NCBI GenBank assembly: GCA_015068395.1 | Contig: SVKP01000048.1 | Location: forward strand, 1 to 44,322 | From: Oscillospiraceae bacterium | GTDB taxonomy: Bacteria; Bacillota; Clostridia; Oscillospirales; Oscillospiraceae | Direction: 5' to 3' | Length of the DNA: 44,322 nucleotides | Part shown: piece by piece, positions 1 through 44,322 of the stretch | Layout: every line of letters starts with the position of its first letter | How positions within the stretch are numbered: position 1 is the stretch's first letter | Notes under the pieces: generated by a model | Databases searched by the model: none | What the model was told of the DNA's origin: nothing | The model's input: only the letters and a program-made list of their open reading frames with translations | Position numbers and translations under genes: made by a program

Positions 1-192
1 ATCAACGGCATTCAGGTCAAGAAGGAGAGCGGCCAGCCGGTCGTCGACCTCTGCTTCAAGGACAGCAAGGTGCTCATCAACAACACCAACGGCAACGTCC
101 TGCGCTTCATCCCGCCGCTGGTCACCACCAAGGAGGAGGTCGACATCGTCATCAAGGCGGTGGACGACGCCATGACCAAGCTCGGCTGGTAA
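1..192 (+). CDS. C-terminal end of a class III (acetylornithine-type) aminotransferase, truncated by window edge
   Basis: Frame 1 reads INGIQVKKESGQPVVDLCFKDSKVLINNTNGNVLRFIPPLVTTKEEVDIVIKAVDDAMTKLGW*; the VLRFxPPLVxTKEEVD tail is typical of ArgD-like PLP aminotransferases. Confidence 0.65.
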   Translation: MNGIQVKKESGQPVVDLCFKDSKVLINNTNGNVLRFIPPLVTTKEEVDIVIKAVDDAMTKLGW

Positions 193-235
193 GCTTGATT
201 ATTTCTGATAGCATTCATCCGTTCCATTCATAAAA

Positions 236-308
236 GCCTTGCCAAATGCCTGCACTTATGCTACCATCGTCTCTGGGAAAGGGGTGGTAATGCAGGCGTT
301 TGGCAGGC
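236..308 (+). other. Long near-perfect hairpin in the leader of the NhaC gene
   Basis: Arms GCCTTGCCAAATGCCTGCA (236-254) and TGCAGGCGTTTGGCAGGC (291-308) pair with one bulge and one wobble; inner ACCA/TGGT pairing; no T-tract follows. Confidence 0.6.
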
Positions 309-400
309 TCCCGTAAAAGGAACAGCCGGAATTTACCGTAAAACAAAGTTCACCTCAAAAAATCGCTGATCCGAATTAAGAAAGGTTGGTAAACAGAGCA

Positions 401-1870
401 ATGAGTGAAGAGAAAAAGAATTTCCCCAAACCTAAGCTTTGGCATGCGCTGGTCGTTTTGCTGATAACCATTCTGCTGATGGCAAGCTCCATTCTGGAGT
501 TTGACAGCCCCCTGATTATGGGCGTTGACGAGGTCCACGCGCCGATGTTCCTCGGCGTCTGCGCCGCCGCCATCATGGCGATGTGCATCGGCTTCAAGTG
601 GGAAGACCTCGAAAAGATGATGCTCGACGGCATCTATAAGGCGCTGCAGTCGATCCTGATCCTTGCCATCGTCGGTATCCTCGTCGGTGTGTGGATCGAC
701 GCGGGCGTCGTCCCCTCGATGATCTACTTTGGCCTCAAGATCCTCAGCCCGAAGATCTTCCTGCTCGCCGTCGTGCTGATCTGCTCCATCACCTCGCTTG
801 CAACCGGCACCTCCTGGGGCACGATGGCGTCCATGGGCGTCGCGTTCCTCGGTATTTCCTACGGCATGGGCCTCAACCCTGCCATCACCGTCGGCGCAGT
901 CCTCTCGGGCGCGTACTTCGGCGATAAGATGTCCCCGCTGTCCGATACCACCAATCTCGCGCCTGCCATGGCGGGCACGGACGTCATGACGCACGTCAAG
1001 TTCATGATGCTGCCCACCGGCGTTACCTATGTGGTCTGCCTGATCGTCTTCCTGGCGTTCGGCTTTTCCGGTATCAGCGGCAATGCGGACATGAGCCAGG
1101 CGGCTGCGCTCGGCGATGCGATTGCCGACATCTTCACGGTCAGCCCGCTTCTGATCCTCCCGCCGATCATCGTTATCGTTGCGATCGCACTGAAGGTCCC
1201 CGCTATCCCCGGCATCACGCTCGGCATCTTCTCCGGCGGCATCCTCGGCATGATCTTCCAGAAGAATTGCAGCCTCGGCAGCCTGCTGGTTGCCAGCTAC
1301 GGCGGCTTCTCCCTCGACGCCTCCACCGGCCTCGAGGCGGTCGACAACCTGCTTGAGCGCGGCGGTATCGAGAGCATGCTGTTCTCCATCTCTCTGACCA
1401 TCATTGCGATGATGTTCGGCGGCATCATGGAGGGCACGGGCATGATGGCGGTCGTCGTCGAGCAGATCAAGAAGCTCGTCAAGGGCCCTGCCGGCCTCGT
1501 CACCGCGACCGAGATCACCTGTGTGGTCTCCAACGTCACGATGCCCGAGCAGTACATTTCCATCATCATCCCCGGCCGTATGTATGCCGAGGAGTATGAG
1601 AAGATGGGCCTGCATCCGGCATGCCTCTCCAACGCGCTGGAAAGCTCCGGCACGGTCACGTCCGCACTGGTTCCGTGGAATACCTGCGGCGCTTACATTA
1701 CCAGTACGCTCGGCCTGAAGGCGTGGTCCGCCACGGCGAACGGCGGCGCTTACGGTCCGTACGCCCTGTTCAACTGGCTCATGCCGATCGTCAACATCGT
1801 GATGGCGTACATCGGCCTGACGGTCGCGGACATGAACAACGTCCGTCTCGCCAAGAAGAAAAAGGCATAA
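401..1870 (+). CDS. nhaC: NhaC-family Na+/H+ antiporter
   Basis: Multi-TM protein with ATGTSWGTMASMGVAFLGIS, GAVLSGAYFGDKMSPLSDTTNLAPAMAGTD motifs; ATG at 401 preferred over the TTG at 386. Confidence 0.9.
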   Translation: MSEEKKNFPKPKLWHALVVLLITILLMASSILEFDSPLIMGVDEVHAPMFLGVCAAAIMAMCIGFKWEDLEKMMLDGIYKALQSILILAIVGILVGVWIDAGVVPSMIYFGLKILSPKIFLLAVVLICSITSLATGTSWGTMASMGVAFLGISYGMGLNPAITVGAVLSGAYFGDKMSPLSDTTNLAPAMAGTDVMTHVKFMMLPTGVTYVVCLIVFLAFGFSGISGNADMSQAAALGDAIADIFTVSPLLILPPIIVIVAIALKVPAIPGITLGIFSGGILGMIFQKNCSLGSLLVASYGGFSLDASTGLEAVDNLLERGGIESMLFSISLTIIAMMFGGIMEGTGMMAVVVEQIKKLVKGPAGLVTATEITCVVSNVTMPEQYISIIIPGRMYAEEYEKMGLHPACLSNALESSGTVTSALVPWNTCGAYITSTLGLKAWSATANGGAYGPYALFNWLMPIVNIVMAYIGLTVADMNNVRLAKKKKA

Positions 1871-1885
1871 GAAAGGGATTCAGCT

Positions 1886-2974
1886 ATGAATGCAAGGGAT
1901 CGCTATCCCCAGTTGGAGGTTGATCTCGGCAAGCTGAAGGAGAACCTGACAGCGCTCCGGGAGCGCTGTCAGGATTCTTTTGTCGGGGTCATTGGCGTCG
2001 TCAAGGGAGTGAACGCCTGGAGGGAGGTCGTGTCCGTGTTTGACGGGCAGGGCTTTTCCTACCTCGCGACCTCTCGCGTCGACCAGCTGCAAAAAATGCG
2101 CGCGCAGGGCGTGAAAACACCCCTGATCCTGCTGCGCGTTCCGATGCTCTCCGAGCTTTCCGACGTCGTCTCTCTTGCGGACGCAAGCCTGCAAAGCGAT
2201 ATCACCGTGCTCCGCGCGCTCAACGCGGAGGCGGAGCGGCAGGGAAAGACGCACGGCGTGCTGCTGATGATCGACCTGGGCGACCTGCGCGAGGGTTTTT
2301 GGAGCGCGGAGGAGTTGGTCGACGCGGCGGTCGAGGTCGAGCAGAAAATGAAGCGCCTGCACCTGCTGGGCGTGGGCGTGAATCTGGGCTGTTACGGCTC
2401 GATCCTGCCGGACAGACGCAACATGCAGGGGCTTGTGAGCCTTGCCGTCGACGTGGAGCGCGCTATCGGACGCGAGCTGGAGTTCGTCAGCGGCGGCGCC
2501 TCGACCTCGGCGCAGATGACGCTCTCGGGCATGATGCCCGGGCGCGTCAACAACCTCCGCCTGGGTGAAATCTGCCTGATTGGGAGCGCGAACACCGGCT
2601 TTGCGCCGGATTTCCTGCACCGCGACGTGTTCACCCTCCGCGCAGAGGTCGTCGAGTGCCGCGACAAGCCCAGCTTCCCGGTCGGACAGCTGAGCGTGGA
2701 CGCCTTCGGACACGAGGGGCACTACGTTGACCGCGGCATCCGCCGCCGCGCGCTGCTCGCCATCGGGCGGGTCGACTGCGGTGACTGTTTCGATCTCAAG
2801 CCGCGCATGCCGGGCGTCGAGATTATCGGCGCGTCCGGCGACCACACGATCCTCGACGTCGAGGAGGTAAAGGACCAGATCCATGTGGGCGACGTGCTTG
2901 AATTTGACGTGAATTACGCGTCTTTGGTGCATTTGACCAATACGCCGGGCATCGCGCTCATCAGCAAAGAATAG
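1886..2974 (+). CDS. Alanine/ornithine racemase-family PLP enzyme
   Basis: YPQLEVDLGKLKENL N-terminus, GVVKGVNAW lysine region, SGGAS and GEICLIG motifs typical of ornithine-racemase-like fold III enzymes. Confidence 0.8.
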   Translation: MNARDRYPQLEVDLGKLKENLTALRERCQDSFVGVIGVVKGVNAWREVVSVFDGQGFSYLATSRVDQLQKMRAQGVKTPLILLRVPMLSELSDVVSLADASLQSDITVLRALNAEAERQGKTHGVLLMIDLGDLREGFWSAEELVDAAVEVEQKMKRLHLLGVGVNLGCYGSILPDRRNMQGLVSLAVDVERAIGRELEFVSGGASTSAQMTLSGMMPGRVNNLRLGEICLIGSANTGFAPDFLHRDVFTLRAEVVECRDKPSFPVGQLSVDAFGHEGHYVDRGIRRRALLAIGRVDCGDCFDLKPRMPGVEIIGASGDHTILDVEEVKDQIHVGDVLEFDVNYASLVHLTNTPGIALISKE

Positions 2975-2991
2975 ATTGGGAGGAATATAAA

Positions 2992-4275
2992 ATGGAAAAA
3001 GACGTTCTCTCCGGGCTTCGGGAATTTCTGGTGGAGAGTCCCGGCTGCTTTCACGCCGTCGCGGCGCTCAAAAAGAGGCTGGACGCCGCCGGTTTTACCG
3101 AGCTGTCGGAGTCTGAGCGCTGGAGCCTGACCCCGGGCAAGAGCTACTATGTTATTCGCAGCGGCTCGTCGATCATCTCTTTCAAGCTGCCCGCGGGCAA
3201 GGCGGAGGGCTTCCACATCATCGCCTCGCACAGCGACTCGCCCAGCTTTAAGCTCAAGCCGGACCCGGCGCTCTGGTCGGACGGCCTGCTGCGGCTGAAT
3301 GTGGAGGGTTACGGCGGCATGATCCGCCACACCTGGTTCGACCGTCCGCTCTCCGTCGCGGGGCGCGTCCTCGTGGAGGAGGGTGACAAGCTGGTGCACA
3401 AACTGGTGTACTTCGACCGCGATCTGGTGATGATCCCCTCGCTGGCGATCCATCTGGACCGCGACAAGAAGGAGGACGGCATCAAGATCCAGAGCGAGCT
3501 TCTGCCGCTGCTCGGCGCGACCGACGCCGACGCGTGGAAGAAGCTGCTTTCGGAGGCTGCCGGCGCGGAGCCGGAGCACATCCTCGGCATGGACCTGTTC
3601 CTGACCTGCCGCATGGCGCCCACGGTCTGGGGCGGCAACAACGAATTCATCTCCGCGCCGCGTCTGGACGACCTCGCCTGCGCCTATGGCTCGTTCGCGG
3701 GCTTTGTCGACGCCGAGCCCAAGGACAGCATCGCGCTCCACTGCGTCTTTGACAACGAGGAGGTTGGCAGCCGCTCGATGCAGGGCGCGGAATCCACGTT
3801 CCTGCGCACCACGGCGCGCCGCATCTGCCGCGCGCTCGGCATGGACGACGAGGGCTTCGACACGGCGGTCGCGAACAGCTTCATGCTCTCCGCGGACAAC
3901 GCGCACGCGCTCCATCCGAACTATGCAGGGAAGTACGACCCGGTCAACCGTCCCAGAATGAACCGCGGCGTCGTGCTCAAGCACCATGCGGGGCAGAAAT
4001 ACATGACCGACGGCATTTCCGAGGCGGTGTTCAAGAAGCTCTGCCAGAGCTGCGGCGTGCCGTATCAGGAGTACGCGAACCACTCCGACGTGCCGGGCGG
4101 CTCCACGCTGGGCAACATCTCCAACACGCAGCTTTCGATCCGCGGCGTGGACATCGGCCTTGCGCAGCTGGCAATGCACTCGACGTATGAGACGATGGGC
4201 GCGGAGGATACCGGCCACCTTGCAAAGCTTGCCGAAGCGTTCTATGGCGGCACGCTGCCGAAGGTGGAGCGCTGA
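2992..4275 (+). CDS. apeB: M18 family aminopeptidase (aspartyl aminopeptidase type)
   Basis: HIIASHSDSPSFKLKP, DNEEVGSRSMQGAES, SADNAHALHPNY motifs. Confidence 0.93.
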   Translation: MEKDVLSGLREFLVESPGCFHAVAALKKRLDAAGFTELSESERWSLTPGKSYYVIRSGSSIISFKLPAGKAEGFHIIASHSDSPSFKLKPDPALWSDGLLRLNVEGYGGMIRHTWFDRPLSVAGRVLVEEGDKLVHKLVYFDRDLVMIPSLAIHLDRDKKEDGIKIQSELLPLLGATDADAWKKLLSEAAGAEPEHILGMDLFLTCRMAPTVWGGNNEFISAPRLDDLACAYGSFAGFVDAEPKDSIALHCVFDNEEVGSRSMQGAESTFLRTTARRICRALGMDDEGFDTAVANSFMLSADNAHALHPNYAGKYDPVNRPRMNRGVVLKHHAGQKYMTDGISEAVFKKLCQSCGVPYQEYANHSDVPGGSTLGNISNTQLSIRGVDIGLAQLAMHSTYETMGAEDTGHLAKLAEAFYGGTLPKVER

Positions 4276-4346
4276 TCTTTGACCTGTCCGGCAAACACAA
4301 ATGCCGGACGGGCAGCCAAATTTCGTTATAAGAGAGGCTGGGGGAC

Positions 4347-5882
4347 GTGTATCGCAGCAGATTGCGGGAAAAACTGGATGAAGCCCTGAGCGCGGTGTTG
4401 CCGATCATTGCGATCGTGCTGGCGCTTTCCATGACGATCGCGCCGGTGACGAGCAGCGTGCTGCTGGCATTTTTGTTTGGCGGCGTTCTGCTGGTCGTCG
4501 GCATGATGTTCTTTACACTCGGCGCGGAGCTTGCCATGGAGCCGATGGGCGAGCGCGTGGGCGGCTACATCACGCGCTCACGAAGGCTTGCGGTCATCCT
4601 GTCCACAGGCTTTTTGCTCGGCGCGCTCATCACTGTCTCGGAGCCGGACCTTCAGGTCCTCGCGGGGCAGGTGCAGTCGATCCCGAACCGCGTGCTGATC
4701 CTGTCCGTCGCGGGCGGCGTGGGACTCTTTCTGGTGCTGGCGCTTCTGCGAATGCTGCTGGGCGTCCGCCTGCGCACGCTTCTGCTCGTGTTCTATGCCG
4801 CTGTGCTGGTGCTTGCGTTTATCGCGCCGGGGGACTTCCTCGCGGTCGCCTTTGACGCGGGCGGCGTGACGACCGGGCCGATGACCGTGCCGTTCATCCT
4901 CTCCTTCGGCGTGGGCATCTCCGCGATCCGTAGCGACGCCAAGGCGCAGGGGGACAGCTTCGGGCTGATTGCGCTCTGCTCGGTGGGGCCGGTGCTTGCG
5001 GTGCTGGCGCTGAGCCTGATCTACCGCGTGGACAGCGCGGCGTACAGCCCGGTCGTCGTGCCGAACTTCACCGACACCGTCGAGCTGCGCACGCTCTTTA
5101 CAAAGGCGGTGCCGACCTATCTCGGAGAGATCGCGAAGGCGCTTCTGCCCATCATGACGTTTTTCGGCGTCGTTCAGGTCTCAGGCCTGCATTTGGGGCG
5201 GAAGACGCTGCTGCGCATCGGCGTGGGACTGCTGTACACCTATGTGGGGCTCGTGCTGTTCCTCACGGGCGTCAACGTCGGGTTTATGCCGGCGGGCACC
5301 TATCTGGGCGAGACGCTTGCGGGGCTTTCGTACCGCTGGGTCATCATCCCCGTGGGCATGCTCATCGGCTACTACATCGTCAAGGCGGAGCCTGCCATCT
5401 ATGTGCTGATGAAGCAGGTCGAGGACCTGACCAGCGGCGCCATCACGGGCAAGGCGCTTCAAAGAAGCCTGTCCGTCGGCGTTTCGGTCTCGATCGGGCT
5501 TGCGATGCTGCGGGTTTTGACGGGGCTGTCCATGTTGTATTTCGTCGTGCCCGGATACCTTCTGGCGCTCGCCATGAGCTTCTTTGTGCCGGATATCTTT
5601 ACCGCCATCGCGTTCGACTCCGGCGGCGTTGCGAGCGGCCCGATGACGGCGACGTTTCTGCTTCCGCTTGCCACGGGCGCGACGCTCGCGGTCGGCGGGG
5701 ACGTGGTGACGGACGCCTTCGGCGTCGTCGCAATGGTTGCCATGACGCCGCTGATCGCGATCCAGCTGCTCGGCGTCAGCTATCGAATGCAGGAGCGGCG
5801 CGGCGCGGCGAGATTGGCGGCGGCTACCGCGGCGGAGGAGAAGCTCGACTGGCTTGACGACTATGAGATCATTGCGTTGTAA
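4347..5882 (+). CDS. DUF1538 domain-containing membrane transporter (two DUF1538 repeats)
   Basis: Multi-TM protein with duplicated FDAGGVTTGPMTVPFIL / FDSGGVASGPMTATFLLPL motifs. Confidence 0.85.
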   Translation: MYRSRLREKLDEALSAVLPIIAIVLALSMTIAPVTSSVLLAFLFGGVLLVVGMMFFTLGAELAMEPMGERVGGYITRSRRLAVILSTGFLLGALITVSEPDLQVLAGQVQSIPNRVLILSVAGGVGLFLVLALLRMLLGVRLRTLLLVFYAAVLVLAFIAPGDFLAVAFDAGGVTTGPMTVPFILSFGVGISAIRSDAKAQGDSFGLIALCSVGPVLAVLALSLIYRVDSAAYSPVVVPNFTDTVELRTLFTKAVPTYLGEIAKALLPIMTFFGVVQVSGLHLGRKTLLRIGVGLLYTYVGLVLFLTGVNVGFMPAGTYLGETLAGLSYRWVIIPVGMLIGYYIVKAEPAIYVLMKQVEDLTSGAITGKALQRSLSVGVSVSIGLAMLRVLTGLSMLYFVVPGYLLALAMSFFVPDIFTAIAFDSGGVASGPMTATFLLPLATGATLAVGGDVVTDAFGVVAMVAMTPLIAIQLLGVSYRMQERRGAARLAAATAAEEKLDWLDDYEIIAL

Positions 5883-5896
5883 GCGGGAGGCTGACC

Positions 5897-6634
5897 ATGA
5901 GTGAATTATATCTCTTGACCAGCATCGCGGATCGCCGCCTGCTGCCCAAGTTCATCGCGCTTTATCAGGAGAAGGGAATAGCCGTCAACTTTATTTCGCT
6001 CGGATACGGAACGGTGTCCGGCGAACGCGCGGCGCTGTTTCTGGACCAGTCGGAAAAGGCGGTCATCTTCTCCGTGGTGACCTCGGAAAAATGGAAGGAG
6101 GCGAAGCGCGCGCTTCGCCAGAGTATCCGCATCGACGTACCGGGCGTGGGAATCGCCTTTCTGGTTCCGATGAGCAGCATCGGCGGACGGCGCGAGCTCG
6201 CGCTGCTGACGGACGGGCAAAACTTTGTGAGGGGAGAAGAGAGCGTCATGAAGGGAACAGACCGGGAGCTTCTGATCGTAATCAGCAACCAGGGCTACAA
6301 CGAGGCGGTCATGGATGCTGCGCGCGAGGCGGGCGCGTATGGCGGAACAGTCGTCCACGCGCGAGGAACCGGAATGGAGCGCGCCGAAAAGTTTCTCGGC
6401 ATCTCGCTCGCCTCGGAAAAGGACATGGTGTTCATCGTGGTCAAGAGCGAACAGCGCGACCGAATCATGCAGTCGATCATGCTCAAGGCGGGGATGAGCA
6501 CCCCCGCAAAGGCAATCGTTTTTTCGCTTCCTGTCACCGATACGGCGGGGCTGCGCCTGCTCGACGATGAGGAGGACGAAAAAGTGCGGGAGCCTGCAAA
6601 GCCGACGGAGGAGAGCGAACCGAAGGAATCCTGA
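5897..6634 (+). CDS. PII-like nitrogen regulator family protein with two PII-like halves
   Basis: Second half GAYGGTVVHARGTGMERAEKFLGISLASEKDMVFIVV resembles the PII T-loop/core; first half has similar spacing; directly follows the DUF1538 gene. Confidence 0.75.
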   Translation: MSELYLLTSIADRRLLPKFIALYQEKGIAVNFISLGYGTVSGERAALFLDQSEKAVIFSVVTSEKWKEAKRALRQSIRIDVPGVGIAFLVPMSSIGGRRELALLTDGQNFVRGEESVMKGTDRELLIVISNQGYNEAVMDAAREAGAYGGTVVHARGTGMERAEKFLGISLASEKDMVFIVVKSEQRDRIMQSIMLKAGMSTPAKAIVFSLPVTDTAGLRLLDDEEDEKVREPAKPTEESEPKES

Positions 6635-6658
6635 CAAGCTGACGTACATACGGTATGC

Positions 6659-6689
6659 AAAAAGGCGAGGCTCCGTGCCTCGCCCTTTT
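6659..6689 (+). terminator. Bidirectional intrinsic terminator between convergent genes
   Basis: AAAAAGGCGAGGC-tccgt-GCCTCGCCcTTTT. Confidence 0.8.
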
Positions 6690-6714
6690 CCTGTTCACAG
6701 CCTGTTCTTTCCCG

Positions 6715-8112
6715 TTATTTGCGCTGGTTCTTGAGCCACGCCTCGTAACCCGCCGGTATGGAGGTGAAATGTATAAGAAAGCCGTTTTCCGTCTTTTCCG
6801 TGACCTTTGCAAACAGCTTGCCGCCTGCCTCAAGCTGGATGTTATCGTAGACGACCAGCTCCGTCTCTGTGTCCAGCACCACGCCGTCGTGCGCCACGGC
6901 GACGATGCCTCCGTAATAAGACCTTGCGCCGCCGTGCTTGCCCTCCAGCTTATGGAAACGCACGGGGATCGGCTGCTCCAAGGCCTGCGGCTTTACTGTT
7001 TGCATTTTTGCCGTTACGTTGTACGGCGCACCGATGCCCGTTACCTGCGAAAGCACCAGCTCGCCGTTGACGCCCTTGGGGTAGACGGTCATCTCCTGTG
7101 CGATCTCAAGCTCCGCCTGGCAAAGCTTTCGAGTAAGCGGGGCAACCAGAACCTGCCCGCCCACGGTATAGCTCTCAATGCGTCCGCAGAGATTGACATG
7201 GCTTCCAACGACGCCGTACTTTGTGCGCTTGAGCGAGCCGATGTTGCCGACGATGACCTCGCCGGTATTGAGACCGATGCCCATTTCGAGCATAGGATAG
7301 CCCCGCTCGGCATTCCAGGCGTTCACCGCCTCCATATGTGCCTCCATCTCCACCGCCGCGGCGACTGCGTCGGCCGCATGGGTCTCGGACGGCACGGGAG
7401 CGCCGAAAATTGCCAGAATACCGTCGCCGATGAACTCGATGATCGTGCCGCCGCGGCCCAGGATCACATCGGTCATTTCCCCAAGATAGTGGTTGAGCAT
7501 GGAGATCAGGTCGACGGCGTCCATGCGCTCGCTCATCGCGGTGAAGCCGCGCAAATCGCTCATCAGAATGGTCAGCGTATGTTTTTTTCCGCCAAGCGAG
7601 AGGCCGTCCGGCGTTTCGAGCAGCTGCTGCACGATTTCGTCGGAGAGGAAACGTCCGAACGTTTCGCTTAAAAGCTTGTTGCGCAGCTCCAGCTGGCTGT
7701 TGAGCGCACGAATGCGCTCCATCGCCTTCACCGCGTCGCGCAGCTCATGGAGCTCCGTCATGTCGCTGAGCACAACGATCACGCCGACAGTCTCGCCGCG
7801 ATCCATCAAAAAGGCGGTTATCATGCGCAGATGTTTTGTCTCCGTGCCGGTGAAGTACGTCACGATATCCTCGTGCGCCCTTGCGCGGTCATAGACCGCG
7901 TCAAGAATTGCCTGTGTAAAACCGTCGTTTCTCTCATCGTCAAAAAAGCAGCTGCCAAAGCGCTTGCCCAGCAGGTCGTTTTCCTCACGGCCCAGAATGG
8001 CAAGCGCGGCGGGGTTGAGGAAGGTGATGATCCCGTCAAAACCGATGGTCATTACGCCCTCGGACATATCGCGTATGATGCTTTGGCGCATCAGCTCCTT
8101 TTTCTTATCCAT
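6715..8112 (-). CDS. PAS domain + class III adenylate/guanylate cyclase
   Basis: N-terminal PAS (MTIGFDGIITFLNPAALAILG); cyclase HTLTILMSDLRGFTAMSERMD, GGTIIEFIGDGILAIFGAP, GIGLNTGEVIVGNIGS. Confidence 0.9.
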   Translation of the reverse strand: MDKKKELMRQSIIRDMSEGVMTIGFDGIITFLNPAALAILGREENDLLGKRFGSCFFDDERNDGFTQAILDAVYDRARAHEDIVTYFTGTETKHLRMITAFLMDRGETVGVIVVLSDMTELHELRDAVKAMERIRALNSQLELRNKLLSETFGRFLSDEIVQQLLETPDGLSLGGKKHTLTILMSDLRGFTAMSERMDAVDLISMLNHYLGEMTDVILGRGGTIIEFIGDGILAIFGAPVPSETHAADAVAAAVEMEAHMEAVNAWNAERGYPMLEMGIGLNTGEVIVGNIGSLKRTKYGVVGSHVNLCGRIESYTVGGQVLVAPLTRKLCQAELEIAQEMTVYPKGVNGELVLSQVTGIGAPYNVTAKMQTVKPQALEQPIPVRFHKLEGKHGGARSYYGGIVAVAHDGVVLDTETELVVYDNIQLEAGGKLFAKVTEKTENGFLIHFTSIPAGYEAWLKNQRK

Positions 8113-8308
8113 CGGAAGAACTCCTTTTCCATTTTCGTTGCCGCCTGCTGTTTCAAATACATTTTAAACCATACTGCGCCGGTTTGTAAAGCAAAAAAGA
8201 CAGACACATACTTCTGTGGAATGAAAAGAGATTCTCTTGAATCTCAATAACCTTGTGTGCTATAATACTGCAAAACAGGAAAAATGCATTTGGGAGGGGG
8301 AGGCACAG

Positions 8309-8716
8309 ATGGCGGAACTGACCATTGAAGCGAAAACAGAGAATCTTGATGAGGTGCTCGCGTTCGTAAACGGCCAGCTGGAAAAGTACGATTGTTCGCC
8401 GCGCGCGCAAATGCAGCTGGAGATCGCGGTGGAGGAGCTGTTTGTCAACATTGCAAACTATGCCTACAGCCCGGAGGTTGGCAGTGCCACGGTGCGCGTG
8501 GAGCTGCAACAGGACCCGGCTTCCGTGACCGTCACCTTCATCGACCATGGCGTACCGTACGATCCCCTGGCAAAAGAGGACCCGGACGTCACCCTTTCCG
8601 CGGATGAACGCGAGATCGGCGGCCTCGGCATTTATATGGTCAAGAAGAGCATGGACGCAGTTGCTTATGAGTATAAAGACGGACAGAACATTCTGACGTT
8701 GAAAAAGAAACTGTGA
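8309..8716 (+). CDS. RsbW-like ATP-binding protein (anti-sigma factor / HATPase_c_2)
   Basis: EIAVEELFVNIANYAY (N-box), DHGVPYDPL (G1), GGLGIYMVKKSMD (G2). Confidence 0.9.
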   Translation: MAELTIEAKTENLDEVLAFVNGQLEKYDCSPRAQMQLEIAVEELFVNIANYAYSPEVGSATVRVELQQDPASVTVTFIDHGVPYDPLAKEDPDVTLSADEREIGGLGIYMVKKSMDAVAYEYKDGQNILTLKKKL

Positions 8717-8807
8717 TGCTTCCGTTACTATGAGGCCTGGATATTATCAATTGCTGGTTCATGCTGACATTGTCGACTGGGCCAGCTTTTGTTATCCTTA
8801 TGAGCCT

Positions 8808-9593
8808 TTATGCAATCCAGACCGGATGATTGCTTTTCAGCGGCTTGACCATCCGCCAAATCGCCGTTTCTTCCGCATCTGGCCAGTGCTTTTGTATCTG
8901 CTCCGCAATGCGCCGCGCGGATTCCTCCGGCGCTTCACCGTAGGCCGCGGTCACGGCGTCGTAGCCCCAGACCGCCTCGGGAGGGAGCAGGATCGAGACC
9001 GGCATCCCGTACGCGCCGCCGCGCTTGTTCTGTCGGCGCTTGAAATCAATTACGACAAGGTAGAGCTGCATCTGGAGCTCGGTCATGACGCCCGGGAAGT
9101 TCTTTGCACCGTCCTTGCCGAAGCCCGCGAGCTTTTTGAGCTCAGTGGAGAAGACTGAATCGTCCTTCCAGCCGCCGTCACCGTCTGAGAAGACGTCCAT
9201 GATCCGTTTGCTGCGCGCATTCGCCAGCCCCTCGTCGTAGAGGGAATCAAAATCATAGCCGTCGCGGCGGCAGTTGGCAAAGCGGGGAAGCCATTCGAGG
9301 CTGATGAACCCCGCTTTCTTACGGAAAAACTTGCCGTAGGCGACCTCACGGCTGCGGGCGATGATCTCCCGCCACTCCCACGGGTCCTGCTCCGTGTCGC
9401 CCGTCCACCAGAAGTTGGGGGAGACGTGTTCCTCGACGGAGAAGCCCTTGATATCATTGGCAAAGAGCGGCAGGAAGCCAACCTCATTGATCCAGCTTAC
9501 CAGCTCGCGCCAAGAGCGGATGCGGTATGGGTCGTCCCAGTCCATTCCCCGCATGATCCATTCACCGTTCTCAACACTCATGGCAATCGGCAC
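8808..9593 (-). CDS. Conserved hypothetical; resembles AlkZ-related proteins
   Basis: Continuous 261-aa ORF with DTEQDPWEWREIIARSREVAYGKFFRKKAGFISLEWLP; family call is from memory of similar proteins. Start may be the internal ATG at 9581. Confidence 0.55.
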   Translation of the reverse strand: MPIAMSVENGEWIMRGMDWDDPYRIRSWRELVSWINEVGFLPLFANDIKGFSVEEHVSPNFWWTGDTEQDPWEWREIIARSREVAYGKFFRKKAGFISLEWLPRFANCRRDGYDFDSLYDEGLANARSKRIMDVFSDGDGGWKDDSVFSTELKKLAGFGKDGAKNFPGVMTELQMQLYLVVIDFKRRQNKRGGAYGMPVSILLPPEAVWGYDAVTAAYGEAPEESARRIAEQIQKHWPDAEETAIWRMVKPLKSNHPVWIA

Positions 9594-9736
9594 TGAAATC
9601 CATAAACATGGTGATTTTAACTCCTTTTTGCCCGAATGATGGGATTATAGCAAATCCCGGAGCATTTCTCAAGTCTAAAACAGAGCGTGCGTAAAAATCC
9701 TACACAAATGAGTCAAAGACCGCCATTGGTAAGGGC

Positions 9737-9765
9737 TTGCAATACAGGGGGTATTTTGTTATAAT
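9737..9765 (+). promoter_or_regulatory. Sigma-A-type promoter
   Basis: TTGCAA (9737-9742), 17-bp spacer, TATAAT (9760-9765). Confidence 0.8.
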
Positions 9766-9771
9766 TAATTA

Positions 9772-10044
9772 ATCTAGAAAAGGGAAATTTTTATTTTATG
9801 GATAGCCGCGTACAATCACAAAGCAGGCAAGCAGACATAGGACTGCCTCTTTTTACTGCTCAAATTCCTTAATCGCGCGTCGTGCCAGCGGGGTTTATCC
9901 CCGTTGGTTACGGTGCGCTTTTTTGCTCCGAGGCGGCGTCCCGCACAGTTCGGTAACACGCGTATATAGGGCAGAACGGTTTAACCGTCAAAAATGCCGG
10001 AACAGAATCAACGAAGAGGTAAAAAACTACGAGGAGTGAAAACA
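9772..10044 (+). ncRNA. Candidate structured leader RNA / small RNA upstream of the DUF3574 gene
   Basis: About 270 nt between a strong promoter and the next ATG; contains a terminator-like hairpin (9875-9924) and an alternative pairing GTTAC..GTGCG / CGCAC..GTAAC (9907-9957). Confidence 0.55.
9875..9924 (+). terminator. Terminator-like hairpin inside the leader
   Basis: GCGCGTCGT gc CAGCGGGG tttat CCCCGTTG gtt ACGGTGCGC then TTTTTT. Confidence 0.65.
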
Positions 10045-10488
10045 ATGAAAAAGAACGAAAATCTTGCGATCGTCATTTCGATCCTGAGCCTTATCTGCTC
10101 GGCGGTGTGCGTTGTGCTGCTGCTGTCAAACGGCAACGCGCCGAAAAAAACACCGGCGGACACGGGCAAGAGTACCCAGTACGTAATGTATGTCGGAACA
10201 AACGACAAGGACACCTATCAGCCGGAGCACAGCCAGGAGGAGGCGCGCGACATCGTCGACGCCGTGTGCCTGAAGTACTTTGAGGGCTATACGCTTCAGG
10301 ACGCGACAGGGGCGTGGACGGACGAGGCGGGTAATATTACCCACGAGTATACGCTGGTCTGCTATTTTGACGACGCGGACAAGGATACTGTGTACCGGGC
10401 GGCGGACGAGGTCATCAAAGCGCTGAACCAGAATACCGTTCTGATTGAGGAAAATGAGATCTCGATCGAGTATTACGGCGGAAAGTAA
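10045..10488 (+). CDS. DUF3574-like membrane-anchored/exported protein
   Basis: MKKNENLAIVISILSLICSAVCVVLLLS signal anchor; TQYVMYVGTNDKDTYQ and ITHEYTLVCYFDD; RBS GAGGAG. Confidence 0.7.
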   Translation: MKKNENLAIVISILSLICSAVCVVLLLSNGNAPKKTPADTGKSTQYVMYVGTNDKDTYQPEHSQEEARDIVDAVCLKYFEGYTLQDATGAWTDEAGNITHEYTLVCYFDDADKDTVYRAADEVIKALNQNTVLIEENEISIEYYGGK

Positions 10489-10543
10489 ACACACGTATGG
10501 CGCGCTGCAGCATTGAAGCGGTATCCGGGAGGGAAACAGTATC

Positions 10544-12019
10544 ATGATGAATATTCTGGAGGAAGCGATCGTCTACGCGACCGTCATGCACCAGGGGAAA
10601 ACGCGCAAATTCGGGAATTCGCCCTATATCCTGCATCCGCTGGAGGTGGCGCAGATCCTCTCCACCATGACGGACGACCAGGAAATCATCACCGCCGGCA
10701 TTCTGCACGACATTGTGGAGGACACCGACGGGACGCTTGAGGAGATAAAAAAGCGCTTCGGCGCACGCGTGGCGGAGCTGGTCTCGTCCGAGTCGGAGGC
10801 GGCGTATCCGGGCGAGGAAAAGAGCGCCACCTGGAAACGGCGCAAGGAGGACTCCCTGCGCGCCCTGCAAAACAGCCGGGATATCGGGGTGAAGATGCTC
10901 TGGCTGGCGGATAAGCTCGCGAACATCCGCTCGCTTGCGGGCGTCTATTCCGAGCGCGGGGAGGAGCTGTGGCAAAGCCTTAACCAGAGCGATCCTGCCA
11001 TGCAGTGCTGGTACTACCGCAGTGTCGCCGAGACCGTGGAGCTTTCCCTCAACAGGACCGGCGCGTTCAAGGAGTTCATCAAGCACATCAACTTCATCTG
11101 GCCGGGAACCTTCGACTCGGACAAGGCGCGCTACAAAAAGTACAGGGAGGTCTCCGTCGACGGCTGCAAGCTCCTCGGACGCGGCGCGAAGGGCGACGTG
11201 TACCGCTATGACGACGAGCTTGTCATCAAGGTTTTCAACCAGAACAACACCTACCGCGACGTGGAGCGGGAGATTGCACTCAGCCGCAAAGCCTTTATCC
11301 TCGGCGTTCCCACGGCGATCTCGTTTGGGATCGTATCCGTCGGGGACCGCTACGGCGCGATGTATGAGCTGGTGAATTCGGAGACGGTCTCCAAGTGTAT
11401 CGGACGCTCACCCGGACAGGCGGAGAACTACGCGAAAATCATGGCGGAGCTGGCGCACACGATCCACGCTGTGTCGGCGGGCGACGACGCGTTTCCAGAC
11501 GCGGCGGAGCGCGCGCGGGAGTATATCCGCGGCGGGATCGCCCGCGAGGATGCGGCGCTTGCGAAAAAGTGCGAAGGGCTTCTGGATACGCTGCCGAGCG
11601 CCGATACGCTGGTCCACGGCGATTTCCACACGGGAAACGTTTTTTTGCAAAACGGCGAGCCGCTGCTCATCGACATGGACCGAATCGCGAGAGGGCACCC
11701 GATCATCGAGCTGAGCGACCTGTATTACTTCTATGTGGCGCTCGGCGAGGACGACCCGGCGGTCGTGGAGCAATTCATGGGCTTTTCCTATGAGACGGCA
11801 AAGCGCTTTTTCCTCGCGTTCCTCAAATGCTATCTCGGAACGGAGGACGAAGCGAGGCTCAACGAGGTGACGGAAAAGGCGTCGCTGCTGGGCTGTTCGC
11901 GGACGATCCGCAGGCTCCGCAAGAAGCGCTCACTGACCGATTCGGACGAACGGACCGTGGAGCGCTGTGTAAGGCGCATCGACGAGCTGACGCGGCGGTT
12001 GGATACGCTGAGATTCTGA
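10544..12019 (+). CDS. Fusion of a SpoT-like HD phosphohydrolase domain and an APH/protein-kinase-like domain
   Basis: N-terminal YILHPLEVAQIL...AGILHDIVEDTDG; C-terminal LLGRGAKGDVYRYDDELVIKVF and LVHGDFHTGNVFLQNGEPLLIDMD. Confidence 0.85.
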   Translation: MMNILEEAIVYATVMHQGKTRKFGNSPYILHPLEVAQILSTMTDDQEIITAGILHDIVEDTDGTLEEIKKRFGARVAELVSSESEAAYPGEEKSATWKRRKEDSLRALQNSRDIGVKMLWLADKLANIRSLAGVYSERGEELWQSLNQSDPAMQCWYYRSVAETVELSLNRTGAFKEFIKHINFIWPGTFDSDKARYKKYREVSVDGCKLLGRGAKGDVYRYDDELVIKVFNQNNTYRDVEREIALSRKAFILGVPTAISFGIVSVGDRYGAMYELVNSETVSKCIGRSPGQAENYAKIMAELAHTIHAVSAGDDAFPDAAERAREYIRGGIAREDAALAKKCEGLLDTLPSADTLVHGDFHTGNVFLQNGEPLLIDMDRIARGHPIIELSDLYYFYVALGEDDPAVVEQFMGFSYETAKRFFLAFLKCYLGTEDEARLNEVTEKASLLGCSRTIRRLRKKRSLTDSDERTVERCVRRIDELTRRLDTLRF

Positions 12020-12078
12020 CGTGTTTACTCGCGGTATCATCCGCGTAACAAATGTAGCTTTTTTAAGGAGGCAGAACC

Positions 12079-12459
12079 ATGAAGATCACTACTTTCAACC
12101 CGCAGATCATTACGAAGGATGCAGCATCGCTCGCCGGCTTTTTTGAGGAGCTGGGCTTTGAGAAACGCCACAACCCGAAGGGGATCGGCGAGCTGAACGT
12201 GGAAGGCATCCGCATGAAGGACGCGAACGGCTTTTATCTTGACATTTCCCAGCCCGATATGGAGCTCCCGCGGGACATGGTGGCGATCCGCATGAATGTG
12301 GACGACTTTGACGCGGCCTATCAGCTGCTGCAAAAGCACGGCTTCCAAAATATCTATGGCGAGAACACGACGGAAACCAAAAGCTCCAAATCCGCCGTTC
12401 TGGTCTCACCGTCCGGCTTTGCCATCAATCTGGTCCAGCACATCAAGGACCACGATTAA
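12079..12459 (+). CDS. VOC (glyoxalase/bleomycin-resistance) family protein
   Basis: MKITTFNPQIITKDAASLAGFFEELGFEKRH...LDISQPDM...VSPSGFAINLVQHIK. Confidence 0.85.
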   Translation: MKITTFNPQIITKDAASLAGFFEELGFEKRHNPKGIGELNVEGIRMKDANGFYLDISQPDMELPRDMVAIRMNVDDFDAAYQLLQKHGFQNIYGENTTETKSSKSAVLVSPSGFAINLVQHIKDHD

Positions 12460-12495
12460 AACACCATCGGTGTAAAATGAGAAGGAGGTACAGCC

Positions 12496-12888
12496 ATGCA
12501 GATCACGACCTTTAACCCCATGATCCTCACCGGCAAATCCGACGAAGTCATCAAGCTCTTTGAAGAACTGGGCTTTGAGCGCCGCCACGAGGTCGAGAAT
12601 GTCGACGACAAGGGTATTACCAGCGTTCGCATGAAGGACGCAAACGGCTTTTGCGTGGACGTCGCGCAGATCCCCACGGAGAAGGACATCGCGACCATGC
12701 GAATGAACGTCCGCGACTTTGACGAGGCCTACGAATTCCTCAAGGCGCGCGGCTTTACCAATCCGCAGGGCGACCATATCGTCGAATCCGCGTCCGCCCG
12801 CTCCTGCCTGTTGTTCTCCCCGTCCGGCTTCTCGATCCAGCTCACGCAGCACATCAGAAAGGAAGACAGGGAAAAGGGCGCGGACTGA
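12496..12888 (+). CDS. VOC family protein, tandem paralogue of the previous CDS
   Basis: MQITTFNPMILTGKSDEVIKLFEELGFERRHE... SPSGFSIQLTQHIRKED; collinear with 12079..12459. Confidence 0.85.
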   Translation: MQITTFNPMILTGKSDEVIKLFEELGFERRHEVENVDDKGITSVRMKDANGFCVDVAQIPTEKDIATMRMNVRDFDEAYEFLKARGFTNPQGDHIVESASARSCLLFSPSGFSIQLTQHIRKEDREKGAD

Positions 12889-13004
12889 GCTCCGCCTGTA
12901 AGTGACTGCGCGGGGGCTCCCGCAGATTACGCGGGAAGCCCCTTGAACAGTATGACGAGAGTGAAACAGCTGTCCGAAAGGAGCAAGGGCTGTTTCGGGC
13001 AGGG

Positions 13005-13186
13005 ATGGCGGAAAACTATTTTGAAAAGCGGTCACCGGCGGCACGAAGGAAGAGGCGGAGGCTTACCTGAAGGAGCTGGAGGAAAAATACGGCGTAAAAT
13101 CAAGAGCGGAGCTGCTGTACATGATGACCGAAGAAGAATCCAATCAATGGAGGGCATTGTTGTTCCATGAACCGGGCCGCGGCTGA
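13005..13186 (+). pseudogene. Small hypothetical gene with an apparent single-base frameshift
   Basis: MAENYFEK (from ATG 13005) continues only after a -1 shift near 13025-13028 into AVTGGTKEEAEAYLKELEEKYGVKSRAELLYMMTEEESNQWRALLFHEPGRG*. Confidence 0.5.
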
Positions 13187-13277
13187 TTTTTCGCGGCGGC
13201 GGACAAGGAGACGAAAAGCGCCGTCTGTAATAGGGACTTCCTGCCGCGGCATAGGGTAGGGCAGGGAGTGATAAAAT

Positions 13278-13946
13278 ATGCTTTCCGCAGCCATCTACCT
13301 TCTGACGCACAGTCTTCTGCTGTCCCTGCACCTTGCGGGCAACACCGGCTCGTTTCCCAGACCGCTTTCGGCGGCGGAGGAGCGCTCCTGTCTGGAGCGC
13401 TGCGCAAACGGGGACGTCGAGGCGCGCAACACCCTCATTGAGCACAATCTTCGCCTCGTGGCGCACATCGTAAAGAAATACTACACGCAGGAGAGCGAGC
13501 AGGACGACCTGCTCTCAATCGGCACGATAGGGCTAATCAAAGGCATAACAAGTTACCGCCCAGAGAAGAACACCCGGCTTGCAACCTACGCGGCGAAGTG
13601 CATCGAGAATGAGATACTCATGTACTTCCGTTCCCGCAAGAAGGCGCAGAACGAAGTATCCCTGTCGGACTCCATCGATACGGACAAGGACGGGAACTCG
13701 CTGTACCTCATTGACGTGGTCGGCGTGGACGACACGATGTACGCCGACCTTCAGGACAAGGAGGACTGCGTCCGTGTTCGCAAGCTTGTCCGCGAGATAC
13801 TCACGCCGCGGGAGCAGGAGGTCATTTCGCTTCGCTACGGGCTCGGCGGACACATGCCGCGCACCCAGCGCGAGATCGCGGCAAAGCTCGGTATCAGCCG
13901 GAGCTATGTATCGCAGCGCGCTTATTTGAAAAACCTCAATATTTGA
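13278..13946 (+). CDS. sigK: Sporulation sigma factor SigK (pro-sigma-K-like) with aberrant C-terminus
   Basis: Hydrophobic N-terminal pro-sequence then LIEHNLRLVAHIVKKYY, DDLLSIGTIGLIKGI, CIENEILMYFR, TQREIAAKLGISRSYVS; after YVS it reads QRAYLKNLNI* instead of the usual RIEKxAL helix. Confidence 0.88.
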   Translation: MLSAAIYLLTHSLLLSLHLAGNTGSFPRPLSAAEERSCLERCANGDVEARNTLIEHNLRLVAHIVKKYYTQESEQDDLLSIGTIGLIKGITSYRPEKNTRLATYAAKCIENEILMYFRSRKKAQNEVSLSDSIDTDKDGNSLYLIDVVGVDDTMYADLQDKEDCVRVRKLVREILTPREQEVISLRYGLGGHMPRTQREIAAKLGISRSYVSQRAYLKNLNI

Positions 13947-14040
13947 GAAGAAATAATTGCAGAATAATGTCGAAAAAGCAAAATTGATAGGTCATTCATC
14001 AAAAAAAGTTGGACAAGGAGTAGCTGCACGCTTATTTGAA
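13919..14040 (+). repeat. 12-bp direct repeat CGCTTATTTGAA (13919-13930 and 14029-14040) at the sigK/ICE edge
   Basis: Wider similarity: GCAGCGCGCTTATTTGAAAAACC versus GCTGCACGCTTATTTGAACAAGG. Confidence 0.7.
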
Positions 14041-14176
14041 CAAGGACGTTTTTGACTCACTGAACATTTACGTTTTTGCAACTTTTTAGCACAAATGAGA
14101 TTTGAATAGTGTAGATTCTGGAAGCCTGTCAACAAATGGAATGAAAAGTCGAAATGGCCGAAACGGCAGGCAATAT

Positions 14177-14215
14177 GCGCCCCGGTGACGAGAAAAAAAT
14201 CACCGGGGCGCTTTT
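14177..14215 (+). terminator. Strong intrinsic terminator/attenuator upstream of repA
   Basis: GCGCCCCGGTGA cgagaaaaaaa TCACCGGGGCGC TTTT, perfect 12-bp stem, 25 bp before the repA ATG. Confidence 0.8.
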
Positions 14216-14239
14216 ATGTTTTTACGAGGAGGCGAGAGT

Positions 14240-15232
14240 ATGCCGCTGCAACTGCGATACTTCTATGGCGGCGAGGCGGACCAGTTCAATTTCTATCGAA
14301 TCCCAAAGGCACTCTTTACGGACAGGCGATTTGGAAAGCTAAGCATGGAGGCAAAGGTGCTGTATGGTCTGCTGCTTGACCGTATGTGCCTGTCAACCGA
14401 GAACGGCTGGTTTGACGGGCAGGGCAGGGTCTATATCTTCTTTACCCTTGAGGATGCGATGGCAATGCTCGGCTATGGAAAGGATAAGCTGGTGAGAATG
14501 TTTAAGGAACTGGACGTCATCGGGCTGATCGAGCGCAAGAAGCAAGGCTTGGGCAGGCCGACCATCATCTATGTCAAGAACTTTGTCCTGCCGCCGGAGC
14601 CAGCCGGACCGCCGACACCCGATCGGGAACCGCAAAACCCCGATCCTGAAAAGACTTCTGGAAAACCGAAGTCTGGACCTCCGGACTCCCAGACTTCTGA
14701 AAAACCGAAGTCTGGACTTCGGCAGGACAGAAGCCCAGACTTCGCCAAAAGCGACACTAATGATACTGAGAGGAATGATACTGAATGTAGTGATACTGAT
14801 CTATCCATCTATCCCCAGCCCCTTTCCTTGCCGGACCGGAGCCAGGGACAACCTTGTCCGGATCGGATGGATTGGATGGATGGGTTCAAAGAACAGGTCA
14901 AATTCAACATCGAGTATGACCGTCTGCTGCGGGAGCGTCCATGCGACGCCGAAATCATCGACGGCTATGTTGAGCTGATAACAGACGCATGCTGCGGCTC
15001 AAAGGCGACTGTCCGAATCTGCCGGGACGATATCCCCGTCGCCATGGTCAGAAAGCGATTCCTTATGCTTACCTATGAGCACATCAAGTATGTACTCAGC
15101 TGCCTCAACAATACCACGACGCGCGTCGCCAACGTAAGGGCTTATACGTTGACGACGCTTTATAATGCGCCGCTGACAATGGAGCAGTTCTACACGATGC
15201 AGGCCGGTTACGACATGGCATGCGGCAAATAA
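14240..15232 (+). CDS. repA: Replication initiator protein A (RepA N-terminal family)
   Basis: FNFYRIPKALFTDRRFGKLSMEAKVLYGLLLDRMCLSTENGWFD...VYIFFTLEDAMAMLGYGKDKLVRMFKELD; RBS GAGGAGG. Confidence 0.92.
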   Translation: MPLQLRYFYGGEADQFNFYRIPKALFTDRRFGKLSMEAKVLYGLLLDRMCLSTENGWFDGQGRVYIFFTLEDAMAMLGYGKDKLVRMFKELDVIGLIERKKQGLGRPTIIYVKNFVLPPEPAGPPTPDREPQNPDPEKTSGKPKSGPPDSQTSEKPKSGLRQDRSPDFAKSDTNDTERNDTECSDTDLSIYPQPLSLPDRSQGQPCPDRMDWMDGFKEQVKFNIEYDRLLRERPCDAEIIDGYVELITDACCGSKATVRICRDDIPVAMVRKRFLMLTYEHIKYVLSCLNNTTTRVANVRAYTLTTLYNAPLTMEQFYTMQAGYDMACGK

Positions 15233-15261
15233 ACACGAAATGTAATGATATGGAGGAAAAA

Positions 15262-16404
15262 ATGAGCAATTATCAGGTGATTATTCAACAGAGAGTTGAC
15301 TTTCCGCGCAGGACGCTTTGCGCCGACATCGTTGAGCGCCTGCTGGACGACCCCGGCGTCAGCAAGAAGGGCGAAAATGTCCTGTCCCTCTACTGCACGC
15401 TCTGTGCCTACGCGAGCGTTCTCCTGCCTGATGAGCTTTATGCGAAGTATGACGAACCCGAGCTTCAGCCGGGGGAGAGCATCGTCAACATCGGCGAGCT
15501 GTCAAGCAGGCTCAGATTCTGGATGCGGGACATTGTGTACGACCAGATGGACTTTTTGCAGTCTCTTGGGCTGATCGAGTATGAGATAACCGACGACGGC
15601 GAGGACTTCCGCTTTAGGATCTGCGAGTGGGAGCGACTGAACAACATAAACGGCGCGATTTGCCGTAACGACGGGGAGGATGGCTTCTTTCGGGTATCGG
15701 ATGAGACGCGGGACATGCTTCGCCAGTTTGGAGATTATTCCGAGATGGACATGATGCTGGACCTATGCCTTTCCATTTTCAACGAAAGCAAAGATCTTTC
15801 GAGTCTTTTTGGCGAACCGGACGAAGATGAAGAGCTGTCAGGCCTGTACATGACGCTGCCCGAAACGGTTTCTCTGTCGAGTCTCTCTGAACGCTGGGGA
15901 CGCTCCAAGCTGCATATCCTGCTGGCGCTGAAAAAATTGGAGCGCAAGGGCTACATCTCCACGATTCAGTTTGAACGATTCTACCGGGATTTCTCGATTT
16001 TTGTCGAGGATCCCATTTCCGTGTGGCTGGATATCTGCGGCACGGAGCTGGATCAGGGTTCCCGCCCGATCCGCATGAAGTTCAATATGCCGGGCGTAAA
16101 GGACTTGGATTGCATCATCAGCGAAAACACGGACGTCGTGGGTCAGTGGTCGGTCGACATTGGCGCGCTGAAGGAGTTCGCGTTGAAGCACATCTGCAAG
16201 ATACTCGATGATAACTGCGATGCCTGCATTTGGTGCCCGCAGAGCAAAATCAGGTTCTTACAGCATTATGGGGACACATGGCCCGGTGAGCTTTCTTTTT
16301 CGATGGAGATCGGCTGCCGATCGGACAAGCCCTCCAGCGTTTGGGAGATCTACGTTTGTGAGACCCGCGGAAGGGGGGCGGGCGAAGATGAGGACTTCGA
16401 GTGA
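15262..16404 (+). CDS. Uncharacterised ICE protein, possible winged-helix content
   Basis: 380-aa ORF with RBS GGAGGAAAA; segment LSSLSERWGRSKLHILLALKKLERKGYIS reads as a winged helix-turn-helix. Confidence 0.7.
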   Translation: MSNYQVIIQQRVDFPRRTLCADIVERLLDDPGVSKKGENVLSLYCTLCAYASVLLPDELYAKYDEPELQPGESIVNIGELSSRLRFWMRDIVYDQMDFLQSLGLIEYEITDDGEDFRFRICEWERLNNINGAICRNDGEDGFFRVSDETRDMLRQFGDYSEMDMMLDLCLSIFNESKDLSSLFGEPDEDEELSGLYMTLPETVSLSSLSERWGRSKLHILLALKKLERKGYISTIQFERFYRDFSIFVEDPISVWLDICGTELDQGSRPIRMKFNMPGVKDLDCIISENTDVVGQWSVDIGALKEFALKHICKILDDNCDACIWCPQSKIRFLQHYGDTWPGELSFSMEIGCRSDKPSSVWEIYVCETRGRGAGEDEDFE

Positions 16405-16987
16405 GAAAAAGCCGACGAGCGATCCTCGCTATCACAATACATGGAAGCTGCTCAAAAGGTATCGGGACGTTACATGGAGCATGGAAAGCTCGCTCGCCTA
16501 TCTGAAAAACGAGTTCCAGATGGAGTATGAGTGCAGCGTGGAGGAGTATCTTGAATCACTGTATGTTGCCGGCGCCGATTTGAGAGGGACCAGACTGGAG
16601 GATCATGCGCGGTGTATCGAGCGCAGCAGCAAAATGATCAATTTGCTCAAAACCTCCGTTGATTTGGTACGCACAAGGCACAAAAGGGGCGAAGAATATT
16701 ACTGGATCCTCTACTATACGTATCTTTCGCCGCAGGAATATGTCAATACAGACGAGATCATAGACCAGCTCCGGCCCCATATCCACGACATCAGCGAGAG
16801 GTCATACTTCCGCAAGCGCCAGAAAGCGGTGGAAACGCTCAGTAATGTGCTGTGGGGCTATACGGCAAAGGAAAGCATGGATATTCTGGAGCAGTTCTAC
16901 CCAGACGAGCTGCCGGCTGGAATAAAATCCGGGAAATGTTTGCCTGAGTGTGGGAGAGGAGAAAAATATCTACTATATAGCATATAG
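16388..16987 (+). CDS. ArpU/sigma-like ICE protein
   Basis: DHARCIERSSKMINLLKTSVDLVRTRHKRGEEYYWILYYTYLSPQEY... SERSYFRKRQKAVETLSNVLWGYTA; overlaps the preceding CDS. Confidence 0.65.
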   Translation: MRTSSEKKPTSDPRYHNTWKLLKRYRDVTWSMESSLAYLKNEFQMEYECSVEEYLESLYVAGADLRGTRLEDHARCIERSSKMINLLKTSVDLVRTRHKRGEEYYWILYYTYLSPQEYVNTDEIIDQLRPHIHDISERSYFRKRQKAVETLSNVLWGYTAKESMDILEQFYPDELPAGIKSGKCLPECGRGEKYLLYSI

Positions 16988-16993
16988 CAGTGG

Positions 16994-17029
16994 CCAACGG
17001 CCGCTGGACACAACACCAGCGGCCGTTGG
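16994..17029. repeat. Perfect 14-bp inverted repeat, 8-nt loop
   Basis: CCAACGGCCGCTGG acacaaca CCAGCGGCCGTTGG; no T-tract on either side. Confidence 0.9.
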
Positions 17030-17070
17030 GGCCGCAGAATTCACTGCATTGTGCACTGAGAATATGACAA

Positions 17071-17098
17071 TTGCAAAAGTACCAAATTATGGTATAAT
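17071..17098 (+). promoter_or_regulatory. Sigma-A-type promoter
   Basis: TTGCAA, 16-bp spacer, TATAAT. Confidence 0.75.
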
Positions 17099-17160
17099 GA
17101 AAATACAATGATGCTACTACGCCTGATTATGGAGCGATTCTGAGCGGTGAACCCGAAGCA

Positions 17161-17376
17161 ATGGAAGAAGCGTTCTTATGGGTTTCGGAAAAGCCATTTG
17201 CTCGCGGTCAAGATCTGTTAAAACACCTTTCTGAAAAGAATTTATCATCATTTCAAATGCACAGCAGACATGCACTATCACGTTTCTTTGCCTACCTAGC
17301 ATGGTACTTGCCTGATGATTTGCAATGTGTCGCGCAAGAGAAAAAACGGATTTATTCGCGGCTTGAAGAGATGTGA
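17161..17376 (+). pseudogene. Short ORF whose reading frame continues upstream without a start codon; possible gene fragment
   Basis: Upstream in-frame reading KYNDATTPDYGAILSGEPEAMEEAFLWVSEKPFARG... back to a stop near 17099. Confidence 0.4.
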
Positions 17377-17498
17377 GAAACAAGAAGAATTCTAGCGAGG
17401 GTGATATGCTAGAGCTTGCGCCCCTTTTGCTTTGCTTTCGCGCATAGCCTTCTGCATATTTTGCGATTATCTCGGCAAACTGCCCATGAGGTGATTCT

Positions 17499-17765
17499 AT
17501 GGCAAAGCAGGGCATGAAGCGTCCGGAGTGGACGCATACGCAGCCCCGTAATCAGGTCGATCCCGTACCCGAGCTGCATGGGAAAGCCAAACACGGGAAA
17601 GAGCGCGCCAATCCAATTATCAGCGGAACCGAAGGCGCAGACATGAAGGTGTTTCACACGGAGCGCCCGATACCTGCGGATGTGTATCCCGTCATTGATA
17701 CGGATTTGGCACGGGACAATCTGGAAAACGATATCCCCGCCGCTGATTTGAATGAACTGCAATAA
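17499..17765 (+). CDS. Small hypothetical ICE protein
   Basis: 88-aa ORF MAKQGMKRPEWTHTQPRNQVDPVPELHGKAKHGKE... preceded by GAGGTG. Confidence 0.55.
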   Translation: MAKQGMKRPEWTHTQPRNQVDPVPELHGKAKHGKERANPIISGTEGADMKVFHTERPIPADVYPVIDTDLARDNLENDIPAADLNELQ

Positions 17766-17767
17766 TG

Positions 17768-17801
17768 AACACGCCGTCCGGCTTCGGCCGAACGGCGTGT
17801 T
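17768..17801. terminator. Hairpin terminator between convergent ORFs
   Basis: AACACGCCGT-ccggcttcggccga-ACGGCGTGTT. Confidence 0.6.
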
Positions 17802-17808
17802 GACATCT

Positions 17809-18072
17809 TTAACAGCAGCACCCTCTGGAAATATCGGTTGCACTGATCTGAGGCGGAAGGCTCATGGTCATGATGCCGCTATACCGGATGCAGATTTGAT
17901 CTCCGACTTGAAAACGGCAGGCGTCCGGCGTATGCACCAGCACTTCTTGCCGGTTACAGCAGTCACAGACCAGCAAATCGCAGTCGCGGACTTGAAGCAC
18001 GCGCGCTTTCATGGATACAGATTCCATCGTAGCAGATTCCATAGAGATCCCTCCTCTCTGCTCTCTGCTCAT
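17809..18072 (-). CDS. Small Cys-rich hypothetical protein
   Basis: MESVSMKARVLQVRDCDLLVCDCCNRQEVLVHTPDACRFQVGDQICIRYSGIMTMSLPPQISATDI; adjacent to the vWA protein gene on the same strand. Confidence 0.55.
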   Translation of the reverse strand: MSREQRGGISMESATMESVSMKARVLQVRDCDLLVCDCCNRQEVLVHTPDACRFQVGDQICIRYSGIMTMSLPPQISATDISRGCCC

Positions 18073-18146
18073 TTGGCAAGAGCCACGCTCCGCTTTGCGA
18101 GACGTGGCTCTTGCGTCCTTTATGCCATGTGCGGCAAATCAGCGGC

Positions 18147-19520
18147 TTACTGCACCGGATTACAGCATTCGAAGCCGTTGTCGATATAGTTGGAGATAAA
18201 ACGCGCCTTGAAGTTCCGCGTGTTGCACATAGCGTCTGCCGCGCCGGAGACGTCCAGACTCTCCGGGAGAACGAAGTTGATGCAGCGAACGTTCACGTTC
18301 TTGCAGGCGGGGCCGGTGTGCGCGGGGATGACCATGGTCTTCATGCCGCGCTTGTACTCGACGCCCTGATCGTCCACCTCGGTGAGGATCGCCGCAAGAG
18401 CGACCCGCCGGTTGGGACAGACGTTTTGCAGTGTGCAGCTCAGCTGCAAAACGCAGCCGAGGGAATCCATGACGACATTCCCGGCATCCACTTCCACCGT
18501 GTCCTCGCAGCCGCCGACTGTAAGCTCCACGGGCTCCGGGCAGCTCTCGGGGATCACGATGACGTCGCACTCCACATCCAGCTCCGGAGAGGGGAATGTC
18601 ACCTCGTTGCCCTCGTTGTCGCTGTAGGAGATGGACTCGTTCACCGCGACCGTGCCGGAGCAGGGGCCGACGTGCTCGACGTTGAACTCCAGCACCGCGC
18701 CTTCGCTCTGCGTGGCGCCCAGCTCATCGATCTGCCACTGCACCGTGGTATCGTTGAGTTGATTGGCCGATCCCTTGGTCGGCATGACCACGGAGGTGAT
18801 GCGGAAGCAGGGCGACACCGTATCGGTGATCACGACGTTCGTCGCGCCGGGCTTGGAAATGTTTCTGGCGAGGTCGGCAAACAGATCCTCCAGCTCCGCT
18901 TCGTCCGGCGTGATCGCCACATAGGCGGAGGCTGGCTTGGAAGCCCAGTCCTCCAGCGCGGAGACGTCCACGCCGCCTGTGCCGTTCAAACCGATGGCGT
19001 AGATGACCACACCCTCGGCTCTTGCCGCAGCGGCGATGGGACTGGGGTTGGGGCCGATGGTGGTGTTGCCGTCGGTGAACATCACCATGACGCGCGCGTT
19101 GGTCGAAGGCCCTTCCAGCAGCTCGGACGCCTTGGTAAAGGCGTCGGCATGGTTGGTGTTGCCGCCTGCGGTCAGGTCGTCCACCGCCGCTTTCAGGTCG
19201 CTCACTGAGGTGATCAACTGCGTGTCCTGCGTGGAGGTACTGGCAAAGCTGACGATACCGATGCGGCTTCCGGAACCGATCTGGCCGTCGTGGGCGCTGT
19301 CGGTCGCTTCATCAATAATGTCGATGAACGCCTTTGCGCCGGCCTTCAGGCTTGCCAGCGCACTTCCCTCCATACTCCCGGAGCGATCCAGAACCAGGAC
19401 GATATCGGTGGGATTGGTCAAAATATCGGGGGCCGCCGTCAAAGACAGCCTCACCTAAAAAGAGCCGTTGCAATCAATGCGCGTTGCGCTGAGCTCTTTG
19501 TTGGAACTGATAATTCCCAT
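18147..19520 (-). CDS. von Willebrand factor type A domain surface-like protein, interrupted by an in-frame UAG at 19455-19457
   Basis: From ATG 19520 with RBS GGGAGG: MGIISSNKELSATRIDCNGSF-(TAG)-VRLSLTAAPDILTNPTDIVLVLDRSGSMEGS...; MIDAS DRSGS present. Provided ORF starts at the GTG after the UAG. Confidence 0.85.
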
Positions 19521-19618
19521 TAGGCATTTCCTCCCTGAGCCCCGTTGTCACGAGGGCTCAGGACATTGTATGCCGGAAAGGGGACGGGTGGCACACTGGT
19601 GCGACTGGCCCCGGCCAC

Positions 19619-21595
<1,977 letters not shown>

Positions 21596-21667
21596 TCATA
21601 TCACCACACATATTTTTGCGCCCATCTGGGGAAATATGCAAGAAGAATCTTGTTGTGGGAGGCTGTG

Positions 21668-23098
21668 ATGGAATCAGTTTGGTCAAAGGCCTGTGCCATT
21701 CCGCCGCGCGACGCGCTGCACGGAAACGCGGAAACGGAGGTCGCGGTGATCGGCGCGGGCATGGCGGGCATCCTGACTGCCGCCGCGCTGCAAAAGGCGG
21801 GCAAGCAGGTCGTCGTATTGGAGGCGAACCGGATCGGAAGCGGACAGACCCGCAATACGACGGCGAAAATCACCGCGCAGCACGCTCTGTTTGCGCGAAA
21901 GCTCATTGCGGCGCTGGGCGTGGACAGGGCGAAACAGTACGCCGCCGCCAACCTTGCCGCGGTGGAAGCCTATCGGGAGCTGATCCGCTCGGAGGGCATC
22001 GACTGCGACTTTGTGGAGACAAGCGCCCATGTCTACGGCGACGATGTGAGGCGCCTTGAACAGGAAGCGGAGGCAGAGAAACGGCTGGGGCTTCCGGCAT
22101 CGTTTATCCGCGAGCCGGACGTCCCCGGCGGCGTGGCGGGCGCGGTGCGCGTGGAGCGGCAGGCACAGTTCCATCCGCTCAAGTTTTTGAAGGCGCTTTC
22201 CGAACCATTGACGGTCTACGAAAACACGCCGGTGCGCCGCGTCACGGGCCACAAGCTGTTTACCGCGAACGGAACGGTGCGGACGGAGTGGGTCGTATTT
22301 GCCTGCCACTATCCGTTTGTCAATTTTCCGGGGCTGTACTTTGCGCGCATGCATCAGGAGCGCTCCTATGTGCTGGCGCTGGAAAACGCGGTGTGCCCGG
22401 ACGGCATGTGGATCGGCGCGGGCAGCGGCGGGTATTCCTTCCGCAAATACGGCGACCTGCTTCTGCTGGGCGGCGGGGGACACCGTACGGGCGAAAACCG
22501 TGAGGGTGGGCGCTACGAGGAACTCCGCGCTCGGGCGGCGGAGTGGTTTCCGGGCAGCCGCGAGGTTGCGCACTGGTCGGCGCAGGACTGTATAGCGGCG
22601 GACGGCGCGCCCTATATCGGGCAGTACGCGAAAAGCCGGCCGCACTGGTACGTGGCGACCGGCTTTGGAAAGTGGGGCATGACGGGTTCAATGGTCTCCG
22701 CCATGCTGCTGTGCGATATGATCTGCGGCAGGGAAAACCCGTATGCCGAGGCATTTGCGCCCGGCCGGTTTGACACGGAGACGGCGCGCGGCGTCGCCGG
22801 AGAGAGCGGACACGCAATCAAGGGCTTGACGAAGCAGCTTTTTCAAATTCCCGCCGTCCAGGAGGCAAGACTGCCGCGTGGACACGGCGGCATTGTGTTT
22901 TTGCATGGGAAGAAAGCCGGCGTTTACAAGGATGAGGACGGTGCCGTCCACGCCGTGGATATCCGCTGTCCGCATTTGGGCTGCCAGTTGGAGTGGAACC
23001 CGGACGAGAAGAGCTGGGACTGCCCGTGCCACGGTTCGCGGTTCGATTTCCGCGGCAAACTGATCTCCGGCCCGGCGCAGAACAACATCAAAGGATAA
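21668..23098 (+). CDS. FAD-dependent oxidoreductase with C-terminal Rieske [2Fe-2S] domain
   Basis: EVAVIGAGMAGILTAAALQKAGKQVVVLEA; Rieske ligands CPHLGCQLEWNPDEKSWDCPCHGSRFD. Confidence 0.93.
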   Translation: MESVWSKACAIPPRDALHGNAETEVAVIGAGMAGILTAAALQKAGKQVVVLEANRIGSGQTRNTTAKITAQHALFARKLIAALGVDRAKQYAAANLAAVEAYRELIRSEGIDCDFVETSAHVYGDDVRRLEQEAEAEKRLGLPASFIREPDVPGGVAGAVRVERQAQFHPLKFLKALSEPLTVYENTPVRRVTGHKLFTANGTVRTEWVVFACHYPFVNFPGLYFARMHQERSYVLALENAVCPDGMWIGAGSGGYSFRKYGDLLLLGGGGHRTGENREGGRYEELRARAAEWFPGSREVAHWSAQDCIAADGAPYIGQYAKSRPHWYVATGFGKWGMTGSMVSAMLLCDMICGRENPYAEAFAPGRFDTETARGVAGESGHAIKGLTKQLFQIPAVQEARLPRGHGGIVFLHGKKAGVYKDEDGAVHAVDIRCPHLGCQLEWNPDEKSWDCPCHGSRFDFRGKLISGPAQNNIKG

Positions 23099-23162
23099 CA
23101 GCGAACCGGCCGCGGCAAAAACGCATATCCTGCAAGGAGAACAAAACAAGGAGTTGAGCCTG

Positions 23163-23657
23163 ATGCAGGGTAATCATCGGTTTGCGGGATATGTCTCGGT
23201 GCTTCAAAGAAGGCCGAACGCCTGGGCGATCATGGAGGGGAGTGCCGGGTATCCCGGCATTTCCGGTATTGTACGCTTTTACCAGACCAGATCCGGCGTT
23301 CTGGTGGCCGCCGAAGTATCCGGCCTGCCCGCAGGGGCGGAACCGTGCGGGGAGAAGGTTTTTGGCTTTCACATCCACAGCGGCGAGGAATGTGCGGGCG
23401 ACGCAGCAGATCCCTTTGCCGCCGCGCTGGGCCACTACGATCCAGACGGTTGCCCGCACCCGGAGCACGCGGGCGATATGCCGCCGCTTTTTTCAAACTG
23501 CGGATACGCGTTCCAGGTATTTCTGACAGACCGCTTCTCCGTGCGCGAGATCGTCGGCAGAACGGTCATCATCCATTCCGCGCCGGACGACTTTACCTCA
23601 CAGCCGTCGGGAAACGCGGGAAAGAAGATCGCCTGCGGACGGATCAGAACGCGCTGA
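23163..23657 (+). CDS. Cu/Zn superoxide dismutase family protein, no obvious signal peptide
   Basis: FGFHIHSGEEC, GHYDPDGCPHPEHAGDMPPL, VIIHSAPDDFTSQPSGNAGKKIACG. Confidence 0.9.
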   Translation: MQGNHRFAGYVSVLQRRPNAWAIMEGSAGYPGISGIVRFYQTRSGVLVAAEVSGLPAGAEPCGEKVFGFHIHSGEECAGDAADPFAAALGHYDPDGCPHPEHAGDMPPLFSNCGYAFQVFLTDRFSVREIVGRTVIIHSAPDDFTSQPSGNAGKKIACGRIRTR

Positions 23658-23660
23658 CGC

Positions 23661-24338
23661 TTATTTGCCTTCAAACAGAGTTAGGTTGTTGTTTTCATCG
23701 CAGACGCCGAGGAAAATCTCCTTCGCGCTGTGAAAGCCCTGCGCGTCCAGTTGCTTTTGCAGCCATTTTTCCTCAAGCCCCCTCCGCTTGAGGTTTTCCG
23801 CCAGAATCCTTCCGTCCATGATGATCTCGGTGCAGATATGCTCCTGCGTCGGCGTCAAGCCGAGATCGGCGGGATTTGCAGGGCGCTTGCCGCTGACCGG
23901 GAGCACGGAGAGCTTGCCGTTATATTCAAAGACGGCGGTCTGAATGTCGTTCAGGTCAAAGTAGCCAAGCTGACGGCACAGCATCATGAACTCGCTGAGG
24001 TCGAGCTTGGCCTTTTTCATATTTTCGCGGTACAGCTTGCCGCTGTCCATCAAAATGGTGGGCGTGCCGTTGATATACTTCCGGCTCTTGGGCAGCCTGC
24101 TTGTGACCAGACTGAGAATGATTGCGACGACGCCGTAGACGGCCATGGCGATCAGCGGCTTCCACGGGGTTTCCAGCTCCGTCGCGAGCTCCGACGCAAT
24201 GGAACCGATGGTGATGCCCGAAATATAGTCGAAAAAGTCAAGCTGCGCGACCTGCTTGTGTCCCATGAGCTTTGCGATCACAAACAGGGCGGCCGCGGAC
24301 AGCAGCGCCGTCAGGACAACTTGAAGGAACTCCATCAT
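23661..24338 (-). CDS. DUF421 (YetF/YrbG-like) membrane protein
   Basis: N-terminal TM helices then LDFFDYISGITIGSIASELA and NGTPTILMDSGKLYRENMKKAKL. Confidence 0.9.
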   Translation of the reverse strand: MMEFLQVVLTALLSAAALFVIAKLMGHKQVAQLDFFDYISGITIGSIASELATELETPWKPLIAMAVYGVVAIILSLVTSRLPKSRKYINGTPTILMDSGKLYRENMKKAKLDLSEFMMLCRQLGYFDLNDIQTAVFEYNGKLSVLPVSGKRPANPADLGLTPTQEHICTEIIMDGRILAENLKRRGLEEKWLQKQLDAQGFHSAKEIFLGVCDENNNLTLFEGK

Positions 24339-24360
24339 TTGTCTCCGGTATAGTTTTGTG

Positions 24361-24807
24361 TTAGTGTATCCCAAAGGCGCGGGAGATAGTCAGTTGTTTT
24401 CGCAAATGGATCGCTGCGTTGCAATTGTGATGATTGTATCGCCCAACTGTGTCAGGATCACACCCAACAAATTCAGCTGATCCACGCTCAGCTTGCAGGC
24501 AATCGCGTTCGCCAGGGCGGTGATGGTTGTTGTCAACTCCAGCGGGTTCATATCGGTATCCCTCCTCTTCATTGTATGCGCCGCACATGAATCTGGCAAA
24601 ACGCACGGAAAGAGATTCCGAATCATCATCGAATGGCAAATCAATAACTTGAACCTCATAATTCTCGGCGATTAATGCTGAGGCATCTTGATAAAAGCTC
24701 TGAAAGCACATCTTACGTGAAAAGGCGCGGTATGCTTGAAACGCCATTTTGTACAAGATATTCTTCTCGTCATCCGTAAGTCGAAATTGGACTGCTTTTT
24801 TGCCCAT
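24361..24807 (-). pseudogene. Ribbon-helix-helix-like small regulator, probably 3'-truncated/fused into neighbouring sequence
   Basis: N-terminus MGKKAVQFRLTDDEKNILYKMAFQAYRAF fits an RHH strand-helix pattern; after about ...FARFMCGAYN the frame runs antisense-frame through the DUF6774-like gene. Confidence 0.45.
24390..24551 (-). CDS. Small DUF6774-like protein
   Basis: MNPLELTTTITALANAIACKLSVDQLNLLGVILTQLGDTIITIATQRSICENN with RBS AGGAGGG; family call from memory. Confidence 0.65.
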   Translation of the reverse strand: MNPLELTTTITALANAIACKLSVDQLNLLGVILTQLGDTIITIATQRSICENN

Positions 24808-24851
24808 GGCAGGAAATTGGCAGAGAATTGGCAGGAAATTGGCAGGGTTTT
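24808..24851. repeat. Four tandem 11-bp repeats, candidate operator array
   Basis: GGCAGGAAATT / GGCAGAGAATT / GGCAGGAAATT / GGCAGGGTTTT, uninterrupted. Confidence 0.85.
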
Positions 24852-24855
24852 GCCA

Positions 24856-24884
24856 TTGCAATAGGGGGGCGGCTGTGTTAAGAT
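24856..24884 (+). promoter_or_regulatory. Candidate T4SS operon promoter
   Basis: TTGCAA (24856-24861), 17-bp spacer, TAAGAT (24879-24884), 4 bp downstream of the repeat array. Confidence 0.65.
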
Positions 24885-24928
24885 AAGCATGCTCAAAACT
24901 GTATCCAAAATCAAATACGACCGTGACG

Positions 24929-24952
24929 GGACGCCAGCCGGCGTCCTTTTTT
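24929..24952 (+). terminator. Intrinsic terminator/attenuator 1 in the T4SS leader
   Basis: GGACGCC agcc GGCGTCC TTTTTT. Confidence 0.8.
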
Positions 24953-24972
24953 CTTTGCCACGGGTTGAAAAG

Positions 24973-24995
24973 GCGCTCGCTCCGAGCGCTTTTTT
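24973..24995 (+). terminator. Intrinsic terminator/attenuator 2 in the T4SS leader
   Basis: GCGCTCG ctc CGAGCGC TTTTTT. Confidence 0.8.
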
Positions 24996-25031
24996 CGTGT
25001 TTGGAACAATGAAAAGGAGGTCATTCTAAGT

Positions 25032-25409
25032 TTGAAAGAGCAAAAAAGCCCTCTGCTGAAGCGTCAGCGGAGAATCGTGGTGGGCGAGAAGCTGTGTACG
25101 GCTTTTCTCGCGGTTTCATTTGCCGGCGCGCTTACCGTCCCTGCCTTTGCGGCAGACACCATTTGGACGAAAGCCAGCGCCATCATGCAGGACGTCTACT
25201 CGCAGATCGTTACCATCTCGACCATAGCGGCGGTCGTATGCGCGTCGGTGGCTCTGCTGCTGATGAACTTCTCGCGCTCTGACCGTACCGTGCAGGAGTC
25301 GCGCTCCTGGCTGAAGCGTATTATCGTGAGCTGGGCGATATTGAACGGCCTGGGCTTCATCATGGCTTATATCACGCCCTTCTTTGCAGGCGGAAAGTAT
25401 ACGCCGTAA
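25032..25409 (+). CDS. VirB2/Maff2-like small membrane protein
   Basis: TTG start after AAGGAGG; signal-like N-terminus then two hydrophobic helices; first gene of the T4SS block. Confidence 0.7.
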   Translation: MKEQKSPLLKRQRRIVVGEKLCTAFLAVSFAGALTVPAFAADTIWTKASAIMQDVYSQIVTISTIAAVVCASVALLLMNFSRSDRTVQESRSWLKRIIVSWAILNGLGFIMAYITPFFAGGKYTP

Positions 25410-25412
25410 CCT

Positions 25413-26123
25413 ATGGGCATCTTAGACGGCATCGTTGAATGGATCGCGGAACAGATCATGCACGGCCTCGATTTGATCAACACATCAGTTTTGGGCGCGC
25501 TTGGCTGCGACATGGATGTGTTCCTGCGATACTTTCCCGCCGCGAAGACCATGTATGACGTGTTCGTGGCTCTGGCAATCGGCATTATCCTGCTGCTGTG
25601 GGTCTGGAACCTGTTCAAAAATTTCGGGTTTGGTACGGGCAACGAGGCGGAGGACCCGATCAAGCTGAGTATGCGTTCGGTGCTGTTCATTCTGCTCGCG
25701 TACTATTCCGACGACATCGTTAACGCCGCCCTGAAAATCGGCGGAACGCCCTATGACTGGATACTCACATCATCCCTGCCGGAATTGAGCTTTGCGGACT
25801 TCAACTCGGTCATGCTGACCATCATCGGCGTATGCGCGAACGGCGCGGTGACGCTGATCGTCCTGATCCTGCTGCTGATACTGGCTTGGAACTACATCAA
25901 GCTGCTCTTTGAGGCGGCGGAGCGCTATGTGCTGCTGGGCGTACTTGTGTTCACGGCTCCCGTGGCGTTTGCGCTCGGCGCGTCGCAATCGACGGTAAAT
26001 GTATTCAAAAGCTGGTGCCGTATGTTTGCGGGTCAGATGTTCCTGCTTCTGATGAACGCGTGGTGTTTGAAGCTCTTTACCTCTATGGTAGGGACGTTCA
26101 TCGCTAACCCCTTGTCACTCTGA
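25413..26123 (+). CDS. VirB6/TrbL-like conjugal transfer membrane protein
   Basis: Multi-TM protein GILDGIVEWIAEQIMHGLDLINTSVLGALGCDMDVFLRYFP, immediately downstream of the Maff2-like gene. Confidence 0.75.
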   Translation: MGILDGIVEWIAEQIMHGLDLINTSVLGALGCDMDVFLRYFPAAKTMYDVFVALAIGIILLLWVWNLFKNFGFGTGNEAEDPIKLSMRSVLFILLAYYSDDIVNAALKIGGTPYDWILTSSLPELSFADFNSVMLTIIGVCANGAVTLIVLILLLILAWNYIKLLFEAAERYVLLGVLVFTAPVAFALGASQSTVNVFKSWCRMFAGQMFLLLMNAWCLKLFTSMVGTFIANPLSL

Positions 26124-26173
26124 TCGGAGGGATCGAAACGAAACAAGCAAATCATATAATAAGGATAATCTGT

Positions 26174-27895
26174 ATGGCGCTCCTGATGGGGGCGCTTTTT
26201 GCTGCTCCTGCGTCTGCCATCACGGAAAGCGAGGTGGAGGCGCAGGCGGCGGCGTCCGGCAAAGAAGCGGTCGTAGGAAACGTGCTGATCTGGTTCCTTT
26301 GCGCCGTTGGTTTTCTCAAGGTCTCGCAGAAGATCGACAGCTTTATGCAGGGCATCGGTCTCAACGTGGGACACACGGGCGGCTCGCTTTTGGCGGAGGC
26401 GCTGATTGCCACGCGCGGCATCAAGATGGTGACGGGCGGCGGAGGTCACACCTCGGGCGGCAATCACTCCGGCGCCGCCGGAGGCAACGGCATCGGAAGC
26501 TACTTCAAGGGCGGGCTTGTTGGCATGGCAAGCAGGCGGGCGGCGAACAACGCCGTCAAGACGGCGACGAGCAATACCACGGTCAACTCTCCTGCGTTTT
26601 CTTCCTCGTCGACATCCGCGCATAGCTCACACAAAGCGTCGAATACGGCGAAAAGCACCCAGAACACCGCGCAGAGCGTCAGACATGACGGGCAAGGTCC
26701 CATTGCCGCGCAGAGCTCCTCGCTGGGTGAGATGCCGCGCCTGAGCGACCAAACGGGGCAGGCACCTGTGTTTGCCGCAGATTCGGCGGATGTGACCGCA
26801 ACTCCGGCGACGGTTGATTTGACCGTGCCGCATGAGCCTGCGCCAATCAATGCCCCTTCGCGGGAACCCGCACAGACGGATATCCTGCGGACTGATACTG
26901 AGCGGACAGACTTCGAGCCGAGGGATGCTTCGCCGATGGACGCCGCCGCGAGTACGGCAGCAACTACGATTGCCGCGAAAACTGCGACCGCATCGGAAAC
27001 CGAGGCCGAGCCTCCCATCATTCTGTATGACGCTCCGCAGGTCGGAATGGCACAGAACACCGCGGCTGCGGAAGTGACCGCGGGCGTCGCCGCTGTTGAG
27101 AGCGCGGAGCAGGCTTCTGTCCCACCAGACAGCACGCCGATTGCACCGACAGCGTCGGATGTCACACTTTCAGAGGGGGGAGACAGCATTGCCGTCAACA
27201 GCTCGGAGCAGATGAACGGGTACTCGACTGAGCGGGAGACGCTGCAAGGCGGGAACGGAACCGTTATTCAGACAGGCCCCGTGGTAAAAACACAGACGAA
27301 CGAACAGTCGAGTGCAAAGTCGTACAGCCGCGCCTCTACGCAAAGCAGTACGGTCAATAACGGCTCGCATACCACGCACTCCGCCGGTAGGCTGATTCCG
27401 TCCGTCCACAACTCCTTTAAGAGCTATGGCATCGGCGGCGCGATGTTTATGAAGTCGCTCTCTCAGGGCGGCGGCTTCGCCAACGAGGTCATCAGCCGCG
27501 TCGCGCGCGGTGATATCCAGAGCACAGGCACGATCACCGGCGAGATGGCTTCGCACGCGCTCAACTCTTATATGGGTATTACCGCTATGGGGAAGGATGA
27601 AAGCTCGCCGGCCTTATACAACGTCGAGATCGGCGGAGGCAGGATCAGCGGCGTCGAGGTCCCCGCGGGAACACATCAGGACGTTCAGTTTTGCATGTAC
27701 GACGCCGCCAAGTACAACGCGCCGGAGGGCGAGCACACGAAGGTCGTCACGGCGGACGGGGCGACGTGGTACAAGCAATACGAGCAGGACGCTGTGGATC
27801 GCAAGCCCTATCATGCGCCGGATGGCACGATCGCCTACAATGAAACCATCGTAAAGCGCATGCCTCACCCTCCGCAGCGCAAAGACCGAATGTAG
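26174..27895 (+). CDS. Conjugal transfer protein with N-terminal TM region and long Ala/Ser/Thr-rich linker
   Basis: N-terminal VLIWFLCAVGFLKVSQKIDSFMQGIGLNVGHTGGSLLAEALIATRGIK is typical of this ICE family; central low-complexity segment; position between virB6-like and virB4. Confidence 0.7.
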   Translation: MALLMGALFAAPASAITESEVEAQAAASGKEAVVGNVLIWFLCAVGFLKVSQKIDSFMQGIGLNVGHTGGSLLAEALIATRGIKMVTGGGGHTSGGNHSGAAGGNGIGSYFKGGLVGMASRRAANNAVKTATSNTTVNSPAFSSSSTSAHSSHKASNTAKSTQNTAQSVRHDGQGPIAAQSSSLGEMPRLSDQTGQAPVFAADSADVTATPATVDLTVPHEPAPINAPSREPAQTDILRTDTERTDFEPRDASPMDAAASTAATTIAAKTATASETEAEPPIILYDAPQVGMAQNTAAAEVTAGVAAVESAEQASVPPDSTPIAPTASDVTLSEGGDSIAVNSSEQMNGYSTERETLQGGNGTVIQTGPVVKTQTNEQSSAKSYSRASTQSSTVNNGSHTTHSAGRLIPSVHNSFKSYGIGGAMFMKSLSQGGGFANEVISRVARGDIQSTGTITGEMASHALNSYMGITAMGKDESSPALYNVEIGGGRISGVEVPAGTHQDVQFCMYDAAKYNAPEGEHTKVVTADGATWYKQYEQDAVDRKPYHAPDGTIAYNETIVKRMPHPPQRKDRM

Positions 27896-27905
27896 GAGAA
27901 AACCA

Positions 27906-30818
27906 ATGAAAAACGAAGAACGCGATGTTTACATCATTCCGCCCAATTTTATAGAAGGAGGCACTTTGATGGGCGGAATGCTGAAAACGCGCAATGCCAT
28001 TGAAGCCGCTATTCTTGGAACAGTGGTCGGCTGGCCGGTACTGCATCTGAGCTTTTCGCTCCAGACTCGCATCATCATCCTATGCCTCACGGCGCTGCCG
28101 TTGGTGCTGTTCGCCCTGATCGGCGTATCGGGTGAGAGCCTGTCGTCGTTTTTCCTGCTGCTTTTGAGCTGGTTACGCAACCGAAGGCAGCTCAAAAGCG
28201 ACGGTACGACAGACGGAAAGCGGAAGAAAAGTATGCTTCCAAGCTGGTCTAAGGGTGAAAAGGTCAAATTACCGGACGAAACGCCCAAAAGCCGCAGGCG
28301 CGTTCAAATAGACGTCAAAAAGCGCCAGATGGAGCAGCACAAGACCTTTCTGCCGAAGGAAGATACGGTCCGCCCGCTCAATGCGCTCGCGGACTATGTG
28401 CCAATCGAACGTATCAGGAACGGCGTCATTTACACGCGGGATCACCGCTATGTCAAAATCGTAGAGGTGATCCCCGTCAACTTCCTGCTGCGAAGCGCCC
28501 AGGAGCAGCGCAGTATCATCTACAGCTTTATCAGCTACCTGAAGATCGCGCCGGTCAAGATCCAGCTCAAGGTACTGACCAAGCGCGCCGACATAGACCG
28601 CCACGTTACCGCGGTGCGCAGGGAGCTGGAACACGAGACAGACCCGCATTGCAGGATGCTTCAGGAGGACTATTTGCGCCTCATTTACCAGCTCGGTTCC
28701 CGTGAAGCTATCACACGACGGTTCTTTCTCATTTTTGAGTATGAACCGCTGCCCGGCACGCGGCGGGGAAATGAAGAGCAGGAAGCCGTTTCCCAGCTTC
28801 AAACGGCGGCGCGCTCAGCGGCAAACTACCTCAGACAGTGCGGAAACAGCGTGATCAGCCATGAGGATGAGGACGAAGCCATGGCGGAGATCCTTTACCA
28901 TGTGCTCTGCCGCAGGGAAAGCGACGAGCAGCCGTTCCGTGAAAAGGTCAAGAGGGTCCTCGGCGATTACCTTGCCGCGGGCAGATCGCTGGAAAACGTA
29001 CCGGCAAACGAGTTCTTTGCGCCCTCCTCGCTTGACTTCACCCACGGCAGATACATCTGTGTGGACGGCACCTACTATGCCTATCTGCTTGTTCCGTCTG
29101 ACGGTTACAAGTCCCAGGTCATGGCGGGGTGGCTCTCGCTGCTGGTCAACGCCGGCGACGGCATCGACCTCGACGTGTTCCTGACGCGCCAGCCGAAGGA
29201 GCGCATGATACGAAAACTCGGACAGCAGCTTCGCATCAACCGCAGCAAGATACGCGAGACCAGCGACACGAACACGGATTTTGATGACCTTGAAGGCGCG
29301 ATCCGCAGCGGATATTTCCTCAAAGACGGCCTCGGCAACAACGAGGATTTCTACTATTTGAATCTCCTCATCACCGTAACGGCGGACAATGTGGAGGATC
29401 TGGAGTGGAAATGCGCCGAGATGCGAAAGCTCCTGCTCTCGCAGGATATGAATGTGCAGCCCTGCTCCTTCTGTGAGGAGCAGGCTTTTTTGTCGGCGCT
29501 CCCTCTGGCATCGCTGGAGCATCGACTGTTTGAACGGTCAAAACGGAACGTGCTGACGCTGGGCGCTGCGAGCTGCTATCCCTTCACCAGCTATGAGATG
29601 TGTGATGATAACGGTATTTTGCTCGGGGTCAATCGGCACAACAACTCCCTCATCATCGTGGATATCTTCGATTCCCGCGTCTACAAGAACGCAAATATCG
29701 CGGTACTTGGCACCAGCGGCGCGGGAAAGACCTTTACCTTGCAGCTTATGTCCACGAGAATGCGGCGCAAGGGCATACAGGTCTTTATCATCGCGCCGCT
29801 CAAGGGCCACGAGTTCCACCGCGCATGCACGAGCATTGGCGGAGAATTTATTCAGATATCCCCGGCGTCGAGCAACTGCATCAACGTCATGGAGATCCGC
29901 AAGGTGGACAAGACCGCCGACGAGCTGCTGGACGGCCCGGGCATTGAGAAATCCATGCTTGCCGCGAAGATACAGCGGCTCCATATCTTTTTCAGTCTCC
30001 TGATTCCCGATATGACGCACGAGGAGCGGCAGCTTTTGGACGAGGAGCTGATTAGAACCTACGCAAACCACGGCATCACGCATGAGAACAGCTCGCTCAT
30101 CAACCCTGTCGACCCCGAGCAATACCGCATCATGCCGGTACTGGGCGATCTCTACGAGGTGCTCATGGAGTCCCCGGAGACACGACGGCTCGCCAACATC
30201 ACCAACAGGCTTGTCCACGGCTCCGCCAGCACGTTTAATCAGCAAACCAATGTGTCGCTGGATAACAAATACACGGTGCTCGATATATCCGAGCTGTCCG
30301 GCGATCTTCTGACTGTGGGGATGTTCGTCGCGCTTGACTACGTCTGGGACAAGGCAAAGGAGAACCGCACCGAGGAAAAAGCCATCTTCATCGACGAGTG
30401 CTGGCAGTTGATCGGCGCGAACAGCAACCGCCTCGCCGCCGAGTTTGTGCTGGAGATTTTCAAGATCATTCGCGGCTATGGCGGCAGTGCGATCTGCGCG
30501 ACGCAGGACATGAACGACTTTCTTTCCCTGGAGGACGGCAAGTACGGCAAGGGCATCATCAATGTCTGCAAGACCAAGATCCTGCTCAATCTGGAGGATG
30601 AGGAAGCGCGGCGCGTCCAATCCATCCTGCACCTCTCGGATACCGAAGTCATGGAGATCACGCACTTTGAGCGCGGCAACGGTTTGATTTCCACCAATAA
30701 CAACAATGTGACCGTGGAGATCAAGTGCAGCCAGATGGAGAAGGAGATGATCACCACCGACCGCCGCGAGCTGCAGGAACTGCTGGACCGCGCGGCAGAG
30801 GAGCGCGCGGCGTTGTAA
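27906..30818 (+). CDS. virB4: VirB4/TraE-like conjugation ATPase
   Basis: NIAVLGTSGAGKTFTLQLM (Walker A), KAIFIDECWQLIG (Walker B). Confidence 0.95.
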   Translation: MKNEERDVYIIPPNFIEGGTLMGGMLKTRNAIEAAILGTVVGWPVLHLSFSLQTRIIILCLTALPLVLFALIGVSGESLSSFFLLLLSWLRNRRQLKSDGTTDGKRKKSMLPSWSKGEKVKLPDETPKSRRRVQIDVKKRQMEQHKTFLPKEDTVRPLNALADYVPIERIRNGVIYTRDHRYVKIVEVIPVNFLLRSAQEQRSIIYSFISYLKIAPVKIQLKVLTKRADIDRHVTAVRRELEHETDPHCRMLQEDYLRLIYQLGSREAITRRFFLIFEYEPLPGTRRGNEEQEAVSQLQTAARSAANYLRQCGNSVISHEDEDEAMAEILYHVLCRRESDEQPFREKVKRVLGDYLAAGRSLENVPANEFFAPSSLDFTHGRYICVDGTYYAYLLVPSDGYKSQVMAGWLSLLVNAGDGIDLDVFLTRQPKERMIRKLGQQLRINRSKIRETSDTNTDFDDLEGAIRSGYFLKDGLGNNEDFYYLNLLITVTADNVEDLEWKCAEMRKLLLSQDMNVQPCSFCEEQAFLSALPLASLEHRLFERSKRNVLTLGAASCYPFTSYEMCDDNGILLGVNRHNNSLIIVDIFDSRVYKNANIAVLGTSGAGKTFTLQLMSTRMRRKGIQVFIIAPLKGHEFHRACTSIGGEFIQISPASSNCINVMEIRKVDKTADELLDGPGIEKSMLAAKIQRLHIFFSLLIPDMTHEERQLLDEELIRTYANHGITHENSSLINPVDPEQYRIMPVLGDLYEVLMESPETRRLANITNRLVHGSASTFNQQTNVSLDNKYTVLDISELSGDLLTVGMFVALDYVWDKAKENRTEEKAIFIDECWQLIGANSNRLAAEFVLEIFKIIRGYGGSAICATQDMNDFLSLEDGKYGKGIINVCKTKILLNLEDEEARRVQSILHLSDTEVMEITHFERGNGLISTNNNNVTVEIKCSQMEKEMITTDRRELQELLDRAAEERAAL

Positions 30819-31013
30819 TACGCATTATCACGCATCAATGCGCAAAAACAGCGTTGTTTCACTCTGTCAGCGCACCGAAAGGCGTATTACCACGCTTTAA
30901 TACGCATTATTCCTTTTTCCGTGGCAAGGTAATACGCAGTAATGCGTGCTACTGCGTATTGCTGCGTATTTGCCTGCCGCGGAGAGGAAATTACACGCAT
31001 TACTACGCATTAG
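30816..31013. repeat. Cluster of TAATACGCATTA-type repeats between virB4 and the next gene
   Basis: TAATACGCATTAT (30816), CACGCATCAATGCGC (about 30829), GGCGTATTACCACG (30881), TAATACGCATTAT (30898), AATACGCAGTAATGCGTGCTACTGCGTATTGCTGCGTATT (30931), TTACACGCATTACTACGCATTA (30991). Confidence 0.85.
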
Positions 31014-31025
31014 GAGGCTTTGAGC

Positions 31026-31556
31026 TTGAAAACACGAAGTCAAATCTATTCCGGGGAGGCATTGAGCATCCTGCGGGATCTCTCCACCTATCACTGTATG
31101 GCGCGCGGGCAGCTTCTGCGGATGCACCCGGGGAAAGAGAATAAGGTCGACAGGCTAATATCCTATCTGGCACGTCAGAAACGGATTCGCGAGGATGGCG
31201 CGTATTGTTACGCGGTGAGCGAGGACGAGGACGCGAAGGACAAGAAGGTGATCGCCGCGCTCTGGGTGCTGGTGGACTTTATCGACCGCGTCGACTTCCA
31301 CGCCGCCGGCAATTTTCCCGCGCAGGTCATATTCCTTGCAGACGACGAGATCTACGAGATCGCCTATGTCGAAAAGGGTAGGGAGGCGCTGGTCTCCCAG
31401 CTTTTGGCGGAGAAGAACGCGAAGGACTCCCTTTTTATCGTCGTCGTGGAATCGGAGGAGCAGATCGCAATGCTCGGCGGCGGCAACATCGTTGGCTACT
31501 GTACCGTTTCCGAGGACGGTCAGGTCAAATACTATCAGAAGGAGGAAGGAGAATGA
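31026..31556 (+). CDS. DUF5697-like ICE protein
   Basis: TTG start after AGGAGG; MKTRSQIYSGEALSILRDLSTYHCMARGQLLRMHPGKENKVDRLISYLARQKRI, wHTH-like N-terminus; family call from memory. Confidence 0.6.
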   Translation: MKTRSQIYSGEALSILRDLSTYHCMARGQLLRMHPGKENKVDRLISYLARQKRIREDGAYCYAVSEDEDAKDKKVIAALWVLVDFIDRVDFHAAGNFPAQVIFLADDEIYEIAYVEKGREALVSQLLAEKNAKDSLFIVVVESEEQIAMLGGGNIVGYCTVSEDGQVKYYQKEEGE

Positions 31557-31562
31557 GCTTTT

Positions 31563-32213
31563 TTGGATAAATCCGGCATTTCAAAGAGAATCATCGACAT
31601 TTTGGACGAGATATCGCGGCTGAACAACACGCTGTACTCGCTCAATACGCGCGGTGTGCAGCAATACCCGGAGAATTTTGAGGTATTGAGCACGGACGCC
31701 GCGCTCAGGGGGGAGCAGATCGCCTGCCGGCTGCGGCATCTCGTTTACACCGTGTCGAATAAGCCGCAAAATCAATACCTTGAGAGCGCGGCGCAGGCGC
31801 AGGGTGTCGACATTTGGGAAAAGGGCGGCGTAATGGAGATCAAGCTGCCGGGGCTTTTGGCGAAGCGCGAGAAGTGGAAAAGCATGGAGTTTCTGATGGA
31901 GCCGTTTACGGCGGCCATGAACCGCTATGCGCTGGAAAACACGCCCCCGCGCTATGAGCAGTGCGTCGTCTGCTTCATCAGCGTCTATGACAGAGCACTC
32001 CCGGACAGAGCGGTGCGCGACACGGACTCCGCCGAGCTCAAGCGGTATCTTGACGTGATCTCGTCGTTTCTTCTCACGGACGACAGCGCGCTCTACTGCG
32101 ATTCCTACAGCACGATAGAGCTTGGCGAGGAGTGCTGTACGCGCATTGTCATTATGGAGAAGTCGAGGTTTCCGAGCTGGATCGCGGAGCGGGATAAGGC
32201 GGAAACAGCATAG
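31563..32213 (+). CDS. DUF6100-like ICE protein
   Basis: TTG start; KRIIDILDEISRLNNTLYSLNTRGVQQYPENFEVLSTDAALRGEQIACRLRHLVY; family call from memory. Confidence 0.55.
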   Translation: MDKSGISKRIIDILDEISRLNNTLYSLNTRGVQQYPENFEVLSTDAALRGEQIACRLRHLVYTVSNKPQNQYLESAAQAQGVDIWEKGGVMEIKLPGLLAKREKWKSMEFLMEPFTAAMNRYALENTPPRYEQCVVCFISVYDRALPDRAVRDTDSAELKRYLDVISSFLLTDDSALYCDSYSTIELGEECCTRIVIMEKSRFPSWIAERDKAETA

Positions 32214-32243
32214 AAAGCTGCGCTTTTTCGACGGAAAAAACAT

Positions 32244-32282
32244 ATCCGGTTTTTGAGCAAAAATCGAAGAAAAAAACCGGAT
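32244..32282. repeat. Inverted repeat in a T4SS intergenic region
   Basis: ATCCGGTTTTT ... AAAAACCGGAT. Confidence 0.75.
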
Positions 32283-32340
32283 GGGCGTAAAACAGCTTTC
32301 AAAGCGCATAAACAAAGGTTTCCTTTCCTGTCTGCAAGGC

Positions 32341-32373
32341 AAAAAAACGCCCCAGGTATATTCACCTTGGGCG
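32341..32373 (-). terminator. Intrinsic terminator oriented on the minus strand inside the T4SS block
   Basis: Minus strand: CGCCCAAGGT-gaatat-ACCTGGGGCG-TTTTTTT. Confidence 0.7.
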
Positions 32374-32391
32374 AAAAACTGAGGTAAAGCG

Positions 32392-33534
32392 ATGAACGAG
32401 ATCGACAAATCGCTCCCGCCCGCTGACTCCTTTGGCGGTGAGCTGCTGGCGCTGATCGCCATGACGGGTGAGTTCCCCGCGACACAGGCAGACCGGCTCA
32501 CCGGCTCTCCGTCCTACCACGAAAAGCTGCTGCTAAATCTCAAGCAGGAGAGGTTTATCCGTTCCTACGTCAAGAACGGGCTTCGTGGCTATCGACTGAC
32601 TGCCCCTGCCAAACGATTGTTGCTTTCCCAATTTCCGACTCTCTTGCCTTTCTTTACAGGTAATGCTGTGACAAACGCGCCAAAGTACGATGTCAAAAGG
32701 CGGCTGCGGCTCCACAATGTATCAAGCGTGCTTGTGACGATGCACAACGCCGGTGTCGCCATACTGCCGTGGGAAAAGCCGGATGTTTTCCAGCTGCCGA
32801 AACAGGGAGGCGAGGTCAGCCTGGACAGGCCGACCTTCTACACCTCGCGCGAGGTCAAGGCGGTGGGGCCGAGGGGGAAGAACGTGACAAGCTCACGCTC
32901 GACCGGCGTGTTGATCGCTGACGACGAGGTGCTGTCCGTGTATAACACGGGTGACGTGGAGATGAGGTGGTATACCGCCTCCGAACTGCGGATGAAGACG
33001 CTGCTCAATGAAGAACTCTGCCAGTCGCGCTTATCGGCCCGGTGCGGGAAAAAGGACGTGTCCGCGCTCATGCTGTCCGACAACATGGAGCACATGGCTG
33101 CTTTTATGACGGGGGGCAAACGTCAAAAGCACAAATACGACATTCTCAACGGCGCGTTCCGACACTTCTATTATCTGACGAACGACCACGCCGGCGAGGT
33201 TCTGCTCCGAACGCTTTGTGACCGACGCATTCGTGATACGCTGGATCGGGTGCTGACCGACGGGCTTTCTCCGCGCGTGCCGGACGCCTCCGTCGAAAAC
33301 GACGGCTTTGACGAAAACGGTGATCCCGTGCTTCTCGGCTATCTGTGCGATATGCCGCGGATACTGCGCTTTAGCAATGCGCTCACGAGGGAAGGCAGGG
33401 AAGGGACGCTTCTCTGCTTTGATTTTCAGGTGGAGGCGATCCGCGCTGTTTGCGGCGAGAGCATGACGATCACACCGATCTATCTTGAAAGCTATGAAGG
33501 GAGCGACATCTATCGACTGGAAAAAGTGGATTAG
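32392..33534 (+). CDS. Uncharacterised ICE protein with N-terminal winged-helix-like region
   Basis: ELLALIAMTGEFPATQADRLTGSPSYHEKLLLNLKQERFIRSYVKNGLRGYRLTAPAKRLLL; 380 aa. Confidence 0.7.
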   Translation: MNEIDKSLPPADSFGGELLALIAMTGEFPATQADRLTGSPSYHEKLLLNLKQERFIRSYVKNGLRGYRLTAPAKRLLLSQFPTLLPFFTGNAVTNAPKYDVKRRLRLHNVSSVLVTMHNAGVAILPWEKPDVFQLPKQGGEVSLDRPTFYTSREVKAVGPRGKNVTSSRSTGVLIADDEVLSVYNTGDVEMRWYTASELRMKTLLNEELCQSRLSARCGKKDVSALMLSDNMEHMAAFMTGGKRQKHKYDILNGAFRHFYYLTNDHAGEVLLRTLCDRRIRDTLDRVLTDGLSPRVPDASVENDGFDENGDPVLLGYLCDMPRILRFSNALTREGREGTLLCFDFQVEAIRAVCGESMTITPIYLESYEGSDIYRLEKVD

Positions 33535-35605
33535 CACCATCATAGCCGCTCCCGTGGCGCTCTGCGCGCTGCTCTACGGGAGCGGCCTGATCGGACAGCT
33601 TGTGTTCAACTACCAATCCTGGCAGGACGCGGGTGGCACGCTGTACGGCGGTTCTTCGCCGACGCTGCCCGATCCCGCCTTTTTTTCATGCCTGCGCGCG
33701 GTTTTTCGGTTCCCGTCGGGACTGATTGGGCTTGGCATCTGCGCTGGGGGCTTTGCCGTCCTGATACTCATGGTCATGCGCATGGGCTACAGCGAGGGCG
33801 GGACCCATGACCGCGCGAGGAACTTTGAATACTCCAACAAAGGCACCTACGGCACCGCGGGCTTTATGACAAAGCGCGAAATGAAGGGCGTGGTCGACGC
33901 CGTGACCGACGTGCGCCGGCACCACGGCATCATACTCGGTGAGCTTGACGGAAAAGTGCTGTGCCTGCCCGAAAAGACGCGCTTCAACGGCAATCTCGCC
34001 GTCTACGGCGCCAGCGGTTCCAAGAAAACACGCTCATTCTGTATGAACATGATCCTGCAATGCGCCTCGCGCACGCCCATGACCTCGCTCATCATCTGCG
34101 ACCCCAAGAGCGAGCTCTATGAGAAATCCAGCGAGTACCTGCGCGACAAGGGCTACGTCGTCAAGAAGTTCGACCTTGTGACGCCGTGCAGCTCCGACTC
34201 GTGGAACTGCCTTGCGGAGATCGGCGGTCAGGAGTTGATGGCGCAGCTCTTCTGCGACGTCATCATCAAGAACACGGGCAGCGGCAAGGGCGACCACTTT
34301 TGGGACAATGCAGAAATGAATCTGCTCAAGGCGCTGGTTTTGTACGTCGAGCGCAATTTCGCGCCGGAGAATCGGAACATCGGCGAGGTCTACAAGCTGC
34401 TGTCCATGAGCTCGGAGAAGGAGCTGAACTCGATTTTTGAGGATCTGCCCAACGAGCATCCGGCAAAAGGACCGTACAACATCTTCAAGCAGTCCAGCGA
34501 GAGCGTCCGCGGCGGGGTCATCATCGGCCTCGGCTCGCGGCTGCAGGTGTTCCAGAACAGGGACATTTGTGAGATCACGAGCCACGACGAGATCGATCTG
34601 GAGCTGCCGGGCAAGAAGCCCTGCGCGTACTTCTGCATCACCAGCGATCAGGACAGCACATTTGATTTCCTCTCGTCGCTGCTTTTGTCGTTTGTCTTTA
34701 TCAAGCTGGTACGCTACGCGGACCAGAAATGCGAGGGCGGCGCGCTCCCTGTCCCCGTGCATGTGCTGGGCGAGGAGCTGTGCGCTTGCGGCGTGATCCC
34801 GGACCTCTCCCGCAAGATCAGCGTGATCCGGTCCCGGAACATCAGCATGAGCTGCGTGTTTCAGAACCTCGCGGGCTTGCAGAACCGCTACCCGCTCAAC
34901 CAGTGGCAGGAGATACTCGGAAACTGCGATATTACGCTGTTTCTCGGCTGCACCGACGCGCTGACGGCGGAGTTCATCAGCGACCGCACGGGCGAAGCCA
35001 GCATCAATGTGACCAGCAAGGCGAAGCAACTCAACACATGGCGCGTTTCCAACTACTCGCCGCAATACCGCGAGACCAGCGGCGTCGGCAGAAGGAAGCT
35101 CTACACCATGGACGAAGTGCTTCGCCTTGATTTGGATAAAGCGCTTGTCATCATTCGAGGAAAAAACGTACTGGAGGTGAACAAATTTGACTACAGCCGG
35201 CATCCCGAGTCCCGGAAGATGCGGCAGAGCAAGGCTTCCGCCCACATACCTGCGTGGCGGGAGCACGAAACCGCTCAGACTGCTCCAACGCCTGCGGAGG
35301 GAGAAAAGCCTTCGCCTGCGCGGACAGCAGAGACTGGCAAGCTGCCAAGCTCTGCTCCCGTAAGCACCCAAAAGGAAAAAGCAGGGGAAAAGGCCGCTGC
35401 CCGAAGCGAACCACTCAAAACCGAGCAGCAGCCGAATGACGCGTCTACGCCTGCGCAAAAACCCAAGCCGCAGGCAGCGGAAAAGCCCAAGGCGAAGAAG
35501 CGCCGGGACGAAAAACCGCTGAATCTGGACGACGCGCCAAAACCGAGGGTCACTACGACAACCAAGGAATCTTTATTATCTCGACCGAAAAAGAAGGAGG
35601 ATTGA
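33494..35605 (+). CDS. virD4: VirD4/TraG-like type IV coupling protein
   Basis: NLAVYGASGSKKTRSFCMNMILQ, SLIICDPKSELYEKSSEYLRDKGYVVKKFDL, DHFWDNAEMNLLKAL; overlaps the previous CDS by about 40 nt. Confidence 0.93.
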   Translation: MKGATSIDWKKWISTIIAAPVALCALLYGSGLIGQLVFNYQSWQDAGGTLYGGSSPTLPDPAFFSCLRAVFRFPSGLIGLGICAGGFAVLILMVMRMGYSEGGTHDRARNFEYSNKGTYGTAGFMTKREMKGVVDAVTDVRRHHGIILGELDGKVLCLPEKTRFNGNLAVYGASGSKKTRSFCMNMILQCASRTPMTSLIICDPKSELYEKSSEYLRDKGYVVKKFDLVTPCSSDSWNCLAEIGGQELMAQLFCDVIIKNTGSGKGDHFWDNAEMNLLKALVLYVERNFAPENRNIGEVYKLLSMSSEKELNSIFEDLPNEHPAKGPYNIFKQSSESVRGGVIIGLGSRLQVFQNRDICEITSHDEIDLELPGKKPCAYFCITSDQDSTFDFLSSLLLSFVFIKLVRYADQKCEGGALPVPVHVLGEELCACGVIPDLSRKISVIRSRNISMSCVFQNLAGLQNRYPLNQWQEILGNCDITLFLGCTDALTAEFISDRTGEASINVTSKAKQLNTWRVSNYSPQYRETSGVGRRKLYTMDEVLRLDLDKALVIIRGKNVLEVNKFDYSRHPESRKMRQSKASAHIPAWREHETAQTAPTPAEGEKPSPARTAETGKLPSSAPVSTQKEKAGEKAAARSEPLKTEQQPNDASTPAQKPKPQAAEKPKAKKRRDEKPLNLDDAPKPRVTTTTKESLLSRPKKKED

Positions 35606-35613
35606 TAATTTTT

Positions 35614-37122
35614 ATGCCGAGAAAGAAGACGATTGCCCCTATCGAGGAACTGAAAGAAAATGACGCGAGCGTGCCGGACGAAGGCACGACGGCAGAAACT
35701 GCGGCAGACGAAACCGCCGTCGAGCGTGAGAACACAGCCTTGCCCGATACCTCGGAAGCCGATACGGCCGAGGAGAGAGAAAAGAAGACCGAAAACGCCG
35801 ATGGGAAGCGCTTCGGCGGGGAAAGCCCGGAAACCGAGCTTCTTCAGGACGACGACAACGCCGGCACAGACAGCGCGGACACGGCAGAGCCCGTCGCAGA
35901 CGGCGAGGCGCAGGTAAGCACCGACTACAACGAGCTTCTGCATGAGGTGAGCGCCATGGGGCTCAACGGCGGCGGTGAGGAGCCGTTGACGCTGGCCGAC
36001 GCGGAGAAAATGCAGGAACCGGAGGCGGCACAGGAAGCCGACGCGCCGCAAAAGCCGCAGGAAGCGGAAGACGGCGAGCCGACCGGCCTGAGCGACGCGG
36101 ATCGTGCTCTGATGGACGACGAGGAGGGCGCGGAGGAAGCGCCTGCGGAGAGCGAGCCTGTTGAACGCGCTCCCGAAAAGCGTCGTGCCGCGCGAAAGCC
36201 CGCCATTCGCCGTGACAACCGCATCCTGACCATCGACGCGCACGACGAGGTGCAGTCTGAGAAGGACCGCGAGGCGGCGCTCTGGCACGACATCCAGAAC
36301 GCCCACCGTATGCGCCGCGTCCTGACGGGTACGCTGGACAGCGTGGAACGCACGGAATCCGGCATGACGGTCGCGGTCGTGAGCTACAACGGCTTCCGTG
36401 TCGTGATCCCGCACTCGGAGATGCTGCTCTACAATGACAGGCGCGTGTCGGGTTCTCAATATGAGGAGCTGATGGACCGCGTGACCCGCAACCTGAACGC
36501 GCGTCTCGGCTCGGAGCTGGATTTCGTCATCAAGGGCTATGAGAACGAATCCCGCAGCGTGGTCGCCAGCCGGAAGGACGCGATGTACCGCAAGCGCCAG
36601 ACCTTCTACTTAGACACTGACGACCTCGGCGAGCACATGATCTATGAAGGCCGCGTGGTGCAGGCGCGCGTCGTTGCCGTCGCGGAGAAGATCATGCGCG
36701 TCGAGGTGTTCGGCGCCGAGTGCGCCATCCGCGCGCCCGGCATGTCCTGGGAGTGGATCGGCAACGCCCGCGAGCGCTATCATGTCGGAGACCGCGTCCT
36801 CGTCCGCGTGCTTCGCATCAGCGGCGAAAAGGTGGAGGATCTTCGCATCGACGCGGATATTCGCAGCGTGTCCGGCAGCACCGGCGCGGACAGCCTGAGC
36901 AAGTGCGTCGTGCAGGGCCGCTATGTCGGCAAGGTGACGGATGTACGCGGGGGCGTCGTTTTCATCAACCTGAACAATGGCGTCAACGCCATCGCCCATT
37001 CGTGCTATGATTCGCGCTCGCCCGGCAAAAAGGACGACGTGTGCTTCGCCGTGACGCGCCTCGATGAAAAGCAGGGCATCGCCATCGGCGCGATCACCCG
37101 CATCATCCGCCAGAACATCTGA
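35614..37122 (+). CDS. S1 RNA-binding domain protein with acidic N-terminal extension
   Basis: RVLTGTLDSVERTESGMTVAVVSYNGFRVVIPHSEM and CVVQGRYVGKVTDVRGGVVFINLNNGVNAIAHSCYD. Confidence 0.8.
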   Translation: MPRKKTIAPIEELKENDASVPDEGTTAETAADETAVERENTALPDTSEADTAEEREKKTENADGKRFGGESPETELLQDDDNAGTDSADTAEPVADGEAQVSTDYNELLHEVSAMGLNGGGEEPLTLADAEKMQEPEAAQEADAPQKPQEAEDGEPTGLSDADRALMDDEEGAEEAPAESEPVERAPEKRRAARKPAIRRDNRILTIDAHDEVQSEKDREAALWHDIQNAHRMRRVLTGTLDSVERTESGMTVAVVSYNGFRVVIPHSEMLLYNDRRVSGSQYEELMDRVTRNLNARLGSELDFVIKGYENESRSVVASRKDAMYRKRQTFYLDTDDLGEHMIYEGRVVQARVVAVAEKIMRVEVFGAECAIRAPGMSWEWIGNARERYHVGDRVLVRVLRISGEKVEDLRIDADIRSVSGSTGADSLSKCVVQGRYVGKVTDVRGGVVFINLNNGVNAIAHSCYDSRSPGKKDDVCFAVTRLDEKQGIAIGAITRIIRQNI

Positions 37123-37193
37123 GCAATCTCACAGCGCGGGGAGCGGGCGCGCAGCCCGTTTCCCGCACAATTATAATGATGTAGGAGAAAACC

Positions 37194-38339
37194 ATGAAGC
37201 ATTTGAAACGTCTTGCAATGTGCCTGCTCCTGTCCTTCTCGCTTACGGTCGGGGCATTTGCGGCGGATGTGCCCGAAAGCTTTACCTGCGAGAACATCAA
37301 CGGCCAGCAGCGCATCGTAAAGACCTATGTTCTTCCCGCGAGCGCAGACCCCGATGCTCTGCGGGAAGCGCCCTTTGAATATGAGGGCTATCGCTACACC
37401 TGGGCGTATACCACAAAAGAGGACAACCCCTATACCTTGACCAAGACGGTCACGGAAACCGTTACCGTTGAGACCGCAAAAAACGATTTGACCGCCATCC
37501 TTGAACAACTCGCACCCACGATCGCCTATGACGACGGCGAATACGCGGGTGAGCTCGCGCTGGATCATACGACGCTGCAAACCGTGGCCGCCGGGTATGA
37601 GACGCGAAGCAGCACCGTGTCGGAGACAAAAACCATATCCGGGCTTGCATCCAATGATATGTCCTATGTTCCGGGCACGACCGTCAAAAACGGGTTGACG
37701 CTCAAGCTCGCCAATGTCGAATGGCAGGTCACGGCGACGGGGCTTGTCGGGGAGGAGCTGCTCCCGTGCGAGTATCAGGCGGTCGCCACTTACCGGGGCT
37801 CCAGCAGCTATCGAGCGGCGACCGGCTATGTAACGACGGCGGAATATAGAGGAGAGGTCTCGGCGTCCGGTATCGAGAGCATCACATACACCGTCGTCTT
37901 CACAGGCGAACATATCGAGCCTGTCGTCGGCGGGGAGGAAGATGACGCTGCCGTGTCCCGCGGTCAGCACAGCGCCTCACTTCTGAGCGGGCTTGCAGGC
38001 TTTCTCGGTGTTGCTGCACTGCTCGGCGGCGCGGCTTGGCTTTGGTTGCACAGAAAGAACGTCTATGTTTACGTCCCCGGCACAAAGCCTCGCGATTACA
38101 GGCTTGTCCGAAAATATCGCGTGGACGGCGAGCTGAGCATCGACATCACCGACCTCAACGTTGATCCTGAAGGCAATGTCGCGGTGGAGATCCGCCGCCC
38201 GCTTGCCAAAAAGATCAAGGGCAGAGCGTTCACAGTGATCTATAAGGGCAAGGGCTATTGCTACGATGTGCGCAGCGACAGCCCGGGCGACTGGCATGAA
38301 TTCAATTTGAAAACATTTGAGGAGGTACAGCTTGAATAA
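37194..38339 (+). CDS. Exported/membrane-anchored ICE protein
   Basis: Signal peptide MKHLKRLAMCLLLSFSLTVGAFAA; C-terminal TM LLSGLAGFLGVAALLGGAAWLWLHRKN. Confidence 0.75.
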   Translation: MKHLKRLAMCLLLSFSLTVGAFAADVPESFTCENINGQQRIVKTYVLPASADPDALREAPFEYEGYRYTWAYTTKEDNPYTLTKTVTETVTVETAKNDLTAILEQLAPTIAYDDGEYAGELALDHTTLQTVAAGYETRSSTVSETKTISGLASNDMSYVPGTTVKNGLTLKLANVEWQVTATGLVGEELLPCEYQAVATYRGSSSYRAATGYVTTAEYRGEVSASGIESITYTVVFTGEHIEPVVGGEEDDAAVSRGQHSASLLSGLAGFLGVAALLGGAAWLWLHRKNVYVYVPGTKPRDYRLVRKYRVDGELSIDITDLNVDPEGNVAVEIRRPLAKKIKGRAFTVIYKGKGYCYDVRSDSPGDWHEFNLKTFEEVQLE

Positions 38340-39153
38340 GAAAATGAGACTCTTTGCACTGGTTCTCGCGCTGGGGACCATGCTTTCCGTCTGCGCAAAC
38401 GCCGCGGATTACACGTTCGACGACTCCGACGAGGACGACGGCTATTACCAGTCCACATCCTATGAGGACGTCTATGGATCGCAGTACAACTATGGCGGCG
38501 CGAACGTCGTGGACTATCAGGGGCAGGAGCTGGAATACGGCCAGTTCAGCACAACGCAGACCGGCGTGATGGAGCGGACGCCGCTGCCCGGCTTGCAGGA
38601 GTATGTCGGGGGCGAAGCCAACGGCGGCGCGGCGCCGACGATGGGGACCGCGGAAGGCGTTGCGCCTGAGCTTCCCGATACCCAGCCCACCGCGCAGAAT
38701 GACAGCAGCATCACGGTCACGAGCAAGTCGGTCTGCACGCAGCTGACCGAAAGCTTCAAGCTGGAAAACGGCGCGATCGGTTATATCTCCATCCCCGCCA
38801 TCGGCGTGAACAAGTATTATGCGTGGGAGGGAGAAACGACGGAGAGCATGAAAAAGGGCCTCGGCCATTTCACCGGCACCTCCGTCTGGGACGGCAACTG
38901 CTGCTTCTGCGGCCACAATCGCGGCGCGAAGTATGTGATCGGCAGCATCAAGGATCTCCAGCTCGGGGACATCATTGAGTACACGACCTCGCAGGGTACG
39001 CGCACCTATGAGGTGCAGGTCGTCGTGGCGATCCGCAACGACGACTGGAGCTATATCCGCGAGACAAGCGACAACCGCATCACGCTCATCACCTGCGTCG
39101 CCGGCGACGCCTCGCAGCGTTGGTGCGTGCAAGCGGTGCAGGTAACGAAGTAA
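38332..39153 (+). CDS. Sortase
   Basis: Signal peptide; IGYISIPAIGVNKYYAWEGETTESMKKGLGHFTGTSVWDGNCCFCGHNRG and NRITLITCVAG (TLxTC motif); TTG start after GGAGG. Confidence 0.9.
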   Translation: MNKKMRLFALVLALGTMLSVCANAADYTFDDSDEDDGYYQSTSYEDVYGSQYNYGGANVVDYQGQELEYGQFSTTQTGVMERTPLPGLQEYVGGEANGGAAPTMGTAEGVAPELPDTQPTAQNDSSITVTSKSVCTQLTESFKLENGAIGYISIPAIGVNKYYAWEGETTESMKKGLGHFTGTSVWDGNCCFCGHNRGAKYVIGSIKDLQLGDIIEYTTSQGTRTYEVQVVVAIRNDDWSYIRETSDNRITLITCVAGDASQRWCVQAVQVTK

Positions 39154-39225
39154 TCCCGCGTCGTTGAAAAACGGGCGCCTCTTTTCGTATAACTCATTAG
39201 AGCGAAAGAGAAGGAGGTGCTCTAT

Positions 39226-40098
39226 ATGAGAAAGACACTGACAGCAATGCTCACCGGCGCTTTGCTGGGAGCAGCCCTGCTCGGAGGCGCGCAGGCCGTG
39301 GGTGAAACCGTAACCGCTCAGCGCAGCACACAGCGAGTCTATGTTGACGGGGAGCAGGTCCAGATGGAAGCTTATGCCATCGGCGGCGCAAACTATGTAA
39401 AGCTCCGCGACGCCGGCGAAGCAGTCGGCTTCAACGTCTACTGGGACGGCTCGGCGGTACAGGTGCAGAGCGACGCGCCGTACACGGGCGAAGCGCCAGC
39501 TCCGAGGCGGGAAACCGGCAGCCGCATCGTCACGCTGCCCACGGATGGCAGCAAGTATGTCCCCAAGGCAGGCGATGTGATCCGCTGCGACGACGGGTAT
39601 CTCTACGAGATCAAGAATACGCTCAGGTGGGAAAACAATGTATTTTCGCCCGAACCGCTGCCCGAACTCCCGACGCCGAGCTACGATTGGAGCGTATTCC
39701 CAACGGTGGCGCTCCCACAGCCGGAGGCGCGGCACTTCACCACCAACACCGGCGAGGAACTGTTCATCCGCAACCTCTTTGAGACGAGACGGATGCAGTA
39801 CACCATCTACGAGGCGCTGAAAAACGAGCCGAGAGCGTGGCGCGACGGCAAGCCGCTGGCGAAGATCTCGCTGACCATCCCATCGGAGGACGAGCCGTAC
39901 ACCATGTATTTCTGGCCCTGGCGTGAGAGCGAGGACGCAGTTTGTCAAGGGTATTTAAGAAAAACGTGGATCCAGTTTCGGAATCCACGTTTTTCGTTAT
40001 ATGGTTGTGCACCTTTGAAGTTCTTTCACAAATGCATCCACATCACTTTCATCTCGCATAAAAAGATTATAAAAAGCGAGAACAAGGTCTCTGCCTGA
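39226..40098 (+). pseudogene. Stalk-domain (copper amine oxidase N-like) protein truncated at about 39930-39945
   Basis: Signal peptide and stalk VYVDGEQVQMEAYAIGGANYVKLRDAGEAVGFNVYWDGSAVQV; after MYFWPWRESE the frame reads through a terminator and into antisense of the next gene. Confidence 0.75.
39960..39994. terminator. Bidirectional intrinsic terminator at the ICE/defence-island junction
   Basis: AAAAACGTGGAT-ccagtttcgga-ATCCACGTTTTT. Confidence 0.85.
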
Positions 40099-41418
40099 AA
40101 GTGAAAGTGCTTTCATCAAGTCTAAAAACCAGTCATGACAATCTTCGCCACTTAATGACGATAGTATTGTAATTATGCGGTTTTCATCCATATTTAGATG
40201 CAAGCAAAATCTTGAAAGATTGCTGCCATCCTTTATATAATCTCGGAACACATCTTCAATTTGTTTTTCTCCGGGAAGGAAACAGTAATTCCATTGAAAA
40301 TCATTCTTATCAAAACTTGAACGCATATCTCCATCATAGACACCGATAAAATTATATCGAATTTTATCGCTTCGAGGGAATTCCAATCTCTTTGTAATAT
40401 TTGATTCTCCTCCGACCACATCAACAGTATATTTCTTTAGTATATAAGGCGCCTTATCTACAAGAATTGCCATCAAAAGGTCAGATGCGACTTGATCCTC
40501 TACAAATATAGTCCCGACGAAGGTATTATCGACCCCCAAAATATTTTCGGCCGAAAGCCTTTCGTCTGGTATCATAATTGCGGTTTTATCCCCCATACGG
40601 CTCACTATCCTTATATGGTCATTTTGAATATACTGTAATATGTATGGAGAATGCGTTGTCAATATTACTTTTAGATTCTTCTTCTCGATCTGCCTCCCCA
40701 AATAGTTCACAAAGTTTATTTGTGACGAAATGCCAATGTTTGTTTCCGGCTCTTCAATAATTAAAAGTGTTCCTGCCTGAGCACTACTTATGCTCCAAAA
40801 TAAATAGAGAAGAAAGTGTTCTCCTGCACCCATCCCAGCAGAATCATATTGTACGCCCGCTAAGCTTACCCTAAAAAATGGGATAGAGGCGTCTCGCCCA
40901 TCTATATCCTCTAATTCCCAAATGGTGCAAGCCTCATAATCCTTACCAACAATGTAGCTGATATCTCGAATTTCATTTCCCGTTAATTCACGAGGTTCAA
41001 ACTGTTCAATTAGCTCATCAAAATTGGTTTGTCCGATTATGTAGTTCTGAATATTGATACTCTCAATGCAGTCAAGATAAGTAACCCGTCCTTCTGGAAA
41101 CTCTTTGTCGAAAAACCTTTTCGTTTCTTCGTTGGAGCAGTTTATTGCCTGACCATTAATCATTGCCTGACCAGAAACAGTATGCCCATTTATTCGCCGT
41201 TGATCTTGCGCCGATAGTGGTAGGCCAATTACATCTTTAATTGCAGAGATAATCGTGCTTTTACCTACGCCATTTAATCCGCAAATAGCTACAATTTCCG
41301 GCGAAGTTTGAATCTCCCCCAAATTATTTAACCCGTTAAGATTAATAGAAAGAACAGGATTGTTTTGTGCTCTGCTATATATATGTCTCCAGACATCCGG
41401 CACTTCTGCCTTTCTCAT
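39997..41418 (-). CDS. OLD-like protein: ABC-type ATPase with C-terminal TOPRIM-like domain
   Basis: Walker A AICGLNGVGKSTIISAI; GMGAGEHFLLYLFWSI signature-like; Walker B AGTLLIIEEPETNIG; ILTTHSPYIL; C-terminal IFVEDQVASDLL, GVYDGDM, FLPGEKQIEDVF. Confidence 0.85.
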   Translation of the reverse strand: MRKAEVPDVWRHIYSRAQNNPVLSINLNGLNNLGEIQTSPEIVAICGLNGVGKSTIISAIKDVIGLPLSAQDQRRINGHTVSGQAMINGQAINCSNEETKRFFDKEFPEGRVTYLDCIESINIQNYIIGQTNFDELIEQFEPRELTGNEIRDISYIVGKDYEACTIWELEDIDGRDASIPFFRVSLAGVQYDSAGMGAGEHFLLYLFWSISSAQAGTLLIIEEPETNIGISSQINFVNYLGRQIEKKNLKVILTTHSPYILQYIQNDHIRIVSRMGDKTAIMIPDERLSAENILGVDNTFVGTIFVEDQVASDLLMAILVDKAPYILKKYTVDVVGGESNITKRLEFPRSDKIRYNFIGVYDGDMRSSFDKNDFQWNYCFLPGEKQIEDVFRDYIKDGSNLSRFCLHLNMDENRIITILSSLSGEDCHDWFLDLMKALSLSGRDLVLAFYNLFMRDESDVDAFVKELQRCTTI

Positions 41419-42590
41419 TAAAACTTCTCACCCCATCCATACTGTTCAGTGAGAGATTCTAAGACATAATTCATGCTCTCTCTTTCTGTAAATTTTCCAA
41501 TAGCGGACTGAAGAAGCTGTGATTTTCCCAAAAGAACGGAATCACTAAAAAGCGCAATAATAATATCCCTATAAATTATCGACAACGCATCCGTGCTGCC
41601 CATGCTGGATCGTTGGTTAAACGTGTTTAGCATAATTTCCAAAAAAGGTAGATCTTTCTGTAAACGCAAGAAACAGGTTTCATATTCGCCGCCAACAGTT
41701 TTATATTTTCCCTTTATTATGGATCTACAATATTCAAAATTAGCAATGACATAAATAAGCTGTTCCGATCCCACACTCAAATGTTGGCGAATATAGATTA
41801 GCCAGCTAAATAGTGTAGCTTTATTAAAGGAGAATTTGAAATCATCAAATGTACTGATACTATCCATAAAGCTCTTTAGCGTTTTTGATACAGTATCAAT
41901 GCAATCTTTAGAAAATGGTTCGTTCTCGCGATATTTTTTTGATATGTCATTAGATGTTATTTTTCTACTCAGTGTTCCAATCTCCACGACATAACAAAAC
42001 TTTGAAATAATTTCGTCATAGGCTAATCTGGAGTTGGAAAAGCCAATTTTTTCTTTATTTGCACCTAAAGAAGAAAAGTAATCAGATAGACATTTCACCT
42101 GATTTCTTGTTTCTCCAATGTATGCATTTCTTTGCTCCGCAGAGGTTAATGCAGATGGTTGATTTAACCTGTAGAAAAGCTCAGCAGGCTCTTCCGGCTC
42201 ATATTCGGTTAAACGAACAACACTAATAGGATACTTGCGAAATTGCCGTTGCCATCCAACAGGTAAGTCCTTATAGAACATACCATTCAATGCTGATATT
42301 TCACCTGAATATGGTTCAATCGTCCCATCTATGGGAATTTTGTTATCATAAAAATCTCTAATGGTTGCCAGCCTTTGTTGCCCATCAAGAACTTCGTCCA
42401 CATTGTCATGACTCTCGACAACATGAATAGGCGGTATTCTCCAACCCCGCAAAATTGAATCAATAAGCTTCTTTTTCTTCTGTGGTGACCATATCTCACC
42501 TCTTTGGAAACTCGGCTGCAAATCTATATCTTTATCTTGAATTCTTCCTACCAACGTCTGTATTTCGATGTCTGTCGTTTGGCATTTCAT
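41418..42590 (-). CDS. DUF262 (GmrS/ParB-like nuclease fold) protein, no HNH/DUF1524 domain evident
   Basis: LQPSFQRGEIWSPQKKKKLIDSILRGWRIPPIHV, VLDGQQRLATI, LFYRLNQPSALTSAEQRNA. Confidence 0.9.
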   Translation of the reverse strand: MKCQTTDIEIQTLVGRIQDKDIDLQPSFQRGEIWSPQKKKKLIDSILRGWRIPPIHVVESHDNVDEVLDGQQRLATIRDFYDNKIPIDGTIEPYSGEISALNGMFYKDLPVGWQRQFRKYPISVVRLTEYEPEEPAELFYRLNQPSALTSAEQRNAYIGETRNQVKCLSDYFSSLGANKEKIGFSNSRLAYDEIISKFCYVVEIGTLSRKITSNDISKKYRENEPFSKDCIDTVSKTLKSFMDSISTFDDFKFSFNKATLFSWLIYIRQHLSVGSEQLIYVIANFEYCRSIIKGKYKTVGGEYETCFLRLQKDLPFLEIMLNTFNQRSSMGSTDALSIIYRDIIIALFSDSVLLGKSQLLQSAIGKFTERESMNYVLESLTEQYGWGEKF

Positions 42591-42618
42591 AATCTCACCT
42601 ACTGTTTTTTATTTCGTA

Positions 42619-42648
42619 ATCATACCGAAGTTCAGCTGATCATTTCAA
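42619..42648 (-). promoter_or_regulatory. Candidate promoter for the DUF262-OLD pair
   Basis: Minus strand TTGAAA, 18-bp spacer, TATGAT, about 30 bp upstream of the DUF262 ATG. Confidence 0.6.
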
Positions 42649-42707
42649 CCTATTCTTCAAGTCTGACTGAGGACGGTTTAGATAAAGACAATTTTGTACC
42701 CACACAA

Positions 42708-43832
42708 TTAACAAAGCTCTTTGAAACATAAACTCCGAGTTCGATCTGTACCTCTTGCTAGCGCATTCAATTTGTCATATTCTAAAACTCTTACTAAATT
42801 CTCAATTTGGCTAGCGTTTGATTGCTTAGAGTGATAAAAAATTGTTGTGTGAATATCATCCTCATGCATCTTTTTTTCAAGGTTATTAAACGGTTCTTCA
42901 AGGATTATGTCGCGCAAAATATCTCTGTCTGTAATGTCCAACGAGTGACCTATAAAAAAGATGTTCTTTTCCTCCCGCTCATCTAACCACTTTGTATAAT
43001 CGTAGCTTGTCTGCTTAAAAATCCTTTGATAGTATTTCTTGAATCCAATAAAGTTTACTCGCACGTTTCGTAGTTCCTCATCCAAGTATTCATCAATACC
43101 TAGCACCATATTCGTTTGTTTCCAATTGTGCTGCAAATCTGCTTTTCCATGTACGTAGCAGTATTTTGGCACCTTTGAAAGCGATGGCGCATATACTTTT
43201 TCAAATGTATCAGTATAATTAAATGAGAGAACAGCATCAATGTCCCCGATTTCAGAAATTACATTAAGCCTTTTTGATATAGGTACAAACTCCAAGCAAA
43301 GGCATAAATATATCTCCAAGCAACGAGTAAAGCGAGCTAAATCTTCCAAAAGCTTTTCAATTGTTAGGGAAAGATCATTTGACTTTCTTAAAGTACCATT
43401 GATATCTGCTTTTTCTAACGCGGCATCAAATGAATGCCTTATCATCGCGTACTGAGAATCTTTGCTATTCTCAGGATCGATTGCTTGAATAACCTCTTTC
43501 AAATTTCCTTCACAACCAACCCAGTTTCGCTTAGGAATTCTTAAAGCGCAAAAATACTCAACCCAAATATTTTCTGACATAAGGCTCAGCAATTCGGACA
43601 ATCGCTTATCTGATTTAATTTCGGCATCATTCATACATTTTAGGCAAAAATCCCTAAAGCTATCGTTCTCTTCGCAAAGTTTTGACCGATCCACCAATTT
43701 ACGATACCCAGGGAGATCACTTGGGTAGGCAATATGAGTATGCAACACTTTCAAAAAATCCAAGAAATTATCATATCCCGTTGGTAACCCATGTGCCTTA
43801 TCAAATCCATTTCCAATCACGAGTATATTCAT
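42708..43832 (-). CDS. AbiH-like (bacteriophage abortive infection family) protein
   Basis: MNILVIGNGFDKAHGLPTGYDNFLDFL; VLSFNYTDTFEKVY; KYCYVHGKAD; IFFIGHSLDITDRDIL. Confidence 0.88.
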   Translation of the reverse strand: MNILVIGNGFDKAHGLPTGYDNFLDFLKVLHTHIAYPSDLPGYRKLVDRSKLCEENDSFRDFCLKCMNDAEIKSDKRLSELLSLMSENIWVEYFCALRIPKRNWVGCEGNLKEVIQAIDPENSKDSQYAMIRHSFDAALEKADINGTLRKSNDLSLTIEKLLEDLARFTRCLEIYLCLCLEFVPISKRLNVISEIGDIDAVLSFNYTDTFEKVYAPSLSKVPKYCYVHGKADLQHNWKQTNMVLGIDEYLDEELRNVRVNFIGFKKYYQRIFKQTSYDYTKWLDEREEKNIFFIGHSLDITDRDILRDIILEEPFNNLEKKMHEDDIHTTIFYHSKQSNASQIENLVRVLEYDKLNALARGTDRTRSLCFKELC

Positions 43833-43862
43833 TTTACACCTTGCACCCACTTTCTAATAGTT

Positions 43863-44322
43863 CTATTTGACACTGAGTATCCCCTCCGCGCTTTCCTCCG
43901 TCGGGTCATTCGTCCCAAGCTCGCCGCGGAAGGCGCGGGCGAGGATGGCTTTTTTCATGGTGTCGATTTGGGAGATGACCTGCTCGGCGGCGGATTTGGC
44001 CTGTTGCTCAGCATCCATAATTCTATCAAGAATCTGGACAATCTCTACTTGCTCGGATACGCTAGGCAAATTCAGAATTAGATTTCTCATGGCTTTCAAT
44101 CCCAAATTTTTTATTGTGCTTCCTGTTGCCATCGAATTTGCATAATCGATAAACTCTTTTGAGGTGAAAAAATACCTTAGAAAAAACTTATTCAACCGCT
44201 CATTTACATTAACATAGCATGCGCTTTTCCCCAATATAACGGGTTCACCGTTATAAAATGCGGTTTTGCCAAGTGTTCCATTAATTGAAACAAATACAGT
44301 CGAGTCGGGAAATAATGCTAAT
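43863..44322 (-). CDS. hsdS: Type I restriction enzyme specificity subunit HsdS, C-terminal part (cut by window edge)
   Basis: LALFPDSTVFVSINGTLGKTAFYNGEPVILGKSACYVNV...LPSVSEQVEIVQILDRIMDAEQQAKSAAEQVISQIDTMKKAILARAFRGELG. Confidence 0.9.
   Translation of the reverse strand, partial: LALFPDSTVFVSINGTLGKTAFYNGEPVILGKSACYVNVNERLNKFFLRYFFTSKEFIDYANSMATGSTIKNLGLKAMRNLILNLPSVSEQVEIVQILDRIMDAEQQAKSAAEQVISQIDTMKKAILARAFRGELGTNDPTEESAEGILSVK

Follow-up and report, generated by a model that had tools for sequence, protein, structure and literature searches.

Two adjoining genes in a stretch of DNA from an Oscillospiraceae bacterium (44,322 nucleotides, which we call the window) probably make up a single two-component anti-phage module, in which a DUF262 protein would act as the sensor that gates an OLD-type nuclease. 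Why read two neighbours as one device? The reading draws on five independent pairs falling into clades with compatible branching, on a sharp gap in DUF262 profile scores, on invariant NTPase, Walker A/B, H-loop and TOPRIM motifs with fold matches to OLD and GajA, on the company that the pairs keep (AbiH and HsdS in the window, Gabija and a Pf-like prophage elsewhere), and on the known behaviour of DUF262, HEC-04/IbfA and OLD relatives. Against it we have weighed that there are only five complete pairs, that the ATPase of one of them (L069) is just 21% identical to that of the window, that a metal-B ligand is not conserved, that global TM-scores are about 0.3 and that the N-terminal part of the DUF262 model has low confidence. 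What we say below on defence activity, on complex formation, on the trigger, on the direction of control and on the substrate is proposed by analogy with characterised relatives and should be read as such.

Both genes lie on the minus strand: the DUF262 gene (41418..42590; 390 aa, a GmrSD_N, ParB/Srx-like NTPase by Pfam, PADLOC, motifs and model) and, following it, the gene for an OLD-type ABC ATPase fused to TOPRIM (39997..41418; 473 aa, by Pfam, PADLOC and fold matches). A check of the window sequence showed that the preliminary description had the coordinates and strand of both genes right. It was right, too, that the DUF262 stop and the ATPase start overlap as TAATG (41416..41420, minus strand; the junction reads TTTTAATGAG), the overlap being a single base, and an overlapping stop and start of this kind—TAATG, TGATG or ATGA—is present in all five pairs. 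Before the ATPase ATG stands a Shine-Dalgarno-like GGGGTGAG (41424..41437, minus strand; a presumptive role) that sits within the codons of an invariant W-G at the DUF262 C-terminus; TGGGG occurs at the W-G codons shortly before the ATPase start in 5/5 pairs, much like an embedded ribosome-binding site. The embedded TGGGG and the overlaps are consistent with selection for coupled translation. As for the promoter of its own that the pair had been credited with, a sigma-70-like TTGAAA-18-TATGAT found by consensus scan does stand upstream of the DUF262 gene (42619..42648, minus strand), 29 bases ahead of its ATG. Across the region, however, sites of this kind are no more numerous than chance would give (18 vs 13.5 +/- 4.3 in shuffles).

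Upstream of the pair on the same strand, and outside it, come an AbiH abortive-infection gene (42708..43850, minus strand; Pfam AbiH 2.7e-37) and then the end of an HsdS gene, a fragment; the downstream neighbour is an unrelated host gene. GC content is 38% across the pair vs 58% in the window up to 39.9 kb, with the step near 40.0 kb. The low GC of the pair together with its AbiH and HsdS neighbours indicates an island of defence genes, low in GC and probably acquired, which reaches the window edge. A host-like open reading frame on the plus strand (39217-40098) extends its final codons into this island, and, given where the GC step falls, its end may have been cut or replaced by the island.

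The DUF262 protein, by analogy a candidate sensor or switch, matches Pfam GmrSD_N at residues 15-158 (8.2e-21) and has the three motifs named for DUF262 (PMC12137116): FQR at residues 28-30, VLDGQQR at 67-73 and FxxxN at 139-143, all invariant across the five homologues in our alignment. The (D)GQQR motif noted earlier is therefore present, and the accompanying claim that the protein has no HNH domain agrees with Pfam, which by sequence gives GmrSD_N only, with neither DUF1524/HNH in the 390 residues nor any match beyond residue 158; Pfam finds no DUF1524 His-Me nuclease domain in the ATPase partner either. The best PADLOC match is NsnA (4e-37). In the structural model the C-terminal 230 residues are all helical and of good confidence, and the N-terminal half is of low confidence because the alignment is shallow. 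A fold search with this model gave nothing significant, and a profile search of the PDB gave only a trace match to the DUF262 entry 7p9k (E 0.66).

The partner is a candidate effector nuclease, judging from its motifs and predicted fold. Its N-terminal domain belongs to Pfam AAA_15/AAA_21 and its C-terminal stretch has no Pfam family. Walker A (GLNGVGKS, 47-54), Walker B (LIIEEPE) and an H-loop (TTHSP) are all there, as the preliminary description had said of the Walker motifs, and the ABC residues G47..K53 S54, E222 E223 and H256 are invariant in homologues. Its further claim, that the C-terminus is TOPRIM, is borne out by motifs, by the modelled order of strands and helices, by fold matches to OLD and GajA and by profile matches to HEC-04 and retron proteins. 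The TOPRIM domain with its C-terminal helices takes up residues of about 302-473 (40000..40515, minus strand; alignments and model) and contains VED (306-308), YDGD (361-364) and LPGEKQIED; alignments with pair members and with solo HEC-04-like proteins single out E307-D308, D362xD364, LPG 381-383, E388 and H428-D429. The LPG..E and HHD-type motifs are common to both groups with some departures, D308 is invariant in the homologues and E388 nearly so. An AlphaFold2 model built from six sequences (mean pLDDT 80) has strands at 302-306, 330-334, 356-361 and 377-380 alternating with helices, which is the TOPRIM order, and its best fold matches in the PDB are the T. scotoductus OLD protein (6p74, 6.5e-13) and GajA, at global TM-scores of only about 0.3, so the domain arrangement either differs or is loosely modelled. 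PADLOC ranks ATPase-Toprim_I-B, a type I-B retron effector, highest (4.9e-24), and HEC-04 covers most of the length (1.3e-22, residues 141-466); the last 184 residues alone match HEC-04 (4.2e-9), retron ATPase-Toprim (4e-4) and nothing else in the PADLOC library. The metal-A ligands of OLD nucleases are an E and a DxD, with a metal-B ligand at E+4 (PMC7049728). The metal-A set (E307, D362, D364) is invariant in the six sequences; the E+4 position, residue 311, is Ala or Gly in all members, unlike the Ts and Bp OLD proteins. The nuclease chemistry may therefore differ from that of characterised OLD enzymes, and "OLD-type" denotes an architecture and a likely way of working, not full OLD membership. 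In the C-terminal helical part, residues 424-431 (about 40126-40149, minus strand) carry a Gx[DE]xHDxF motif that is kept in the pairs; its counterpart in most solo HEC-04-like proteins is an HH-type motif.

Are the two genes together by accident? The complete pairs are those of the window, L056, L059, L068 and L069, in identical gene order, and they extend from Bacillota to a Pseudomonas-type phage; in this subfamily, five out of five full-length DUF262 homologues have an ATPase-TOPRIM gene after them, which upholds the proposal that the two genes are co-conserved. L056, from a goat-rumen Oscillospiraceae genome, came from the genome-collection scan with a full-length ATPase homologue 51% identical to that of the window, a DUF262 protein that matches the window's from end to end at 64% identity, and TGATG at the junction. 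Viral-contig scans added L059, L068 and L069, each with an ATGA overlap, at DUF262 identities of 40%, 42% and 38% and ATPase identities of 30%, 29% and 21%, respectively. When 115 DUF262 open reading frames were compared, those of the pairs scored 600-641 bits and all others at most 128 bits (the profiles were built from the pair, so the members' absolute scores are in-sample). Only pair members (10 entries, duplicates included) adjoin the pair ATPase, and one other DUF262 gene has a partner matching the ATPase profile: a Menshen NsnB, at 32 bits. In trees that include further DUF262 and ATPase proteins, those of the pairs form single clades (support 100/100 for DUF262 and 96/95 for the ATPase), and the branching of pair members in the two trees is compatible. 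Recurrence in four other genomes, overlap included, makes the pair more than a matter of chance.

The carriers have little in common. The L056 pair lies in a neighbourhood unlike that of the window, with a recombinase-like gene upstream. The L059 pair sits in a predicted provirus of 41.6 kb that also has a cytosine methyltransferase and genes of RusA-like, DnaB-like and ParB-like type. Contig L068 (IMGVR_UViG_2563366737_000001), 11,988 bp long, is for the rest similar to the Pf filamentous phages of Pseudomonas (85.5% identity to Pseudomonas phage 62-2 across 59% of the part used as query). Past a small phage-type regulator gene and one more open reading frame comes the pair, which is cargo of this Pf-like filamentous prophage. 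L069 has a complete Gabija beside the pair (GajA 2e-218, GajB 4e-179); this Gabija (L069:1-3575) is divergent to the pair, and a recombinase-like open reading frame lies further along (9468-10088).

The pair is rare. A sample of 401 genomes of the host family held only the window's own pair and one truncated ATPase copy, class and phylum genome samples held nothing besides the window's own pair, E. coli genomes gave no match to the L069 pair DNA used as query, and phage records gave no full-length match to the pair. Viral contigs scanned with single proteins also gave no match; the pairs there emerged only with alignments. Two fragments were set aside as evidence of pairing: an ATPase that is 50% identical and ends at the contig end (L057:1-810, genome G741) and a 52-residue C-terminal remnant (L058:5911-6183). 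They suggest that in related gut bacteria the pair is decaying or is interrupted by assembly gaps. Plasmid matches to the ATPase, at about 25% identity, were likewise set aside, being solo HEC-04-like genes, split open reading frames or fragments flanked by IS elements, none of which has a DUF262 partner.

How might such a module work? Relatives offer some guidance: NTP hydrolysis by the DUF262 domain of SspE activates its nuclease, and Menshen and Dazbog need their DUF262 genes for defence (PMC10952713); anti-phage activity is reported for the ATPase-TOPRIM proteins HEC-04 and IbfA (PMC12111858); and in other systems an OLD ATPase comes with a partner, for instance GajB or a retron (PMC10568477). 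By this analogy, the DUF262 protein would bind and hydrolyse NTP and sense an infection cue—perhaps phage DNA that is modified or bears some other mark, as a first guess from GmrSD, BrxU and SspE—and its helical C-terminal half would gate the OLD-type partner. The ABC ATPase head of that partner would dimerise on ATP and so license the C-terminal TOPRIM nuclease, which would nick or cut nucleic acid (DNA being likelier than tRNA) and stop the infection. Translational coupling would supply the DUF262 and ATPase-TOPRIM proteins in matched amounts.

Known systems resemble the parts more than the whole, and, judged by profiles, motifs and gene order, the closest are Menshen for the sensor and the layout and HEC-04/IbfA for the effector. 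Menshen also encodes a DUF262 protein without DUF1524 just ahead of an ABC ATPase, and one account has it combining DUF262 and a predicted OLD nuclease (PMC10952713), so the general idea of DUF262 joined to an OLD-type ATPase is already published. Is the pair, then, simply a divergent Menshen, its DUF262 protein being NsnA and its ATPase-TOPRIM protein being NsnB fused to the effector NsnC? The NsnA match (4e-37) is the best that PADLOC gives for the DUF262 protein, and the order of DUF262 before ABC ATPase is that of a Menshen locus. Yet Menshen has three proteins, its DUF3696-type ATPase having no TOPRIM domain and NsnC standing apart, and the pair has two genes. A Methylobacterium plasmid has DUF262, DUF3696-type ATPase and NsnC-like genes in a row, which is the Menshen layout, and at another locus Pfam finds DUF3696 and no TOPRIM in NsnB and no family in NsnC. 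The window ATPase has no DUF3696 by Pfam, scores weakly against NsnB (1e-13), far below its matches to HEC-04 and retron ATPase-Toprim, and belongs to a clade separate from NsnB; the pair DUF262 clade lies apart from the one sampled Menshen NsnA, itself on a long branch. The ATPase C-terminus gave no NsnC match, even at E 5, and a search with one NsnC model found no such protein in the window's genome (G000). Both trees place the Menshen proteins outside the pair clades. We hold this identity to be quite unlikely. Retron type I-B effectors (Class 3 OLD) share the profile that tops PADLOC for the window ATPase, but no reverse transcriptase was found among the neighbours of the window pair, which has a DUF262 gene instead. 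Gabija (Class 2 OLD) likewise couples an OLD ATPase-TOPRIM protein with a partner gene, and GajA ranks near the head of the fold matches, but its partner is the UvrD-like helicase GajB and the pair ATPase is not GajA by sequence; the GajA and GajB near the L069 pair are a separate, complete Gabija. PARIS (Class 4; AriA with AriB, or a fusion) was rejected, as AriA and AriAB score below ATPase-Toprim_I-B and HEC-04 and a DUF262 gene is present. GmrSD, BrxU and SspE have a DUF262 domain with intact NTPase motifs and carry a DUF1524 His-Me nuclease, whereas in the pair the nuclease would be a separate TOPRIM protein. The profile libraries and literature searched, which do not include the paper on Menshen variants (NAR 2025, gkaf357), hold no two-gene form whose ATPase-TOPRIM is fused and HEC-04-like; that paper might report a DUF262-OLD pairing. 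Within that same scope the parts are NsnA-like and HEC-04/retron I-B-like by PADLOC and no described system matches the whole pair, which bears on the question of cataloguing that the preliminary description had raised.

Could the effector instead be a toxin, an RNase of the TOPRIM type that the DUF262 protein restrains and that infection releases? We consider this unlikely. In its favour, PARIS pairs OLD-type ATPases with TOPRIM tRNases, AriB cutting tRNA (PMC12839542), and translational coupling fits a guarded toxin. Here, however, a single protein contains both ATPase and TOPRIM, an arrangement shared with OLD, GajA and HEC-04; where members of OLD and GajA have been assayed, they cut DNA (PMC10568477); and GmrSD-type DUF262 domains turn nucleases on, not off (PMC10952713). 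It is much harder to believe that a single-gene HEC-04/IbfA-like defence merely adjoins an unrelated DUF262 gene. IbfA does work cloned alone, HEC-04 is described as one protein (PMC12111858) and distant relatives are found without DUF262; HEC-04/IbfA share with the pair the ATPase-TOPRIM architecture and the VED, DxD, LPG..E and HHD-type motifs. But they are single genes, and in 5/5 complete pairs an overlapping DUF262 gene is present: all complete members of the ATPase subclade directly follow the same DUF262 subfamily, ends overlapping, in neighbourhoods unlike one another, and they form their own clade in a tree with the sampled solo HEC-04-like proteins. Least credible of all is that the pair serves a mobile element in its replication or its repair. 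Some OLD-family proteins do have house-keeping roles, as reported for Cran1 (PMC12796447), but the pair is rare and sporadic, Gabija, AbiH and HsdS adjoin it, and its carriers—a Pf-like filamentous prophage, a 41.6-kb provirus and chromosomal islands—are unlike one another.

If the pair is a sensor-gated nuclease module, as we prefer, it would join a family of OLD contexts that already includes single-gene, Gabija, retron and PARIS forms. We lean, by a little over even chances, toward a new context class in which an ATPase-TOPRIM nuclease is switched by a DUF262 NTPase sensor where other classes use a helicase or a retron, and which prophages would have carried from phylum to phylum. The gene partner decides the class of an OLD nuclease, and a review asks how many classes and systems there are (PMC10568477); the pair would add a partner outside the classes of that review and tie a DUF262 sensor to a nuclease that is not DUF1524. 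Were this class true, it would show how DUF262 sensors combine with unrelated nucleases and, once confirmed, would make a GmrSD-type NTPase that switches a nuclease in trans directly testable. As cargo of a Pf-like filamentous prophage, the pair is also a candidate weapon in conflicts between phages.

DUF262 relatives within the host family that we set aside have other partners, for example a cytosine methyltransferase or a kinase. At L042:3536-5408 and L039:3406-5434, in the same family, DUF262 is directly followed by a protein that matches defence profiles of the kinase type (PD-T4-6, mad6). At L041:3677-6454, a cytosine methyltransferase and an NsnA-like DUF262 protein (1.7e-60) are followed by a 222-aa protein with no PADLOC match, a trio that may be a modification-linked DUF262 system.
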